From positions 62,001 through 126,000 of the forward strand of contig NZ_BMWZ01000003.1 in NCBI RefSeq assembly GCF_014651495.1: a stretch of 64,000 bases of DNA, given 5' to 3'. Position 1 is the stretch's first letter. Each line of letters starts with the position of its first letter. The notes below the pieces were generated by a model. It did no database searches and had not been told where the DNA came from. It saw nothing but the letters and a program-made list of their open reading frames with translations. Position numbers and translations under genes: made by a program. The DNA comes from Algibacter mikhailovii (lineage in GTDB: Bacteria; Bacteroidota; Bacteroidia; Flavobacteriales; Flavobacteriaceae). This document shows positions 1-64,000 of the stretch, one piece after another.

Positions 1-468
1 CGGAATTTAAATATTGTAAATGGAAGGTTTGTTTTATTCGAAAATTTGAATTTAAGTAATATAAATAATTTAACTAAGTTGAGTGATATTAACGGCTACA
101 TAACCATAAGTGCAAATGGAAACATCAATAGTCTAAGTTTATTATCTAACATAGAACAATGCAAGGGAGATTTAACAATAAATGCTGAAATTTATGATTT
201 AAATGATTTAAGTAATTTGACTTCAGTAAAAGGAAATATTATGATGGCTAATTGCCAAAATTTAAGTAATCTAAATGGTCTAAGTAATTTAATGGAAGTC
301 ACAGGTGAAACAATCAATTTCTTTAACTGTAACCTCACTCGTTTAGATGCTTATTGCGGCCTTAAGCCACTATTTACTTCTGGTGCATTTAGTGGAAGAT
401 TAACAGCAGAGTCTATAAGTTCTCGCCCAGTCACAATTCAGTCTATAATTAATAATGATTGTAATTAA
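1..468 (+). CDS. Leucine/asparagine-rich repeat surface protein, C-terminal part (cut by window start)
   Basis: The frame is open from base 1 to the TAA at 466-468, so the start lies outside the window; the first internal start candidate is a TTG at 46. The visible 155 residues have irregular repeats of the type LSNINNLTKLSDINGYITI and LSNLTSVKGNIMMANC, with a hydrophobic residue every few positions and many Asn, as in receptor-L or BspA-like leucine-rich solenoids. It ends NNDCN with no T9SS sorting domain, so if it is exported the signal must be elsewhere, or the gene has lost its end. The next gene begins 43 bases after its stop, in a different frame. Function unknown; a surface or extracellular protein is an inference from composition and neighbour. 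Confidence 0.6.
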   Translation, partial: RNLNIVNGRFVLFENLNLSNINNLTKLSDINGYITISANGNINSLSLLSNIEQCKGDLTINAEIYDLNDLSNLTSVKGNIMMANCQNLSNLNGLSNLMEVTGETINFFNCNLTRLDAYCGLKPLFTSGAFSGRLTAESISSRPVTIQSIINNDCN

Positions 469-511
469 CGACGCTATCCTAAAAACTGCTATTAAAAAAA
501 CCCTCTCCGTT

Positions 512-3500
512 ATGAAAAAACTATTTTTAAATTGCCTATGCTTATTAATTCTAACTTTATGTGCCCAGGCTCAAAACCCAAATATTTCTCGTGATGCACT
601 TTTCTATCCTAGTCAACAAATAAATGATCCAAATACTTCTGGTTTTAATGAGTTTGGAGCAATAACAAAAATACAAGGGCAAACAATGGTAATAACTGCT
701 CCTATTACTAAAGTTGTATACGTTTATCGAAAAACAAGTACCAATGGTTCTTGGCAGTTAAATAAAACGCTAAAACCATCATCATCTGGATGCGGTACAG
801 GTAATTGCACCCAAGGTTTTGGAACTGGAGTTGCTATTGCCCCAAACGAACGTATTATTGTTATACATGGCAGCAAAGGCATTTATATATACGAGAAAAC
901 AAATACTGGTATTTGGAACCAATTTGAAACGCAGTTCATTTCAATGACAGGAAATTGCGATGGCAAGTTTTCAATCGCCATTTCAGAAGTGTTAAATTTT
1001 CAAGGAGCTAATAATTCGGGAGTTAGAATAGCTGTAGGTAGATGTGATATTAATAATCAAAGTGGAGTCACAACAGTCTTGCATAAAAGACCTATTAGTT
1101 CTGTTAATCCAACTAAAGTATGGCAACAAGAAAAAACAGTCTCTAGATCAGGAGGCAATATAAGGAACACTTTCTTTGGTAACGCATTAGCTTGGTCTGG
1201 TTCAACGTTATTTGTTTCTGCTCCAGGAGAAAATGATGGAAGAGGTGTAATATATACTTTTAGAGTTTATGAAGAAAATAGTGGAATCGCAGGGTTTAGA
1301 ATGAATGTTGAGCATGTAAAAAGTTTGTCTTCAACTGATTCAAGACCAAATGATCTTTTCGGTTCTACGTTAATAGCAAACTCAACTAGGCTAGTTACAT
1401 GTGGAGGCAAGAAAGCTTATGTTTTTTACAAAAACACTTTAAATCCCTTAAACCACTATTGGCCGCAAACTCCGGATAAAACTTTAATATCAAAATCTAG
1501 TACTTCAAATTTTGGAAAAGACCTCACTTTTACTACTTCTGGTTTCGCTATTGGAACGTCTTCAAAAGAAGTCTATAACTATGAATTTTCTGGTAGCACT
1601 ATAAGATTACGAGAAATTATTAAGCCCGAATCTGTGTTTGATCAGCCTTTGGATATATTCGGTGGTTCATTGGCTGCAAGTGGAAATGACTTATTTGTTT
1701 ATTCAAAGTCTCAATCAAATTCACGATCTTTTGTTCGGCAACTCGTTAAAGCGAATCCTATAACTACTAAATCTATATTAACTAATTTTTATAGAGCCAC
1801 TGGTAGAAGTAATTGGAGCAATAACAATGGTTGGGATACTACTCAAAAAATAAGATATTGGTATGGTGTTTCTACAGATGTGATTAATGGTACTGAACGG
1901 GTTACAGCACTATCGCTTTCCAATAATAATTTAAAAGGAAGGATACACTCACAACTCGATGAATTAGATTACCTAACTAGTTTAGATTTATCCAATAATG
2001 CTCTTAATAGCAGCATTCCTGATTTCTCATCAAATACAAACTTAACAGATCTAAATTTAAGCAATAACAATTATCAATTTGGTGATTTAGAAGATAATTT
2101 TACTGATTATCAGGATGCTTTAGGGGCGAATTATGTTTATGCTCCGCAAAAAGAACTTCCATCAAAACCTGATTTTTTAGCAGGTCTTGGCGAACAAATC
2201 TCTATACCAGCTGATGTTTCAGGTACACAAAACAACTATATATGGTATAAACGTAATGCTGACAATACTTCCAACGTAGTTAGTACTTCAGAAACACTTA
2301 CGCTAATTATGGATAGTTCTAGTTTTGGAAGTTATTTTCTAGAAGTAACAAATAACTTAGTTCCTAATCTTAAATTAACATTACCAGATTTTTCCATCAG
2401 TCAAAGAGGGGCAGATTATGAAGCACTTTTGGCTTTTTACAATGCAACCAACGGAGCTAATTGGACAACTAACACAAACTGGTTAGATAACACACAACCT
2501 ATTTCAACATGGCATGGTGTTACCGTTGAGAATGGTAGGGTGGTTAATTTAAATTTAAACAATAACAATTTATCGGGTTCAATTCCTGCCGAAATAGAAG
2601 GTTTAACGTTTCTGAAAACCCTTTATTTATATAATAATCCATTGAGTGGAACAATTCCATCAGAAATTGGAAATCTTTCAAACTTGGAGGCTTTAAATTT
2701 GAGTTTGAATAGTCTTACCGGTAGTATTCCGAGTGAATTAGGTTTACTATCGAACCTAAAGAATCTTATACTAAATGACACCAATTTGATAGGGCAGATT
2801 CCTGAAACCATTGGGAATTTATCTAATTTGGAATCATTGCGATTGGTAAGAGTTCCTTTAAGTGGTGCTTTACCATCTGAATTGATGAATTGTATCAATC
2901 TTAAGGATATTTTAATTTCAGAAACTAATATTGAAGGAGCTATTCCTAGCGAAATCGGACAGTTACAAAATTTAACACGTTTATTGATTTATCAAAATAC
3001 TAATATGTCAGGTGAAATCCCAGAAGAATTGGGTTCGATTTCCAGCTTACAATACATATCAATATTTGAAAACAATTTAGACGGTAATATACCAAACTCA
3101 TTAACTAATCTGCAAAACTTAATTACTCTAGAATTGAGAAATAACAATCTTACTGGGTTTATTCCTGATTTTACTAATTTAAGTCAGTTAGAGTATCTTT
3201 TGTTAGGTTACAACAAATTTCAATTCGGAGACTTAGAACCAAACTTTAATTTTTACAAAAGTAATCTTTCTAAATTTGATTATGCACCACAAAACAGTGT
3301 AAGTAAATCGGAATACATACAAGGTGACATTGGATCCACAATAGTGTTAAAGGCAGATAATTCAGGTATTAATAATACCTATCAATGGTATAAAGATAAT
3401 ACCTTGTTACCTGGCGAAACTAATATATCACTAGAATTAACTAACGTACAGCCCTCTGATTATGGATCGTATTTCTGTGGTCTTAATAACACGCTAGTAG

Positions 3501-5596
3501 TTGATATGACCCTATTTTCAGATTTTTTTGAGATTGGTAACTTAAAACCTGTTCCATCCACAGCTATCCCAGATCCAAATTTCGAGCAACTACTAATAAA
3601 CTTAGGGCTAGATTCTGGTGCTCTTAATGGCGGAGTGCCAACTGCTAATATAGAAAATGTAACTATTTTGGAAGTTCCTAGTGCTAATATTTTTAATCTT
3701 GCAGGTATTCAGGATTTTACAGCTTTAGAAGAGTTTTCATTAGCTTCAAATACCGTTAATAGTTTAGATTTTAGCTCTAATCCAAACTTAAAAAAGGTTA
3801 CTATTTATAATAATCCCATTTTTTCTGTAAATCTTACTAAAAATGCATTGCTCACAGATTTGATTGTTTCAAATACTACAGGACTATCATTAAGCGCTAT
3901 TGATTTAGCTCAAAACAACAACCTTAAAACATTAGATTTAAGTACAAATAACATTTCATCCATAAACTTGAATAATAATGCCAAATTAATTTTATTACGA
4001 ATTGGTAATAACCCAATCAATTCATTGGATATATCTAAAAATTTAAATCTAGAAATATTAAGTACTTGGTCAACTGCCATTACTAATCTAGACTTATCTA
4101 ATCATAAACATCTTAAAGAATTAAGATCTTATTCAGGAGAATTAACCAATTTAAATTTAAAAAATGGAAATAATTCCAGTATTGATTTTATAGATGTTTC
4201 CAGTAACCCCAATTTGACATGTATCGAAGTTGATAGTCCATTTTCAGCACTAGCAAATACCAATTGGATCAAAGATCCTACGCCTACCACAATTTACAGT
4301 TTAGACTGCACAAGTGAAGTTGCTTTACAAGAGGAAGAAAGAAATACATTAATTAGGTTTTATAACGCAACGACTGGCGCTAATTGGTTTAATAACTTAA
4401 ATTGGTTAAGTACAGAACCTGTTTCTAAATGGTCTGGCGTAACAGTGAATGAATTTAATAGAGTCAAAGAATTAGTGTTGGTAAACAATAACCTGACAAG
4501 CACAGAACCTTTGGATTTAGGTTCTTTAAGTGAATTAGAAATTCTATCTCTTGCAAACAATAATATAAGTAGTCCAAACTTATCGGGATTTAAATTCCCG
4601 CAGCGTTTAACCAGTTTGATAATACCAGGTAATAATATATCAGGAAATATCCCGGCGACAATTACAAATTTGTTAAATTTAAATACCTTAATACTTAGTG
4701 CTAATAATTTGGATGGTTCAATTCCATCTGCAATAGGCAATCTTAGCAATTTAAACATACTTTTTCTTCAGGATAACAATTTATCAGGAGCGCTACCTGA
4801 TAACCTAGGAAATTTAACTAATCTAGAGGTTGTTAATTTATCAAACAATGCCTTAAGCGGCTCCTTGCCGTCAAATATCTCAAATCCAAATCTTATCAGA
4901 TTTTTTATAAGTTTCAATGAGTTTTCTGGTTTATTACCAGATTTTAGTGGTGCACCATTAGAACAATTATGGGTTGACAATAACAATTTCTACTTTAGTG
5001 ATCTACTGCCATTAGTAGAATCTAATATTGTAAACTCTTTTTTATACTCCCCGCAACGTACTAAAGATGTTGCTCAAAATCTCGAGTTTGCCATAGGGGC
5101 AGATATCGTTTTAAATATTGATGACACCAACCTTAATAAAACAAAATCCCTAAAAGGAATAGGAGATGAATACCAATGGTTTAAAGATAGTATTGAAATA
5201 AATGGAGCAAACCAAGGCAGTTTTACTATTGTTAACGCTCAAGAACTAGATAGTGGTATTTATCATTGTGAAATAACCAACCCCTTGTTACCCGACCTTA
5301 TTATAAAGCGAGCAAACATTACCATAATTATTGATTCAAATTTGAGCTTGAAAGAAATTGATAACACTGATGCCACAGTATTTCCTAACCCAACTAAAAA
5401 TACCCTAAATTTAATATTAAAAAATTCCAACAAAGCTGATCTTAATATCTATGATATTCATGGCCGACTAATATCAAGACAAAAAATAAAATCAAAAACA
5501 TCTATAATTGACACATCACATTTGAATTCTGGTTTATATTTATTTGAGATGATCACTAAAAACTCGACAATTATTAAACGTATTGCAAAGCGGTAA
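512..5596 (+). CDS. Large secreted LRR / Ig-like protein with T9SS C-terminal sorting domain
   Basis: This 1694-residue protein starts at the ATG at 512, which gives a clear signal peptide (MKKLFLNCLCLLILTLCAQAQ); an upstream ATG at 455 would add 19 residues that spoil it. Approximate layout: residues 20-410, repeats resembling FG-GAP/Kelch beta-propeller blades (FGTGVAIAPNERI, FGGSLAASGNDLF); 420-530, 640-915 and 1275-1495, leucine-rich blocks with plant-type GxIPxxL repeats (LTGSIPSELGLLSNLKNL), each opened by a cap like FYNATNGANWTTNTNWL; 1015-1255, a different, shorter LRR type; three Ig-like domains near 547-626, 927-1007 and 1513-1607 (YQWYKDN...DYGSYFC); and 1613-1694, a type A T9SS sorting domain with FPNPTKN, IYDIHGRLIS and SGLYLFEM, ending IIKRIAKR. 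Export through T9SS to the cell surface or medium follows from that domain. A binding or adhesion role is inferred; no catalytic domain is visible. Confidence 0.9.
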   Translation: MKKLFLNCLCLLILTLCAQAQNPNISRDALFYPSQQINDPNTSGFNEFGAITKIQGQTMVITAPITKVVYVYRKTSTNGSWQLNKTLKPSSSGCGTGNCTQGFGTGVAIAPNERIIVIHGSKGIYIYEKTNTGIWNQFETQFISMTGNCDGKFSIAISEVLNFQGANNSGVRIAVGRCDINNQSGVTTVLHKRPISSVNPTKVWQQEKTVSRSGGNIRNTFFGNALAWSGSTLFVSAPGENDGRGVIYTFRVYEENSGIAGFRMNVEHVKSLSSTDSRPNDLFGSTLIANSTRLVTCGGKKAYVFYKNTLNPLNHYWPQTPDKTLISKSSTSNFGKDLTFTTSGFAIGTSSKEVYNYEFSGSTIRLREIIKPESVFDQPLDIFGGSLAASGNDLFVYSKSQSNSRSFVRQLVKANPITTKSILTNFYRATGRSNWSNNNGWDTTQKIRYWYGVSTDVINGTERVTALSLSNNNLKGRIHSQLDELDYLTSLDLSNNALNSSIPDFSSNTNLTDLNLSNNNYQFGDLEDNFTDYQDALGANYVYAPQKELPSKPDFLAGLGEQISIPADVSGTQNNYIWYKRNADNTSNVVSTSETLTLIMDSSSFGSYFLEVTNNLVPNLKLTLPDFSISQRGADYEALLAFYNATNGANWTTNTNWLDNTQPISTWHGVTVENGRVVNLNLNNNNLSGSIPAEIEGLTFLKTLYLYNNPLSGTIPSEIGNLSNLEALNLSLNSLTGSIPSELGLLSNLKNLILNDTNLIGQIPETIGNLSNLESLRLVRVPLSGALPSELMNCINLKDILISETNIEGAIPSEIGQLQNLTRLLIYQNTNMSGEIPEELGSISSLQYISIFENNLDGNIPNSLTNLQNLITLELRNNNLTGFIPDFTNLSQLEYLLLGYNKFQFGDLEPNFNFYKSNLSKFDYAPQNSVSKSEYIQGDIGSTIVLKADNSGINNTYQWYKDNTLLPGETNISLELTNVQPSDYGSYFCGLNNTLVVDMTLFSDFFEIGNLKPVPSTAIPDPNFEQLLINLGLDSGALNGGVPTANIENVTILEVPSANIFNLAGIQDFTALEEFSLASNTVNSLDFSSNPNLKKVTIYNNPIFSVNLTKNALLTDLIVSNTTGLSLSAIDLAQNNNLKTLDLSTNNISSINLNNNAKLILLRIGNNPINSLDISKNLNLEILSTWSTAITNLDLSNHKHLKELRSYSGELTNLNLKNGNNSSIDFIDVSSNPNLTCIEVDSPFSALANTNWIKDPTPTTIYSLDCTSEVALQEEERNTLIRFYNATTGANWFNNLNWLSTEPVSKWSGVTVNEFNRVKELVLVNNNLTSTEPLDLGSLSELEILSLANNNISSPNLSGFKFPQRLTSLIIPGNNISGNIPATITNLLNLNTLILSANNLDGSIPSAIGNLSNLNILFLQDNNLSGALPDNLGNLTNLEVVNLSNNALSGSLPSNISNPNLIRFFISFNEFSGLLPDFSGAPLEQLWVDNNNFYFSDLLPLVESNIVNSFLYSPQRTKDVAQNLEFAIGADIVLNIDDTNLNKTKSLKGIGDEYQWFKDSIEINGANQGSFTIVNAQELDSGIYHCEITNPLLPDLIIKRANITIIIDSNLSLKEIDNTDATVFPNPTKNTLNLILKNSNKADLNIYDIHGRLISRQKIKSKTSIIDTSHLNSGLYLFEMITKNSTIIKRIAKR

Positions 5597-5644
5597 ATGT
5601 TGTCATTGACTTTATTTGAGTCAATATCATGATCTAATATTTTG

Positions 5645-5776
5645 ATGTCTTTTTGTTTTTATTACAAAGCACGTGCTAATAGAAAATATTTAAAGCTAAA
5701 TAAAAACTTTTATATTACTAGCATTGCGATATCGGTATCCTTCATGGCTTTTATTTTGTTTATGCTTATTAATTGA
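5645..5776 (+). CDS. Possible 43-residue membrane peptide or gene fragment
   Basis: An ATG frame of 43 codons has a basic N-terminal half (YYKARANRKYLKLNKN) and one hydrophobic stretch that could span the membrane (ITSIAISVSFMAFILFMLIN) before TGA at 5774-5776. It lies in the non-coding stretch after the large LRR gene. No family is recognised and there is no clear promoter. Because the neighbouring DNA holds decayed genes, it may be a fragment rather than a working gene. Confidence 0.2.
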   Translation: MSFCFYYKARANRKYLKLNKNFYITSIAISVSFMAFILFMLIN

Positions 5777-5819
5777 TTTTGAAATGATATCATATATCCT
5801 AATCAAGTACCAACCTTAA

Positions 5820-5948
5820 TGGGGACTATTAAATATTGATTTTGATACTAAAGTAAAAGGGATAGACCTAAATTTGGAGTCCGGAACATATTTCTTTGTA
5901 CTTTAAAATAATGAAGAAAAATTGAATTTTAGATTTTTAGTTAATTAA
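5820..5948 (+). pseudogene. Remnant of a T9SS C-terminal sorting domain (with in-frame stop)
   Basis: Read in one frame this stretch gives KVKGIDLNLESGTYFFVL, then a TAA stop at 5904-5906, then NNEEKLNFRFLVN and a second TAA at 5946-5948. The pattern (I/V-D-L...L-x-SG-TYF-V-L, K-N-N-E..., basic/hydrophobic end) is how type A T9SS sorting domains finish; the stop sits where a Lys codon (AAA) would be expected. An upstream stop at 5817-5819 closes the frame, so only about 40 residues of a former cargo protein remain. The similarity is to the family pattern as I know it; no alignment was run. Confidence 0.5.
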
Positions 5949-5985
5949 TATTCGTTATTAATAAAAGGTAATAGCATATTTTGTC

Positions 5986-6010
5986 AAGACAAGACAAGAC
6001 AAGACAAGAC
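5986..6010. repeat. Five tandem copies of AAGAC
   Basis: Five perfect, uninterrupted 5-bp units (AAGAC) occupy 5986-6010. They lie just 5' of the second sorting-domain remnant and are not inside an intact reading frame. A 5-bp unit shifts frame when copy number changes, so such a tract inside a gene could act as a phase switch or cause its loss; here the adjoining gene is already broken. Confidence 0.95.
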
Positions 6011-6014
6011 ATAA

Positions 6015-6185
6015 TCCTTCTTGAACATCGAATCATTGACAATTCATGATTTAAACGGTAAGCTAATAAACACTGTTGACATGCCTTTGAACAAAATAAA
6101 CTTAAGAAATTTAAGCTCAGGTGTTTACTTTTTAAAATTTAAAATTGACAACGTGCATATTATGAAACGTCTAATAAAAGAATAG
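6015..6185 (+). pseudogene. Remnant of a second T9SS C-terminal sorting domain
   Basis: The frame reads ...IESLTIHDLNGKLINTVDM, then INLRNLSSGVYFLKFKID and NVHIMKRLIKE before TAG at 6183-6185. These are the standard parts of a type A T9SS sorting domain: DLNGK turn, LSSGVYF, and the basic KRLIK end. The frame is closed upstream by TAA at 6012-6014, directly after the AAGAC repeat, and there is no signal peptide or passenger domain. It is therefore the last 56 codons of a lost cargo gene. A hairpin follows 18 bases after the stop, as after an intact gene. Confidence 0.75.
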
Positions 6186-6203
6186 CAAAAACTATAGCTC
6201 TTT

Positions 6204-6249
6204 AACAAGCCTAAAAATCTCCATTTATTTGGAGGTTTTTAGGCTTGTT
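6204..6249 (+). terminator. Strong hairpin after the pseudogene
   Basis: Bases 6204-6222 and 6231-6249 form a perfect 19-bp stem with an 8-base loop. The descending arm holds TTTTT in its middle rather than a final T-run, so termination efficiency is uncertain. It probably ended the transcript of the now decayed cargo gene. Confidence 0.6.
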
Positions 6250-6376
6250 AATAAAGTAAATACAACACCTAATCAATAATGAATTAAACTTTTAAATTTA
6301 ATTGCTATTCACACGCAACCTTTTTAACATATAGGCATCTAATTATTAGCTATTAAAACTAAAACCATACTAAAAC

Positions 6377-6463
6377 ATGCAGATCTTGCTAATTTTAAGC
6401 GCACTTATTCTTGTTAATATACTACTACTCGTTTTTAGTGTTAACAAGAGAACCGATCCTTAA
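6377..6463 (+). CDS. Candidate 28-residue hydrophobic peptide
   Basis: An ATG at 6377 opens a 28-codon frame ending TAA at 6461-6463. The product is almost wholly one hydrophobic segment (LLILSALILVNILLLVF) followed by a short polar tail (SVNKRTDP), a layout seen in single-pass small membrane peptides. It lies between two hairpins (6204-6249 and 6518-6559), so it could form its own short transcription unit. No family is recognised and random occurrence in AT-rich DNA cannot be excluded. Confidence 0.3.
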   Translation: MQILLILSALILVNILLLVFSVNKRTDP

Positions 6464-6517
6464 GTTTAGTATTTAGAGTTAAGGCTCTGATATTAAATTA
6501 TTTCTTTTCATTTAATG

Positions 6518-6559
6518 CATAAAAAAACAGAACCTAATTAAAGATTCTGTTTTTTTATG
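6518..6559. terminator. Bidirectional intrinsic terminator
   Basis: A perfect 15-bp stem (6518-6532 with 6545-6559) has seven A on one arm and seven T on the other, so it works as a hairpin with a U-run on either strand. It lies 12 bases beyond the stop of the minus-strand peptidase gene and downstream of the short plus-strand peptide. Confidence 0.8.
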
Positions 6560-6570
6560 TCTATTATTTC

Positions 6571-8610
6571 TTAATTGACTTCAGGTAAGAAATTATAATT
6601 TTTACTATAATCTAACATTTGCCCTTCGAATGTTTCTGGCTGTTCAACTGTAATTGCAATTATTTCTCCGGCATCATTTTTTTCTGGAACAAGCACGGGG
6701 TTTACAAAACCGGAGTATGGTGCAGAATTAAACTGTTTATTTCTTTCTAGTACTTCTGCATGGATACTTTGATCAACTTTTACTCCATAGCCTTCTACCA
6801 AAGCTTCTACAGCTGCGTAATCACCTTCTGACTTAATACGTTGCGTTTCTCTTAATAATTCACCAAATAATTCACGTAGCTTGGCATAATCATTTATATT
6901 ATAATATGTTTTACCGTTTCGGGTTACCTTTTCGATAACATTATCTGGCTGTCCTTTTTCAAAAACCCAAGCAGAAATCCATTGTCTGTTACGCATATGC
7001 GCCTCTTCAACATCATCACCCAGATTTAATCGAACTAATTGCATCATTAAACCATTTCTGATATAGCCATCATAGCTTGCTCTTCCTGCGGCTTCCCAAT
7101 CCTCTACTAGGCCCAATTCTTGAAGCTTCACATCGTATTGATAATATAGAGCTACCAAATCAGCTCTACCCTCTTCTAAAGTTGATGCATAATTTTTTAA
7201 GGTTTCTTTGGTCTCCCCTACTCCAGGGTTTAATTGACCAGAAGCATGACCAACAACTTCATGCAACGCTGTATGCAATTTATCAGCCAATTGACCGTAC
7301 TTTTCTTCCAATTCTAGCTCCTCATCGTCATGAACAAATTCTTGTAATCTTCCTGATCCACCAGCATTATTATAGGCATTTGTTATGTTTCCTAAAGAAA
7401 CCGATTTGCTTCCCACTGCAGCACGTATCCAATTTGCATTAGGTAAGTTAACACCAATAGGTGTACTTGGTGATGCGTCTCCGGCTTCACCCGCCACGCT
7501 AACAACTTTATAAGTAACTCCAACCACATTTTTCTTTTTATGAGCATCCATGAGTGTAGAATTATCCTCAAACCACTGAGCATTATCTGATAATACTTTC
7601 ATTTTTTGAGACATATCGAAATCATTTATTTCAATAATACTTTCATAAGATCCTCTATATCCTAACGGGTCATTATACACTTCAATAAAGCCATTGATAT
7701 AATCAATATTCCCCTCTGTGGCTCCTGTCCATGCCACATTATAATCATCCCATGTTTGTAAATCACCAGTTCTATAATACTCAATTAATAAACCCAAGGC
7801 TTTACCTTGCGCTTCATTTTCAGCAACCTCTTGCGCTAATTCTAGCCATTTTATAACTTCATCAATTGCAGAACCATAAAGACCACCTGATTTATAAATA
7901 CGTTCTTTTAATTGTCCATCTTCCTTTATTAATTGAGAATTTAAACCAAAAGCTATTGGTCTTTCTGCATTTGGAGATTTCTTTGTTTTATAAAAACCTA
8001 TAACATCATCATTGGTTACACCTTCACCATAAAAGTTAACAGCCGATAGTCCCACATTGTCAATGCCTTTTGCTTGATTCACTTTCTTTGAATCAGCATC
8101 ATTAAAAATAACTTCAAACGCCTCTCCTTCTAAAACTGTATTTGTAGCCTCTGAAATTTCTTTCAAATAATCAGAATTGAAATCTGGTTTAATTTTATCA
8201 TTTGAATAATGATGATGAATACCATTACTAAACCAAACCCGCTTCAAATAGACCACAAAAGCATTCCATGCTTCAGTTGACTTATCTCCAGAATAATTAG
8301 TGTAAACATGCTCTAGAGCTTTTCTTATAGTAAGATTATGTCTATAGTTCTGGTCCCACATTATATCTCTTCCCGATAACCCGGCCTGAGTAAGATAATA
8401 CACTAATTTTTGTTCTTTTAGGGTTAGATTTTCCCATCCCGGAATTTGATATCTTAATACTTTAATGTCTGCAAATTGCTCAACATTATAATCAAAGGCT
8501 TCAGTTTCCTCCTTAGCAGTAGCAACTTCCGATGTTTTTTGCTTATCATTTGCACATGACCATAGTATCACACTAATAAACAGTACATTTAAAATTGATT
8601 TTAGCTTCAT
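6571..8610 (-). CDS. Dipeptidyl peptidase III-like zinc metallopeptidase (family M49), lipoprotein
   Basis: The 679-residue protein carries both M49 signatures: the zinc-binding HExxxH variant in LHTALHEVVGHASGQ and the glutamate motif in STLEEGRADLVALYY about 40 residues later. M49 enzymes remove dipeptides from the N-terminus of oligopeptides. The length matches bacterial DPP III. The N-terminus is a lipoprotein signal (MKLKSILNVLFISVILWSCAND, Cys after LWS), so the enzyme is expected in the periplasm or at the outer membrane, unlike the cytosolic eukaryotic enzyme. It is transcribed alone, divergent from the SRPBCC gene, and ends at a bidirectional terminator. Confidence 0.93.
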   Translation of the reverse strand: MKLKSILNVLFISVILWSCANDKQKTSEVATAKEETEAFDYNVEQFADIKVLRYQIPGWENLTLKEQKLVYYLTQAGLSGRDIMWDQNYRHNLTIRKALEHVYTNYSGDKSTEAWNAFVVYLKRVWFSNGIHHHYSNDKIKPDFNSDYLKEISEATNTVLEGEAFEVIFNDADSKKVNQAKGIDNVGLSAVNFYGEGVTNDDVIGFYKTKKSPNAERPIAFGLNSQLIKEDGQLKERIYKSGGLYGSAIDEVIKWLELAQEVAENEAQGKALGLLIEYYRTGDLQTWDDYNVAWTGATEGNIDYINGFIEVYNDPLGYRGSYESIIEINDFDMSQKMKVLSDNAQWFEDNSTLMDAHKKKNVVGVTYKVVSVAGEAGDASPSTPIGVNLPNANWIRAAVGSKSVSLGNITNAYNNAGGSGRLQEFVHDDEELELEEKYGQLADKLHTALHEVVGHASGQLNPGVGETKETLKNYASTLEEGRADLVALYYQYDVKLQELGLVEDWEAAGRASYDGYIRNGLMMQLVRLNLGDDVEEAHMRNRQWISAWVFEKGQPDNVIEKVTRNGKTYYNINDYAKLRELFGELLRETQRIKSEGDYAAVEALVEGYGVKVDQSIHAEVLERNKQFNSAPYSGFVNPVLVPEKNDAGEIIAITVEQPETFEGQMLDYSKNYNFLPEVN

Positions 8611-8723
8611 TTCATTTAAATTATAATAGGTTACTTATAAAAATACAGTTAAAAAGAACTTATTGATTATCAATTAAAACTAAAAATTCAACTTTAACTA
8701 CATAATAATTATCAATAAGAGTG

Positions 8724-8731
8724 CAAATGTA
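8724..8731 (-). promoter_or_regulatory. Possible -7 box for the M49 peptidase gene
   Basis: On the minus strand the bases read TACATTTG, matching the Bacteroidota -7 consensus TAnnTTTG. It lies 114 bases upstream of the start, implying an untranslated leader of about 105 bases. No good -33 TTG was found. Confidence 0.3.
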
Positions 8732-8761
8732 ATAATTTATTAATAAAAATTTTAAAATGAT

Positions 8762-8769
8762 TATATTTG
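8762..8769 (+). promoter_or_regulatory. -7 box for the SRPBCC/GyrI-like gene
   Basis: TATATTTG matches the Bacteroidota -7 consensus TAnnTTTG and sits 27 bases before the ATG at 8797. A -33 TTG is not evident. Confidence 0.5.
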
Positions 8770-8796
8770 GTTTTATTATCCCACAATTCATTTACA

Positions 8797-9819
8797 ATGA
8801 AAGCTTTTAAATATTTTATATTCTTATTATTGATTGTTTTTATAGGATTAGCCATCTTTATTGCTGTTCAACCCAATGAGTATAGTTTTTCAAGAAATAG
8901 GGTTATTAAAGCGCCAAAATCCATGCTTTATAAAAAAGTAAATGATTTTAAAAATTGGCCCGACTTTTCCCCGTGGATAGAACAAGAACCTGAAGCCACT
9001 CTAACTTATGGCGAAAAATCATTTGGCGTGGATGGAAATTACTCTTGGAATGGTGAAGTATTAGGAGAAGGAAAGATGACCACAATTGCCGTTGAAAAAA
9101 ATAAATCTATATCGCAGCACATTACATTTATTAAACCTTTTGAATCACAATCTGATATCAATTGGACTTTTGAAGATACTGAAGAGGGTATTAATGTGAC
9201 TTGGGCCATGAAAGGCAAACAAGATTTCATGACTAAGATGTATACTACTTTTGCTGGTTCTATTGAAGAAAATACAGCTTCTGATTTTGATAGAGGTTTA
9301 TTTAAATTAGACAGTATTGTGCATGCCGACATGAAAGTGTTTAGTATTAAAGTTAATGGCGTTACAGAACATGGTGGTGGTTTTTATTTGTATAATACTA
9401 CTTCATGTAAAATTTCTGATTTATCTGACAGAATGCAAGAAATGATGCCCAAGGTTATAAACTATGCTCTGAGTAACAATATACAACTAGCTGGCTCTCC
9501 TTTTGTTAACTATCACAAATGGGATGAAGCTAATAATGCTGTCATGTTTTCTAGCTGCGTGCCAACTACTGAAAAAGTGGTTTCAAATGAGCCTGATATT
9601 TTAACTGGCCAATTAAATCCTTTTAAAGCGATAAAAACAACTTTAAAAGGAGATTATATCAATTTGAAAGCGGCTTGGGATACTACCATGAAATATATTC
9701 CTGAAAATGGTTTGGAGTTTGAAGAAACAGGTCCAAATATTGAGTCATACCCTACAGACCCGAATAATATACCAAACCCAGCTGATTGGATTACAGAAAT
9801 ATATATTGCAGTCAAATAA
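8797..9819 (+). CDS. Membrane-anchored SRPBCC + GyrI-like (effector-binding) two-domain protein
   Basis: The ATG at 8797 is preferred over a TTG 30 bases upstream because it gives a clean N-terminal membrane anchor (FKYFIFLLLIVFIGLAIFIA, residues 4-23). Residues about 35-175 read like a polyketide-cyclase/START (SRPBCC) domain (VIKAPKSMLYKKVNDFKNWP...FSPWIEQ), which binds hydrophobic ligands in a helix-grip fold. Residues about 185-340 resemble the GyrI/BacR-C effector-binding domain (GGGFYLYNTTSC...MMPKVINYALSNN). The 340-residue protein has no DNA-binding part, so it is likely a ligand-binding protein facing the periplasm. crcB follows two bases after its stop. Confidence 0.75.
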   Translation: MKAFKYFIFLLLIVFIGLAIFIAVQPNEYSFSRNRVIKAPKSMLYKKVNDFKNWPDFSPWIEQEPEATLTYGEKSFGVDGNYSWNGEVLGEGKMTTIAVEKNKSISQHITFIKPFESQSDINWTFEDTEEGINVTWAMKGKQDFMTKMYTTFAGSIEENTASDFDRGLFKLDSIVHADMKVFSIKVNGVTEHGGGFYLYNTTSCKISDLSDRMQEMMPKVINYALSNNIQLAGSPFVNYHKWDEANNAVMFSSCVPTTEKVVSNEPDILTGQLNPFKAIKTTLKGDYINLKAAWDTTMKYIPENGLEFEETGPNIESYPTDPNNIPNPADWITEIYIAVK

Positions 9820-9821
9820 AC

Positions 9822-10187
9822 ATGAAACAACTCATCTTAGTTTTTGTTGGTGGCGGTTTTGGAAGTGTATTACGCTTTATTATTGGCAAATATCTTAACA
9901 ATGCTGAAACCGGTATTCCGTATGGTACTTTTGCAGCTAACATTCTTGGTAGTTTACTAATTGGTTTTATTTTAGGCTTTGCGGCTAAAAATGAAGTCCT
10001 CACACAAAATCACACATTACTTTTGGCAACGGGGTTCTGCGGGGGATTAACAACCTTTTCAACATTTGCCTATGAAAACCACGTGTTTTTACGATCTGGT
10101 GATTTCTTGAGCTTTGCCGTATATACTTTTGCAAGTTTTATACTCGGTTTTTCAGCAGTTTTTGCCGGAATATATTTGATTAAATAA
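9822..10187 (+). CDS. crcB: Fluoride ion channel CrcB/FluC
   Basis: The 121-residue protein has the family's four hydrophobic segments and both diagnostic motifs: GGGFGSVLRFIIG near the N-terminus and GFCGGLTTFSTFAYE in the third segment. CrcB/Fluc forms an antiparallel dimer in the inner membrane that lets fluoride out of the cell. The ATG at 9822 is chosen over an upstream in-frame start that would add 12 non-family residues overlapping the previous gene. The two-base gap to the SRPBCC/GyrI-like gene implies co-transcription. No fluoride riboswitch is visible upstream of the pair. Confidence 0.93.
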   Translation: MKQLILVFVGGGFGSVLRFIIGKYLNNAETGIPYGTFAANILGSLLIGFILGFAAKNEVLTQNHTLLLATGFCGGLTTFSTFAYENHVFLRSGDFLSFAVYTFASFILGFSAVFAGIYLIK

Positions 10188-10204
10188 ACCAAAAAGAAGT
10201 CCTA

Positions 10205-10810
10205 CTAATGTTTTTTAAAAACCTTTACACCAGCTTCAATCCTTACCTTTAAATAATTTTCTCGCGGTACTAATGGACATGAATATTTATCATTATAGGC
10301 GCAATAAGGATTGTAGGCTTTATTAAAATCAATAATCATAGTGTCATTCCTAGGAATTTTAGCATCAATATAGCGTCCTCCACCATAACTTTCTACGCCA
10401 TTAGTTTCATCTAGAAACGGCAAAAACAAATAATCTTCAGAACCTTCGACATCAACCAAACTTTGGTTTTGATAGATATTCAGTTTAAATTGTTTTCCCT
10501 TTAATTGAAATACTAGCTCGCCATATTTTAAATACTCAGGGAGTCGGTCTGTTGTTGTTTTCATTTTAAAAGGCTTCTCATTTGGTGTGCGTATAAACCT
10601 AGCCTTTACAACAAACAAAGAATCAAATTGAAAAAAATCTAAACCTTCAAAAGTCTTTCGGTCCTTCTTTTTTAACGGTGATTCAGTTACATCCTTAAAT
10701 TGAGCATTTAATTCCCTTTGAAATGCCGTATCGCCTTTCAGCACTCTTTTTTCTTTTGTACAGCCTAAAATCAATTGAGTACAAAAAAGAAATATTACTA
10801 TTTTATTCAT
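10205..10810 (-). CDS. DUF1684 family lipoprotein
   Basis: The start is placed at the ATG at 10810, which gives a lipoprotein signal (MNKIVIFLFCTQLILGCTKE, Cys after LG); the frame stays open 17 codons further upstream without a signal. The C-terminal half carries the hallmark of DUF1684: DFNKAYNPYCAYNDKYSCP followed by PRENYLKVRIEAG. The family's function is not established; the conserved N-P-Y/C-Y patch suggests a ligand- or metal-binding site. At 201 residues it is full length. It converges on crcB with 17 bases between stops. Confidence 0.85.
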   Translation of the reverse strand: MNKIVIFLFCTQLILGCTKEKRVLKGDTAFQRELNAQFKDVTESPLKKKDRKTFEGLDFFQFDSLFVVKARFIRTPNEKPFKMKTTTDRLPEYLKYGELVFQLKGKQFKLNIYQNQSLVDVEGSEDYLFLPFLDETNGVESYGGGRYIDAKIPRNDTMIIDFNKAYNPYCAYNDKYSCPLVPRENYLKVRIEAGVKVFKKH

Positions 10811-11174
10811 TTGCTTTCTTAATTTATTCTTATAACATGAACCATGAGAATATAGGTCCACGCATATTGATTTGTACTGCTAAAATAGAACATCTATTGC
10901 TTGCTCGACTTTATACTTAAAAGAAAAAATTTTATCAAGTCAACATCCTTCCTATGTAAATCACAAATTATTGCAATGCTTAACCCAGTTCCTGATAAAT
11001 ACGTCCTTTGACACCTAATTATTGTATCGGTACTGTAATGATGCGATTCCAATGTTAAGGCTTGTACTAATCACAAAGCAAAAATAACCGACACCTAAGC
11101 AACTAAAACGAATAATATTGGGAAGCATTTCGTAAATAAATCAATTCATAAATATAAATTACAATTATTTTAAT
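10811..11174. other. Intergenic stretch without a recognisable gene
   Basis: Between the DUF1684 gene start and the -7 box at 11175 there are about 360 bases with stops in all frames. I see no tRNA, terminator or convincing gene remnant here. Confidence 0.6.
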
Positions 11175-11182
11175 TAGCTTTG
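11175..11182 (+). promoter_or_regulatory. -7 box preceding a probable small RNA
   Basis: TAGCTTTG matches the Bacteroidota -7 consensus TAnnTTTG. Initiation about 6 bases downstream would start a transcript near 11188 that meets a strong terminator near 11335. The -33 TTG is not evident. Confidence 0.4.
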
Positions 11183-11187
11183 GTTCT

Positions 11188-11340
11188 TCAAAAGAAAAAA
11201 AAATGATGTATAACGTCTCAATTTGTAGAAAGCAATCGACCTCTTTAAAGAGAAAGCGTTGGGCTTGTCTTATATTGTGATGATATTATAAAGTATATAC
11301 AATATGTAAAAGTCCGACTGTAAAGTCGGACTTTTTTTTT
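11188..11340 (+). ncRNA. Candidate small RNA or attenuator leader (about 150 nt)
   Basis: A -7 box at 11175-11182 and an intrinsic terminator at 11308-11340 bracket about 150 bases with no convincing gene. Inside are a 12-base perfect palindrome (11241-11252, CTCTTTAAAGAG) and a second hairpin whose 7-bp outer stem pairs 11272-11278 with 11299-11305. The only frame is 25 codons from ATG at 11203 (MMYNVSICRKQ...), rich in Arg/Lys and of doubtful meaning. It could be an independent small RNA, or a leader of the MFS/YpdA/VOC operon starting at 11405, in which case the terminator would act as an attenuator. Confidence 0.4.
11308..11340 (+). terminator. Strong intrinsic terminator with no gene in front
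   Basis: An 11-bp perfect stem (11308-11318 with 11325-11335; AAAAGTCCGAC/GTCGGACTTTT), a 6-base loop and a run of nine T (11332-11340) make a textbook rho-independent terminator. The nearest plus-strand gene upstream (crcB) ends more than 1.1 kb away. Confidence 0.9.
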
Positions 11341-11404
11341 GCCCATTACCTACTCATAAAACATATTTAAAACGTGAACATAGAAACTTGAACAATTAGA
11401 ACTA

Positions 11405-12622
11405 ATGAAAACCTTAATTACCAATTACCTAAACACTTTTAAAGGCTTATCTACTGAAGTATGGTGGCTATCACTAATAACGCTTATAAACAGAGCTGGA
11501 ACCATGGTGATTCCGTTTTTATCGCTATACCTTAGAGAAAGTCTTAACTTCTCCTATAATCAGGTTGGTTGGGTAATGAGTGCTTTTGGAATAGGTTCAG
11601 TTATTGGTTCTTGGATGGGTGGAAAACTCACAGATAAAATAGGCTACTATAAAGTGATGGTTTTTAGTCTAATTTCTACCGGTTTACTTTTTATCGCACT
11701 GCAGTTTTTAACCACCTTTAAATCCTTTTGTTTTGGTATTTTTCTTGTTATGCTCGTAGCAGATAGTTTTCGTCCTGCCATGTTTGTTGCTCTTAGCGCA
11801 TATAGTAAACCTGAAAACAAAACACGTTCTGTAACCCTGATTAGACTTGCCATTAATTTAGGTTTTTCAGCTGGACCTGCCATTGGCGGGCTCATCATCA
11901 CGACACTCAGTTATGGTGGATTGTTTTGGGTTGACGGCATTACTTGTATAGCCGCAACATGGGTACTCATTAATGTTTTAAACCCAAAGAAAACGAAAAC
12001 TTTAGATGACGTTAAAACTAACAACCCAAAATCTGCCTATGCTGATAAAGCATTTTTAATATTTCTCCTAGCTATGGTTTTATTTGGAATAGTATTCTTG
12101 CAATACTTTTCAACCATGCCATTATATTACAAAGATATCCATAAGTTAAGCGAACTTGATATTGGAATAATTCTAGGTATGAACGGTTTTTTAATATTTG
12201 TTTTTGAAATGCCTTTAATCAAATGGCTAGAAAATTCAACATTCACAAAAACAGGTCTTATGTTATTTGGAGCTATTCTTACGGGACTAAGCTTTCTGAT
12301 TCTGAATTTCACGTCATGGTCTGGAATTCTGATTATTGGAATGCTATTAATGACCTTTGGGGAAATGATTGCCTTTCCTTTTTCGAATGCATTCGCCATG
12401 GACAGAGCCAAAAAAGGAAATCAAGGAGAATATATGGCGTTATATTCCATTGCATTCTCTGTTTCTCATATATTTGGCCATAATGCAGGCATGCGTTTGA
12501 TTGATCAACTTGGCTTTGATAATACTTGGTATATCATAACCTTACTTGCAGCACTTTGCGTATTTTTAATATTTATTTTAAGTCGATATTTAAACGCTAA
12601 AAAGAAACTAAAACAAATTTAA
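11405..12622 (+). CDS. Major facilitator superfamily transporter
   Basis: The 405-residue protein has about 12 hydrophobic segments and the MFS loop 2-3 signature in GSWMGGKLTDKIGYYKVMV (pattern GxxxDxxGrrk). After the second bundle it ends with a short basic tail. It resembles the MFS group often annotated as multidrug or small-molecule exporters in flavobacteria, but the substrate cannot be read from sequence. It is the first gene of a tight operon: the YpdA-like reductase starts 4 bases after its stop and the VOC gene follows, suggesting a role in handling a reactive or thiol-conjugated compound (inference). Confidence 0.85.
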   Translation: MKTLITNYLNTFKGLSTEVWWLSLITLINRAGTMVIPFLSLYLRESLNFSYNQVGWVMSAFGIGSVIGSWMGGKLTDKIGYYKVMVFSLISTGLLFIALQFLTTFKSFCFGIFLVMLVADSFRPAMFVALSAYSKPENKTRSVTLIRLAINLGFSAGPAIGGLIITTLSYGGLFWVDGITCIAATWVLINVLNPKKTKTLDDVKTNNPKSAYADKAFLIFLLAMVLFGIVFLQYFSTMPLYYKDIHKLSELDIGIILGMNGFLIFVFEMPLIKWLENSTFTKTGLMLFGAILTGLSFLILNFTSWSGILIIGMLLMTFGEMIAFPFSNAFAMDRAKKGNQGEYMALYSIAFSVSHIFGHNAGMRLIDQLGFDNTWYIITLLAALCVFLIFILSRYLNAKKKLKQI

Positions 12623-12626
12623 TATT

Positions 12627-13601
12627 TTGAAAACGGAGAAGAAAGATATTGTAATAATTGGAGGGGGGCCCATAGGAATAGCTTGTGCGCTAGAGTTTCA
12701 GAAAAGAAATTGGGATTATGTGGTGATTGAAAAAGGGGCACTAACCAATTCATTATTCAATTACCCCAAAAATATGACCTTTTTTTCTACTTCTGAAAAA
12801 TTAGAAATTGATGACATTCCATTTATAAGTAATAATGCAAAACCTAATCGAGATGAAGCTTTAGAATATTACAGACGGGTTACTACATCAAACCAACTTC
12901 AAATTAATTTATATGAAACGGTTAATTCCGTCCAGAAAGGGGCACAGCATTTTACCATTGAAAGTAGTAAGTCAACATACATCTCAAACCAAGTCATTTT
13001 ATGCACCGGATTTTATGATATTCCAAAAATGCTAAATATTCCAGGAGAACAATTAAATAAGGTTACGCACTATTATAAAGAAGCGCACAACTACACCTTA
13101 CAAGATGTGGTAATTGTAGGGGCTAGCAACTCTGCAGTAGACGCAGCCTTGGAAATTTATAGAAAAGGCGGAAGAGTGACTATGGTGGTTCGTAGCGAAC
13201 ACATTGGTGAACGGGTAAAATATTGGGTTCGACCGGATATTATAAACCGCATAAAAGAAGGTAGCATAAAAGCCTATTTTAACTCTGAAATTAAAAGCAT
13301 TGAAGACCATCAAATTAACATATGTACTCCTGATAAGGACATAGAAATTCCTAATGATTTTGTAATTGCACTAACAGGTTATCTTCCTAACTTTGATTTA
13401 TTGAGCCAGAGTGGAATAACACTGTCTGATGACAAAAAAGCGATTCCAAATTATAACCCAGAAACCATGGAGTCAAATGTGCAAGGGCTATATCTGGCAG
13501 GGGTGATTTGTGGTGGAAAAGAAACACATAAATGGTTTATCGAAAACTCCAGGATTCACGCAAAAAAAATTGCCGAACATATTGAAAGCATAAAAGAATA
13601 A
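12627..13601 (+). CDS. YpdA-family FAD/NAD(P)-dependent oxidoreductase (putative bacillithiol disulfide reductase)
   Basis: The 324-residue flavoprotein has an N-terminal dinucleotide-binding motif (IVIIGGGPIGIACALEF), a second one in the middle (VVIVGASNSAVDAALEIY), and the C-terminal block GLYLAGVICGGKETHKWFIENSR, which is characteristic of YpdA/Bdr. YpdA enzymes in Firmicutes use NADPH to reduce bacillithiol disulfide; Bacteroidota encode homologs. No CxxC disulfide site of the thioredoxin-reductase type is present, as expected for YpdA. The start is a TTG at 12627, the only sensible start before the first glycine motif. It lies between an MFS transporter and a VOC protein in one operon. 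Confidence 0.8.
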   Translation: MKTEKKDIVIIGGGPIGIACALEFQKRNWDYVVIEKGALTNSLFNYPKNMTFFSTSEKLEIDDIPFISNNAKPNRDEALEYYRRVTTSNQLQINLYETVNSVQKGAQHFTIESSKSTYISNQVILCTGFYDIPKMLNIPGEQLNKVTHYYKEAHNYTLQDVVIVGASNSAVDAALEIYRKGGRVTMVVRSEHIGERVKYWVRPDIINRIKEGSIKAYFNSEIKSIEDHQINICTPDKDIEIPNDFVIALTGYLPNFDLLSQSGITLSDDKKAIPNYNPETMESNVQGLYLAGVICGGKETHKWFIENSRIHAKKIAEHIESIKE

Positions 13602-13978
13602 TGAATTTAAATCAAGTCACCATACCCGCTTTGGATGTTGAAAAAGCCACTGAATTTTATAAAACGTTAGGGTTACGCCTTATTGTGGATGCGCTCCCAA
13701 GATATGTCCGATTTGAATGTCCAGATGGGGATGCCACATTTTCTATTCATAAAGTTGATAAATTACAAAAAGGCTATGGTACCACTATTTATTTTGAAGA
13801 AAATAATTTGGATGCATGGGTGACCCAACTTCAAAATAAAGGTATAACATTTAATGAGTTGCCTAAGGACCAAAGTTACTTATGGCGGGAAGCTCGACTG
13901 CAAGATCCTGATGGCAATCAGATCATATTGTATTATGCAGGAAAAAACAGAAAAAACCCGCCTTGGCGAATAAATTAA
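13601..13978 (+). CDS. VOC family (glyoxalase/bleomycin-resistance fold) protein
   Basis: The 125-residue protein has the paired beta-alpha-beta-beta-beta modules of the vicinal oxygen chelate fold: VTIPALDVEKATEFYKTLGL at the start and LQDPDGNQIILYYAG at the end, with a Trp-Arg-Glu-Ala-Arg strand between. Members bind a divalent metal and include glyoxalase I, fosfomycin thiol transferases and dioxygenases; the exact reaction is not readable here. Its ATG shares one base with the stop of the YpdA gene, so the two are translationally coupled. A thiol-dependent detoxification role is an inference from that pairing. Confidence 0.85.
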   Translation: MNLNQVTIPALDVEKATEFYKTLGLRLIVDALPRYVRFECPDGDATFSIHKVDKLQKGYGTTIYFEENNLDAWVTQLQNKGITFNELPKDQSYLWREARLQDPDGNQIILYYAGKNRKNPPWRIN

Positions 13979-13982
13979 AATG

Positions 13983-14426
13983 TTACTTGAGAGGCACAAC
14001 TGCTTTCTGCTTAACCACTCGAGACAAAACAATTTGCGTTTTAGATTCGCCATAACTAATTAATTGGTCAATAAAAGTTTCAAGGTGCTTATGATTTTTC
14101 AAAACCACTTCCATAACAATATTTTCATCGCCAGTAATTCGGTAACAATTAATAACTTCATCATAAGTTTTAACCTTTTCTAAAAAAGGTTTAAGTTTTC
14201 CCATAAAAGCCCGTAGGGTAATAATCGCTTTTAATTGATATCCTATTTCAAAAGGAGAAACAATAGTTTTATAAGCTTCAATAATACCTAAATCTTCCAT
14301 CTTTTTTATGCGCTCAGAAACAGCAGGTGAACTTATACCTACTTGCCTTCCTATTTCTGCATTTGAGAGCCGTGCACTTTGCTGTAAACACTTCAAAATC
14401 TTTTCATTAAGGCGATCTACAATCAT
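13983..14426 (-). CDS. Lrp/AsnC family transcriptional regulator
   Basis: The 147-residue protein has an N-terminal AsnC-type helix-turn-helix (ILKCLQQSARLSNAEIGRQV then SSPAVSERIKKMEDLGII, residues 10-50) and a C-terminal RAM ligand-binding domain (residues 65-145; YRITGDENIVMEVVLKN). Such regulators sense amino acids or related metabolites and form octamers. It converges on the MFS/YpdA/VOC operon with 4 bases between stops, and is divergent from the small gene at 14550, so either could be a target. Effector unknown. Confidence 0.92.
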   Translation of the reverse strand: MIVDRLNEKILKCLQQSARLSNAEIGRQVGISSPAVSERIKKMEDLGIIEAYKTIVSPFEIGYQLKAIITLRAFMGKLKPFLEKVKTYDEVINCYRITGDENIVMEVVLKNHKHLETFIDQLISYGESKTQIVLSRVVKQKAVVPLK

Positions 14427-14464
14427 TCGAAAGAATTTTAACTATATTAAATTAATATTTAAAG

Positions 14465-14472
14465 CAAATATA
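14465..14472 (-). promoter_or_regulatory. -7 box for the Lrp-family gene
   Basis: On the minus strand the bases read TATATTTG, matching TAnnTTTG, 38 bases upstream of the start codon. Confidence 0.45.
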
Positions 14473-14495
14473 GTGTTTTACTTTAAAACCTAAAG

Positions 14496-14524
14496 TTGAA
14501 TTTCAATTCTTGTCAGTAATTTTG
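14496..14524 (+). promoter_or_regulatory. Complete Bacteroidota-type promoter for the gene at 14550
   Basis: TTG at 14496-14498 and TAATTTTG at 14517-14524 are separated by 18 bases, close to the -33 TTG / -7 TAnnTTTG arrangement of the Bacteroidota primary sigma factor. The ATG lies 25 bases downstream. It is back to back with the Lrp gene promoter. Confidence 0.55.
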
Positions 14525-14549
14525 AATAAAATGCTAAGAATAAAAGAAG

Positions 14550-14945
14550 ATGTCAACTAATACCCCACTAAATCTATCGGAATTACCGATTTATCAAAAA
14601 GCTTTAGAAATTTTTGCGCTTTCTCAGGACATTTCGGGCTATTTAAATTATGACTTATCAGAATTAAAAGCTGATGGTTCTGAGGACAATAATATTTATT
14701 TTTCCGGCGATATTATTCAACAATCAGTGTCATTGGCACCAGAAATATTGAATGCTGAACTTGAACGTCATTCTGAAAAACGTCATAAGCACATTGCTTC
14801 TTTAAGAAAGTTAACCAATAGACTTTATAAAAACTCCTACCGTCTTGAGCGTTCAAACAGTAATGGAAAAGACTTTTTGCCTATTTTAAGAAGTGAACTA
14901 AAGAAATTCAAAAAGCTTCAAAGTTCTTGGATGCTCACTCTATAA
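14550..14945 (+). CDS. Unknown helical protein, possibly four-helix-bundle type
   Basis: The 131-residue protein is mostly predicted helix with no signal peptide. Its opening (LPIYQKALEIFALSQDISGY) is reminiscent of the small four-helix-bundle (S23/intervening-sequence) proteins common in Bacteroidota, and residues 70-100 are rich in His, Arg and Lys (ELERHSEKRHKHIASLRKL). No catalytic motif is visible. It has its own promoter divergent from an Lrp-family regulator, which may control it. Family assignment is tentative. Confidence 0.55.
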   Translation: MSTNTPLNLSELPIYQKALEIFALSQDISGYLNYDLSELKADGSEDNNIYFSGDIIQQSVSLAPEILNAELERHSEKRHKHIASLRKLTNRLYKNSYRLERSNSNGKDFLPILRSELKKFKKLQSSWMLTL

Positions 14946-15230
14946 ATATAGGAGTTATGCCGATATAAAATTCAAATGAAGAACTTCTATCTGAAGATAG
15001 CAGTCTAAAGACCGTTATTTACTAGTTGGCATTAAATCTAAACCCATCGTTTTTTCTGCTTTTTATTTAAGATTAATTTCGAGGCTGAAGCCTCCTTTAT
15101 TAATTCCTGCATACACATAAGCGAATAATCATCAACCATCCCCATTAATAAAACATTGGAAAACAGGCAATATAGTCAAGACAAGTCCATAATTCACCAT
15201 ACTCTGGCAAAACGAATTTTAAAAGTAAGA
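14946..15230. other. Intergenic region with two small TGAA-loop hairpins
   Basis: Between two converging genes are two short hairpins with the same loop: CTATC-TGAA-GATAG at 14987-15000 and GAGGC-TGAA-GCCTC at 15081-15094, the latter followed by CTTTATT. Either may assist termination, but neither has a clear T-run. No gene is seen. Confidence 0.35.
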
Positions 15231-18200
15231 TTACATATTTCTACGGTACTGCCCGCCTACCTCAAATAATGCTTTAGTGATTTGACCTAAAGAACAGACT
15301 TTACAAACTTCCATTAAAGCCTCAAAAATATTTTCATTATTAATGGCACCCTTCTGAAGATCACTCAACAAACCTGTAGTATCATAATCTTTATGTAGAT
15401 TTTCTAGAGTTTTAATTTGATATTCCTTTTCTTCTTCAGTGGCTCTTATTACTTCCGCAGGCAATACTGTTGGAGAGCCTTTACTACTTAAAAACGTATT
15501 CACACCTATAATTGGAAATTCACCATTATGCTTCAAAGTTTCATAATACAAACTTTCTTCTTGTATTTTACTGCGTTGATACATGGTTTCCATAGCGCCC
15601 AAAACACCACCTCTATCTGTAATCCTATCAAATTCAAGCAAAACAGCTTCCTCAACTAAATCTGTTAATTCTTCAATGATAAAAGAACCTTGAATTGGAT
15701 TTTCGTTTTTCGCTAAACCTAATTCTTTATTAATAATAAGTTGAATAGCCATAGCGCGACGCACAGACTCCTCAGTTGGCGTTGTTATTGCTTCATCGTA
15801 AGCATTGGTGTGCAAAGAATTACAATTATCATAAATAGCATAGAGAGCTTGCAGTGTTGTCCGAATATCATTAAAATCAATTTCTTGAGCATGTAAACTA
15901 CGCCCGGAGGTCTGAATATGATATTTTAACATCTGAGCTCGAGGATTTGCAGCATACTTATACTTTAATGCCTTGGCCCAAATTTTTCGAGCCACTCTAC
16001 CAATAACCGCATATTCTGGATCAATGCCATTTGAAAAAAAGAAAGATAAGTTGGGACCAAACTTATTAATATCCATCCCTCTACTCAAATAATATTCCAC
16101 ATAAGTAAAACCGTTGGATAAAGTTAAAGCCAACTGCGTAATAGGATTTGCCCCCGCCTCAGCAATATGATACCCCGATATAGAAACCGAATAAAAATTT
16201 CGAACGTTATTATTAATAAAATACTCCTGAACATCCCCCATTAATCTCAAGGCAAATTCTGTTGAAAATATACACGTATTTTGAGCTTGATCCTCCTTTA
16301 AAATATCAGCTTGAACAGTTCCCCTTACCTGAGAAATGGTTTTCAATTTAATAGTTTGATATACTTCTTTCGGTAAGACTTGATCTCCTGTAACACCCAA
16401 TAGCATCAAACCTAAACCATTATTCCCTTCTGGCAATTCACCATTATACTTAGGTCTATCTTTTCCTTCATACAATTTGGCAATCTTGGCTTCCACTTCT
16501 TTCTCAAGACCATGTTCTTTTATATAGACCTCGCATTGTTGATCTATAGCAGCATTCATAAAAAACCCTAAAAGCATAGGAGCAGGACCGTTAATAGTCA
16601 TGCTTACAGAAGTCATAGGGTTGGCTAAATCAAAACCTGAATATAACTTCTTGGCATCATCTAAACAACAGATAGAAACACCTGCGTTTCCTATTTTACC
16701 ATAAATATCAGGCCTATAATCTGGATCATTACCATACAGTGTGACACTATCAAAAGCTGTAGACAAACGTTTGGCTGGTAGGCCAGCACTGACATAATGG
16801 AAACGTTTATTTGTGCGCTCTGGACCACCCTCTCCTGCAAACATTCGGGCAGGATCTTCTCCTGTTCTTTTAAAAGGATAGAGCCCTGAAGTATATGGAA
16901 ACTCACCAGGAACATTTTCTTGTAAACTCCATTTTAAAATATCGCCCCAAGCTTGATATTTAGGCAGAGCTACCTTCGGAATTTTAGTGTGTGATAACGA
17001 TGTGGTTTGGGTTTCAATTTTAATTTCTTTATCTCTAACCTTGAATGCATAAATAGGACTTTTGTATTTGTTAACAATTTTGTTCCAGTTTAGTATAATG
17101 TCCCAATTGTACAAATCCAAATCCATCTTAATTCTATCAAACTCAGTAAAAAGAAGTTTAATAAAATCTCCCTTGCCTTCATTTATTTTATTGATAATTT
17201 CATCTTGAACAAGTCCTTGTTTACTTAATACTTCAAACTCATTTTCTAACGAAATATTTGCCACAGAACATATGGTTTTAAAAATACCATATAATTTTTG
17301 AGCCACCTCCGATTGATCATTCGCTTTCTTGTCATAGGCTCTATTGTTTTCGGAAATCTCAGAAAGATAACGCGTTCTAGATGGCGGAATTACATAAACC
17401 TTCTCGCTCATTTCACTAGAAATGGTATAATTAGAGTGTAAATCAGCGCCTGCTCTATCTACCAATTTATTCATGACCGCTTTATAAAGCGTATTCATTC
17501 CTGGGTCGTTAAATTGTGAGGCAATTGTTCCAAATACAGGCAAATTTTCTTGTGGCGTATCCCATAAATTATTATTCCGCATGTATTGCTTTTTCACATC
17601 ACGTAAGGCATCCAAAGCTCCTCGCTTATCAAACTTATTAATGGCTACTAAGTCTGCAAAATCAAGCATATCAATTTTTTCTAATTGAGTGGCTGCTCCA
17701 AATTCGGGCGTCATTACATATAATGACACATCAGAATGCTCAATAATTTCAGTATCAGATTGCCCAATACCAGAAGTTTCCAAAATAATTAAATCATACT
17801 CAGCAACTTTTAATACCTCAACAGCCTCATTAACATGTTTAGACAAAGCCAAATTTGATTGACGTGTTGCCAAACTGCGCATATAAACTCGAGGCGAATT
17901 GATGGCGTTCATTCTAATTCTATCCCCTAATAAAGCGCCTCCGGTTTTACGTTTTGACGGATCAACAGAAATAATTCCAATTGTTTTACTTGGAAAGTCA
18001 ATTAAAAATCGCCTAACCAGTTCATCTACTAAACTTGATTTACCAGCACCACCCGTACCCGTTATTCCTAAAACTACGGTTTGCGACTTTTCATTCTTCT
18101 TATGTATTTTAAGTAATGTATCTTTTGCAACTTCAGGAAAATTTTCCGCCGATGAAATCACTCTCGCTATTGCCTTAACCCCTTTATTTTTCAATTGACC

Positions 18201-18665
18201 AACCTCAACATCTAATTCATTTCCAATTGCAAAATCAGATTTCTTAACTAAATCATTAATCATGCCTTGCAGCCCCATTTCTCTTCCGTCATCTGGAGAA
18301 TAAATTCGTGTAATGCCATAATCCATGAGTTCTTTGATTTCTGATGGCAAAATAACGCCGCCACCTCCGCCAAAAATCTTAATATGCCCTGCACCTTGCT
18401 CTTTTAGAAGATCAAACATATATTTAAAATACTCATTATGACCACCTTGATATGATGTCAAACAAATAGCATTCACATCCTCTTGTATAGCAGTATTAAC
18501 TACTTCCTCTACACTGCGATCATGCCCCAAATGAATAACCTCTACACCAGTATTTTGAATGATCCTTCTCATTATATTTATGGAGGCATCATGACCATCA
18601 AAAAGAGATGCAGCGGTAACTATTCGTACTTTGTATTTAGGTATATATGGTTCTTGTTGTATCAT
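15231..18665 (-). CDS. icmF: Fused isobutyryl-CoA mutase (IcmF): B12-binding + MeaB-like GTPase + mutase
   Basis: The start is placed at the ATG at 18665 (1144 residues); an upstream ATG at 18725 adds 20 residues ([10 protein letters not shown]...) that precede the conserved beginning. Domains in order: B12-binding Rossmann domain with the DGHD motif (residues 23-26) and SYQGGH (71-76); MeaB-type P-loop chaperone with [12 protein letters not shown] (200-211) and the switch region [11 protein letters not shown]; then the acyl-CoA mutase barrel ([32 protein letters not shown]). IcmF catalyses the adenosylcobalamin-dependent interconversion of isobutyryl- and n-butyryl-CoA, or of related branched acyl-CoAs, with the GTPase loading and protecting the cofactor. 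It converges on the gene at 14550. Confidence 0.92.
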
Positions 18666-18779
18666 TCGTAAAAACTCTTGTGATTTCAAGTTGCAATTTA
18701 AGAAATATTCAAAAAAATCAAGCATTTACGCATGATTATCTAAAACTATTCTTAAATGTTTACAAAAGATAATTTTAAC

Positions 18780-18787
18780 TAAATTTG
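18780..18787 (+). promoter_or_regulatory. -7 box for purU
   Basis: TAAATTTG matches TAnnTTTG and lies 22 bases before the ATG at 18809, leaving a leader of about 15 bases. It also supports 18809 rather than the TTG at 18785 (inside this box) as the start. Confidence 0.55.
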
Positions 18788-18808
18788 ACCGACCAAATAC
18801 TGATTAAC

Positions 18809-19663
18809 ATGAATAAAATAACCATTCTAATTCATTGTACAGATAGATCAAACATCATAGCATCTATTACCAGCTTTATTGCTAATAAAGGTGGTAACAT
18901 TGTTTATGTTGATCAATATGTTGACAGAGAACAAAACATATTCTTTATGCGTTTGGAAAGTGAGTTTGTCTCTGAAGATTTTTCTACTGAAGATTTTAAG
19001 CTAATGTTCAAGACCGATTTAGCTGATACCTTTGAAATGAAATGGCGCATGTATTCTTCTGAAAAAAAGCCAAAAATGGCCCTTTTTATATCCAAGTATG
19101 ACCATTGTTTATATGATATTTTAGGACGTTATAATTCAGGAGAACTAAACTTAGAAATTCCGTTTATTATAAGTAATCATACAGATTTAAAACCTATTGC
19201 AGATAGTTTTAACATACCTTTTTATCATATTCCGGTTACCAAGGCGACGAAACAAGAAGCTGAGGATAAACAACTAGCATTATTACAAGAACATAATATA
19301 GATTTTATTGTCCTTGCACGTTACATGCAAATAATATCTGACAAACTGATAAGTAATTATTCAAATAAAATAATAAATATCCATCATTCGTTTTTACCGG
19401 CCTTTGTTGGTGCCAAACCTTATCATTCTGCTTATAAGCGTGGCGTAAAAATTATTGGAGCTACAAGCCATTATGTTACCGAAGAGTTAGATGCAGGCCC
19501 TATAATTGAACAAGATGTTACAAGAGTGTCTCATGCTCATAAAATAACAGATTTAATCACAAAAGGACGCGACTTAGAAAAAGTTGTATTAGCCAACGCG
19601 ATTAAACTTCATGCCAACAGAAAAGTGATGGTACATAATAATAAGACCATTATTTTTACATAA
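18809..19663 (+). CDS. purU: Formyltetrahydrofolate deformylase
   Basis: The 284-residue protein has an N-terminal ACT domain (ITILIHCTDRSNIIASITSF, residues 3-75) and a C-terminal formyltransferase fold with the family's catalytic block INIHHSFLPAFVGAKPYHSA and SHYVTEELDAGPIIEQD; the conserved Asn, His and Asp are present. PurU hydrolyses 10-formyl-THF to THF and formate, balancing the one-carbon pool and feeding formate to purine synthesis. A TTG start 24 bases upstream is rejected because it lies inside the -7 box. It is divergent from icmF. Confidence 0.95.
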   Translation: MNKITILIHCTDRSNIIASITSFIANKGGNIVYVDQYVDREQNIFFMRLESEFVSEDFSTEDFKLMFKTDLADTFEMKWRMYSSEKKPKMALFISKYDHCLYDILGRYNSGELNLEIPFIISNHTDLKPIADSFNIPFYHIPVTKATKQEAEDKQLALLQEHNIDFIVLARYMQIISDKLISNYSNKIINIHHSFLPAFVGAKPYHSAYKRGVKIIGATSHYVTEELDAGPIIEQDVTRVSHAHKITDLITKGRDLEKVVLANAIKLHANRKVMVHNNKTIIFT

Positions 19664-19733
19664 TGTAGCACATACCCCATTTTTGAATGTATTGGTTTCA
19701 ATACAATTCATTCAAGAAATACGGGATAATTAA

Positions 19734-19895
19734 ACCGTTATAGCCGCTTCGATATCTTGTTTTGTTAATAATGCGTTAAAGGATTTCGTGCATAGTGCTG
19801 AATTAAAAATGTACATTTCTGCAGAAAACACACATAAAAAAACCGCCCAAAAACTTAATATATTAAAAGAAGGTTTTGTGTATACGGAACAATAA
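19734..19895 (+). pseudogene. Possible remnant of a GNAT-type acetyltransferase C-terminus
   Basis: The frame between TAA at 19731-19733 and TAA at 19893-19895 reads LKDFVHSAELKMYISAENTH then KKTAQKLNILKEGFVYTEQ. The order (hydrophobic strand, xEN-xxS/T-xx-A-x-KLG-like, GF-x-Y-x-E) resembles the last third of GNAT acetyltransferases, where the Asn-x-x-A-x-x-x-x-x-x-x-GF segment contacts CoA. No start or upstream domain remains. A hairpin (GTATTG-GTTT-CAATAC, about 19688-19703) lies just upstream. The match is weak and could be chance. Confidence 0.3.
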
Positions 19896-20014
19896 ACCAT
19901 TTCACATCAAAGAAAAGGCCAAGCATATTTTTGGTTTTTTCACTTTATTTCTTCAAACAGTTTATATTTTGGAATAAAAAATGTATATTTAAGTCATTGA
20001 ATATCAGACCAAAA

Positions 20015-20212
20015 ATGAACAGAATCGATTCATTAAAAATTCATCAAGTTGAACTCATCAAGAAATACAAAAGTCTCGTTGAACAGGCTTATAATTTTCG
20101 TCAAACGGATTCTGCGCTTAGCGACATCTCAGAATACAGAGCCATTAAACTACTTAATAAGCTCAATAGATTAAAATATCTTCATAGAGAACAACAGCAA
20201 AAAGCTGTATAA
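20015..20212 (+). CDS. Tiny helical protein, first of a paralogous set (Lacal_2735-like)
   Basis: The ATG at 20015 gives 65 residues; the frame extends 28 codons further upstream, but those codons read as AT-rich non-coding sequence. The core (VELIKKYKSLVEQAYNFRQTD then ALSDISEYRAIKLLNKLNRL) is about 65% identical to the protein at 20292-20483. The pattern LxKKYxxLxxxAxxLxxxDxxxSDxxxxxA resembles the short Lacal_2735 family of flavobacteria, whose role is unknown. It is all helix and highly charged, with no membrane segment. A possible -7 box (TATTTTTG, 19926-19933) lies upstream. Confidence 0.65.
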   Translation: MNRIDSLKIHQVELIKKYKSLVEQAYNFRQTDSALSDISEYRAIKLLNKLNRLKYLHREQQQKAV

Positions 20213-20226
20213 TTTTTATCATTTCT

Positions 20227-20247
20227 TTAACTTTTCTTGCACATCTA
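20227..20247 (+). promoter_or_regulatory. Shared upstream motif, copy 1 (TTAAC-N9-ACATCTA)
   Basis: TTAAC at 20227 and ACATCTA at 20241 stand 14 bases apart (start to start), 65 bases before the ATG at 20292. The same words with the same spacing recur at 20497-20517, 64 bases before the next small gene. The second word resembles the ATCTA/GTCTA part of some alternative-sigma -10 boxes, but the gap to TTAAC is too short for a standard ECF promoter. Confidence 0.35.
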
Positions 20248-20291
20248 TAGAGACAGTAGCGCCGTAACTATAGTAAATAAATATTACAGAC

Positions 20292-20483
20292 ATGAATACA
20301 ATGATAAAAAATCACCAGAAGAAATTAAAAAAGAAGTATAAACAACTTATAGAATTAGCCTATAATTTAAGACAAAGTGATGCTTCATTAAGCGACGCTT
20401 TAGAGTACAAAGCAATTCTTTTACACAATAAAATTAACAGATTAAAATACCTTAACAGAGAGCCATCTCAATCGCTATTTTAA
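20292..20483 (+). CDS. Tiny helical protein, second paralog (Lacal_2735-like)
   Basis: This 63-residue protein (HQKKLKKKYKQLIELAYNLR then ASLSDALEYKAILLHNKINRLKYLNRE in two parts) matches the protein encoded 80 bases upstream almost position for position over 50 residues, including HQ-x-x-L at the start, SD in the middle and NRLKYL-x-RE at the end. A recent tandem duplication is the simplest reading. It is probably a two-helix hairpin. No function is known. Its upstream motif is shared with the third small frame at 20561. Confidence 0.7.
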   Translation: MNTMIKNHQKKLKKKYKQLIELAYNLRQSDASLSDALEYKAILLHNKINRLKYLNREPSQSLF

Positions 20484-20496
20484 ATTTCATAATTTT

Positions 20497-20517
20497 TTAA
20501 CCTTTTAATTACATCTA
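20497..20517 (+). promoter_or_regulatory. Shared upstream motif, copy 2 (TTAAC-N9-ACATCTA)
   Basis: TTAAC at 20497 and ACATCTA at 20511 repeat the words and 14-base spacing seen at 20227-20247, 64 bases before the ATG at 20561. Sequence around the words differs, so the motif looks selected or is the trace of the duplication. Confidence 0.35.
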
Positions 20518-20560
20518 AATTAAAGGTTTACACGTACTTTATATAAACTAAAAGAACGTT

Positions 20561-20707
20561 ATGAAAACACATTTTTGTAGAGTTGGTAAAATAAAGCCCA
20601 ACTTAAATAAGCTAATAAGCTTAAACAAACTAGAAAACAGAATAGCAAATCTTGTTGAAGATAAAACTAAGATTGATTATTCTGAAGATTTGAACGGAGC
20701 GATTTAA
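20561..20707 (+). CDS. Candidate 48-residue protein, third small frame in the set
   Basis: ATG at 20561 opens 48 codons ending TAA at 20705-20707 (MKTHFCRVGKIKPNLNKLIS then LNKLENRIANLVEDKTKIDY). The repeated helical leucine/asparagine pattern and the shared upstream motif suggest it belongs with the two tiny genes before it, though the residues do not align well. Its last 41 bases overlap the 3' end of the converging minus-strand gene. It may be real or chance; the upstream motif is the main support. Confidence 0.4.
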   Translation: MKTHFCRVGKIKPNLNKLISLNKLENRIANLVEDKTKIDYSEDLNGAI

Positions 20708-21473
20708 AATAATGAAACGCTTTTACAAGTCTTGAACCGTACCAAGAAAACATTTCTCCATCCGCTAGCATAATTGTGGTTTTGGGAAAGTGTTCTTGCA
20801 CCTCCTTTATGTGCACTTCCTTAAACGGAAATGGTTCTGAGGACAACAGTATTAAGTCAATTTTTAAATTTTGACCTTCTACTTTCATATCTATTTCTGG
20901 ATATCTTGTTTTTTCCTTAAAAACATTTTCAAATTTATTCAATTGGAGCAAATAATTAATAAACGTTTTATTTGCTGCAACCATCCACGGTGCCTTCCAA
21001 ATAAAATAGCCTACTTTGAGGACTGGCATATTTCTAGTAAAATATTGAAATTCATCAACCTCTTTTTCAATAGCTTCAATTATTTGAGAAGCTCGCTTTG
21101 CCTTATTAAATATAGCTCCATAAACCCTTGTTAACTCGAGACTATCTTTAATACTATAAATATCAGAAACATGCACAGTGCAAATGGACTGGCACACCTC
21201 AACAATTTCCCTGGTATTTTCCTCCTTATTACAAAGAATAATATCTGGTTGAAGGTTTTTTATTTTATTGATATGAATTTGTTTCGTTCCACCAACCACG
21301 GCTACCTCTTTTCGTATATGTCCCGGGTGTGCGCAAAACTTTGTAACGCCAACCAATGACCCTTGTAAACCTAAATCACAAAGTAATTCGGTCTGACTTG
21401 GAACCAATGAAACAATACGTTTTGGAACTTTTTTTAAAGAAATAGTTCTGTTTAACTGATCTTGGAGTTTCAT
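20667..21473 (-). CDS. BtuF/FhuD-like helical-backbone metal receptor without signal peptide
   Basis: The 268-residue protein follows the class III substrate-binding fold: N-terminal lobe opening RIVSLVPSQTELLCDLGL and GVTKFCAHPG, a long backbone helix (residues about 130-150), and a C-terminal lobe with MVAANKTFINYLLQLNKFENVF and ADGEMFSWYGSRL. Such proteins bind cobalamin, haem or siderophores for an ABC importer. It starts directly with MKLQDQLNRTISLKKVPKRI, with no signal peptide or lipobox, and there is no permease or ATPase next to it, so a cytoplasmic or atypical role is possible. The gene lies 43 bases after pyrF on the same strand. Confidence 0.75.
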   Translation of the reverse strand: MKLQDQLNRTISLKKVPKRIVSLVPSQTELLCDLGLQGSLVGVTKFCAHPGHIRKEVAVVGGTKQIHINKIKNLQPDIILCNKEENTREIVEVCQSICTVHVSDIYSIKDSLELTRVYGAIFNKAKRASQIIEAIEKEVDEFQYFTRNMPVLKVGYFIWKAPWMVAANKTFINYLLQLNKFENVFKEKTRYPEIDMKVEGQNLKIDLILLSSEPFPFKEVHIKEVQEHFPKTTIMLADGEMFSWYGSRLVKAFHYFKSLRSNLQNNQS

Positions 21474-21516
21474 TATTCTAAGATTGCCACGTCGTGCTTC
21501 CTGACAATGATGTTGA

Positions 21517-22329
21517 TTAACTTAAAATCTGCGCCATCTCCTTTTGAAGTTCTTCTGCTTTTCCTGCAGCAGCACTCGCAAAATCAGTCCCTTTAGAAGC
21601 ATAAATTATACCTCGAGAAGAGTTAATGAGTAAACCAATGGAATCGGTCATACCATATTTACAAACGTCTTGAAGATTACCACCTTGAGCACCAACACCA
21701 GGAACTAATAAAAAACTATCAGGAATGATTTTTCTAATATCTCCCAAGTACTCAGCTTTTGTAGCCCCTACAACGTACATTAGGTTTTCAGAGTTTTCCC
21801 AAGTTTTAGAAGTTTCCAAAACTTGTTTATAGAGTTCTTTACCCTCAACAGTCTTTGTTTGAAAATCAAAAGCACCCTGATTAGACGTTAACGCCAAAAG
21901 AATAGTATGCTTATTTTCAAAAGCTAAAAAAGGCTCAATAGAATCCTTACCCATATAAGGAGCAACAGTTACAGAGTCAAAAGCTAAATCTTCAAAAAAT
22001 GCCTTAGCGTACATGGTGCTCGTATTCCCAATATCACCACGTTTAGCATCTGCAATGGTAAAAATTTCTGGATGCTTATCATTCAAGTAATTAATGGTCT
22101 TTTCCAAGGCTTTCCAGCCTTTTAAACCATAAGCCTCATAGAAAGCTGTATTTGGTTTATAAGCAACACACATATGGTGTGTTGCATCAATAATGGCTTT
22201 ATTAAAAGCAAAAATAGGATCTTCTTCGCTTAAAAGATGCTCCGGAATTTTATTCAAGTCCACATCTAATCCAATACATAAAAAGGATTTCTTTCGCTTG
22301 ATTTCTTGTACGAGTTGGCTTGTAGTCAC
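21517..22329 (-). CDS. pyrF: Orotidine 5'-phosphate decarboxylase (type 2)
   Basis: The 270-residue protein matches the longer type 2 OMP decarboxylases: [16 protein letters not shown] at the start, the catalytic [19 protein letters not shown] (Lys and Asp of the active site), and a phosphate-binding end with GVGAQGG and NSSRGIIYA. It makes UMP, the last step of de novo pyrimidine synthesis. It lies 10 bases downstream of prfA on the same strand, so the two are probably co-transcribed. pyrE is 15 kb away. Confidence 0.96.
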
Positions 22330-22339
22330 GTATTATATT

Positions 22340-23416
22340 TTAAATCTGATCATTATTAGCCTTCAACTTCTCTGTATTTTCAGCCAATTGTAATTCATCA
22401 ATAATTTTTTGAATATCTCCATTTACAATATTGGACAGATCATAAAGGGTCAATCCTATTCTATGATCTGTAACACGTCCCTGTGGATAATTGTAAGTTC
22501 TAATTTTCGCACTTCTATCACCACTAGTTACCATTGTACCACGTAATGCAGCGTCCTCTTCCATCTTCTTAGCCAATTCTAAGTCATATAATCTTGAACG
22601 TAATACTTTAAACGCCTTCTCTTTATTTTTATGTTGCGATTTCTGATCTTGACACTGAGCCACTAAGCCTGTTGGAATATGTGTCAAACGTACTGCAGAA
22701 TATGTCGTATTTACGGACTGCCCACCAGGTCCTGAAGAACAGAAAAAGTCAATACGAACATCTTTAGGGTTAATTTCAACATCAAATTCCTCGGCTTCAG
22801 GAAACACCATAACCGTAGCAGCACTCGTGTGCACTCTACCCTGAGTTTCCGTTTGAGGAACACGCTGTACTCGATGTACCCCGGCCTCGAACTTTAAAGT
22901 ACCATATACATCCTCCCCTGTAACTTCAAATTGAATCTCCTTAAAACCTCCGTTTGTACCTTCACTAAAATCAACTGTATCAACGCGCCATCCACGACCT
23001 TCACAGTATTTTGTATACATTCTAAATAAGTCTCCGGCAAAAATACTAGCCTCATCACCCCCAGTTCCTGCACGTAATTCTACAACAGCATTTTTAGCAT
23101 CTTCTGGATCTTTAGGTATTAATAGCACTTTTATTTCTTCTTCCAATGCTGGGATTCCCTCTTTAGCTTCATCATATTGCATTTTGGCCATGTCTACCAT
23201 TTCGGCATCACTACCATCTGCAATTATTTCTTCAGCTTCGGCTAAATTATTAGTCAGTTCAATATATTGCTCACGTTTTTCCATAAGAATACGCAAGTCC
23301 TTATATTCTCTATTTAACTCAACATACCGTTTTTGATCTGTTATGATATCTGGTTGAATAATTAAATCACTAACCTCATCAAAACGTTGTTTCACTATTT
23401 GTAATTTCTCTAACAT
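22340..23416 (-). CDS. prfA: Peptide chain release factor 1
   Basis: The 358-residue protein has the full class I release-factor layout: N-terminal coiled coil, the stop-codon recognition domain with the RF1-type [16 protein letters not shown] (the PxT-like anticodon loop is in this part), and the GGQ loop in [20 protein letters not shown], whose Gln triggers peptidyl-tRNA hydrolysis. The following [15 protein letters not shown] is also typical. RF1 reads UAA and UAG. A -7 box lies just upstream and pyrF follows in the same transcript. Confidence 0.97.
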
Positions 23417-23437
23417 CTGCCTTTTTTAATTGGAAGT

Positions 23438-23445
23438 CAAAAATA
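23438..23445 (-). promoter_or_regulatory. -7 box for prfA-pyrF
   Basis: On the minus strand the bases read TATTTTTG, matching TAnnTTTG, 22 bases upstream of the prfA start. No clear -33 TTG at the right distance. Confidence 0.45.
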
Positions 23446-23535
23446 CGATAATTTATGAATTTTTAATGATTGCAATCCGCCCTAATAGCACAATAATAAA
23501 ATAACTTTTAACATTAAGCGTTATTACAGTTACTT

Positions 23536-23823
23536 ATGCGGCAATTGATTGCAATTTTCTTTTTTTACAGACCTTTTCTCATTTGGTCTATTGGCATAAA
23601 CCTATTTTTTTTGTCCGTACACTTTCATGTTATCCCTATTCTACTAATTAAAATAATTCTGATTGGTTTTTTATGGTACATTTTAAACGAAACTGATGGT
23701 AAGCGCAAACTTATTTTTTACAAAAACTTGGGCCTTTCAACGTTTAAGCTATTTTCTTTGGTATTCATTATAGATGCTATCTTTTCGTTACCTTTCTTAC
23801 TTATATTGCAAGAATTTATATGA
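23536..23823 (+). CDS. Small three-pass membrane protein paired with an ABC ATPase
   Basis: The 95-residue protein is mainly hydrophobic, with segments near residues 4-28 (FFFYRPFLIWSIGINLFFL), 30-49 (VIPILLIKIILIGFLWYIL) and 70-93 (LFSLVFIIDAIFSLPFLLIL), separated by a short basic loop (NETDGKRKLIFYKNL). No family is recognised. Its stop overlaps the ATG of the ABC ATPase gene (ATGA), so the two are translationally coupled and probably form one complex. It is far smaller than a normal ABC permease, which usually has six segments per half. Confidence 0.65.
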   Translation: MRQLIAIFFFYRPFLIWSIGINLFFLSVHFHVIPILLIKIILIGFLWYILNETDGKRKLIFYKNLGLSTFKLFSLVFIIDAIFSLPFLLILQEFI

Positions 23824-24482
23824 TCCTAGAAATAGATAATGTTGAGCTTTATTTTAAAGAAAAATGTATTTTACAAGGCATTTATTTAAAGGGCGAAATA
23901 GGACAGGTTACTAGCATACTTGGTAGCAATGGCTGTGGAAAAAGCTGTTTATTAAACATTATTTTTGGAAATTTAAAACCGAAGTACAAACTGATACGAC
24001 TAAATAACAAGCCTATATTAAAACCGCTATACCGAACTAAATTAGTAGCTTATTTACCTCAGCACCATTTCATACCGAAGGCCATGAAACTAATACTAGT
24101 TTTCAAAATGTTTAACATAAACTGGTACGATTTCATCATTTATTTTGAAGCTTTCGAAATTTACAAAAATCATAAATTTGGAAATTTATCAGGTGGTGAA
24201 CGTCGGATTGTTGAAACCTACATCATTTTAAGAAGCCATAGAAAAATCATATTACTTGACGAACCTTTTTCTCATCTAGCACCTCTACAAATTGAAACTT
24301 TTAAAAACATAATTTCTGAGGAAAAACATCAAAAAGTCATCATTTTAACCGACCATATGTATCAACATATTATTGATGTTTCAGACCATCTTTACCTCCT
24401 TAAAAATAGACACATCAAACCTATTAAAGATTTAAAGGATCTAGAAGATTTCAAATATTTAAGCACAGGTAGTTTAAACTAA
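23820..24482 (+). CDS. ABC-type ATPase coupled to the small membrane protein
   Basis: The 220-residue protein has every ATPase motif: Walker A (LGSNGCGKSCLLN, residues about 35-46), Q-loop (VAYLPQHHF), signature LSGGERRIVE, Walker B ILLDEPFSHL and the H-loop in ILTDHMYQH. It looks catalytically complete. No substrate-binding protein or conventional permease lies nearby; its only partner is the overlapping 95-residue membrane protein. Export, lipid handling or a regulatory ATPase role are all possible; substrate unknown. A terminator follows at once, so the two-gene unit is complete. Confidence 0.85.
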   Translation: MILEIDNVELYFKEKCILQGIYLKGEIGQVTSILGSNGCGKSCLLNIIFGNLKPKYKLIRLNNKPILKPLYRTKLVAYLPQHHFIPKAMKLILVFKMFNINWYDFIIYFEAFEIYKNHKFGNLSGGERRIVETYIILRSHRKIILLDEPFSHLAPLQIETFKNIISEEKHQKVIILTDHMYQHIIDVSDHLYLLKNRHIKPIKDLKDLEDFKYLSTGSLN

Positions 24483-24484
24483 AT

Positions 24485-24514
24485 AAAAAAGGGAACCTTC
24501 AGGCTCCCTTTTTT
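24485..24514. terminator. Bidirectional terminator between ABC pair and nrdJ
   Basis: A 13-bp stem (24485-24497 with 24502-24514, one A-C mismatch) with six A and six T at its ends and a TTCA loop serves the converging ABC and nrdJ genes. Confidence 0.85.
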
Positions 24515-24535
24515 AGTGAATAATACTTAAAAAAA

Positions 24536-27091
24536 TTATCCACATTTAGAAGAACCACAATCTTTACAGGTTAAGCATCCTTCTTGGTAAATTAAATTTT
24601 TAGATTTACAATTATCACAAGCTTGCCCTTTGGCTTTAGTACCATCGGCAACATAACGTTTTAAGGCCCGACCAACGCCATTTTTCCAGGTGTTTATTGA
24701 CTCACTATCTAATTGCAAACTATTTATTAAGTCCACAATATTATCAATAGGCATTCCGTGACGCAACGTACTAGAAATTAATTTGGCATAATTCCAAAAT
24801 TCGGGATTAAACTTATGAGATAAACCTTCAATTGTGGTCTTATATCCTCTTGTATTCTTGTATTGAAAATCATAACGCGATGCGCCTTGTTCATCCCTAT
24901 TTTTAATAATCAATCCTTTATTTACCCATCTTGGAATTAAAATACCATCTTCATCATCAACTAAACCGGTAAAAACCTCATATGGTTTGTCATCAATTAA
25001 TCCAATAAATGCAATCCACTTTTCTTTATTATTTTGAAAACGCACAACGTCTGCTTCCAAAATCTGTGGTCGCTTTATAGGGAATGCGGTAAGCTTATCT
25101 TCTAACTGGTCTTCCTTTTTCTCTTCATTAGAAATTAAAACCCCAGAACGCGAACCATCTCTATATACCGTAACGCCTTTACAACCTACTTCCCAAGCTT
25201 TCATGTACAATTCACCCACCAAATCTTCAGACACATTGTTGGGTAAATTAATAGTCACACTAATGGAATGATCTACCCATTTTTGAATAGCACCTTGCAT
25301 ACTAACCTTACTCAACCAATCGACATCATTAGAGGTTGCCCCATAATAAGGCGATTGCTTTATAAGTCCATCTATTTCTTCTTGTGAATAATTTTTAGAG
25401 CTATCAATTCCATTGACTTCCATCCATTGTTTGAATCTATGATGGAATACCACATATTCTTCCCAAGAATCCCCAACTTCATCAACAAAATCAACCCGAA
25501 CTTCTTTATCATTAGGATTCACCTTTCTTCTTCGCTTATAGACAGGCATGAATACGGGCTCAATACCAGAGGTAGTTTGAGTCATTAAACTAGTCGTTCC
25601 GGTTGGAGCAATAGTTAAGAGCGCAATATTTCTTCTGCCGTATTCCAACATTTCATAATACAATTTACTATCAGCTTCTTTCAACCTTTGAATAAAAGGA
25701 TTATGCTTTTCGCGCTCGGCATCAAATATTGAAAAGGCCCCACGTTCTTTTGCCAAATGTACTGATGAACGATAAGCCTCAATAGCTATAGTTTTATGAA
25801 CTTCTAATGAGAATGCATTTCCAGCTTCACTTCCATATTGAATACCTAATGCAGCAAGCATGTCCCCCTCAGCAGTAATACCTACGCCTGTTCTCCTACC
25901 TTCTTGGGCTTTTTTTCTAATATTCAACCATAAATTATGCTCAGTCGCCTTCACTTCATCCAACTCGGGATCTGAATCAATTTTCTTTAATATATTATCA
26001 ATTTTCTCAAGTTCTAAATCAATAATATCATCCATTATTCTTTGCGCAATGGCGACATGCTTTTTGAATAATTCAAAATCAAACTCAGCTTTATCCGTGA
26101 ACGGGTTCTCCACGTATGAAAATAAATTAATAGCTAACAATCTACAAGAGTCGTATGGACACAATGGTATTTCACCACATGGGTTGGTAGACACTGTTTT
26201 ATAACCAAGATCAGCATAACAGTCAGGTACTGATTCATTAATAATAGTATCCCAAAATAAAATACCTGGTTCAGCAGATTTCCATGCATTATGTACAATT
26301 TTTTTCCAAAGCGCATTAGCATCAATAGATTTCGATACTTTTGGATCAGCACTAAACACAGGATATTTTTGCGTATATGAGTCTCCATTTTTAACAGCCT
26401 GCATGAAATCATCATCAATTCTTACAGACACATTCGCGCCAGTAACCTTACCTTGTTCTAATTTTGCATTGATAAAATCCTCTGAATCCGGGTGATTTAT
26501 AGACACAGATAACATCAATGCTCCACGCCGACCATCTTGCGCTACTTCTCTAGTAGAATTTGAGTAACGCTCCATAAAAGGGACAAGTCCCGTAGAGGTT
26601 AAAGCAGAATTTTTTACTGCTGATCCTTTTGGACGAACATGAGACAAGTCATGTCCAACCCCACCGCGACGTTTCATAAGTTGCACCTGCTCTTGGTCAA
26701 TTTTCATGATGCCTCCGTAAGAATCTGACTCTCCTGAATTACCAATAACAAAACAATTTGACAGAGAACCTATTTGAAATGGGTTTCCAATACCAGCCAT
26801 AGGGCTCCCTTGTGGTACAATATATTTAAAGTCTTTAATTAAATCAAAAATCTCTTCTTCTGTATAAGGATTGGCATATTTTGCTTCAACGCTTGCAATT
26901 TCCCTGGCAATACGCTTGTGCATATCATTAGGGGTTAATTCATAGAGATTTCCTTCTGAATCCTTAAGCGCATATTTATTGAGCCAAACACGAGCTGCGA
27001 GGTCATCATTTTTAAAGTATTTCAGTGATGCCTGAAAAGCGTCTTCTTGAGAATAAGTTTTAGAGGGTTTTTGGGTAAGTTTTACTTTCAT
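24536..27091 (-). CDS. nrdJ: Adenosylcobalamin-dependent (class II) ribonucleoside reductase
   Basis: The 851-residue protein matches long class II reductases: QGSPMAGIGNPFQIGSLSNCF in the N-terminal part, the catalytic N-x-C-x-E block (STNPCGEIPLCPYDSC), APTGTTSLMTQTTSGIEPVF for substrate phosphate binding, and a Cys-rich C-terminal tail with two CxxC pairs (ACDNCKSK, LTCKDC) that likely binds zinc or shuttles electrons. It makes deoxyribonucleotides without oxygen using B12 radical chemistry. No class I nrdA/nrdB is seen in this window. It is transcribed alone. No cobalamin riboswitch is recognisable in the 190 bases upstream. Confidence 0.95.
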   Translation of the reverse strand: MKVKLTQKPSKTYSQEDAFQASLKYFKNDDLAARVWLNKYALKDSEGNLYELTPNDMHKRIAREIASVEAKYANPYTEEEIFDLIKDFKYIVPQGSPMAGIGNPFQIGSLSNCFVIGNSGESDSYGGIMKIDQEQVQLMKRRGGVGHDLSHVRPKGSAVKNSALTSTGLVPFMERYSNSTREVAQDGRRGALMLSVSINHPDSEDFINAKLEQGKVTGANVSVRIDDDFMQAVKNGDSYTQKYPVFSADPKVSKSIDANALWKKIVHNAWKSAEPGILFWDTIINESVPDCYADLGYKTVSTNPCGEIPLCPYDSCRLLAINLFSYVENPFTDKAEFDFELFKKHVAIAQRIMDDIIDLELEKIDNILKKIDSDPELDEVKATEHNLWLNIRKKAQEGRRTGVGITAEGDMLAALGIQYGSEAGNAFSLEVHKTIAIEAYRSSVHLAKERGAFSIFDAEREKHNPFIQRLKEADSKLYYEMLEYGRRNIALLTIAPTGTTSLMTQTTSGIEPVFMPVYKRRRKVNPNDKEVRVDFVDEVGDSWEEYVVFHHRFKQWMEVNGIDSSKNYSQEEIDGLIKQSPYYGATSNDVDWLSKVSMQGAIQKWVDHSISVTINLPNNVSEDLVGELYMKAWEVGCKGVTVYRDGSRSGVLISNEEKKEDQLEDKLTAFPIKRPQILEADVVRFQNNKEKWIAFIGLIDDKPYEVFTGLVDDEDGILIPRWVNKGLIIKNRDEQGASRYDFQYKNTRGYKTTIEGLSHKFNPEFWNYAKLISSTLRHGMPIDNIVDLINSLQLDSESINTWKNGVGRALKRYVADGTKAKGQACDNCKSKNLIYQEGCLTCKDCGSSKCG

Positions 27092-27278
27092 TGATCGTTT
27101 TAAGTTTTAAGCGGGTTACATTATTAGCGAAGCCTAAATAAACCATAAATATACAACTTAAAACATGACATAAATCATAAAGTTTACACCTAAAAACAAT
27201 CAACACACTGATTTACAGATGTTTAATTATTTATCAACACAAAAAAGTTAACAAATAAATCAAATAAAATTTACATTT

Positions 27279-28241
27279 TTAAAAATCAAAAGCTATACCA
27301 ATACCCAAAAACTGCTTCCACTGCACTTTAGCACCGGCCTCATCAAACTCCCCTTCAATTTCTGAAGGTTTTTGCGTTTTTACATCATCATCATACCTTA
27401 AATGCGAGCCAAAAGTAGCTTTAACAAAGCTATTTACTTTAAAGTTAAAATCTAACCGCCAATCCACATCAATATTACCAAACTGATTTAAGTAGTCAGA
27501 ATACAAACTCAATTGGTTTTTAACATCAATATTTTTAGCCAATTTCATCTCGTAACTATTGGTAAGTAGTATCCCGAATTCCTTCCTAAATTGTTCTCCA
27601 GGAACAAGTATATTACCTTCGTCATCATACTCCGCAGGTCTAACACCAAAAGAACCAGCGTTAGCCAAAACTTCGTCTAACACAAAAGTTCCTTTTAAAG
27701 TTAAAGGGGAAAAGTAAAAAGACAATTCTTCCATATTTCTACCATATTCAATACCCCCTCCAAAAAACACATACCCAGGAGCCATAAATTTTGAAATGGG
27801 CTCATCTGTATTTGGATACTTATAACCATTGGTCAATTGGGTCCTAAAGTTAAAACGCGCCATATAGTACCAATTAGATCTATCGTCAGAGTGATATCCT
27901 AAATTAGAGTTCACCTCAAATAAGTCATCGGTTTTTCTAGCTTCTTGATCCTCTTGGGCATTGACACCATAACGCAAATGAGCATCATTATTCCAGACAA
28001 AGAATTTATCCTTATAATTCAACTTGGTTTTTAAATCTATAATACCCGAAATAGAATTTGTACCACCCGCATTCCAATTTACAAACACGGCTTCATTAAT
28101 TAAGAAAGCAGCTCTATTCTCATAAATCCATTGCGGACCAGTGTACTCACTTTTTTTTTCTTTAATAAAAAGCCAATTGGGCTGCCCAAAGGAGGCGGAG
28201 TAAAAGAAAATAAAAACAAGAATTACAAGGGACCTCATCAT
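27279..28241 (-). CDS. DUF3078 family outer-membrane-type protein
   Basis: The 320-residue protein begins with a signal peptide (MMRSLVILVFIFFYSASFGQ). The mature part has alternating strands and the DUF3078 hallmarks (AVFVNWNAGGTNSISG, KLNYKDKFFVWNNDAHLRYG, LFEVNSNLGYHS), ending in an aromatic residue (IGIAFDF), as in Bacteroidota outer-membrane beta-barrels. A porin-like barrel is inferred; the family's role is not established. It follows purM on the same strand with a 72-base gap. Confidence 0.85.
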   Translation of the reverse strand: MMRSLVILVFIFFYSASFGQPNWLFIKEKKSEYTGPQWIYENRAAFLINEAVFVNWNAGGTNSISGIIDLKTKLNYKDKFFVWNNDAHLRYGVNAQEDQEARKTDDLFEVNSNLGYHSDDRSNWYYMARFNFRTQLTNGYKYPNTDEPISKFMAPGYVFFGGGIEYGRNMEELSFYFSPLTLKGTFVLDEVLANAGSFGVRPAEYDDEGNILVPGEQFRKEFGILLTNSYEMKLAKNIDVKNQLSLYSDYLNQFGNIDVDWRLDFNFKVNSFVKATFGSHLRYDDDVKTQKPSEIEGEFDEAGAKVQWKQFLGIGIAFDF

Positions 28242-28313
28242 AGGCTAAAATTAATTTTTACAAATCACCTTATTATCAAGAATTATTCCATTCCAGCAAA
28301 AAAGAGAATTAAT

Positions 28314-29492
28314 TTAATACGTAAACTCTCCAAACTCAGATTTTATTGTAAGTTTTTTATCTTTTGAGGCTTCAACTCTACCAATTATTTGAGCGTCAAC
28401 ATTAAATGATTTTGAGATTTGAATAATTTCTTCGGCCACATCTGGCGACACATAAAGCTCCATCCTATGTCCACAATTAAATACTTGATACATTTCTTTC
28501 CAATCTGTTTTAGACTGCTCTTGGATTAATCTAAACAATGGCGGTATTGGAAACATATTATCTTTAACAATATGAAATTGATCTACAAAATGAAGAATTT
28601 TTGTTTGAGCACCACCTGAGCAATGCACCATACCATGTATTGCCTCACTGGAATATTGGGATAGAATCTTCTTAATAATTGGTGCATAGGTACGTGTTGG
28701 TGACAACACTAACTTCCCAGCATCTATAGGAGAGCCCGCAACAGCATCAGTTAATTTTACACCACCAGAATAAACTAAATCTTCTGGAACAGCAGAATCA
28801 AAACTTTCTGGATAGCTTGCAGCTAAATACTTACTAAACACATCATGACGCGCAGAGGTTAAACCATTACTACCCATTCCCCCATTATATTCTTTTTCAT
28901 AAGTAGCTTGACCAAAACTCTCTAAACCAACAATGACATCACCTGCTTGAATATTTGCATTATCAATAATATCAGAACGTTTCATTCTTGCGGTTACCGT
29001 AGAATCTACAATAATTGTTCTTACAAGATCTCCAACATCTGCAGTTTCTCCACCTGTTGAATGAATGGTTACACCAAATGATTTCAAATCCTCAAGTAAC
29101 TCCTCTGTACCATTAATAATTGCAGAAAGCACTTCGCCAGGAATCAAATTTTTATTTCTACCAATGGTAGAAGACAACATGATATTATCAGTGGCACCAA
29201 TACACAATAAATCATCAATATTCATAATTAATGCATCCTGTGCAATGCCTTTCCAAACTGAAATATCACCAGTTTCTTTCCAATACATATATGCCAAAGA
29301 CGACTTTGTTCCAGCACCGTCAGCATGCATCACCAAACAATACGCATCATCATTTGTAAGATAATCTGGAACAATTTTACAAAATGCTTTAGGGAACAGC
29401 CCTTTATCTATGTTTTTAATGGCATTGTGCACATCCTCTTTTGATGCAGAAACACCGCGCTGGGCATATCGTTTTGAAACTTCTTGACTCAT
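28314..29492 (-). CDS. purM: Phosphoribosylformylglycinamidine cyclo-ligase (AIR synthase)
   Basis: The 392-residue protein has the PurM N-terminal domain (HADGAGTKSSLAYMYW, NIDDLLCIGATDNIMLS, STGGETADVGDLVRTI) and the AIRS C-terminal domain (GDVIVGLESFG, YSGGVKLTD, HCSGGAQTKIL). It closes the imidazole ring of FGAM with ATP to give AIR in purine synthesis. It is the slightly longer version (about 390 residues) usual in Bacteroidota, often named AIR synthase-related protein. Both ATP and substrate loops are intact. Confidence 0.92.
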   Translation of the reverse strand: MSQEVSKRYAQRGVSASKEDVHNAIKNIDKGLFPKAFCKIVPDYLTNDDAYCLVMHADGAGTKSSLAYMYWKETGDISVWKGIAQDALIMNIDDLLCIGATDNIMLSSTIGRNKNLIPGEVLSAIINGTEELLEDLKSFGVTIHSTGGETADVGDLVRTIIVDSTVTARMKRSDIIDNANIQAGDVIVGLESFGQATYEKEYNGGMGSNGLTSARHDVFSKYLAASYPESFDSAVPEDLVYSGGVKLTDAVAGSPIDAGKLVLSPTRTYAPIIKKILSQYSSEAIHGMVHCSGGAQTKILHFVDQFHIVKDNMFPIPPLFRLIQEQSKTDWKEMYQVFNCGHRMELYVSPDVAEEIIQISKSFNVDAQIIGRVEASKDKKLTIKSEFGEFTY

Positions 29493-29719
29493 AATATTTT
29501 ATTGTAATGCAAAGAAAAGGAATATTTTAAAAAGTAATCGTTTTTAATCAAAATATGAGCGTCAATTTATCAACGAGTTTTCAAACAAAACCAATCCGTC
29601 TATTTAATCAAAAAAAAGAATAAAGGTATTGTATTGACACCGCTCTCCACGCTACAACTAGCTGAACAAAGCTATATTCAAGAATAATTGACAGAAGAAA
29701 AAACTAAGCGTGTATAAAT

Positions 29720-30757
29720 TTAATTCAACTCTTGATTCTTGGTATAGGCGCGCCATTTTTCAACACAATTTTGCATATCCTCTGGCACGGGCACTTCAAA
29801 TCGCATAAACTCACCTTTTGTAGGATGTTCAAATCCTAAGGTTTTTGCATGTAGGGCTTGTCTTGGCAATACTTTAAAACAATTGTCTACAAACTGTTTG
29901 TATTTAGTAAAGGTGGTTCCTTTTAAAATTTTATCACCACCATATCGTGCGTCATTAAAAAGCGTATGACCAATATGCTTCATATGCACTCTAATCTGGT
30001 GCGTGCGTCCGGTTTCAAGCTTACAAGAAACCAAGGTAACATAACCCAAACGCTCTAACACCTTATAATGCGTAACAGCAGGCTTACCTCTATCAGCCTC
30101 ATCATCAAAAAAAACTGTGTTTTGTAGTCTATTTTTAGGGTGACGACCAATATTTCCTTCTATTGTCCCTTCATCTTCACTCATATTACCCCAAACTAAG
30201 GCAACATATTCGCGTTCACTTGTCTTATTCGCAAATTGCGCCGACAAATGAGCCATAGCATTTTCGGTTTTAGCAACCACTAAAAGACCACTAGTATCCT
30301 TATCAATCCTATGCACCAATCCAGGGCGCTCACTGGAATTATTAGGTAATTTATCAAATCTATATATCAAAGCATTTATCAGGGTACCAGAATAATTACC
30401 ATGTCCAGGATGCACAACAATACCTGCAGGTTTATTTACCACCAGCAAATCATCATCTTCGTAAACTACATCAAGATAAATATCTTCACCTACTAATAAA
30501 TTTTCAAATGGTGGATGTTTAAAAAGTACCCGAATTTTGTCTTCTGGCTTGACTTTATAATTCGATTTTACAGGCGCATCATTCACATAAATACTTCCGT
30601 CTTTAGCAGCCGCCTGAATTTTACTTCGCGTTGCATTTTCAACAAAATTCATTAAATATTTATCAATACGCAAAGGTGCCTGCCCCTTATCTACAGTAAA
30701 AGCATGATGTTCATAAAGATTATCTTCGTTTGGTAATTGCGGTGTATAGTCATTCAT
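29720..30757 (-). CDS. rluD: RluA-family 23S rRNA pseudouridine synthase (RluD type)
   Basis: The 345-residue protein has an N-terminal S4 RNA-binding domain (LRIDKYLMNFVENATRSKIQ) and a catalytic domain with the family signature RPGLVHRIDKDTSGLLVVAK, whose Asp forms the covalent RNA intermediate, and ETGRTHQIRVHMKHIGH. RluD isomerises uridines of helix 69 in 23S rRNA; the exact target is inferred from the S4 plus long-form layout. It starts 3 bases after the PASTA gene, in one transcript. Confidence 0.92.
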   Translation of the reverse strand: MNDYTPQLPNEDNLYEHHAFTVDKGQAPLRIDKYLMNFVENATRSKIQAAAKDGSIYVNDAPVKSNYKVKPEDKIRVLFKHPPFENLLVGEDIYLDVVYEDDDLLVVNKPAGIVVHPGHGNYSGTLINALIYRFDKLPNNSSERPGLVHRIDKDTSGLLVVAKTENAMAHLSAQFANKTSEREYVALVWGNMSEDEGTIEGNIGRHPKNRLQNTVFFDDEADRGKPAVTHYKVLERLGYVTLVSCKLETGRTHQIRVHMKHIGHTLFNDARYGGDKILKGTTFTKYKQFVDNCFKVLPRQALHAKTLGFEHPTKGEFMRFEVPVPEDMQNCVEKWRAYTKNQELN

Positions 30758-30760
30758 AAT

Positions 30761-31318
30761 TTAAGGCCTTTGCCCATTACCAAGTTCCAAATCTATAATT
30801 GCAGTTTTAGCTAACTTATCTCCAGCTTTAATTTTTTTTCCTTTATGAGATAATTTCAAAACAATGTCCTTTCCTATATTGTCAACATAGGTGATTTTTC
30901 CAATTTTAAAATCCAACGCTTCTAACGTAGGTTTTACTTGACGAAATGTTTTATCAATTAATCCTTCAGGAATTATCATTTTTCTATACCCAGATGGATT
31001 CAGGGTAATATATATTTTTCGATCTTCTTTAACTTTAGTACCCGCTAGTGGTTCTTGCTCTATAACTGAAAACTTAGGGTAATCCGGATTATAATTTGCC
31101 GAATCTTGAATCTTCATAACAAGCTTATTATCTTGTAAGGCAACCTGAGCCACACTAATAGACTTTCCTTTTAAATCTGGAACGGTCTGAAACTGGCCAT
31201 GATTTGTGGATACGTTTAACCACTTTAACAACACAAAACATATAACCACAATAGCCACTACTGCTAATAGTATTTGTTTTAAAAAAGTTTTACTCGTTAT
31301 AAATTTAATCAGACTCAT
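30761..31318 (-). CDS. Membrane-anchored PASTA domain protein
   Basis: The 185-residue protein has one N-terminal membrane segment (QILLAVVAIVVICFVLLKWL, residues 15-34) followed by two to three PASTA repeats (TVPDLKGKSISVAQVALQDN; VIEQEPLAGTKVKEDRKIYI; IPEGLIDKTFRQVKPTLEAL). PASTA domains bind peptidoglycan fragments or beta-lactams and normally belong to Ser/Thr kinases or class A PBPs; here no kinase or transpeptidase is attached. Position next to ddl (divergent) supports a cell-wall role. It forms a transcript with rluD. Confidence 0.88.
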   Translation of the reverse strand: MSLIKFITSKTFLKQILLAVVAIVVICFVLLKWLNVSTNHGQFQTVPDLKGKSISVAQVALQDNKLVMKIQDSANYNPDYPKFSVIEQEPLAGTKVKEDRKIYITLNPSGYRKMIIPEGLIDKTFRQVKPTLEALDFKIGKITYVDNIGKDIVLKLSHKGKKIKAGDKLAKTAIIDLELGNGQRP

Positions 31319-31338
31319 TTATAGAATTTTCTGTTAGG

Positions 31339-31346
31339 CAAATATA
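31339..31346 (-). promoter_or_regulatory. -7 box for PASTA-rluD
   Basis: On the minus strand the bases read TATATTTG, matching TAnnTTTG, 21 bases upstream of the PASTA gene start. Confidence 0.5.
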
Positions 31347-31498
31347 TAAAAACAGAACTGTTTTTTGTTTTGCAATATATATGATATTTTAGCTCGACTT
31401 ATAATAAATACGCTTTATTATGGGTTTTAGATTTTAAATAAATTAATAAGCATATAAAAGGTTACCTGTTTAAAGGGAATCCCCTAATAGTAAATTCA

Positions 31499-32473
31499 AT
31501 GAAAAAAAACATTGCAATCATTATGGGCGGTTATTCTAATGAATATAAAATTTCATTAGCTAGTGGAAATGTGGTTTACGAAACCCTAGACACCAATAAA
31601 TACCAAGCATACCGCATCCATATTTTTAAAGATAAATGGGTTTATGTTGACAACGAAAACATAGAGTTCCCCATTGACAAAAATGATTTTTCAATACATA
31701 TTGACGGCTTAAAAATCACCTTTGATTGTGTTTTTAATGCAATTCATGGCTCCCCTGGTGAGGACGGCTACATGCAAGGCTATTTTGAATTGCTAAACAT
31801 TCCTCACACCAGTTGCAATATGTATCAAGCCGGTGTAACTTTTAACAAACGAGATTTACTCAGCATATTAAAGCCTTACGGTATTAAAACTGCTGAATCG
31901 TATCATCTAAACCTCGGTGAATCATATAATGAAGACACCATAATTGGCAAGGTAGGCTTGCCCTGTTTTGTGAAAGCCAATAAAGCAGGAAGTAGTTTTG
32001 GAGTCAGCAAAGTCCATGAAAAAGAAAAATTGAAACAAGCAATTGATGTTGCTTTTCAAGAGGACAATGAAATTATCATTGAGTCTTTTTTAGACGGTAT
32101 TGAAGTTTCTGTTGGTGTTATTACATACAAAGGAAAAAGTAAGGTACTCCCTATTACAGAAATCGTTTCAGAAAATGATTTTTTTGATTACGAAGCAAAA
32201 TACCTTGGCAAATCTCTAGAAATCACGCCAGCTCGACTAACAAAAGAACAGGAAGTTAAAGTTACACATGTGGCAAAAAAGATATACGAAGTATTAAAAA
32301 TGAAAGGTTTTAGCCGAAGTGAATTTATTTTTAAAGAAGGCGAACCTCATTTATTAGAAATGAATACTGTTCCAGGCCTAACACGAGAAAGCATTTTACC
32401 TCAGCAAGCTGCAGCAGCAAACATTTCGTTAACCGATTTGTTTGACAATGCCATTGAAGAAGCCTTAAAATAA
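31499..32473 (+). CDS. ddl: D-alanine--D-alanine ligase
   Basis: The 324-residue ATP-grasp enzyme begins IAIIMGGYSNEYKISLASG (the Ddl glycine-rich loop with the catalytic Glu) and continues with FNAIHGSPGEDGYMQGYFEL, FVKANKAGSSFGVSKV (ATP binding) and HLLEMNTVPGLTRESILPQQ (metal and D-Ala binding). It makes the D-Ala-D-Ala dipeptide of peptidoglycan precursors. coaD follows 72 bases downstream. Confidence 0.96.
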   Translation: MKKNIAIIMGGYSNEYKISLASGNVVYETLDTNKYQAYRIHIFKDKWVYVDNENIEFPIDKNDFSIHIDGLKITFDCVFNAIHGSPGEDGYMQGYFELLNIPHTSCNMYQAGVTFNKRDLLSILKPYGIKTAESYHLNLGESYNEDTIIGKVGLPCFVKANKAGSSFGVSKVHEKEKLKQAIDVAFQEDNEIIIESFLDGIEVSVGVITYKGKSKVLPITEIVSENDFFDYEAKYLGKSLEITPARLTKEQEVKVTHVAKKIYEVLKMKGFSRSEFIFKEGEPHLLEMNTVPGLTRESILPQQAAAANISLTDLFDNAIEEALK

Positions 32474-32545
32474 TTAATAACTATCTTTGAAATATCATCA
32501 AAACATAAATAGACATCACATTACTGGAAACATAAAATATGCACT

Positions 32546-33001
32546 ATGAAGCGAGCTTTATTTCCGGGATCTTTTGATCCCCTAACCTTAGGTCATCTTG
32601 ACATAATTACCCGTGGCGTCACGCTGTTTGATGAAATTATAGTAGCCATAGGTGTCAATGCTGAAAAAAAATACATGTTTTCACTGGAGGAACGCATAAA
32701 ATTTATTGAAGACACTTTTGCTCATGAAGCTAAAATAAAAGTGGTAGCCTATGAAGGCTTAACAGTAGATTTTTGTCAAAAAATTGATGTTTCATTTATT
32801 TTACGTGGTTTAAGAAATCCAGCAGATTTTGAATTTGAAAAAGCCATCGCGCATACTAACAGAGATTTAGCACCAATTGAAACAGTATTTTTATTAACTT
32901 CCGCCGACACTTCATATATTGCCTCCAATATTGTACGTGATGTAATCAGAAATAACGGCGATTATACCAAACTAGTACCAGAAGCTGTTAGAGTACAATA
33001 A
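32546..33001 (+). CDS. coaD: Phosphopantetheine adenylyltransferase
   Basis: The 151-residue protein has the nucleotidyltransferase motif FPGSFDPLTLGHLDIITRG (TxGH), LRGLRNPADFEFEKAIAHTN, and the C-terminal YIASNIVRDVIRNNGD in place of the classic ISSSxVR. It transfers AMP to 4'-phosphopantetheine, the penultimate step of CoA synthesis. Length is usual. Confidence 0.96.
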   Translation: MKRALFPGSFDPLTLGHLDIITRGVTLFDEIIVAIGVNAEKKYMFSLEERIKFIEDTFAHEAKIKVVAYEGLTVDFCQKIDVSFILRGLRNPADFEFEKAIAHTNRDLAPIETVFLLTSADTSYIASNIVRDVIRNNGDYTKLVPEAVRVQ

Positions 33002-33134
33002 TTCAACATGGTCTTAGGCAACCAGAAACAACCGCATGATAGTTTATTAGTAAATCGTTTTTGAAAACTCTTTTACCATGAACCGTTTAAGGAAAAATAA
33101 CCTATAATAAAAACAGCCTTTTTGATAGGAAAAT

Positions 33135-34796
33135 CTAAAACTTATATTCAGAAAGTCCTTTGGTAAAGGCTTCCGGATTTTCAGCCAAGTGATACCTAGG
33201 ATCATCAATATCTTCTACGATAACCTCCCTAAATTTAGGGTTAGACTTATACAATAGAATTTTACAATCTTCACTTAAATGCTTTAATTTTATCTTTTTA
33301 CCCGCAGCCTCATATTTACTAACTAAGTTAAAAATAGCTTCAATAGCTGAATGATCACTAATTCGAGACTCTACAAAATCAACCTCAACATGTTCTGGAT
33401 CATCTTTAACATCAAACTTCTCATTAAAAGCAATAATAGAACCAAAAAATAAGGGACCCCAAATTTCATAGACCTTAGTACCATCTTCACGTACACGTTT
33501 ACGCGCTCTAATACGTTTTGCATTTTCCCATGCAAAAACTAAAGCCGAAATAATAACCCCAACAAAAACGGCTATAGCTAAGTCAAAAATAACTGTAACT
33601 GCAGACACAACAACCAAAACAAAGGCGTCCGATTTAGGTATCTTTCGCATGATTCTAAAACTAGACCATGCAAAAGTCTCAATAACCATCATGAACATAA
33701 CCCCAATTAATGCTGCTATGGGAACTTGCTCGATTAATTTATCAGTAAATAAGATAAAGGTTAATAAAGTAAGCGCCATCATAATTCCGGATAATCTTCT
33801 ACGGCCACCAGCTTTAATATTAATTACCGTCTGACCAATCATACCACAACCTCCGGTACCTCCAAAAAGCCCAGACATAATATTACCAGCTCCTTGTGCA
33901 ATACATTCGCGATTTCCATCGCCCCTAGTTTCAGTAAGCTCATCCACTAAGTTCATTGTCATTAAAGACTCTATCAATCCAACGGATGCCGCCAAAAAAG
34001 CATAAGGCAAAATAAAACTAAGTGTATCAAAATTAAAAGGTAACTTTTGCCATAACTCAACATTAGGTGTAGGGAATTCCCCTTTTAAACCCGTACCTCC
34101 TCCTTCAATAATATAAGAACCAACGGTTGAAACATCCATATTAAAACCAACCACAATTAATGTCGTTACCAATATAGCTGTTAAGGCTGCAGGAATTTTA
34201 GTGGTAATCTTAGGCAATACATAAATAACACCCATGGTAAGTGCCACTAGGCCAATCATGATGTATAATTCAGTACCACTCATAAAAGTACTAACATATT
34301 CTTTCACGCCCTCTGGAGATATATGTAATGTTTTGTGTGAAAACATTTTAACTTGTGCCCAGAATATCACAATAGCAAGACCATTAACAAATCCCATCAT
34401 AACAGGATGCGGAATCAATCTTACAAACCGTCCTAGCTTAAAAACTCCTGCAAGGATTTGAATAACCCCCATTAAAACAACACAGGCCATTAGGTAGAAA
34501 AAACCCATATTCTCTATAGGTTGATCAAATAACATTCCTTTTGTATGACCTTCAGCAATCATGCCAACAAAAATTACGGCAACTGCTCCTGCCGCTCCTG
34601 AGATCAATCCGGGTCTCCCTCCAAAAATAGCGGCTACTAATCCAATTATAAAGGCTCCCGAAAGCGCCATTAAAGGATCTATTTGAGCCACGAAGGCAAA
34701 AGCCACAACTTCAGGCACCATTGCCAATGATACAGTAATCCCAGCTAAAATGTCATTTTTAGCGTTTGCTGTACGTTTAATTATAAATTCAGTCAT
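33135..34796 (-). CDS. SulP family anion transporter with STAS domain
   Basis: The 553-residue protein has about 10-12 hydrophobic segments with the SulP features GLVAAIFGGRPGLISGAAGA and GNIMSGLFGGTGGCGMIGQT, then a C-terminal cytoplasmic STAS domain (residues about 450-530; HVEVDFVESRISDHSAIEAI). SulP proteins carry sulfate, bicarbonate or dicarboxylates, usually with Na+ or H+; the substrate is not readable, though bicarbonate/Na+ (BicA-like) is common in marine bacteria. It is a single-gene unit converging on coaD, with a -7 box just upstream. Confidence 0.9.
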   Translation of the reverse strand: MTEFIIKRTANAKNDILAGITVSLAMVPEVVAFAFVAQIDPLMALSGAFIIGLVAAIFGGRPGLISGAAGAVAVIFVGMIAEGHTKGMLFDQPIENMGFFYLMACVVLMGVIQILAGVFKLGRFVRLIPHPVMMGFVNGLAIVIFWAQVKMFSHKTLHISPEGVKEYVSTFMSGTELYIMIGLVALTMGVIYVLPKITTKIPAALTAILVTTLIVVGFNMDVSTVGSYIIEGGGTGLKGEFPTPNVELWQKLPFNFDTLSFILPYAFLAASVGLIESLMTMNLVDELTETRGDGNRECIAQGAGNIMSGLFGGTGGCGMIGQTVINIKAGGRRRLSGIMMALTLLTFILFTDKLIEQVPIAALIGVMFMMVIETFAWSSFRIMRKIPKSDAFVLVVVSAVTVIFDLAIAVFVGVIISALVFAWENAKRIRARKRVREDGTKVYEIWGPLFFGSIIAFNEKFDVKDDPEHVEVDFVESRISDHSAIEAIFNLVSKYEAAGKKIKLKHLSEDCKILLYKSNPKFREVIVEDIDDPRYHLAENPEAFTKGLSEYKF

Positions 34797-34815
34797 GGTT
34801 GTTTTTTTGAAGGTG

Positions 34816-34823
34816 CAAATTTA
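34816..34823 (-). promoter_or_regulatory. -7 box for the SulP gene
   Basis: On the minus strand the bases read TAAATTTG, matching TAnnTTTG, 20 bases upstream of the start codon. Confidence 0.5.
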
Positions 34824-35057
34824 CGTTTAATATATTGACGTGCAAGAAGAAGTAATATAAATTATGACACATTCAATCACTGTAAATCAAAGATTGCTTA
34901 TTCCTGTATATAAAATCATGTAAGTTAAAATAAATCTAAACATAATAATCCTTAAATGACTTGCGGGTAATTAGTGCTCGTTATATCCTAAATATAGACT
35001 AATCTTTATCATTCCTTTTTCATATTTTTAACTTTATCTCCGAGGAACTATTATGTG

Positions 35058-36239
35058 ATGGCTAAATTACCAGAAAAAAAAGTAAGAATTAATGCTGTTG
35101 ATGCTTTACGCGGCTTCGCTATTATGGGTATTATGCTTTTACATAGTATTGAACACTTTAACTTTTACGTATTTCCGGACAAGAACACACAACCAGATTG
35201 GCTAAATAACCTAGATGAAGGTGTTTGGGACACTTTGTTTTTTATTTTTGGAGGAAAGGGCTATGCTATTTTTGCTGTTTTATTTGGTTTTACATTTAGT
35301 TTAATGTTCGCTAAACAACAAAACCTAGGCAAAGACTTTGGATTCCGATTTTTATGGCGAATGGTACTTTTAGCTGGGTTTGCTTTTATAAATGGACTTT
35401 TCTTTCCTGGTGAGGTCCTACTTATGTATTCTATAGTTGGCATCATCCTTTTTTTAGTAAGAAAATGGCGTGAAAAGGCATTACTTTTTACCTCCTTGTT
35501 TTTTCTGTTACAACCTATAGAATGGATACATTATTTTGTATATCTATTCGATAATGAATACATGGTACCACAAACCCAAATGAGTAGTTATTGGGGTTTC
35601 ATAATAGAAGGACAATTAAGTGATTCGTTTTTTGAGTTAATAAAAAACAATACACTGTACGGACACAAAGTTGCTCTTCTTTGGGCGTATGGGGTTGGTC
35701 GATTATTACAAACTGCTGGGCTTTTTGTTTTAGGGTATTGGCTAGGCAAAAAGAATTATTTCAGAGATTCAGTAAAAAGTAGAATGTTTTGGAAAAAAAC
35801 TTTAATGCTTTCCATACTAGCCTTTATTTCTCTTTACATGCTAGAGTTAAATATGAAAGCAAATATCACTGAAAAAATTTATAAAGACACCCTTGTTAAG
35901 GCAATTGACATGTATGGCAATTTAGCCTTTACCTTCATTTTAATATCCGTTTTTCTATTGTTATACAAAACAACCATATTCAAAAAATCAACTAACGGGT
36001 TACGTCATTGCGGCAAAATGAGTTTAACCGCCTATGTTTTTCAATCGATTGTAGGTAGTTACGTTTTTTATGAATACGGCCTAGGATTAGGTCCATCATT
36101 AGGCCATACCAAAAGTTTTTTACTCGGAATATTACTTTTTGTGATTCAGGTGTATATTTATAAATACTGGCTAAAAACCTTCAAACAAGGTCCACTAGAA
36201 AAACTCTGGCACAAATTAACTTGGCTAAAAACTAAATGA
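35058..36239 (+). CDS. DUF418 family membrane protein
   Basis: The ATG at 35058 is used; an adjacent GTG at 35055 would add one residue. The 393-residue protein has about nine hydrophobic segments. It begins RINAVDALRGFAIMGIMLLH (the motif shared by DUF418/YeiB and acyltransferase-3-like membrane proteins) and carries the C-terminal DUF418 pattern (GLRHCGKMSLTAYVFQSIVG ... YKYWLKTFKQGPLEKLWHKL). Function is not established; a membrane acyl or small-molecule transfer role is only suggested by fold likeness. Single gene, converging on the NUDIX gene with 2 bases between stops. Confidence 0.9.
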   Translation: MAKLPEKKVRINAVDALRGFAIMGIMLLHSIEHFNFYVFPDKNTQPDWLNNLDEGVWDTLFFIFGGKGYAIFAVLFGFTFSLMFAKQQNLGKDFGFRFLWRMVLLAGFAFINGLFFPGEVLLMYSIVGIILFLVRKWREKALLFTSLFFLLQPIEWIHYFVYLFDNEYMVPQTQMSSYWGFIIEGQLSDSFFELIKNNTLYGHKVALLWAYGVGRLLQTAGLFVLGYWLGKKNYFRDSVKSRMFWKKTLMLSILAFISLYMLELNMKANITEKIYKDTLVKAIDMYGNLAFTFILISVFLLLYKTTIFKKSTNGLRHCGKMSLTAYVFQSIVGSYVFYEYGLGLGPSLGHTKSFLLGILLFVIQVYIYKYWLKTFKQGPLEKLWHKLTWLKTK

Positions 36240-36241
36240 AT

Positions 36242-36823
36242 TTATATCAATAATTTTATATTGGCATAAGAATTTTCAAGAGCCGCCAGAGCTTGATCAT
36301 TATTCAACCAAGCCACTTTGGTAATACCCTCATTCTCCTGAGCATGTAATTTACCATTAAAACTTGTTTTCATTTCGAACCAATACGTCACTTTAATTCT
36401 ATATTGCCCATTACGCTTGAAAATATGATAGGTCCTATCTAAAGGTTTGCTAATACTCAGACCAGTAACCCCTGTTTCCTCGGTCACCTCACGCATAGCT
36501 GTTTCTTCAATAGTTTCTTTTCGTTCTGCCTTTCCTTTTGGCAAATCCCATTTATCATTTCTATAAATAAACAATATTTCCCCGCTATCATTATAGACTT
36601 TTCCTCCTCCTGCAATGACACAAGGCAACTTTTTTAAAAATTTTTTAATGAGCTTGTCTTCATTTTTATGTATCAACCTTACTTCTTCTAAAGAAGTATT
36701 ATTAAGTTTTTTTATAACCTTAGCCATATTCACTGTTTTAAGTAAATAATTCTTAAAGTTAGTTTCCTTCTCAACTATTGCAGTTAAAACAATTGGCTTA
36801 TCTCCAACAAAAACTTTATACAT
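36242..36823 (-). CDS. NUDIX hydrolase
   Basis: The 193-residue protein carries a complete Nudix box (GKAERKETIEETAMREVTEE then TGV, matching Gx5Ex7REVxEExGV), preceded by FIYRNDKWDLPKGK. Nudix enzymes cleave nucleoside diphosphates linked to another group; the substrate is unknown. Residues 1-60 form an extra N-terminal part (MYKVFVGDKPIVLTAIVEKE). It is divergent from pyrE. Confidence 0.93.
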   Translation of the reverse strand: MYKVFVGDKPIVLTAIVEKETNFKNYLLKTVNMAKVIKKLNNTSLEEVRLIHKNEDKLIKKFLKKLPCVIAGGGKVYNDSGEILFIYRNDKWDLPKGKAERKETIEETAMREVTEETGVTGLSISKPLDRTYHIFKRNGQYRIKVTYWFEMKTSFNGKLHAQENEGITKVAWLNNDQALAALENSYANIKLLI

Positions 36824-36944
36824 AGTTTACCACTATTAAAAAATTGAATACGGTAAAAATATGATTTTTACCTAGACCCAAAACATTGTTGAAAAATATT
36901 TTTTTTTATCACTAAGTGGCATTCTCTAAAATTAAATTTATATG

Positions 36945-36952
36945 TAATTTTG
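36945..36952 (+). promoter_or_regulatory. -7 box for pyrE
   Basis: TAATTTTG matches TAnnTTTG and ends 5 bases before the ATG at 36958, so the mRNA would be nearly leaderless. This argues against the longer frame starting at 36916. Confidence 0.45.
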
Positions 36953-36957
36953 CATCT

Positions 36958-37602
36958 ATGATTTTTAACAAAAACACCGCAAAAAAAACAGCTGAAGTTT
37001 TATTACAAATTAATGCAATAAAGCTCAGTCCCAAAGAACCTTTCACTTGGGCTTCTGGCTGGAAATCACCAATTTATTGTGACAACCGTATTGTACTATC
37101 TTTTCCTCCAATACGTAATTACATCCGAGAAACTATGGCCAACCATATTGAAAAACAATATGGAAAACCAGATGTTATAGCGGGTGTAGCCACAGGGGCG
37201 ATTGGGATTGGCATGCTAGTAGCTCAATATCTCGATTTGCCTTTTATTTATGTTAGACCTGACGCCAAAGGTCATGGACGTAAAAATCAAATTGAAGGCT
37301 TTATTGAAAGCGGACAAAACGTTGTTGTTGTGGAAGATTTAATTAGCACAGGCAAAAGTAGTTTGAATGCTGTAAAAGCATTAAAAGAAGCTAATATAAA
37401 CGTAAAAGGTATGGTAGCTATATTTACCTATGGATTTGATGTGGCTGCCGAAAACTTCAAAAAAGAAGGCATTATGCTACAAACCCTAAGTAATTACGAT
37501 AATCTTTTAGAACAAGCCCTTGATACCAACTATATTTCTCAAAAAGAATTAGAGACTTTGTCTGAATGGAATACCAATCCCAGCGAATGGAATGCTATTT
37601 AA
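36958..37602 (+). CDS. pyrE: Orotate phosphoribosyltransferase
   Basis: The ATG at 36958 gives 214 residues with a normal PyrE start (KNTAKKTAEVLLQINAIKLS); 14 extra codons upstream overlap the -7 box. Key blocks: FTWASGWKSPIYCDNR (orotate site), YVRPDAKGHGRKNQIEG (catalytic flexible loop) and the PRPP site VVVVEDLISTGKSSLNAVKA. It converts orotate and PRPP to OMP. First gene of the block conserved in flavobacteria; the SRPBCC gene follows 67 bases on. Confidence 0.96.
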   Translation: MIFNKNTAKKTAEVLLQINAIKLSPKEPFTWASGWKSPIYCDNRIVLSFPPIRNYIRETMANHIEKQYGKPDVIAGVATGAIGIGMLVAQYLDLPFIYVRPDAKGHGRKNQIEGFIESGQNVVVVEDLISTGKSSLNAVKALKEANINVKGMVAIFTYGFDVAAENFKKEGIMLQTLSNYDNLLEQALDTNYISQKELETLSEWNTNPSEWNAI

Positions 37603-37669
37603 AGCCAAATTTCTTTAATTTAGCACAAAACTCGTATAACTTTATAACAATCAAGAATTTAACAATACT

Positions 37670-38065
37670 ATGAATTTAGAATCTCCAAAAATAAATGTTG
37701 GTAAATCTCCAGAAGATGTTTGTGCTTTTTTAGCTGATATAAAAAATTTCGAATCTTTAATGCCTGAGAATATTAGTAAATTTGAAGTACTATCAGAGGA
37801 CACCTTCATATTTGCCTTAAAAGGTATGCCCGAAATTGTTTTGAAAAAGAAGGAAGTTATCCCTCCTAATAAAATAGTACTAGGTGCAGCAGGTGGAAAA
37901 TTGGATTTCTCACTTGTAGGACATATTAATCAGGTAGATGATAATTCGAGCGAAGTACAATTAAGTTTTTCAGGTGATTTTAATCCCATGATGGCCATGA
38001 TGATTAAAAGCCCTATCACTAAATTTATTGAAACTTTAGCTACGAATATACCTTCGTCAATCTAA
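37670..38065 (+). CDS. SRPBCC family small ligand-binding protein
   Basis: The 131-residue protein looks like a one-domain SRPBCC/START-like fold: KINVGKSPEDVCAFLADIKN, FESLMPENISKFEVLSEDTF, then beta strands and a long C-terminal helix (MMAMMIKSPITKFIETLATN). It has no signal peptide and no obvious catalytic residues, so a cytoplasmic hydrophobic-ligand or lipid-binding role is inferred. It sits between pyrE and birA. Its stop overlaps the end of birA by 4 bases (converging). Confidence 0.8.
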   Translation: MNLESPKINVGKSPEDVCAFLADIKNFESLMPENISKFEVLSEDTFIFALKGMPEIVLKKKEVIPPNKIVLGAAGGKLDFSLVGHINQVDDNSSEVQLSFSGDFNPMMAMMIKSPITKFIETLATNIPSSI

Positions 38066-38793
38066 TACAAAAGCGTTATTTCTTTCAAATCATAATGCTG
38101 TACTACTTGATCTTCAAGTAGTACTTGTAATTTTCCCGATTTAGAAACACCTTTAATAAAACCAGAAAACATAGAACCTTCAGCATCCTTAAATGTTGAA
38201 GGTTTATTTTTTCTAAACAAATAAGATTCATATTCTTCTTTCAAAGATTTCAATTCGTTGCGCTCTAATCTTTCAAAAGTCACCTTTAAATTCTGAATGA
38301 TACTAACCGTAATTTGGTCCATATCATAATCGATACCCGAAATCCTTTTTAAAGATGATGCTTGAGGTAATTTCTCAAAGTCAGTCTGATTTACATTGAG
38401 ACCTATACCAATAATAGATGACTCAAACACGCCTTGTTTCATGACATTTTCAATCAATATCCCACAAATCTTCTTATTGGCTGACATAATGTCGTTAGGC
38501 CATTTTACACTTAATCGAGGTATTGAAATTAATTCTAAGGTTTTCATTAAAGCTAAAGCCGCTGTCATACTGACGTAAAAAAAGTCATTAGGACGTACTC
38601 CAACCAATCGCTTATAAACACTAAAAGTCAGATTTTTAGAAGGTTGAGACTCCCAAATAGTTCCCAATTGACCACGTCCTTGAGTTTGAACCTGAGCAAC
38701 TACAGCTGTAAAATCCGATAGTGTCTCTTGAGTATATAAACGTCGTAAATAGCTATTTGTAGAATCAGTGGCATCAAGTTTGACTATACGCAT
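38062..38793 (-). CDS. birA: Biotin--[acetyl-CoA-carboxylase] ligase
   Basis: The 243-residue protein is the short, non-regulatory BirA without an N-terminal helix-turn-helix: DATDSTNSYLRRLY, the biotinyl-AMP loop VQTQGRGQLGTIWES, and KWPNDIMSANKKICGILIEN with the catalytic Lys/Asp. It activates biotin and attaches it to carboxyl carrier proteins such as AccB. It is divergent from rsfS. Confidence 0.95.
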   Translation of the reverse strand: MRIVKLDATDSTNSYLRRLYTQETLSDFTAVVAQVQTQGRGQLGTIWESQPSKNLTFSVYKRLVGVRPNDFFYVSMTAALALMKTLELISIPRLSVKWPNDIMSANKKICGILIENVMKQGVFESSIIGIGLNVNQTDFEKLPQASSLKRISGIDYDMDQITVSIIQNLKVTFERLERNELKSLKEEYESYLFRKNKPSTFKDAEGSMFSGFIKGVSKSGKLQVLLEDQVVQHYDLKEITLLY

Positions 38794-38859
38794 GCAGAAT
38801 ATATTGGTTTTCTATTAAATCTTATGATTAATTTAAAGTATAAAGAACCAAAAAAATAA

Positions 38860-38867
38860 TAACTTTG
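38860..38867 (+). promoter_or_regulatory. -7 box for rsfS-ftsH
   Basis: TAACTTTG matches TAnnTTTG and lies 21 bases before the rsfS ATG, giving a leader of about 15 bases. Confidence 0.5.
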
Positions 38868-38887
38868 CACAAAATTTAAATAATTTA

Positions 38888-39259
38888 ATGGCGAAAGAAA
38901 AAATTAACGCAGACGAATTAATATCAGTAATAATTAGTGGCATTGAAGATGTTAAAGGTAATGAAATAAATATTTTAGATTTAAGAGATATTGAAAACAC
39001 AGTTTGTGATTACTTTATTATTTGCGAAGGAACTTCAAATACGCAAGTAAACGCTATAGTTAATTCCATACAGAAAAAAGTCAGCAAAGAGCTTAAAGAC
39101 AATCCTTGGCATACCGAAGGTGCAGATAATGCAGAGTGGGTGTTAATTGATTATGTCAATGTTGTTGTTCATGTATTTCAAAAACATATTAGAGAATTTT
39201 ATGACATTGAAGGCCTTTGGGGAGACGCAAAAACCACTATTATAGAAACAAGTTACTAA
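38888..39259 (+). CDS. rsfS: Ribosomal silencing factor RsfS
   Basis: The 123-residue protein has the RsfS/Iojap core: LDLRDIENTVCDYFIICEGT, SNTQVNAIVNSIQKKV, and NAEWVLIDYVNVVVHVFQKH followed by REFYDIEGLWGDA. It binds L14 on the large subunit and blocks subunit joining when nutrients run low. ftsH starts 10 bases later, in the same transcript. Confidence 0.95.
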   Translation: MAKEKINADELISVIISGIEDVKGNEINILDLRDIENTVCDYFIICEGTSNTQVNAIVNSIQKKVSKELKDNPWHTEGADNAEWVLIDYVNVVVHVFQKHIREFYDIEGLWGDAKTTIIETSY

Positions 39260-39268
39260 AACATTGAA

Positions 39269-41233
39269 ATGGCAAAAGAAAACAAAAATATAAAAGACAA
39301 AAAACCTAAATTTAGTCCTTATTGGGTATACGGTATTCTAATTGCTGTGTTTTTAGGGTTTCAACTGTTTAGTGGCGGAAGCTATCAAGATGGAAACCTA
39401 ACTACGCCATCCGACTTTTTTAAATATTTGCAAGATGGTGACGTTGAGCGCGTTGATATTGTTAAAAACACACGGGTTGCCAAAGTATTTTTAACTAAAG
39501 ATGCTGAATCAAAAGAGATTCACAAAAATTCAAAACCTCAATCTTTTATACCATCTGCAACCAAATTACCCAACTATAGATTTGAATTTGGTGATTTACA
39601 GAATTTTGAAAACAAATTAAATGAATCTACAAAAGATTTAACGGACAAACCTGTTATCACTTTTGATACAGAAACCAATGATTGGGGCAACTTACTCATG
39701 GGCATCTTGCCATTCATTCTTCTAATAGGTGTTTGGATTTTTATTATGAGACGTATGTCTGGTGGTGCTGGTGGAGGCGCTGGTGGTCAAATTTTTAATA
39801 TAGGGAAATCAAAGGCCAAGTTATTTGATCAAAATACAGAAGTAAAAACAAGTTTCAAAGATGTTGCTGGATTAGAAGGGGCAAAAGAAGAAGTACAAGA
39901 AATAGTAGACTTCCTAAAATTCCCTGAAAAATACACTTCACTTGGTGGAAAAATTCCAAAAGGCGCTTTACTTGTAGGCCCTCCAGGTACAGGTAAAACC
40001 TTATTAGCAAAAGCAGTAGCTGGTGAAGCCAAAGTACCATTCTTTTCACTATCAGGATCAGATTTTGTGGAAATGTTTGTAGGTGTAGGCGCGTCTCGTG
40101 TTAGAGATTTATTTAAGCAAGCCAAAGAAAAATCACCATCTATTATTTTTATTGATGAGATAGATGCCATAGGTCGTGCTAGAGGTAAAAACGCCATGTC
40201 TGGTAGCAATGATGAACGTGAAAATACCCTTAACCAATTATTAACTGAAATGGATGGTTTTGGCACCAATACAAACGTTATTGTGATTGCTGCAACAAAC
40301 AGAGCAGACATTCTTGACAAAGCACTTATGCGTGCAGGTCGTTTTGACAGACAAATCTATGTTGATCTTCCTGATGTGCGTGAACGAGAAGAAATATTTG
40401 AAGTTCATTTAAGACCACTGAAAAAAGCGAAAGATTTAGATTTAGATTTTCTTTCCAAACAAACACCTGGTTTTTCTGGAGCAGATATCGCCAATGTTTG
40501 TAATGAAGCTGCCTTAATTGCTGCTAGAAATGGTAAAAAAGAAGTTGACAAACAGGACTTTCTTGATGCAGTAGACCGTATCATTGGTGGATTAGAAAAG
40601 AAAAATAAAATTATAACGCCTAGTGAGAAAAAAGCAGTGGCCTTTCATGAAGCCGGACATGCCGTTACAAGTTGGATGTTGGAACATGCTGCCCCATTAG
40701 TTAAAGTTACCATTGTACCACGTGGTCGTTCTTTAGGTGCAGCCTGGTATTTACCAGAGGAGCGTTTAATTGTGCGCCCTGAACAAATGTTGGATGAAAT
40801 GTGTGCTGCTCTTGGTGGTCGTGCTGCAGAAAAAGTAATCTTTAACAAAATTTCAACTGGAGCATTAAGTGACTTGGAAAAAGTCACTAAACAAGCTAGA
40901 GCAATGGTTACCATTTATGGCTTAAGCGATAAGATTGGTAATCTTACTTATTATGATTCGGGTCAAAGTGAGTATGGTTTTACAAAGCCCTACAGTGAGA
41001 AAACAGCAGAACTTATAGACAAAGAAATATCTGATATTATTGAAGAACAATATCAACGGGCTATAAATTTACTTGAAGAACATAAAGATAAATTAACAGA
41101 GCTTGCAGAAGTTCTATTAGAAAAAGAGGTGATTTTTAAAGATAACCTCGAAAAAATATTTGGGAAACGACCTTTTGAAAAAGAGGAAAAGGTTAATTCT
41201 AAAGAAAAAACAAATAGCGAAGAGGAAGAATAG
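39269..41233 (+). CDS. ftsH: ATP-dependent zinc metalloprotease FtsH
   Basis: The 654-residue protein has two membrane segments (residues about 18-34 and 145-163), a glycine-rich linker (SGGAGGGAGGQIFNIGKSKA), the AAA+ domain with Walker A GPPGTGKT (237-244), Walker B FIDEIDAIG and the SRH (NRADILDKALMRAGRFDRQ), and the zinc protease site HEAGH (460-464). It is a membrane-bound hexamer that degrades misfolded and short-lived proteins; in other bacteria it also tunes lipid synthesis. The C-terminal tail is Lys/Glu-rich. A terminator-like hairpin follows before the LUD gene. Confidence 0.97.
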   Translation: MAKENKNIKDKKPKFSPYWVYGILIAVFLGFQLFSGGSYQDGNLTTPSDFFKYLQDGDVERVDIVKNTRVAKVFLTKDAESKEIHKNSKPQSFIPSATKLPNYRFEFGDLQNFENKLNESTKDLTDKPVITFDTETNDWGNLLMGILPFILLIGVWIFIMRRMSGGAGGGAGGQIFNIGKSKAKLFDQNTEVKTSFKDVAGLEGAKEEVQEIVDFLKFPEKYTSLGGKIPKGALLVGPPGTGKTLLAKAVAGEAKVPFFSLSGSDFVEMFVGVGASRVRDLFKQAKEKSPSIIFIDEIDAIGRARGKNAMSGSNDERENTLNQLLTEMDGFGTNTNVIVIAATNRADILDKALMRAGRFDRQIYVDLPDVREREEIFEVHLRPLKKAKDLDLDFLSKQTPGFSGADIANVCNEAALIAARNGKKEVDKQDFLDAVDRIIGGLEKKNKIITPSEKKAVAFHEAGHAVTSWMLEHAAPLVKVTIVPRGRSLGAAWYLPEERLIVRPEQMLDEMCAALGGRAAEKVIFNKISTGALSDLEKVTKQARAMVTIYGLSDKIGNLTYYDSGQSEYGFTKPYSEKTAELIDKEISDIIEEQYQRAINLLEEHKDKLTELAEVLLEKEVIFKDNLEKIFGKRPFEKEEKVNSKEKTNSEEEE

Positions 41234-41266
41234 ACTGAAACTTATTTGTTTTGTTAAGGTTATAGT

Positions 41267-41306
41267 AAAAATCTTAAATTAGTCGTAAGGTTAATTTAAG
41301 ATTTTT
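41267..41306 (+). terminator. Hairpin after ftsH
   Basis: A perfect 15-bp stem (41267-41281 with 41292-41306) with five A on the left arm and a T-run ending the right arm lies 34 bases after the ftsH stop. It separates ftsH from the downstream lipid genes. Confidence 0.75.
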
Positions 41307-41354
41307 TATATTTGATAAAGTACATAATAGTCTGGGTTAATAGCAAATAATTAA

Positions 41355-41963
41355 ATGAGTCTTTTTAGAAAATTTTTTGGTTCCAAATCTAAACGATCTG
41401 AAGAGGAATTAAAATCTGATGACAGAGGCAGATATATGCCAGAAATAAAACTACCAATAGATGAAAGGTTTACAATAAACTTTAAAGCTAATGGCGGTAA
41501 ATTCTTGTATTGCGAAAATTTAAATGAAGCCTTTGAAAACCTAGGACATATTATTGAAGAAAATGAGTGGTCTGAAGAGCAGGTCTTAGTATTAGATTCC
41601 AATCTCGACGATAAATTTAAAAGCTGTGATTTATTGTCAACTAAAAACATAAATACTTCAACTTTTTTCTTAACCACCTGTGAAAACCTCATTGCTAATG
41701 ATGGCTCATTATTAATTTCATCAAAACAAATTTTTGAAAAGAAACTTCCCGAATTACCTTTTAATGTGGTTGTGTTTGCTACTACAAGTCAAATTGTTGA
41801 AAATATAGGAGAAGGACTAAGAGGAATAAAAACCAAAAACAAACAAAAAATACCTACCAATATTACAACCATAAAACATTTTAAATCTGGTAATGAAAAA
41901 GATTTTCTAAGTTATGGTAGTAGCGCAAAAAATCTCTACCTTCTGCTTCTAGAAGACTTATAG
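41355..41963 (+). CDS. LUD-domain (LutC/YkgG-like) protein
   Basis: The 202-residue protein starts with a basic stretch (MSLFRKFFGSKSKRSEEELK) and continues with a LUD/LutC-like domain: FFLTTCENLIANDGSLLISS and PFNVVVFATTSQIVENIGEG match the family's strand-turn-strand blocks. Classic LutC proteins help oxidise lactate together with LutA and LutB, but neither is nearby. Here the gene sits directly before cdsA (1 base between), a placement also remembered from other flavobacteria, so a role tied to membrane lipid synthesis is conceivable. Confidence 0.75.
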   Translation: MSLFRKFFGSKSKRSEEELKSDDRGRYMPEIKLPIDERFTINFKANGGKFLYCENLNEAFENLGHIIEENEWSEEQVLVLDSNLDDKFKSCDLLSTKNINTSTFFLTTCENLIANDGSLLISSKQIFEKKLPELPFNVVVFATTSQIVENIGEGLRGIKTKNKQKIPTNITTIKHFKSGNEKDFLSYGSSAKNLYLLLLEDL

Positions 41964-41964
41964 G

Positions 41965-42786
41965 ATGAAAGAAACCCTTACCCGATTACTCTCTGGATTA
42001 CTTTACGTGTCATTATTAGTGGTTTGCTTGTTTTTTGAACAGGCTCTTATTGGCCTTTTTTTTGTTTTTGGATTAATTTGTATGGGGGAATTCCTTAGAC
42101 TTATTCAGCTTAAAAGCTACGTTCCTTATCTAATTTTCACCCTCCTATTTGGCATTTTTGGTTATTGGCAAACGGTTTTAAATACAGATCAGGGATTGAA
42201 TGAAGCTATTCAAATCCTAATGGTACTTTCAATTTTTGTAAATCTATTTTTAATTAAAGATCTTTTTTCTGAAAAAACAATTCCATTGTTCAGCACCAAA
42301 CGATTTTTGCTTACTACTTTTTATTTATCAAGCGCTTTCGTATTTTTAATATTGATTGCAAATTATTACCAAGCCTATAATCCACAGATATTATTAGGGG
42401 CTTTTATTTTGATTTGGGTTAACGATACATTCGCTTATTTAGTGGGTAAAAACTTTGGGAAACAAAAGCTTTTTGAAAGTATATCCCCAAAAAAAACAGT
42501 TGAAGGATTTCTTGGTGGACTATTCTTTTCATGCGTTGCAAGCTATTTTATCGCTACCTTTACGGAAACTTTGGGTTTTACTAACTGGCTAATATTAAGT
42601 ATCATTATAAGTGTGTTCGGAACCATTGGTGATTTAATAGAATCCAAATTTAAAAGACAAGCAAAAGTTAAAGATAGTGGTGTTATTATGCCTGGACACG
42701 GTGGTCTTTTAGACCGCTTAGACAGCATTATATTTGCAGCGCCGTTCATATATTTATTTTTAAGAATACTACATTATGTTTCATAA
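41965..42786 (+). CDS. cdsA: Phosphatidate cytidylyltransferase (CDP-diglyceride synthase)
   Basis: The 273-residue membrane protein has about 7-8 hydrophobic segments and the family signature near the C-terminus: KRQAKVKDSGVIMPGHGGLL then DRLDSIIFAAPF. The NDTFAYLVGKNFGK block is also typical. It makes CDP-diacylglycerol from phosphatidic acid and CTP at the inner membrane. The psd gene begins inside its last 11 bases, so the two are translationally coupled. Confidence 0.95.
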   Translation: MKETLTRLLSGLLYVSLLVVCLFFEQALIGLFFVFGLICMGEFLRLIQLKSYVPYLIFTLLFGIFGYWQTVLNTDQGLNEAIQILMVLSIFVNLFLIKDLFSEKTIPLFSTKRFLLTTFYLSSAFVFLILIANYYQAYNPQILLGAFILIWVNDTFAYLVGKNFGKQKLFESISPKKTVEGFLGGLFFSCVASYFIATFTETLGFTNWLILSIIISVFGTIGDLIESKFKRQAKVKDSGVIMPGHGGLLDRLDSIIFAAPFIYLFLRILHYVS

Positions 42787-43429
42787 AGAAGGTCATAAAA
42801 TTATTATCATTACGCTCATATTCGTTGTGGGCTGTTTTCTTTTGGCTGATACTTACATCGGTCAAGCGTGGCTTAGAACTGTAATCATGATTGGATTATT
42901 GCTAGTCTTAATCTTAATTTTACAGTTTTTCAGAAATCCAAAACGTCATTCTGTTATTGATGACAAACATGTACTCTCCCCGGTTGATGGCAAAGTTGTA
43001 GTAATTGAAGAAGTATTTGAAAAAGAATATTTTAAAGAAAAGCGCTTACAAGTAAGCGTTTTTATGTCACCATTAAATGTGCATGTTACGCGCTACCCTA
43101 TTAGTGGCAATGTTATTTTCAGCAAATACCATCCTGGAAAATATTTAGTGGCTTGGCACCCAAAAGCTAGTGAAGAAAATGAACGTACTACTGTTGTTGT
43201 AGAAAATGAAACTTACGGTAAGGTCTTACATCGGCAAATAGCTGGTGCCCTAGCTAAACGTATTGTAAATTATGCCAAATTAAACAACAAAGCTATTCAA
43301 GGTCAAGACTCAGGCTTTATAAAATTTGGTTCTAGAGTAGATTTATTTTTACCATTAGACACTAAAATAAAGGTTAAATTAAATCAAAAAGTGAGTGGTG
43401 GCGAAACCGTTATTGCTGAAAAAGGCTAA
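42776..43429 (+). CDS. psd: Phosphatidylserine decarboxylase, short form
   Basis: The 217-residue protein has one or two N-terminal membrane segments (IIIITLIFVVGCFLLADTYI), HVLSPVDGKVVVIEEVFEKE, VSVFMSPLNVHVTRYPISG, and the self-cleavage site FIKFGSRVDLFLP, where Ser becomes the pyruvoyl cofactor. This is the short archaetidylserine-decarboxylase-like form common in Bacteroidota. It makes phosphatidylethanolamine. No pss (PS synthase) lies in the window. The ACBP gene overlaps its stop by one base. Confidence 0.95.
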   Translation: MFHKEGHKIIIITLIFVVGCFLLADTYIGQAWLRTVIMIGLLLVLILILQFFRNPKRHSVIDDKHVLSPVDGKVVVIEEVFEKEYFKEKRLQVSVFMSPLNVHVTRYPISGNVIFSKYHPGKYLVAWHPKASEENERTTVVVENETYGKVLHRQIAGALAKRIVNYAKLNNKAIQGQDSGFIKFGSRVDLFLPLDTKIKVKLNQKVSGGETVIAEKG

Positions 43430-43695
43430 TGAGCGATAAAGATTTAGACATAAGATTTCAAGAGGCCGTAGATCGGGTTAACAAACATGAAGAACCTTTT
43501 CCTGCGGACACGCTTTTAAAACTTTATGCCTATTATAAAAAAGCCACTAACGACTACAGAAAGCCAAAAAGTAAGAAGCCAATCATCAATGCGTTTAAGA
43601 CAAATGCGCTTTTTCAGGCGAGAGGACTGGATGTAGATCAAGCGAAACAATTTTATATTGATTTAGTTAATAATTATTTCTTGTACAGAGAGTAA
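43429..43695 (+). CDS. Acyl-CoA-binding protein
   Basis: The 88-residue protein is a four-helix ACBP: LDIRFQEAVDRVNKHEEPF then PADTLLKLYAYYKKATNDY with the signature Y-x-x-Y-K-x-A-T acyl-CoA contacts. ACBPs carry long-chain acyl-CoA in the cytosol; they are standard in eukaryotes and scattered in bacteria. Its coupling to psd/cdsA fits a role in supplying or buffering acyl chains for phospholipid synthesis. Confidence 0.9.
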   Translation: MSDKDLDIRFQEAVDRVNKHEEPFPADTLLKLYAYYKKATNDYRKPKSKKPIINAFKTNALFQARGLDVDQAKQFYIDLVNNYFLYRE

Positions 43696-43832
43696 GACTC
43701 AGGCTTTTTGGTGTTTTTTTACAAGCAATGCTCTATAATTGTTAATCCCTTTTACTGTACTCGAAAGAGACTCATAGTGTTAGCCGCATTATAAATCCGA
43801 TTTACATAACCAAATTTAGTATGTGTTGAATA

Positions 43833-43856
43833 ATTTGTAACTTACAGGTTACAAAT
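43833..43856. promoter_or_regulatory. Operator-like inverted repeat (ATTTGTAAC-N6-GTTACAAAT)
   Basis: Perfect 9-bp arms at 43833-43841 and 43848-43856 flank six bases. It lies 12 bases upstream of a -7 box (43869-43876), so its centre falls around -37 of the implied start, where a regulator would touch the -33 region. Being upstream of the start point, it is more likely a DNA operator than an RNA hairpin. Confidence 0.5.
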
Positions 43857-43868
43857 GTCGACAGCATA

Positions 43869-43876
43869 TAACTTTG
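43869..43876 (+). promoter_or_regulatory. -7 box for the lipoprotein gene at 43983
   Basis: TAACTTTG matches TAnnTTTG and is identical to the rsfS -7 box. Initiation about 6 bases later (near 43882) would place the leader hairpin at the very 5' end of a transcript of about 100 untranslated bases. Confidence 0.45.
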
Positions 43877-43883
43877 GGATTAC

Positions 43884-43911
43884 ATGAATAAAAAATAAAA
43901 ATTTTATTCAT
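43884..43911 (+). promoter_or_regulatory. 5' leader hairpin
   Basis: A perfect 10-bp stem (43884-43893 with 43902-43911, ATGAATAAAA/TTTTATTCAT) with an 8-base A-rich loop starts within a few bases of the predicted 5' end. It may protect the mRNA or affect translation. It has no T-run directly after it, so it is not a terminator. Confidence 0.4.
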
Positions 43912-43982
43912 ACCATGTATTCCATGCTAAGGTTCTACTAATCTTATACAGAAAGGTTCTGAACGATATAAAAATCTTGAAT

Positions 43983-44606
43983 ATGATTAAAAACATATTA
44001 AAAACTGCGGTAATATTTCTAATAGTATTTTTTTATTCCTGCAAGCAGGACAACTCAAAAAACAAGCATATTAAAATTACTCAAGATACTGAGACTGTTG
44101 AAAAGGTTCCAATTATAGACCCCAAAACGCCTGTAGATGATTACGCAAAACAAAGTGTAGACGACGCCTTAGCAGAAAAATTAAAAATCTACATATCCAC
44201 CCAATTTTTAAACAAAGAGGATTTAAATATCATATCAGATAATCAAAGAAAATTTCAGTTATACAAAATAGACTTAAACAATGATGGAGAAAATGAAGTT
44301 TTTATAAACTTTTTGACTTCATATTTTTGTGGCACTGGAGGTTGTACGCTTTTATTACTCAACAACAACCTCGAATTGATAACAAAATTTACTACTACTC
44401 GAACTTTATTTGTGGAACAAACATTTCAAAATGACTGGCGGGTTATAATGACGGAATCTCAAGGGAGCTGGAGAAAACTCATTTTTGATTCTGGCTCTTA
44501 CCCATCAAACCCTTCCATGGAAGACATAACAAATGAGTTTCCAAGCGGACATGCGGAAGTATTATTTGATGAAATTTACAGTAAAGCAAAAACATATTTA
44601 TTCTAA
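43983..44606 (+). CDS. Lipoprotein of unknown function
   Basis: ATG at 43983 (207 residues) is chosen over a TTG two codons earlier. The N-terminus is a lipoprotein signal (TAVIFLIVFFYSCKQD, Cys after FYS). The mature part has a calcium-loop-like LDLNNDGENEVFINF and then SYFCGTGGCTLLLLNN with two Cys that could form a disulfide, resembling small VCBS/FG-GAP-like bacterial lipoproteins. No catalytic motif is seen. It has its own promoter, an operator-like palindrome and a leader hairpin, suggesting regulated expression of a periplasmic or outer-membrane protein. Confidence 0.7.
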   Translation: MIKNILKTAVIFLIVFFYSCKQDNSKNKHIKITQDTETVEKVPIIDPKTPVDDYAKQSVDDALAEKLKIYISTQFLNKEDLNIISDNQRKFQLYKIDLNNDGENEVFINFLTSYFCGTGGCTLLLLNNNLELITKFTTTRTLFVEQTFQNDWRVIMTESQGSWRKLIFDSGSYPSNPSMEDITNEFPSGHAEVLFDEIYSKAKTYLF

Positions 44607-44810
44607 ACCACATGCATATCATGTAGGATTCGTACCTCTTTTTGCTAAAGAAGTTCCCTAGAGATTTAATCGTCGCTTAACCTCCATTTTACTTTATTTC
44701 TTATCTTTAAGTCCATACAAGTTTAATAGTTAGGTATATGCCATACCCAAATAAATAATTATCACCTCAACAGAATGTATTACTACTAAAAGTAGCATTG
44801 AGAAATTATA

Positions 44811-46571
44811 ATGAAAAAAAGTAAAAAACTATCTACACTTGCCTCAACAGCCATATGTGGCAATGACATAAGCTCATCTGTATTATATGTATCGGCGCTG
44901 GCCATTGCTTTTGCAGGTCAGTATGCTTGGATTACCCTTCTTATTGTGTCATTGGTTCTTTTTCTATTTAGAAAAATTTATGGAGAAGTAGTTGGAGCAT
45001 TGCCCTTAAACGGCGGTGCCTATAATGCACTTTTAAATACCACCAGTAAGTCCGTGGCCTCTTTTGCAGCTACTTTAACCTTATTATCCTATATGGCTAC
45101 CGCAGTCATTTCTGCAAATGAAGCCATTCATTACCTCCATCATTTAATTCCTGCGATACCCATCATTATTTCTTCTATAATTTTATTAATCTTTTTCACT
45201 CTTTTGACCATTGGCGGCGTTTCTGAGTCAGCGAAAGTGGCTATTGGGATTTTCCTTTTTCATTTAACATCTTTTGCCATCCTAAGCGCATTTATCACTT
45301 TCTATCTTTTTAATAATGGCATCAGCATATTTATTGAAAACTGGCATCTGCCCGTTACGGGAGGCAGTATTAGCAATGCCATTTTTCTTGGATTTGCAGC
45401 TTCAATGCTAGGCGTTTCTGGCTTTGAAAGCTCTGCCAACTTTGTAGAAGAGCAACAACGCGGTGTATTTCCAAAAACACTAAAAAATATGTGGATTATT
45501 GTGAGTATCATTAATCCCCTTGCGGCCTTGTTTGCTCTATCCTTATTTGCCATGCCCTTATTGCAAAGTGAGGCCTACCAAAACACCTTATTAATTGAAA
45601 TGGCCTCTCATGTGGGCGGAAACTGGTTAGCTATTATCATTGCTATTGATGCATTTTTAGTTTTAAGCGGAGCGGTACTCACAAGTTTTGTTGGTGTTTC
45701 CGGACTATTAGAACGAATGGCCCTTGATCGTATTTTACCACAATTTTTTCTAAAGAAAAACAAAAAAGGAAGTTCTTACCGCATCACTATTGTTTTTCTG
45801 CTGCTTACTATATCGGTTTTACTTATCACCAAAGGCAATGTAAAACTTTTGGCTGGCGTTTATACAATTTCATTCCTATCCGTAATGGCGCTTTTTGGAA
45901 TAGGTAATATTCTATTAAAAGTAAAACGGCATAGATTACCTCGCCCTGAAAAAGCAAGTTGGTTCGCAATCATTACAGCTATTACTGCGGTAATCATTGC
46001 GTTGATTGGAAACCTCATTATGCAACCTAAAGTGGGCGTTCCTAGTAATTTATCAGTGTTTTTAGAATATTTCATTCCTGCTATTATTTTGATAATAATA
46101 ATGCTAAACAGAACCATTTTATTAAAGTTCTTGTTGAAACTAATTCATTCCGTTTTTGATCCTTTCAGAAGATTTGTTCTAAATACCGATAAAAAAATTA
46201 TCTCTATTATTGATGATATCAATTCCCAAGAATTTGTGTACTTCACAAAAAATGATGACGTTGAAACATTAAACAAAGTCATGTTATACATTAAAAACAA
46301 TGAGCACACCAAAAAAATAAAAATAGTTACGGCTACAAAACATGGTTTTGAGGTTCCTGCTCAATTTAAAAACGACATAGACGTGGTGGATAGGGAATAT
46401 CCAGAGATAAAAATTGAACTTATAGAACTTAATGAAGATTTCACTCCTGAGTTAATTCATAAGCTATCAAAAGACTGGGACATTCCCATTAACTTTATGT
46501 TTATAGGATCGCCGGGGAATAGCTTCCCTTATAAAATTGAAGAGTTAGGTGGTGTGAGATTAATTATCTAA
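44811..46571 (+). CDS. APC-superfamily amino acid permease with C-terminal cytosolic domain
   Basis: The 586-residue protein has about 12 hydrophobic segments. The start of the first is glycine-bearing in the APC manner (STLASTAICGNDISSSVLYVS), and GFAASMLGVSGFESSANFVE matches the conserved segment-6 region. The last 150 residues are hydrophilic, beginning near VLNTDKKIISIIDDINSQEF and including TKKIKIVTATKHGFEVPAQF, with alternating strands and helices like a small universal-stress or regulatory domain. The substrate is unknown; amino acid uptake is typical. A Crp-like gene follows 80 bases downstream. Confidence 0.85.
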   Translation: MKKSKKLSTLASTAICGNDISSSVLYVSALAIAFAGQYAWITLLIVSLVLFLFRKIYGEVVGALPLNGGAYNALLNTTSKSVASFAATLTLLSYMATAVISANEAIHYLHHLIPAIPIIISSIILLIFFTLLTIGGVSESAKVAIGIFLFHLTSFAILSAFITFYLFNNGISIFIENWHLPVTGGSISNAIFLGFAASMLGVSGFESSANFVEEQQRGVFPKTLKNMWIIVSIINPLAALFALSLFAMPLLQSEAYQNTLLIEMASHVGGNWLAIIIAIDAFLVLSGAVLTSFVGVSGLLERMALDRILPQFFLKKNKKGSSYRITIVFLLLTISVLLITKGNVKLLAGVYTISFLSVMALFGIGNILLKVKRHRLPRPEKASWFAIITAITAVIIALIGNLIMQPKVGVPSNLSVFLEYFIPAIILIIIMLNRTILLKFLLKLIHSVFDPFRRFVLNTDKKIISIIDDINSQEFVYFTKNDDVETLNKVMLYIKNNEHTKKIKIVTATKHGFEVPAQFKNDIDVVDREYPEIKIELIELNEDFTPELIHKLSKDWDIPINFMFIGSPGNSFPYKIEELGGVRLII

Positions 46572-46651
46572 TATGATGTATTCACTAAAAAAAGCTTCTT
46601 ACGACTTTTCCTTGTAACTTAAAACATCCTTTCTAATAGTTGAACGTATTT

Positions 46652-47188
46652 ATGAACCCCATTAATATATTAATTGAAAAAATAGAGGATGAAAACCTTT
46701 GGCAAAAAGTAATACACTTAGAGCGGAATGAATATTTAAAAGTCAAAGGTAGTATTGACACAAATATCTATTTGGTGGTACAGGGGAGTTTAAGAATATT
46801 TGTAATTGATGAATACGAAGAACACACCATCAGGTTTGGCTATAAAAACAATCTTATAGCCTCATTAGATTCGTTCCTAAATGAACAACCTTCAGACTTC
46901 TATATTCAAGCACTTAAAAAAACAATAGTAAAATCCATCAGTAAAAAAGAATTTAAAACCTTTATTGAGTCATCTGAAGCGCACAAAAGTATTTGGTTAA
47001 ATATTCTAGAAAGTTTCGTTTTACAACAAATGGAAAGAGAACGAGATATACTTACCTCTTCTCCTATTGAAAGGTATCATAGAGTATTAGACAGAAGCCC
47101 TCAACTATTCCAAGAAATACCTAATAAATATATTGCTTCGTATTTACGAATGACCCCTGAAACACTTTCAAGAATTAAAAAATCTTAA
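46652..47188 (+). CDS. Crp/Fnr-type transcriptional regulator (cyclic-nucleotide-binding fold)
   Basis: Start at ATG 46652 (178 residues); a TTG at 46640 would add four. Residues about 10-110 form a cNMP-binding beta-roll (GSIDTNIYLVVQGSLRIFVI) without the canonical phosphate-binding RSxA loop, so it may not bind cAMP. The C-terminal part (ERYHRVLDRSPQLFQEIPNK then YIASYLRMTPETLSRIKKS) is the Crp-type winged helix, cut short as is common in Bacteroidota members. Targets unknown; neighbours on the same strand are an APC permease and a DinB-like gene. Confidence 0.88.
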   Translation: MNPINILIEKIEDENLWQKVIHLERNEYLKVKGSIDTNIYLVVQGSLRIFVIDEYEEHTIRFGYKNNLIASLDSFLNEQPSDFYIQALKKTIVKSISKKEFKTFIESSEAHKSIWLNILESFVLQQMERERDILTSSPIERYHRVLDRSPQLFQEIPNKYIASYLRMTPETLSRIKKS

Positions 47189-47244
47189 TTTCAATCAATC
47201 TTTTTAATGAATTATCTATTGACCTTTGCCTTAAAACAAATACT

Positions 47245-47805
47245 ATGGCATTAGCAACTAAAGAACTTTTACAAGACCTGTTAGAAATCACTCGTGCAAA
47301 CTTAAATAGCGCCGAGCAATTAAAACAACAACCTATTACGATTCTAAACGAGAGACAAAATCCTGAAAGCTGGAGTGTATTAGAATGTATTGAGCACCTT
47401 AATCGGTATGGCGATTTTTATCTTCCTGAAATAACAGAAAAAATAACAAACACGTATTACAAGCAGAGTACAACTATCTTTAAAAGTAATTGGTTAGGTA
47501 AATATTTTAGCAAGTCAGTAGCTTACAAAAAGAATTTATACAAAATGAAAACGTTTAAATCAATGAATCCAATAAATTCAAATCTCGACATTGCTACCAT
47601 TGATAAATTTATAGAACAACAGCATCGGGTAATTGCACTTTTAAATAAATCAAAACATGTAAATCTTGACAAAACCAAAACTGCTATTTCTATTTCAAAA
47701 TTAATAACCTTAAAATTAGGGGACACTTTTAGAGTACTCATTTTTCATAATGAAAGACATGTAAAACAGGCCCTAAATACATTAAATGCGGTGAGAACGA
47801 AATAA
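47245..47805 (+). CDS. DinB-like four-helix metal-binding protein
   Basis: The 186-residue protein has the DinB/YfiT pattern: NPESWSVLECIEHLNRYGDF (first metal His), and FRVLIFHNERHVKQALNTLN near the end with further His residues. The family includes metal-dependent thiol S-transferases such as bacillithiol transferases, as well as proteins of unknown role. No signal peptide. It follows a Crp-like regulator by 56 bases on the same strand, so they may be co-transcribed. Confidence 0.82.
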   Translation: MALATKELLQDLLEITRANLNSAEQLKQQPITILNERQNPESWSVLECIEHLNRYGDFYLPEITEKITNTYYKQSTTIFKSNWLGKYFSKSVAYKKNLYKMKTFKSMNPINSNLDIATIDKFIEQQHRVIALLNKSKHVNLDKTKTAISISKLITLKLGDTFRVLIFHNERHVKQALNTLNAVRTK

Positions 47806-47927
47806 TACTGCACTTGCAAATTAGGTCTTTATTTGGGTCGGGATTGCTATAGGACTATTTGGTTTCACGACTGAACCTACTGCAGATGCTCCTGAAAAGA
47901 ATTCTTATATAAAATTCTATTAAAACA

Positions 47928-48920
47928 TTACAACTTTCGGTTGAATCTAAAAATCTCTCCCGATTGTTCAACGTGAAAAAAAGCACAGTTAGAATAATGT
48001 ACAATTTTAAATGTTGAATGATAATCGAAACCGTCACTTTCTAAAATAAATATGGCATCCACATCAATATTTCCATAAGGAGAAATTCGTCTATACCGAT
48101 ATTCAAACTGCTTAGACGTGGCATACAACTCATACCAAGCCCCAGAACCAATTCCTGAAAGCCATTGCGCATTATCGTCCAAACCAGCAACAGCCTTAGG
48201 CTCTAGTGATCCTGCTACAGACGGCTCATGATTTCTTAATTTATCAAAAAAACAACGAAGGTTTTCGCGGTTCTTGGAACCTGTGTATTGAGATATCATA
48301 CCATTCTCAGTGACTTCATAAACATACTGTTCTGTATCTGCTATTAACACATTCCCAATGGTACTTGGTGTAAACCATTTTGAGTTTTTGAGTTTCTTTC
48401 TAATAGAAGCATTTGTAACGGAAGCAATCAAAGTATCTGTAACAAAACGAGCACAATTACTGGCATTTTTAATAAAAGCCGCATAACGAACAAAATGCAT
48501 GTTTTGCATTTCTGTTATATATGACCTTGCCAGATTATAATCAACAGCATTACAAACTGAGGCCACTAATTTCCCTTCACCATGTGTTAGTTTAGGATGG
48601 GTTGCTAAAAACTCCAAAATAGAATTGATGTTTGCAATAGAATCGCCTGCCATACTAGCCTGCATGGGAAAATGCAATTCATTATCTGTATCTCTTCCTC
48701 GTACGCGCCCTGTGGATTCCGTAGTTATATAACGACCAAAATCATAGTATTCTAAAACGCCCGTTTCTTTTTCTATTAGAACCAAAGCCGCATGACCAGC
48801 CCGCAAGTAATTCTTTTTGCCAATGCCTATATATTTTAAATAAGGCGAAAACCATTCTTTAGATACCATAACAACGGTATCTGGATAGGCCAATGTTAAA
48901 ATTATTCCAGTATTATTCAT
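47928..48920 (-). CDS. Predicted permuted papain-like thiol hydrolase (possibly DUF6695)
   Basis: The 330-residue protein has no signal peptide. Two blocks stand out: YLRAGHAALVLIEKETGVLE with His43, and KNASNCARFVTDTLI with Cys156. A His-bearing G-H-A-x-L-V strand before an N-C-x-x-F helix is the arrangement of circularly permuted papain-like proteins (LRAT/YiiX/DUF4105 type), which cut or transfer acyl or amide bonds. This catalytic reading is inference. The name DUF6695 is from memory. The gene starts inside the last 8 bases of the NRDE gene, so the pair is translationally coupled. Confidence 0.6.
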   Translation of the reverse strand: MNNTGIILTLAYPDTVVMVSKEWFSPYLKYIGIGKKNYLRAGHAALVLIEKETGVLEYYDFGRYITTESTGRVRGRDTDNELHFPMQASMAGDSIANINSILEFLATHPKLTHGEGKLVASVCNAVDYNLARSYITEMQNMHFVRYAAFIKNASNCARFVTDTLIASVTNASIRKKLKNSKWFTPSTIGNVLIADTEQYVYEVTENGMISQYTGSKNRENLRCFFDKLRNHEPSVAGSLEPKAVAGLDDNAQWLSGIGSGAWYELYATSKQFEYRYRRISPYGNIDVDAIFILESDGFDYHSTFKIVHYSNCAFFHVEQSGEIFRFNRKL

Positions 48921-49638
48921 TTACAACTTCCGGTACATTGAAGACTTTTGTTGTAACTATATGACTATCCAAATGCTCATAACGCATCTTTAAGTTACCA
49001 TGATCTTTTTCGACTTGAGTAATGCTTGTTGTTTTTACAAAACCCCGATCCATAACCACACCATAATCTTCGTTTCCCCGACCTGCCGATTTATGAAAAC
49101 CTAATAAGGCTTCTGAATCCAATATACTCTCAGATTTAAAGGCTTCAAACCAAGCATTACGCTCTTGTTTCATAACTGTAGAATACAAAGTAGATGATGA
49201 CCATATTTTTGATTCCAATGGCAAATCCGTAAAAAACTTTTGCTCACCATCCCATACCAATTCATAAAATTTTAAATCCGTATTCCAATCTGAAATCACA
49301 ATGGTAAAAGGTTCTATATCATTAAAGTCATAGCTATTAACTGTATTTACAATATCATCTGAAAGCATAAAATCATTTGCCACCACCCCTCTACTCATTC
49401 TATAACTTGATTTCCTTTGATGCAAATCAAACCCTCCGTTAAGCACGCATACTACTCTATTTTTTTCGCTGATACCAATCCAAGTTCCACCTGCCAATTG
49501 ATCCTTTGGGAATAACATTTTGGTGCCATTCACCTCGTAATAATCGGGAGCAAGCGCCATTCTATCTGGAGCTTCATCGCGATTTTGAGTTATAACAAAT
49601 CCTTTATTTTCTTTTGGAATTATAGTAAGAGTACACAT
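48913..49638 (-). CDS. NRDE (TANGO2) family protein
   Basis: The 241-residue protein begins MCTLTIIPKENKGFVITQNR followed by DE, giving both family marks: Cys2 directly after Met and the N-R-D-E motif. Further family blocks are GGTWIGISEKNRVVCVLNGG and the SRG turn. The fold belongs to the Ntn-hydrolase class, where Cys at the mature N-terminus would be the nucleophile. Human TANGO2 affects lipid/acyl-CoA and haem handling; the bacterial role is unknown. It is the first gene of a two-gene transcript with the permuted papain-like gene. Confidence 0.88.
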   Translation of the reverse strand: MCTLTIIPKENKGFVITQNRDEAPDRMALAPDYYEVNGTKMLFPKDQLAGGTWIGISEKNRVVCVLNGGFDLHQRKSSYRMSRGVVANDFMLSDDIVNTVNSYDFNDIEPFTIVISDWNTDLKFYELVWDGEQKFFTDLPLESKIWSSSTLYSTVMKQERNAWFEAFKSESILDSEALLGFHKSAGRGNEDYGVVMDRGFVKTTSITQVEKDHGNLKMRYEHLDSHIVTTKVFNVPEVVNE

Positions 49639-49739
49639 AAAACATCTAGTCTAAAAAGCGCATAGCAACTTACAAAAAATAAATAAAATTTAACGCGCTT
49701 TTAAGAAGTGTCTCACTCAATTTATCATTTGAAAATTCT

Positions 49740-49747
49740 TAAATTTG
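49740..49747 (+). promoter_or_regulatory. -7 box for pruA
   Basis: TAAATTTG matches TAnnTTTG, 43 bases before the pruA ATG. No well-spaced -33 TTG is seen. Confidence 0.45.
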
Positions 49748-49789
49748 CAGCATATTTACTGAATAATTTTTAATAAAAAACCTAATATC

Positions 49790-51418
49790 ATGGGAAAAGG
49801 CTTTTTTAATGTTCCAATAGCGGTTAACGAACCCGTAAAATCATATGTTCCAGGTTCGCCTGAAAGACTTGCAGTTTTAGAAGCATACAAGACAATGTTT
49901 AATAGTACAATTGATGTTCCATTATATATTAATGGCGAACATATTACTACAGGAAATACTAGAACAATGTCTCCACCGCATGATCACCAACACGTTGTTG
50001 GCACATACCATGTTGCGGAGCAATCTCATATTGACGATGCTATTGCAACCGCTTTAGAGGCTAGAAAGACATGGAGTCAAATGCCTTGGGAGCAACGTGC
50101 AGGTATATTTTTAAAAGCGGCAGAACTGATAGCTGGTCCTTACCGTGCTAAAATAAATGCTGCTACTATGATAGCCCAATCTAAAACGATTCATCAAGCA
50201 GAAATTGATGCTGCCTGTGAGTTTATAGATTTCTTACGTTTTAATGTGCAGTTTATGACTGACATTTATATGGAACAACCTGAAAGCACGAGTGATGCTT
50301 GGAACAGAATAGAATATCGCCCTTTAGAAGGTTTCACTTATGCTGTAACTCCATTTAACTTTACAGCTATTGCTGGAAATTTACCAGCATGTATGGCTTT
50401 AATGGGTAATGTTGTGGTTTGGAAACCTAGTGACAGTCAGGTGTACTCTGCTAAAGTTATTATGGATGTATTTGAAGAAGCTGGTGTACCTCCCGGCGTT
50501 ATCAATGTAGTTTTTGGCGACCCTGTTATGATTACCAATACGGTTTTGGCAAGTCCTGATTTCTCAGGGTTGCACTTTACAGGTTCTACATTTATTTTTA
50601 AAGAACTTTGGAAACAAATTGGAAATAATATACATAATTATAAAACCTACCCAAAAATTGTAGGAGAAACTGGAGGAAAAGATTTCATTGTTGCACATAA
50701 ATCTGCAAACCCTATTCAAGTAGCCACAGCTATAGTGCGTGGAGCTTTTGAGTTCCAAGGTCAGAAATGTAGCGCTGCCTCTAGAGCTTATATCCCAAAA
50801 AGCTTATGGGCTGATGTCAAAGCTCAGGTTATAAAAGATGTTAACTCATTTAAAATGGGATCTCCTGAAGATATGGGCAATTTCATTACTGCGGTAATAC
50901 ATGAAGGTTCATTTGATAAATTAGCGAAATATATTGATGCAGCGAAGACAGATTCAGATGCTGAAATTATAGTTGGGGGTAATTATGATAAAAGTAAAGG
51001 TTATTTTATTGAGCCAACAGTTATAGTAACAAGTAACCCTAAATACACTACCATGTGTACGGAGTTATTTGGTCCTGTTATTACCATATATATTTATGAA
51101 GATGATGCCTATGCTGAAACTCTGAAATTGGTAGATGAAACAAGTGAATATGCACTAACTGGTGCCATATTATCTAAAGACAGATATGCGGTTACTCAAG
51201 CAACAGAAGCTTTACAAAATAGTGCAGGTAATTTCTATATTAATGATAAACCTACAGGTGCTGTTGTAGGGCAACAACCATTTGGTGGCGCTAGAGCATC
51301 TGGAACGAATGATAAAGCGGGAAGTGCTCAAAATTTACTGCGCTGGGTATCTCCAAGAATGATTAAAGAAACATTTGTTACTCCTACGGATTACCGCTAT
51401 CCATTTTTAGGAGAATAA
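49790..51418 (+). CDS. pruA: L-glutamate gamma-semialdehyde dehydrogenase
   Basis: The 542-residue aldehyde dehydrogenase has the catalytic Glu in KIVGETGGKDFIVAHKSANP and the catalytic Cys in FEFQGQKCSAASRAYIP, plus AVTPFNFTAIAGNLPACMAL and the C-terminal GQQPFGGARASGTNDKAGS. These match the stand-alone delta-1-pyrroline-5-carboxylate dehydrogenase that completes proline degradation to glutamate. No proline dehydrogenase gene (putA/prodh) is in the window, so the two steps are encoded apart. A strong terminator follows. Confidence 0.95.
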   Translation: MGKGFFNVPIAVNEPVKSYVPGSPERLAVLEAYKTMFNSTIDVPLYINGEHITTGNTRTMSPPHDHQHVVGTYHVAEQSHIDDAIATALEARKTWSQMPWEQRAGIFLKAAELIAGPYRAKINAATMIAQSKTIHQAEIDAACEFIDFLRFNVQFMTDIYMEQPESTSDAWNRIEYRPLEGFTYAVTPFNFTAIAGNLPACMALMGNVVVWKPSDSQVYSAKVIMDVFEEAGVPPGVINVVFGDPVMITNTVLASPDFSGLHFTGSTFIFKELWKQIGNNIHNYKTYPKIVGETGGKDFIVAHKSANPIQVATAIVRGAFEFQGQKCSAASRAYIPKSLWADVKAQVIKDVNSFKMGSPEDMGNFITAVIHEGSFDKLAKYIDAAKTDSDAEIIVGGNYDKSKGYFIEPTVIVTSNPKYTTMCTELFGPVITIYIYEDDAYAETLKLVDETSEYALTGAILSKDRYAVTQATEALQNSAGNFYINDKPTGAVVGQQPFGGARASGTNDKAGSAQNLLRWVSPRMIKETFVTPTDYRYPFLGE

Positions 51419-51442
51419 AATATCATATTCAAAATAAAACAG

Positions 51443-51477
51443 AAAAATCCCAATAAAAAGTTATTGGGATTTTTTTT
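51443..51477 (+). terminator. Intrinsic terminator after pruA
   Basis: A perfect 14-bp stem (51443-51456 with 51461-51474), an AAAG loop and a run of eight T (51470-51477) lie 24 bases after the pruA stop. Confidence 0.92.
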
Positions 51478-51652
51478 GCATTACATATACACAATGCAAC
51501 AAAATTTAATTTCTAGTGCCTTACGATAATTGAGCCTTAAAAGACGATTACACCTCTATAATAATAAGGGATATTATTCAGTCTTAAGATTACCCGATGG
51601 TCAAATACAAAGACTCATGAATAAGAGTACTAAGTAAAAAAATAGTAATCCT

Positions 51653-52927
51653 CTAATCCGCAAATAATTCAGGAAGTGCTAGAGATAAGCTAGGAAACAA
51701 TGTAACTAAAATGAGCACAATAAAACTGACCATTAGAAAAGGAAAACCAGCTTTACTAACAGAGGTTATGGACACCTTTCCTATACTTGAGGCAACAAAT
51801 AAACAAACCCCAACTGGCGGGGTCGTTAAACCAATTATTAAATTTAATACAGCTATTACGGCAAAATGAATAGGATCAACATCTACCGCCAATGCCACTT
51901 TTAAAAGGATAGGGAACAAAATCAATAAAGCTGCTATAGTTTCCATAAAGGTGCCCACAGCAATGAGTAACAAATTTATTAAAAGCAATACCATATACTT
52001 ATTTGTTGTGAAACCTAAAATTTCACTAGAGATGGTCTGCGGTATTTGCTCAATAATTAAAATCCATCCAAAAAGATTAGCAAACCCAACTAAAATCATT
52101 AGTGAGGCTGAAGATTTCATTGAATCCAAAAAGACAATTTGGACATTCTTAAAGTTCAATTTCTTATAAACAAAACGACCAATTATCAGTGCATATATAA
52201 TTGCTACTACTGAGGCCTCTGTTGGTGTAAATATGCCTCCTATAATTCCAAATAAAATAATAAAAGTCATTAATAGAGACCAAAACGTGTCAAAAAAACC
52301 TCTGGCCACTTGCTTAAAACTACTTTTAGGGTGCTTAGGATATTTTTTTCGTTTTGAAATAAAATAGGCTGTTAACAACAATCCCAATCCCAGTAAAATA
52401 CCTGGAATAGCACTTGCCAAAAATAATTTACCTACTGACAAACCGCTTAAGGTTGCCGCAATGATCATGGGAACGCTTGGCGGAATTATAGGACCTACAG
52501 TTGACGAGGCAGCAGTCACCGCACATGAAAAACTTGAGTCATACCCTTCTTTTTTCATAGCCGGGATTAAAATAGACCCCAAACTAGCAGTATCTGAAAT
52601 GGCAGTACCAGATATGCCTGCAAAAAGCATTGACGCTCCAATATTTACTAAAGACAAACCGCCCCTTATATGCCCCAATAAATGGTTACAAAATCTAATG
52701 ATTTTTTCTGTTAAACCACCCTGATTCATTAAGTTACCCGCTATTATAAAACCAGGAATACTAAGCAATATAAACACATCAATTCCTGAATACATTTTCA
52801 TTGGTACAACGATCAATGGTGTCCCTTTAAAAACCAAATACAATAAACATGAAAGGCCTAAAGAAAAAGCAATGGGATACCTCAAAATCAAGCAAACCAC
52901 AAAAACAATTATTAAAATCCAAATCAT
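51653..52927 (-). CDS. dctM: TRAP transporter large permease (DctM)
   Basis: The 424-residue protein has about 12 hydrophobic segments and the DctM patterns GLSLVNIGASMLFAGISGTA, ISDTASLGSILIPAMKKEGY and GPIIPPSVPMIIAATLSGLS. Together with DctQ and DctP it imports organic acids with Na+. Its start overlaps the dctQ stop by 4 bases. Order along the transcript is dctP, dctQ, dctM. The substrate (C4-dicarboxylate, sialic acid, others) cannot be told from sequence. Confidence 0.95.
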   Translation of the reverse strand: MIWILIIVFVVCLILRYPIAFSLGLSCLLYLVFKGTPLIVVPMKMYSGIDVFILLSIPGFIIAGNLMNQGGLTEKIIRFCNHLLGHIRGGLSLVNIGASMLFAGISGTAISDTASLGSILIPAMKKEGYDSSFSCAVTAASSTVGPIIPPSVPMIIAATLSGLSVGKLFLASAIPGILLGLGLLLTAYFISKRKKYPKHPKSSFKQVARGFFDTFWSLLMTFIILFGIIGGIFTPTEASVVAIIYALIIGRFVYKKLNFKNVQIVFLDSMKSSASLMILVGFANLFGWILIIEQIPQTISSEILGFTTNKYMVLLLINLLLIAVGTFMETIAALLILFPILLKVALAVDVDPIHFAVIAVLNLIIGLTTPPVGVCLFVASSIGKVSITSVSKAGFPFLMVSFIVLILVTLFPSLSLALPELFAD

Positions 52928-53391
52928 TTTTTATCTGATTTAAGGGATTGTAATATTTGAATTAAAGCATAATAACATATTGCACTAGACATAATAAAAA
53001 TACTAAAGAAGGCAAAACCCATATTAAACTCCATACTTGGCGATCTTTCAGGCATACCAAGTATAATTAGTTGAATACTAAAAATCATTATTAGACCAAA
53101 TAATATAAAAGTCACAAAGGGAATAGCAAAAAGTATTCGTCTCTTAATTTTTGGATTAAAACGGTTAAAAAACATATCTAAATGGACATAATAATTGTTT
53201 TTTAATGCCAGACCTGATGCAAAAGCAATGGCATATATAAAAAATAATCTTGAAGCCTCTTCTGTCCACGATGGCGCATTCTCTAGAAAAAACCGCGCAT
53301 ATATCTGAAGGACTACTGTAAATACAAAACCACTTGTGCTCCAAAGTGTACCAAATTTAAGTATTCGTCCGATTGTTTTACTGGGCTTCAT
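52924..53391 (-). CDS. dctQ: TRAP transporter small permease (DctQ)
   Basis: The 155-residue protein has four hydrophobic segments and the DctQ features RFFLENAPSWTEEASRLFFI and ASGLALKNNYYVHLDMFFNR. It bridges the binding protein and DctM in the inner membrane. It overlaps both neighbours by 4 bases, showing tight translational coupling. Confidence 0.93.
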   Translation of the reverse strand: MKPSKTIGRILKFGTLWSTSGFVFTVVLQIYARFFLENAPSWTEEASRLFFIYAIAFASGLALKNNYYVHLDMFFNRFNPKIKRRILFAIPFVTFILFGLIMIFSIQLIILGMPERSPSMEFNMGFAFFSIFIMSSAICYYALIQILQSLKSDKK

Positions 53392-54395
53392 TCTAGAATC
53401 TTTTTTATTTGATGATATACCGTTTTCATATCTGGTGAGAGACTTTCATAAATACCTGGTTCACATTTTTTCAAAAAAGCTTCTTTATCTACCTCTATAA
53501 ACGTCAAACCCAATTTTTTCAATTCTTGCTGCACACTTTTTTCATTTTCCTGAAATAATTGGTGTTCAAAATCCTGCATATCTTTTGCTGCTTCAAGAAA
53601 AATAGTTTGCAAATCTTTTGGGAGCTTCTGAAATTGTTTTTCACCAATAACGGGATAACTCCAACTTACCACATGACCAGTCAAATTAATGTAGCTCTGT
53701 ACTTCTGAGAAACCAGCACTTTTTATTAAAGCAAAAGGATTTTCCTGAGCCTCAATAGTGCCTTGCTGTAATGAAGTAAAAACTTCAGAAAACGCCATAG
53801 GTGTGGGCTTGGCGCCTAATGTAGACCAGGCTGTTACAAATGCAGGAACATTAGGGATTCTTATAATTAAACCTTTCAAATCATCTGGATGTTTTATAGG
53901 TCGGTTTGATGTTAAATGACGTTCGCCTCTTTGAAAAAAAGCAACTGGTCTTAAACCCGTTTTTTGAATCATTTCTTTTTCCATTTGTTGTCCAATGGAA
54001 CTATTTATAAATTTCTTCATATCAATGGAATCCCTCATAAAGAAAGGCAACTCACAAAAAATAGCCATTTCAAACCAATTGCTTAATACAGACCCTGTAG
54101 TAGTCATATCAATAACCTCCGCTTGAATTAAACGAATCGCTTCAATTTCTTTTGATAATTGTTCAGAAGGATAAACTTCCAATTTCATTCTACCCTTTGA
54201 GCGTTCATAAAGCAAATCCGCTAAATGTTCAAAGCCTTTGTACCATGTATGATTTTCATTAACAAGAAGACTGGCTCGAAATAAAAATTCTGGTTCCTTA
54301 TCCTTTTTTGATTGACATTGAATCATTAAAAGACAAACCAATAAGAGCACGAATACATTAAGTAAAAACCTAAATTCACATCTTAATTTCAACAT
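53388..54395 (-). CDS. dctP: TRAP transporter solute-binding protein (DctP), lipoprotein
   Basis: The 335-residue protein begins with a membrane segment and lipobox (NVFVLLLVCLLMIQCQSKKD), so it is tethered rather than free in the periplasm. The mature part fits the DctP fold: LVNENHTWYKGFEHLADLLY, RMKLEVYPSEQLSKEIEAIR, and IRIPNVPAFVTAWSTLGAKP, where the conserved Arg (start of that block) binds the substrate carboxylate. AQENPFALIKSAGFSEVQSY is also typical. First gene of dctPQM. Confidence 0.93.
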   Translation of the reverse strand: MLKLRCEFRFLLNVFVLLLVCLLMIQCQSKKDKEPEFLFRASLLVNENHTWYKGFEHLADLLYERSKGRMKLEVYPSEQLSKEIEAIRLIQAEVIDMTTTGSVLSNWFEMAIFCELPFFMRDSIDMKKFINSSIGQQMEKEMIQKTGLRPVAFFQRGERHLTSNRPIKHPDDLKGLIIRIPNVPAFVTAWSTLGAKPTPMAFSEVFTSLQQGTIEAQENPFALIKSAGFSEVQSYINLTGHVVSWSYPVIGEKQFQKLPKDLQTIFLEAAKDMQDFEHQLFQENEKSVQQELKKLGLTFIEVDKEAFLKKCEPGIYESLSPDMKTVYHQIKKILE

Positions 54396-54880
54396 TAGAT
54401 TTGAATAATTTTTTATTCCTTCTGAAATGTAAGGAATAATTGTTCTACATCCACATTATTGAATTATTATCTAACTAGGTTTTAATAATTTATTTGACCA
54501 ATTACACTCTTGATAACTCCATACAACCATTATTATATATGTAATGGCTTCTTGCATGTTCCTATTGCTTCTTAAAGGTTATTTAATATAAATAAAACAA
54601 GTTCAATTGCCCTAAAGAATATGACAATAACTACTAATACCAAGAAAGATATATGTGAAGTAATAACATGATAAACCTAATCCTTGCCTTATACAAGTTA
54701 AAAGCGCCCAATGAATTAGCCAATGAAAAAAATTAAGTACTTAAAAAGTTAAAGATTAGAGTATACAGAAAATTATATTAGAATGAAATATACCGATTCA
54801 AATCCCACAAAAATTATTTATCTTTCCTGAGTATTTCTTCAATAAAAAGCGGCACGCTATTTGTTGAATAAAAAACGCTA
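54396..54880. other. Intergenic stretch of 485 bases without a recognised gene
   Basis: This AT-rich stretch separates the divergent dctP and TPR genes. It must hold both promoters, but I see no exact TAnnTTTG at a fitting distance, no terminator and no convincing reading frame. Confidence 0.6.
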
Positions 54881-55837
54881 ATGAAAAAACAACTCTTCAT
54901 TTTACTAATGCTTTTGCCATTGCTCTCTGTTGGGCAAGCAAGTAAGCTATACCGTAAAGCATTGCGATCAACTGATTTTGATGAAAAGATACAACTGCTC
55001 AATGAAGTCATTAAGTTAGAGCCTAAAAATTTGGATGCTTATTTTCAGAGGGGACTAGCAAAAAATGATTCAGGAGATTACCATGGAGCCATAGTTGATT
55101 ACTCCAAAATTATAGTGGAGCAACCTGATGCTGACACGTATTACAATAGAGGGAATTCAAGATATAGTATAAAAGATTTAAGCGGGGCTAAAGAAGATTA
55201 CGCAAAAGCTTTCATGCTAGACAAAAACTTTTTTGATGCATTGTATAGCTTGGCTTGTGTGCGGTATGACCTTGAAGAATATGAACGCGCCATACTTGAT
55301 TTTAATAAAGTCATCAAAGCCGTACCTAATCAACCCAAATTATATACGTTAAGAGCATCAGCATATAAAGCGGTAGAAAAATATACGGAAGCTGCACAAG
55401 ATTATTCAACCGCCATTTTAATTGCGCCAAACGCTATGCATTATTACAATAGAGGTGCCTTTCTAATGGATATTAATTATTACGAAAATGCAAACGAAGA
55501 TTTAACCCGATCTTTGCGCTTAAATAGCAATAACGCATACGCCTATTTTTACAGAGGTGCTTCTTATTTAATACTAGGTGAATATACTAAGGCCATTTCT
55601 GACTTCAATGAGGCCCTCAAATTTGACAATATGGATTTTGATGCTCATTTAGGAATAGCCATGGCCTATAATAAGGTTAATGACCATGAAAATGCCAAGG
55701 CGAGCTTTAAACGTGCCAACGAAATTTTATCTATCGATGATGACGTTTCAAGTATTAACCCCTACAATAATACCTATTGGTTTCAAAATCAATATTATTA
55801 TTTTAATAACAATCTTGCCCCACTAGCAAAGTTATAG
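54881..55837 (+). CDS. Secreted tetratricopeptide repeat protein
   Basis: The 318-residue protein has a signal peptide (MKKQLFILLMLLPLLSVGQA) and about seven TPR units, e.g. LDAYFQRGLAKNDSGDYHGA, ADTYYNRGNSRYSIKDLSGA and NAYAYFYRGASYLILGEYTK. TPR solenoids mediate protein contacts; with a signal peptide and no membrane anchor it should act in the periplasm. It ends in an Asn/Tyr-rich tail (NPYNNTYWFQNQYYYFNNN). Partner unknown. Confidence 0.9.
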   Translation: MKKQLFILLMLLPLLSVGQASKLYRKALRSTDFDEKIQLLNEVIKLEPKNLDAYFQRGLAKNDSGDYHGAIVDYSKIIVEQPDADTYYNRGNSRYSIKDLSGAKEDYAKAFMLDKNFFDALYSLACVRYDLEEYERAILDFNKVIKAVPNQPKLYTLRASAYKAVEKYTEAAQDYSTAILIAPNAMHYYNRGAFLMDINYYENANEDLTRSLRLNSNNAYAYFYRGASYLILGEYTKAISDFNEALKFDNMDFDAHLGIAMAYNKVNDHENAKASFKRANEILSIDDDVSSINPYNNTYWFQNQYYYFNNNLAPLAKL

Positions 55838-55978
55838 GCATACCAACATTCAGCCAAATTAATTTTATTCCATTTCCGGTCAATGAAATTTATTATGAAT
55901 TAAATAATCAGGATTCCATGTAACTGAAGGATATTTTAAGCGGAAATAACTAGGAATAAAACCTCAACTTTAAGAAAG

Positions 55979-56608
55979 TTATCCTCTATATTTTAATGGC
56001 AAATGCACCACTTTTTTTGTTTCATAAAAATCTTCACTAAAGTAATCACTTAAGTTATAAATAGTAGTTGTTCTATAATCTTTAAGTTCATCTGAAAGAT
56101 CACCTCCCTTTAGATATAGAATTCCATTTTTTAGTTCATGGTTTTGTTTTTTTGCAATCTTTCCCTTGATCCAATGCACGAATGTAGGCATCGCAGCAAC
56201 AGCTCTACTAACGATGAAATCATAAGTGTCATCAATAGCCTCTACTCTACTATGGGTTGTTTTCACATTGGTTATACCCAACCCTTCTATAACTTCATCT
56301 ACCACTTTTAATTTTTTGGCGATACTATCAACTAAATGAAACGAACACTCAGGAAACAAAATTGCTAAGGGAATACCAGGAAAGCCTCCTCCCGTTCCAA
56401 CATCTAATATTTTACTTCCCGCTTTAAATGACATTACTTTAGCAATACCTAATGAATGTAGGACATGACGCAAATACAACTCATCAATATCTTTTCGAGA
56501 TACCACGTTGATTTTTAAATTCCAGTCTTGATACAAAGATTCTAATTGTTTAAACTTTTGTATCTGATCCTCTGTAAGGTCAGTAAAATACTTTAAAATG
56601 AGCTCCAT
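55979..56608 (-). CDS. rsmG: 16S rRNA (guanine-N7) methyltransferase RsmG
   Basis: The 209-residue protein has the SAM-binding motif KILDVGTGGGFPGIPLAILF, the DSIAKKLKVVDEV acidic loop and DFIVSRAVAAMPTFVHWI, all typical of RsmG/GidB. It methylates G527 (E. coli numbering) of 16S rRNA; loss confers low-level streptomycin resistance in other bacteria. Single gene, divergent from the desaturase. Confidence 0.95.
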   Translation of the reverse strand: MELILKYFTDLTEDQIQKFKQLESLYQDWNLKINVVSRKDIDELYLRHVLHSLGIAKVMSFKAGSKILDVGTGGGFPGIPLAILFPECSFHLVDSIAKKLKVVDEVIEGLGITNVKTTHSRVEAIDDTYDFIVSRAVAAMPTFVHWIKGKIAKKQNHELKNGILYLKGGDLSDELKDYRTTTIYNLSDYFSEDFYETKKVVHLPLKYRG

Positions 56609-56779
56609 TAAATTCTAGTGTTTTATAAATCAACAACATAACTCGCTAAAAAGAATGCCAATAATCAACTAAGCATCTATGATTAAACGATGACTGTTCT
56701 TGTTAAATTTTCAACAAAAATATGCTTTTTCAATACATTTTTTTACATAAAAATGGTATTACTTAAGTTGGTTTATACC

Positions 56780-56787
56780 TATCTTTG
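56780..56787 (+). promoter_or_regulatory. -7 box for the desaturase gene
   Basis: TATCTTTG matches TAnnTTTG, 53 bases before the ATG at 56840. Confidence 0.45.
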
Positions 56788-56839
56788 CCCTCAGGTATGA
56801 TCAGCAATTTATATTATTTATCATATTAAATATAATAGC

Positions 56840-57934
56840 ATGAGTAAACAAGCACTTTCATTTTCAAGAACTGATTCTGCAAAATTTTTCAAAACACTAA
56901 ATAAACGCGTTAACGATTATTTTAAAGAAAACAATATAAAACGCACTGGTAATTGGAAACTTTATTCAAAAGCCATTTTCATGTTTGCCTTATTGATTGT
57001 ACCAACAGTTCTGGTACTTACGGTAGATTTACCTTGGTGGGTACAAATATTATGTATGGTATGTACTGGTGTTGGCATGGCCGGTGTAGGCATGAATGTC
57101 ATGCACGATGCTAATCACGGCTCTTTTTCTAGTAAAAAGTGGGTTAACAAATTAATGGGAAGCAGCATTTATATATTAGCTGGTAATGACTACAATTGGA
57201 AAGTACAACACAATGTTTTACATCATACATACACCAATATTCAAGGTCACGATGAAGATATTGATGCTGGTAGAATTATTAGATTCTCAAAGCACACCAA
57301 ATGGTTAAAAATTCATCAATATCAAAAATATTATGCATTTTTCTTATATGGATTATTAACGGCCAATTGGGCGATAACCACAGATTTTATTCAAACCTAC
57401 CATTATCTTAAAAGAAAACTAGCCTATGGAAAATTACCCCACCCGGCTACCCAATGGACTAAATTAATTATTGGAAAGATTGTTTATTACTCCATTTGGG
57501 TTTTACTACCAATATCACTTGGTTTTACATGGTGGCAAGTTTTAATTGGTTTTATAGTAATGCATTATACGGCCGGAATTATTTTAAGTGTCATTTTTCA
57601 ATTAGCACATGTGATGCCAAATACAGAGATGCCCTTACCTGATTCTGATGGAAATATGAAAAACACTTGGGCTATCCACCAATTATTTACAACATCAAAT
57701 TTCTCACCAAAAAGCTGGTTGGCTGAATTTTATACCGGAGGATTAAATAGACAAGTTGAACACCACTTATTTGCCAATATTAGTCACGTACACTATAGCA
57801 AAATCGCCAAAATAGTTAAAGAAACTGCAAAAGAGTTTAGCTTACCATACAACGAATATAATTCGTTTTGGCAAGCTGTAGCTGAACATTATAACCAATT
57901 AAAGGTCTTAGGAAGAAAACCTAACATGGCCTAA
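56840..57934 (+). CDS. Membrane fatty acid desaturase
   Basis: The 364-residue protein has four membrane segments and three His boxes: HDANHGSF, HNVLHHTYTN and QVEHHLFANISHVHY. This arrangement, with QVEHH as the third box, is that of front-end or acyl-lipid (delta-5/6-like) desaturases, which use a di-iron centre and oxygen. There is no fused cytochrome b5 domain (which would carry HPGG), so electrons come from a separate ferredoxin or reductase. Membrane fluidity control is the likely role; the position of the double bond is unknown. Confidence 0.92.
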   Translation: MSKQALSFSRTDSAKFFKTLNKRVNDYFKENNIKRTGNWKLYSKAIFMFALLIVPTVLVLTVDLPWWVQILCMVCTGVGMAGVGMNVMHDANHGSFSSKKWVNKLMGSSIYILAGNDYNWKVQHNVLHHTYTNIQGHDEDIDAGRIIRFSKHTKWLKIHQYQKYYAFFLYGLLTANWAITTDFIQTYHYLKRKLAYGKLPHPATQWTKLIIGKIVYYSIWVLLPISLGFTWWQVLIGFIVMHYTAGIILSVIFQLAHVMPNTEMPLPDSDGNMKNTWAIHQLFTTSNFSPKSWLAEFYTGGLNRQVEHHLFANISHVHYSKIAKIVKETAKEFSLPYNEYNSFWQAVAEHYNQLKVLGRKPNMA

Positions 57935-57964
57935 TCATTATATTTACTTTTAACAAATAATTAA

Positions 57965-59149
57965 ATGCAATTACTATCTGATAGAATTTTAAACATGTCT
58001 ACGTCTGCAACGTTGGCCATGGCAGCAAAAGCAAGAGAACTTAGAGGAGAAGGAAAAGATATTATCGGTTTAAGTTTGGGAGAACCAGATTTTAACACGC
58101 CGGATTTCATCAAAGAAGCTGCGGTTCAAGCTATTAATGATAACTATAATTCTTATACTCCTGTTGATGGGTATGCTGATTTAAAAGAAGCCATTATCAC
58201 AAAATTCAAGCGTGACAATAACTTAACATATTCTCCAAGCCAAATAGTTGTTTCTACAGGAGCTAAACAGGCATTATTTAATATTGCTGGTGTTATGCTA
58301 AATAAAGGAGACGAAGTGATTTTACCATGTCCATATTGGGTAAGTTATGCGGATATCGTGAAATTATTTGATGGTGTACCCGTTGAAGTCAAAACATCTA
58401 TTGATACCGATTTTAAAATGACCGCGAATCAACTGGAAGCTGCAATCACGCCAAATACTAAAATGATGTGGTTTAGCTCACCTTGCAACCCAAGTGGATC
58501 GGTATACAGTAAAGCTGAACTACAAGCTTTAGTTGACGTATTAGCCAAACATCCAGATATATATGTGGTTTCTGATGAAATTTATGAACACATTAATTAT
58601 GGTAAAGGTCATACAAGTATTGCGAGCTTTGAAGAAATGTACGATCGTACTATTACTGTAAATGGTGTTTCTAAAGCGTTTGCTATGACTGGATGGCGTA
58701 TTGGTTATATTGGTGGTCCTGAAAAAATAGCACGTGCCTGTAATAAATTGCAAGGACAAGCTACTAGTGGTGCCAACTGTATCGCCCAACGTGCTGTGAT
58801 AACAGCCTGTACAGAGTCTCCTGAAAAAGTAAAATATATGATCGACGAATTTAAACAACGTCGTGATTTAATTTTAGGCTTATTAAATGATATTGAAGGA
58901 TTTAAATGCAATGTGCCTGATGGTGCTTTTTATGTATTTCCTGATGTAACTCATTTTTATGGAAAAACTTTAAAAGGAACGAAAATCAATAATGCCAGTG
59001 ATTTTTCATTATTCTTACTGGAAGAAGCCCTTGTAGCAACGGTAACTGGAGAAGCTTTTGGTAACCCTGATTGTATAAGGATATCCTATGCTGCGTCCAA
59101 CGAGCAAATTATTGAAGCCATAAAGCGTATAAAAGAAGCGGTAAGCTAA
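57965..59149 (+). CDS. aspC: Class I aminotransferase (aspartate aminotransferase type)
   Basis: The 394-residue PLP enzyme has SLGEPDFNTPDFIKEAAVQA, SPCNPSGSVYSKAEL, the conserved VVSDEIYEHINYG and the Schiff-base Lys in NGVSKAFAMTGWRIGYIGG, plus the substrate-carboxylate Arg near the C-terminus (CIRISYAAS). This is the thermostable-type (subgroup I-gamma) enzyme that transfers amino groups between aspartate and 2-oxoglutarate, sometimes also prephenate. It starts 30 bases after the desaturase stop and ends before a strong terminator. The symbol reflects family membership, not proven specificity. Confidence 0.9.
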   Translation: MQLLSDRILNMSTSATLAMAAKARELRGEGKDIIGLSLGEPDFNTPDFIKEAAVQAINDNYNSYTPVDGYADLKEAIITKFKRDNNLTYSPSQIVVSTGAKQALFNIAGVMLNKGDEVILPCPYWVSYADIVKLFDGVPVEVKTSIDTDFKMTANQLEAAITPNTKMMWFSSPCNPSGSVYSKAELQALVDVLAKHPDIYVVSDEIYEHINYGKGHTSIASFEEMYDRTITVNGVSKAFAMTGWRIGYIGGPEKIARACNKLQGQATSGANCIAQRAVITACTESPEKVKYMIDEFKQRRDLILGLLNDIEGFKCNVPDGAFYVFPDVTHFYGKTLKGTKINNASDFSLFLLEEALVATVTGEAFGNPDCIRISYAASNEQIIEAIKRIKEAVS

Positions 59150-59174
59150 TAACATATCACTTGAAATATTTTAT

Positions 59175-59206
59175 AAAGCCACTAATATGATATTAGTGGC
59201 TTTTTT
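59175..59206. terminator. Bidirectional terminator after the aminotransferase
   Basis: A perfect 13-bp stem (59175-59187 with 59191-59203), TGA loop, then T to 59206. The stop codon of the minus-strand gene (59205-59207) overlaps its T-run, so one hairpin may serve both genes. Confidence 0.9.
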
Positions 59207-59468
59207 AAGTTATAGCATATAATCCCCCTGTAAGTATGAGAATAATAACTATAAAACCAATTAAGTATGTTATCCGCGCTTGCTTATTCTCTCTGGTTAG
59301 TCGTTCTTTAATTTCCATCAACTTTTCTGGTGTGGCTTTAGGAAAATCTTTAATTTCCACATGCTCATAACTACCAGATAATGCTTTTCTATCTTTTCTT
59401 TTTGATAATAGGCTTCTGTTATTCTTTAACGAATTGTTTGCAGCGGCCATTGCCCCTTCTCCTCCCAT
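59205..59468 (-). CDS. Small C-terminally anchored membrane protein of unknown function
   Basis: The 87-residue protein has a basic, soluble N-terminal part (SLKNNRSLLSKRKDRKAL), a helical charged linker (PEKLMEIKERLTRENKQARI) and one C-terminal membrane segment (TYLIGFIVIILILTGGLYAI), so most of it should face the cytosol. It is not recognised as a named family. It lies between an aminotransferase and the Trk genes, with its end in a shared terminator. Confidence 0.65.
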   Translation of the reverse strand: MGGEGAMAAANNSLKNNRSLLSKRKDRKALSGSYEHVEIKDFPKATPEKLMEIKERLTRENKQARITYLIGFIVIILILTGGLYAIT

Positions 59469-59744
59469 AATTTCTAATATTTTAATTGCGAATCTTTGTT
59501 GAAATATGCAACAAAGCAGTATTGAGTTTTAGAAGATATCTTAAAACATCAATTAATAATTTCGTAGTAGCTACTCTATAATATATGTAGGTTATTTTAT
59601 AAAAATGTTACAATCGAGCTTAGTATTTTGCATTAGTGATGAGGTCCTTTTTTTGTAATAAAGCATAGAATAGCCTAAATAAGGTTTAGTAAATAAGGCG
59701 ACCTATACTTCATTCGATTCCGGAAAAGGAAATCCCCAATTAAA

Positions 59745-61238
59745 CTATCTGTTACGCCAAAAGAAGGGTGTAAAAAGAATCAGAACTGTGAATAGCTCTA
59801 AACGACCTATAAGCATTAAAAAAGACGCCCACCATTTACCTAAACTAGGCAAACCAGCATAATTGTTAACCGGCCCATAATCACCTAGGGCAGGTCCTAC
59901 ATTACCAAGTGTAGATGCAGCCAAACCAACGGCCGATTTAAATTCAATACCCATTATAGAAAACCCTAAAGAACCTATTATAAAAGATAACATATAAAGA
60001 ATAAAAAAGGCCAAAACATTGAATACAATAAATCTATTAATAGCTTTTTTATTATAACGAACAGGTACGATAGCGTGTGGGTGAAGGGTACGTTTAAACT
60101 CGAGAAAACCGTTCTTTATTAATATTAAATGACGAACTACCTTTACCCCTCCAGAGGTACTACCAGCAGAACCGCCTAAAAACATCAGACCAAAAAAGAA
60201 AACCATTAAAAAAGGTGTCCACAAAGTATAATCTGCTGTTACAAAACCTGTAGTGGTTACAATAGCTAGTACTTGAAATAAAGAATGCCTAAAGGCACTT
60301 TCCCCTTCACCCCAAACCATGGGATGATCAATTGACGAGGCACTAACATCTGCCCTAAAATAAATAACAAGTGCCGCTACAATAGTAAATACAGCAATGA
60401 ATTTGAAATACAATTTAAACTCCTCATCATGTATAATTTTTTGAACTTTCCCTTTAAAAGCAAAGTAGCTCAAAACAAAATTTGTTCCGGCTAAGAACAT
60501 AAATAGTATAATAATATATTGAATAATAGGCTGCCCATTCCAATAAGCCACACTAGCATTTTTTGTAGAAAACCCGCCAGTTGATAAGGTACATAGCGCA
60601 TGGTTTATAGCATCAAAAAACGACATTCCTGCTGCGGTAAGCAAAATAGTTTCAGCAGCTGTATATCCCACATAAATAAGCCATAAACGCTTAGCCGTAT
60701 CTGTAATTCTTGGATGTAATTTATCTGTACTTGGTCCTGGTGCCTCAGCCGCAAATAATTGCATCCCTCCTATACCTAACAATGGTAAAATAGCAATAGC
60801 CAAAACAATAATCCCCATTCCACCAATCCAATGAGTCATACTTCTCCAAAACAAGACACCTTTTGGCACGGCCTCAATATCATTGAGAATAGAAGCCCCT
60901 GTGGTGGTGTAACCCGATATGGTTTCAAAAAAAGCATTGGTAAATTCTGGAATACTATTAGTAAATACATAAGGTAAAGTTCCTGATAGAGACATAATAA
61001 CCCATCCAAAAGTAACCACAATATAACCTTCACGTTTATTTATCTCCTTCTCATGCAATCGTGTAAAAAACATGCATAATATACCTATTAATGAAGTAAT
61101 AATTCCAGCAAGACAAATTGATAGTGTAACACCGTCTTGATAAAAGAAACTTATGAGTGCAGACAATAACATAAAGCCACCGTTAAACAAAAGCAGCAGC
61201 CCTAACATGTGAACTATAATTTTATAATTGAGTTTCAA
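59745..61238 (-). CDS. trkH: Trk/Ktr-type potassium transporter membrane subunit
   Basis: The 497-residue protein has about 10-12 hydrophobic segments arranged as four M1-P-M2 repeats. Selectivity-filter loops are visible as SGYTTTGASI, LSTGGFST, TTTGFVTAD and STLGNVGPALG. It forms the K+ pore in the inner membrane, gated by the TrkA subunit encoded directly upstream (23 bases) on the same strand. Substrate K+ (or K+/Na+) follows from the family. Confidence 0.94.
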   Translation of the reverse strand: MKLNYKIIVHMLGLLLLFNGGFMLLSALISFFYQDGVTLSICLAGIITSLIGILCMFFTRLHEKEINKREGYIVVTFGWVIMSLSGTLPYVFTNSIPEFTNAFFETISGYTTTGASILNDIEAVPKGVLFWRSMTHWIGGMGIIVLAIAILPLLGIGGMQLFAAEAPGPSTDKLHPRITDTAKRLWLIYVGYTAAETILLTAAGMSFFDAINHALCTLSTGGFSTKNASVAYWNGQPIIQYIIILFMFLAGTNFVLSYFAFKGKVQKIIHDEEFKLYFKFIAVFTIVAALVIYFRADVSASSIDHPMVWGEGESAFRHSLFQVLAIVTTTGFVTADYTLWTPFLMVFFFGLMFLGGSAGSTSGGVKVVRHLILIKNGFLEFKRTLHPHAIVPVRYNKKAINRFIVFNVLAFFILYMLSFIIGSLGFSIMGIEFKSAVGLAASTLGNVGPALGDYGPVNNYAGLPSLGKWWASFLMLIGRLELFTVLILFTPFFWRNR

Positions 61239-61261
61239 TATAGTATTGTTTAATTATGGTT

Positions 61262-62611
61262 TTAAACAAAAAGCTTTTCGACCGTTTTTATCGACTTCAA
61301 CAAGCAACAGACAACAACGCGATCACCTTCCTGAATTTTAAAACTCCCAAGCGCAATCATACCCACACCATTTCTAATAACCCCTCCAATAATTGCTGTG
61401 ATAGGAAAATTAATAGACTTAATGGTTTTATTACAAACCGCAGAATTTGCTTTGACCTCAAACTCTAATAATTCAGCATTTAAATTACTAAGCTTGGTCA
61501 TAGCCACAACTTCTCCTCGCCTTATATATCGAAATATATTGTTTGCTGCCAGTAACTTTTTATTTATTAAAGTATCTATTCCTATAGAGTGTGATAAATC
61601 AAAATAGTCCATATTTTCAACCAAAGCGATGGTTTTTTTAACGCCTTTTGATTTAGCAACTAAACATGACATGATATTCGTTTCAGAGTTTGGTCCTACA
61701 GCAATAAAGGCATCCATTTGGGCAATATTTTCCTCTTCAAGAACATCAACGTTTCTACCATCACTATTAATAACCAAGACTTTCGTTAGTTCATCTGCAA
61801 TCTCAAAAGCTCGATCTCGATTACCTTCTAATAGCTTTGCATTAAAGCCTTTCTCGCTTAAGTCTCTAGCGGTTTTATATCCTATTTGGCTTCCCCCCAA
61901 AATCATGACATCCTTGATGGCTCTATTTTCTTTACCTGTTAAACGGCATAACTCATCTGCACCTCCTTCTGAAGTAATAAAAACCACTGTGTCACCACGT
62001 TTAAACTTTGTATTGCCCCTAGGGATAATGGTATATTGCGTTCCAAACCGTTGAATCGCTATCGGTACAAAATGTATTTCAGGAAAAATCTCAGCAGCCT
62101 GCTTAACTGTTTTACCAACAAAAGAAGCCGATCTTGGTAGTGTTAATCCCGCCATAGTAAGTGCACCATCTTCAAACTCATAGTTTTCATCAAATGAAGA
62201 TTGTTTTAATGACAATTCAATTTCTGCTGCAGCCAATGCCTCTGGTGATATTAATTCATCAATGCCAAACTTGGTAAATCCCACTTCGTCTTTGTAATGA
62301 ATAAACTCTGTATTAGATATTCTTGCTATCGTTTTTGTAGCGCCAAGTTGTTTGGCCAAAACACATACCGTTATATTAATAGATTCGCTTGAAGTAACAG
62401 CAATAAAAAGTTCACATGAGTCCACACGAGCTTCCCTTAAAATTGCAATTGAAGTAGCATCACCTTTAACCGTTCTAATATCTAAATGGGTATCTGCGTA
62501 GGCTAAACCTTTTTTATCTGGGTCTATCAGTGTGATTTCTTGCGATTCGTAAGAGAGCAATTTTGCCAAATGAAATCCTACTTCACCTGCACCAGCAATT
62601 ATTATCTTCAT
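61262..62611 (-). CDS. trkA: Trk system potassium uptake regulator TrkA
   Basis: The 449-residue protein is two tandem RCK modules: each starts with a Rossmann motif (MKIIIAGAGEVGFHLAKLLS; VMILGGSQIGYKTARDLSEK) and is followed by a TrkA-C domain (residues about 135-215 and 370-449). It binds nucleotides (NAD(H), ATP/ADP) and gates TrkH. A -7 box precedes it and trkH follows in the same transcript. Confidence 0.95.
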   Translation of the reverse strand: MKIIIAGAGEVGFHLAKLLSYESQEITLIDPDKKGLAYADTHLDIRTVKGDATSIAILREARVDSCELFIAVTSSESINITVCVLAKQLGATKTIARISNTEFIHYKDEVGFTKFGIDELISPEALAAAEIELSLKQSSFDENYEFEDGALTMAGLTLPRSASFVGKTVKQAAEIFPEIHFVPIAIQRFGTQYTIIPRGNTKFKRGDTVVFITSEGGADELCRLTGKENRAIKDVMILGGSQIGYKTARDLSEKGFNAKLLEGNRDRAFEIADELTKVLVINSDGRNVDVLEEENIAQMDAFIAVGPNSETNIMSCLVAKSKGVKKTIALVENMDYFDLSHSIGIDTLINKKLLAANNIFRYIRRGEVVAMTKLSNLNAELLEFEVKANSAVCNKTIKSINFPITAIIGGVIRNGVGMIALGSFKIQEGDRVVVCCLLKSIKTVEKLFV

Positions 62612-62636
62612 GGTTTAAATATCATAAAAAGTACAA

Positions 62637-62644
62637 CAAATATA
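62637..62644 (-). promoter_or_regulatory. -7 box for trkA-trkH
   Basis: On the minus strand the bases read TATATTTG, matching TAnnTTTG, 26 bases upstream of the trkA start. Confidence 0.5.
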
Positions 62645-62725
62645 GTATAAAATCAATATTGTATTACGCAATAGCGTTAATATAATTATTTAGAATCCTT
62701 ATTATGTAATACTTACCTAATAGTT

Positions 62726-62733
62726 TATATTTG
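62726..62733 (+). promoter_or_regulatory. -7 box for ubiE/menG
   Basis: TATATTTG matches TAnnTTTG and lies 17 bases before the TTG start at 62750, which supports that start over later ATG codons. Confidence 0.5.
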
Positions 62734-62749
62734 CCAAAAATTTAAAGTT

Positions 62750-63475
62750 TTGTCAAAAATAAAACCATACAAGGATAGCGATTTAACCAAAAAAGAACAA
62801 GTCACTAAAATGTTTGATAACATTTCAGGTGAATATGATGGTTTAAACCGCGTAATTTCTTTTGGAATAGACATTAAGTGGCGCAAAAAAGTTGTTAAAC
62901 TGGTTAAAGAAAATAATCCAGATACCATTTTAGATATTGCCACGGGAACTGGTGACTTAGCTATTAATCTTAGTGAAACCAACGCCTCTAAAATTATTGG
63001 TTTAGATATAAGCAGCGGCATGCTTGAGATTGGTAAGACTAAAATCAATAAGAAAGGATTAGACTCTAAAATAGATATGATTTTAGGGGATAGTGAAAAC
63101 ATGCCTTTCGAGGATGATTCTTTTGATGCTATCACCGTTGCATTTGGCATAAGAAACTTTGAAAATCTTGAAAACGGACTAAAAGAAATTTTAAGAGTTC
63201 TTAAACCAGGCGGTGCTTTTGTAATACTAGAAACTTCTGTCCCTACAAAAACACCTTTTAAACAGGGCTATAAATTGTATACAAATAATATTATGCCATT
63301 TATTGGAAAAACATTTTCTAAGGATCAAAGCGCCTATGCCTATTTAAGCGAATCAGCCTCTGTTTTCCCTTATGGTGAAAACTTAAACAATATTTTACGA
63401 AAAATGGGGTTTATTAATGTTGAAGATTTTCCACAAACTTTTGGAGTGGCAACAATTTACAAATCATCTAAGTAA
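62750..63475 (+). CDS. ubiE: Demethylmenaquinone methyltransferase (UbiE/MenG)
   Basis: The 241-residue SAM methyltransferase has [16 protein letters not shown] (motif I), [15 protein letters not shown], and the UbiE signature [20 protein letters not shown] then [10 protein letters not shown]. It adds the ring methyl to make menaquinone, the main quinone of Bacteroidota. A TTG start at 62750 is used because it keeps the conserved beginning ([20 protein letters not shown]) and fits the -7 box. porT follows 62-83 bases downstream, the usual flavobacterial order. Confidence 0.94.
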
Positions 63476-63558
63476 TAATATGAACCTTTCATAACTAAAA
63501 ACAATACAATACTACTTTTAAGAGCCTCAAGTAACCATTGAAAAAACTAGTAAAACAC

Positions 63559-64000
63559 ATGAAACACGTTTTAATATTAATCGCTTTTTTATTTATATCT
63601 CAAGTATCTACTGCCCAGCTCTTTCAAAAAGAAAAAGTAACCTATGATGCCAATCAAGGGCAAGGTTCTACAGATAATGACTTATTGAGGTGGGGTTATT
63701 TCCTTGGACTGAATGGCTATGATTTCAAATTCAATTATAACGAAGACTTAAGAGACATATATGTTAAGCGCGGTCCTGGATTCAATGTTGGTCTTATTGG
63801 TAACTTGCGCATTAATAAATTTATTGATTTACGATTAGAGCCGGGACTATCAATAAATACTAGAGAATTACATTATAGCCCAAGTTATTTTGATGGTCAA
63901 GATTACAAACCTTCTGACTTAGTTAGGGAAATTAAATCTACTTACATTCACATTCCTTTATTGGTTAAGGTATCTACAAAGCGTGTAAACAACTTTAAAC
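63559..64000 (+). CDS. porT: PorT family outer-membrane protein of the type IX secretion system (cut by window end)
   Basis: The frame runs open from ATG 63559 to the end of the window (147 codons seen); an in-frame TTG at 63538 would add seven residues. It begins with a signal peptide (MKHVLILIAFLFISQVSTAQ) and continues with beta-barrel-like strands: LRWGYFLGLNGYDFKFNYNE, FNVGLIGNLRINKFIDLRLE, PGLSINTRELHYS and STYIHIPLLVKVSTKR. This matches the outer-membrane beta-barrel PorT, needed for T9SS export. Placement directly after ubiE supports it, as does the T9SS cargo gene at the left of the window. About a third of the protein is missing. Confidence 0.85.
   Translation, partial: MKHVLILIAFLFISQVSTAQLFQKEKVTYDANQGQGSTDNDLLRWGYFLGLNGYDFKFNYNEDLRDIYVKRGPGFNVGLIGNLRINKFIDLRLEPGLSINTRELHYSPSYFDGQDYKPSDLVREIKSTYIHIPLLVKVSTKRVNNFK

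What the first reader, a model, noticed from the sequence alone, without database searches (positions are those of the whole stretch)
47928..49638. Coupled pair of predicted thiol hydrolases: NRDE/TANGO2 family plus a permuted papain-like protein
Seen: the two minus-strand genes overlap by 8 bases. The first has Cys2 right after Met and the N-R-D-E motif; the second has G-H-A-x-L-V (His43) well before N-C-x-x-F (Cys156). Known: NRDE proteins adopt an Ntn-hydrolase fold, and LRAT/YiiX/DUF4105-type proteins use a His-before-Cys order. Inference: the pair forms a two-enzyme unit acting in sequence on an amide or acyl substrate, possibly linked to acyl-CoA or lipid handling as proposed for TANGO2. 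I know of no described pathway made of these two genes.
Basis: partly seen in the sequence, partly recalled or inferred. Interest (0 to 1): 0.58.

Follow-up and report, generated by a model that had tools for sequence, protein, structure and literature searches.

The report
Paired cysteine enzymes of Flavobacteriaceae
Two overlapping genes encode a bacterial relative of human TANGO2 and a relative of a bacterial phospholipase-type toxin (TseH) that here looks like a housekeeping enzyme; the pairing is old and real, but each gene often lives without the other, so a shared two-step pathway is not shown.

Summary
The first is a short-subfamily NRDE/TANGO2 protein with a predicted Ntn fold. TseH and DUF6695 occur together in 10 of 10 positive genomes among 395 Bacteroidota. 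The NRDE link is old: adjacent in 11 of 11 family genomes that carry both, and in two families outside the order. It is dissociable: 4 family genomes have only TseH, 11 only NRDE, and presence is not significantly correlated (p 0.19). T6SS TssC is absent in 44 of 46 TseH-positive genomes, so this is not filed as a T6SS effector. In other lineages the gene sits in an operon with a second, dedicated PanD and a cysteine-synthase-like enzyme. Best reading: cytosolic acyl hydrolase/acyltransferase, with NRDE as an acyl-CoA-related helper. Steps after fold and active site are inference.

The parts
48913..49638 (-). NRDE/TANGO2 short-subfamily protein, 241 aa, predicted Ntn-hydrolase fold
   Evidence: ORF; PF05742 E 6.4e-14, residues 1-125 to profile 1-133 of 257; model pLDDT 92.3, TANGO2 8sv7 VIA Z 24.2
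49633..49635 (-). codon of Cys2, predicted N-terminal nucleophile
   Evidence: kept in 56 of 56 relatives
49573..49584 (-). N19-R20-D21-E22 motif
   Evidence: R20 and D21 in 30 of 30, N19 in 25 of 30, E22 in 29 of 30
48913..48920 (-). 8-base overlap of the two genes (probable translational coupling)
   Evidence: same -8 spacing in 32 of 43 paired loci
47928..48920 (-). TseH-DUF6695 protein, 330 aa
   Evidence: ORF; PF25218 E 3.8e-66 and PF20405 E 2.1e-33; single copy in own genome
48402..48902 (-). TseH-like permuted NlpC/P60 domain (residues 7-173)
   Evidence: PF25218; 6v98 Foldseek E 1.6e-7, VIA Z 16.2, 174 aligned, rmsd 3.2
48792..48794 (-). codon of His43, predicted catalytic
   Evidence: 77 of 77
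48741..48743 (-). codon of Asp60, predicted third catalytic residue (Glu in V. cholerae TseH)
   Evidence: 77 of 77; alignment with 6v98
48453..48455 (-). codon of Cys156, predicted nucleophile at the start of helix 156-167
   Evidence: 77 of 77; model
47937..48170 (-). DUF6695 domain (residues 251-328), all-beta, function unknown
   Evidence: PF20405; present with TseH in 10 of 10 phylum genomes

Best explanation
The two genes are a translationally coupled pair of cytosolic cysteine proteins. TseH-DUF6695 is a permuted NlpC/P60 (LRAT/YiiX/Lnb-type) enzyme: His43 and Asp60 activate Cys156, which takes an acyl group from a lipid or thioester as an acyl-thioenzyme and hands it to water or to an amine; the DUF6695 domain is its constant accessory (binding) domain. 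The NRDE protein is a TANGO2-type Ntn-fold protein with Cys2 free after Met removal, most likely binding or turning over an acyl-CoA or acyl-amide in the same acyl pool. It helps the first enzyme where present but is not needed for it. Shown here: families, predicted folds, conserved residues, gene overlap, old adjacency, dissociability. Inferred: activity, acyl substrate, cooperation, cytosolic location (no signal peptide seen by eye).
For: Families. Folds: 6v98 for TseH; human TANGO2, then acyl-CoA:isopenicillin N acyltransferase 2x1c Z 19.0, NAAA Z 18.2, bile salt hydrolases and acid ceramidase near Z 17 for NRDE. Triad 77 of 77, Cys2 56 of 56. Coupling: -8 overlap in 32 of 43 paired loci. 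Adjacency in 11 of 11 family genomes with both, and in G103 and G625 outside the window's order. Literature: TseH clade is permuted NlpC/P60 and V. cholerae TseH cleaves a PE analogue in liposomes at pH 8.9 (PMC12994826, passages and one section); human TANGO2 binds acyl-CoA through NRDE (PMC11867700, passages) and its crystal structure is read as a Cys Ntn hydrolase (PMC13044924, passages).
Against: Co-occurrence is not significant (p 0.19; p 0.74), so the two need not act together. Within the family the P5CDH neighbour is conserved too (39 of 43 paired loci), so adjacency there is partly plain synteny. TseH gave no activity in the mass-spectrometry assay of PMC12994826. TANGO2 acyltransferase activity was ruled out in PMC11867700. 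In the short NRDE subfamily the position that aligns with the oxyanion Asn of TANGO2 is mostly Thr (22 of 30), in a low-confidence stretch of the alignment, so it may be a binding protein, not a hydrolase.
Confidence: 0.42

Rival explanations
1. Two-step pathway: the two enzymes act one after the other on one amide or acyl substrate and need each other.
For: Tight overlap, adjacency in 11 of 11 family genomes with both and in two families outside the order.
Against: 4 family genomes keep TseH only, 11 keep NRDE only, all 4 and 7 of 11 at the same locus; TseH-only family rows nest among paired rows in the tree, so NRDE was lost while TseH stayed.
Confidence: 0.12
2. Toxin and immunity pair: TseH-DUF6695 is a secreted antibacterial effector and NRDE its immunity or chaperone protein.
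For: Pfam name and relation to V. cholerae TseH; PMC12994826 reports conflict-type contexts for the TseH clade.
Against: TssC of the Bacteroidota T6SS in 2 of 46 TseH-positive genomes, not in the window's genome; TseH without NRDE is common; stable chromosomal synteny; no phage hits, 2 plasmid records.
Confidence: 0.06
3. Peptidoglycan-recycling endopeptidase: TseH-DUF6695 cleaves muropeptides in the cytosol.
For: NlpC/P60 superfamily; TseH was first proposed to be an endopeptidase (PMC12994826 discussion passage).
Against: Permuted topology and triad as in lipid-acting clades; no muropeptide enzyme noticed among the neighbours listed.
Confidence: 0.1
4. NRDE is a heme-trafficking protein (HtpA type) and the neighbour is unrelated; adjacency is plain synteny.
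For: HtpA of Shewanella binds heme (PMC10470608, abstract and one section); P5CDH is about as conserved a neighbour as the pair itself within the family.
Against: Adjacency persists in G103 and G625 where P5CDH is absent from the stretch; heme role of TANGO2 disputed (PMC12782551 passages; PMC13044924 passages).
Confidence: 0.15

Closest known systems
TseH of Vibrio cholerae (PDB 6v98) / Pfam TseH PF25218 and DUF6695 PF20405
   Same: Fold, GH..D/E..NC active site, G-R-Y motif
   Different: Window protein has an added DUF6695 domain, Asp not Glu as third residue, and a genome without T6SS TssC
Human TANGO2 (PDB 8sv7, 9bwa) / Pfam PF05742
   Same: Cys2, NRDE, Ntn fold
   Different: Short subfamily: profile matched only over positions 1-133 of 257; G-x-S-N ... 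W-P-K motif replaced by W-S-S-x-x-L-Y
HtpA (SO0126) of Shewanella oneidensis
   Same: Bacterial TANGO2 homologue (PMC10470608, abstract and one section)
   Different: Heme-trafficking role shown there; no heme evidence here
DUF4105/Lnb, LRAT and YiiX permuted NlpC/P60 enzymes
   Same: His-before-Cys permuted layout (PMC12994826)
   Different: Separate clades; no Pfam match of the window protein to them

Membership tests
NRDE/TANGO2 (PF05742) | Profile match above the curated cut-off | tested here: met
   53.1 bits against 22.6; 30 of 30 relatives in A3 match at E 0.001
NRDE/TANGO2 (PF05742) | Cys directly after Met1 and N-R-D-E motif | tested here: met
   window sequence; 56 of 56 Cys2, 50 of 56 exact NRDE
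NRDE/TANGO2 (PF05742) | Ntn alpha-beta-beta-alpha fold | tested here: met
   predicted model, 8sv7 Z 24.2, 229 aligned, rmsd 3.0
Catalytic Cys Ntn hydrolase | Oxyanion Asn (human TANGO2 Asn157) | tested here: inconclusive
   aligned position is Thr150 in the window, Thr in 22 of 30, but alignment confidence there is low
Catalytic Cys Ntn hydrolase | Amide or acyl hydrolase activity | not testable with these tools
   needs enzyme assay
TseH clade of permuted NlpC/P60 (PF25218) | Profile match and His-before-Cys order with acidic third residue | tested here: met
   222.5 bits against 27; triad 77 of 77
TseH clade of permuted NlpC/P60 (PF25218) | Fold of 6v98 | tested here: met
   Foldseek E 1.6e-7; VIA Z 16.2, 174 aligned, rmsd 3.2
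T6SS effector | T6SS in the same genome | tested here: not met
   no TssC (PF17541) in the window's genome; 2 of 46 TseH-positive genomes given, of 69 found
T6SS effector | Cognate immunity gene | tested here: inconclusive
   NRDE neighbour is missing in many TseH-positive genomes; no assay
HtpA-type heme trafficking | Heme binding | not testable with these tools
   needs binding assay

The most novel reading that the evidence does not exclude
TseH-DUF6695 is the core of an undescribed Bacteroidota acyl-amine or CoA-type thiol metabolism. Lineage by lineage it recruits an enzyme that supplies amine or thiol parts (a dedicated second PanD for beta-alanine, a cysteine/cysteate-synthase-like enzyme, a PLP decarboxylase with a glutaredoxin) or an acyl-CoA-binding NRDE protein; it would form or cleave an amide or thioester built from these. 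TANGO2-type proteins would then have a bacterial partner enzyme that points to their substrate.
Probability: 0.12. Interest if true: 0.75.

Novelty: new variant of a known kind. Interest (0 to 1): 0.42.

Why it matters
The substrate of TANGO2, a human disease protein, is disputed (acyl-CoA, amide or heme). An old bacterial operon that couples a TANGO2 relative to an enzyme of a lipid-acting family gives a simple genetic system to test it. It also shows that the TseH-like proteins seen here in Bacteroidota look like housekeeping enzymes, not toxins, so the Pfam name can mislead annotation, and it exposes a recurring PanD-paralogue operon that none of the papers I searched was seen to describe.

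Tried and rejected
Rejected: T6SS effector reading; anti-phage defence (PADLOC, no match); mobile or phage gene (no phage record, 2 plasmid records). NCBIfam gave no family above cut-off for either window protein. DUF6695 alone found no PDB sequence match; in the structure comparison its residues gave at most Z 4.0 to beta proteins, which says little, and it was not modelled alone. PLP decarboxylase as a PanD substitute: G046 and G058 have it next to TseH and no PanD match, but four family genomes (G006, G024, G029, G281) have both, and other genomes lack PanD without having TseH, so it is only suggestive. PanD2 active-site motifs look intact (residue roles recalled); two of the twelve TseH-linked copies (L118, L125) were missed by that script's pattern. 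The heme reading is kept as a rival.

Paper searches used: TANGO2+NRDE, TseH+type VI secretion, DUF6695, TANGO2+Ntn hydrolase, TANGO2+N-terminal nucleophile, TANGO2+pantothenic acid+coenzyme A, cysteate synthase+sulfonolipid+Bacteroid, TseH+permuted+NlpC, NRDE family protein, TANGO2+Bacteroidota+operon. No listed title or abstract start described the pair; PMC12994826, the one paper holding DUF6695, holds no NRDE or TANGO2. No search was made on the PanD operon as such.

Full report
1. What is there. Window 48913-49638(-) encodes 241 aa and 47928-48920(-) 330 aa; they share 8 bases. The first matches Pfam TANGO2 (E 6e-14, only over profile positions 1-133 of 257). The second matches Pfam TseH (E 4e-66, residues 7-173) and DUF6695 (E 2e-33, residues 251-328). 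The genome has one TseH gene and one TANGO2-family gene.

2. Folds and residues. Models have mean pLDDT 92.0 (TseH-DUF6695, alignment of 33) and 92.3 (NRDE, alignment of 30). The TseH part matches V. cholerae TseH 6v98 (Foldseek E 1.6e-7; VIA Z 16.2, rmsd 3.2, 174 aligned). NRDE matches human TANGO2 (E 4e-12; Z 24.2, rmsd 3.0, 229 aligned) and then Cys Ntn enzymes: acyl-CoA:isopenicillin N acyltransferase Z 19.0, NAAA 18.2, bile salt hydrolases and acid ceramidase about 17. His43, Asp60 and Cys156, with Arg63, Tyr64, Arg72, Arg74, Asp79 and Asn97, are kept in 77 of 77 TseH domains (distinct sequences of at least 180 aa from my loci, L066 left out) and Cys2 in 56 of 56 NRDE hits. V. cholerae TseH has Glu at the Asp60 position. 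In the model Cys156 starts helix 156-167, His43 starts strand 43-50 and Asp60 lies in strand 56-62, the layout expected for the permuted NlpC/P60 group (layout recalled; grouping from PMC12994826).

3. A difference in NRDE. A profile alignment with ten long-type Bacteroidota TANGO2 proteins (prob 98.4) puts Thr150 of the window opposite the invariant Asn of the long type; the corresponding human Asn157 is called catalytic in PMC13044924 (the match of the long-type Asn to Asn157 is by motif, recalled). The short type has Thr there in 22 of 30. The alignment is weak in that stretch, so loss of the oxyanion residue is possible, not shown.

4. Gene pair. In 60 related genomes (window's included), 18 have TseH and 29 NRDE. 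Of the 37 in the window's family: both 11, TseH only 4 (G006, G010, G024, G029), NRDE only 11, neither 11; Fisher p 0.19. Where both occur they are neighbours in 11 of 11. Outside the family G039 has both, about 187 kb apart. Over 43 paired loci (at least two, L041 and L070, look like the same genomes as L024 and L026) the spacing is -8 in 32. The family locus is P5CDH divergent from NRDE-TseH, then ApaG convergent: P5CDH is two genes from TseH in 39 of 43 paired loci. TseH-only loci (L029, L031, L033, L035, L069, L108) sit next to P5CDH at the same place, as do NRDE-only genes in 7 of 11 genomes. So the pair is probably ancestral to the family and each member has been lost repeatedly. In the phylum sample TANGO2 family proteins are in 132 of 395 genomes, and in 4 of the 10 TseH-DUF6695 genomes (adjacent in 3), no enrichment (p 0.74).

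5. Age of the link. G103 (f21) and G625 (f74), both outside the window's order, have NRDE, TseH and DUF6695 in a row, with NRDE and TseH overlapping and TseH and DUF6695 as separate genes; both are preceded by YceI and DinB-like genes, without P5CDH in the stretch. In the tree of 77 TseH domains these two lie in another starred clade than the family's, so the link is ancestral with losses or arose at least twice; NRDE needs 7 changes against a shuffled mean of 26.1 (several long branches, bootstrap not settled).

6. The constant unit is TseH plus DUF6695. Among 395 Bacteroidota genomes, 10 have DUF6695 and the same 10 have TseH above the cut-off; an eleventh weak TseH hit (G412, E 4e-4, below cut-off) has none. 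All 33 full-length proteins aligned match both domains (33 chosen of 86 hits). They are fused in most loci and separate neighbouring genes in L038, L039, L040, L111 and L120.

7. Other partners. In f17 genomes, in G278 (f57) and in G697 (f19) the gene is followed by a PanD. PanD was sought in 46 of 69 TseH-positive genomes (18, 28). Fourteen have two PanD genes; the second, lower-scoring copy (about 137-150 bits against 165-184) is next to TseH in 12 of 14, not in G122 and G214. In L130 and L118 my gene caller missed that PanD, which one search places there. Upstream there is a PALP-fold enzyme, nearest to cysteate or cysteine synthases but below their cut-offs where scanned, in 8 loci (L110, L116, L118, L128, L130, L131, L132, L136; L110, L116 and L118 scanned). 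A PLP group-II decarboxylase lies within two genes in L029, L031, L033, L038, L040 and L108 (L108 and L040 scanned), with a glutaredoxin in L038 and L040. In f19 the preceding gene resembles a polyprenyl synthase (L112 scanned). These recur in few families, so they are hints only.

8. Not a T6SS effector here. TssC (PF17541) is in 2 of 46 TseH-positive genomes given of 69 found, and not in the window's genome. PMC12994826 says the TseH clade has conflict contexts (section read); my Bacteroidota set does not show that.

9. How it most likely works. TseH-DUF6695 takes an acyl group on Cys156 and hands it to water or an amine. Basis: its clade's lipid activity, including TseH on a PE analogue at pH 8.9 though not in the mass-spectrometry assay. 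NRDE binds or turns over an acyl-CoA-like partner. Basis: TANGO2 binds acyl-CoA through NRDE, acyltransferase activity ruled out, and the Ntn reading. The heme role (PMC10470608, abstract and one section) is disputed. None of this was tested on the window proteins.

10. Verdict. Observation confirmed; folds and residues supported by prediction; conserved but dissociable adjacency; the sequential pathway is unsupported. New variant of known families, with a pairing not seen in the papers searched.

Noticed in passing
L110:6274-6642 (G061), also in L116, L118, L122-L125, L128, L130-L132, L136: A second, divergent PanD (aspartate decarboxylase) paralogue sits directly after TseH-DUF6695, in 12 of 14 genomes that have two PanD genes.
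   Followed up: partly
L110:7687-8679, L118:6202-7185 and similar: A cysteine/cysteate-synthase-like PALP enzyme, below all curated cut-offs shown, precedes TseH-DUF6695 with short gaps or overlaps.
   Followed up: partly
L066:5953-6989: The TseH-DUF6695 gene of Aestuariibaculum sediminum is interrupted into two reading frames, a pseudogene or an assembly error.
   Followed up: no
L038:7170-8749 (G058): Two tandem TseH-like genes followed by a separate DUF6695 gene and a glutaredoxin; G058 and G046 have no PanD match.
   Followed up: partly
L137:7175-7543 and L138:1974-2366: Second PanD copies of G122 and G214 lie away from TseH, beside a TerC-like membrane protein gene and a DoxX-like gene (both names recalled).
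   Followed up: no
window 47245-47805 (+): A DinB_2 superfamily gene converges on the TseH gene; DinB-like genes also precede NRDE in L111 and L120. May be coincidence.
   Followed up: partly
L040:5794-7689 and L038:5020-6915: A 631-aa PurF-like glutamine amidotransferase of distant type (L040: 126.9 bits against a cut-off of 350) next to the glutaredoxin.
   Followed up: no
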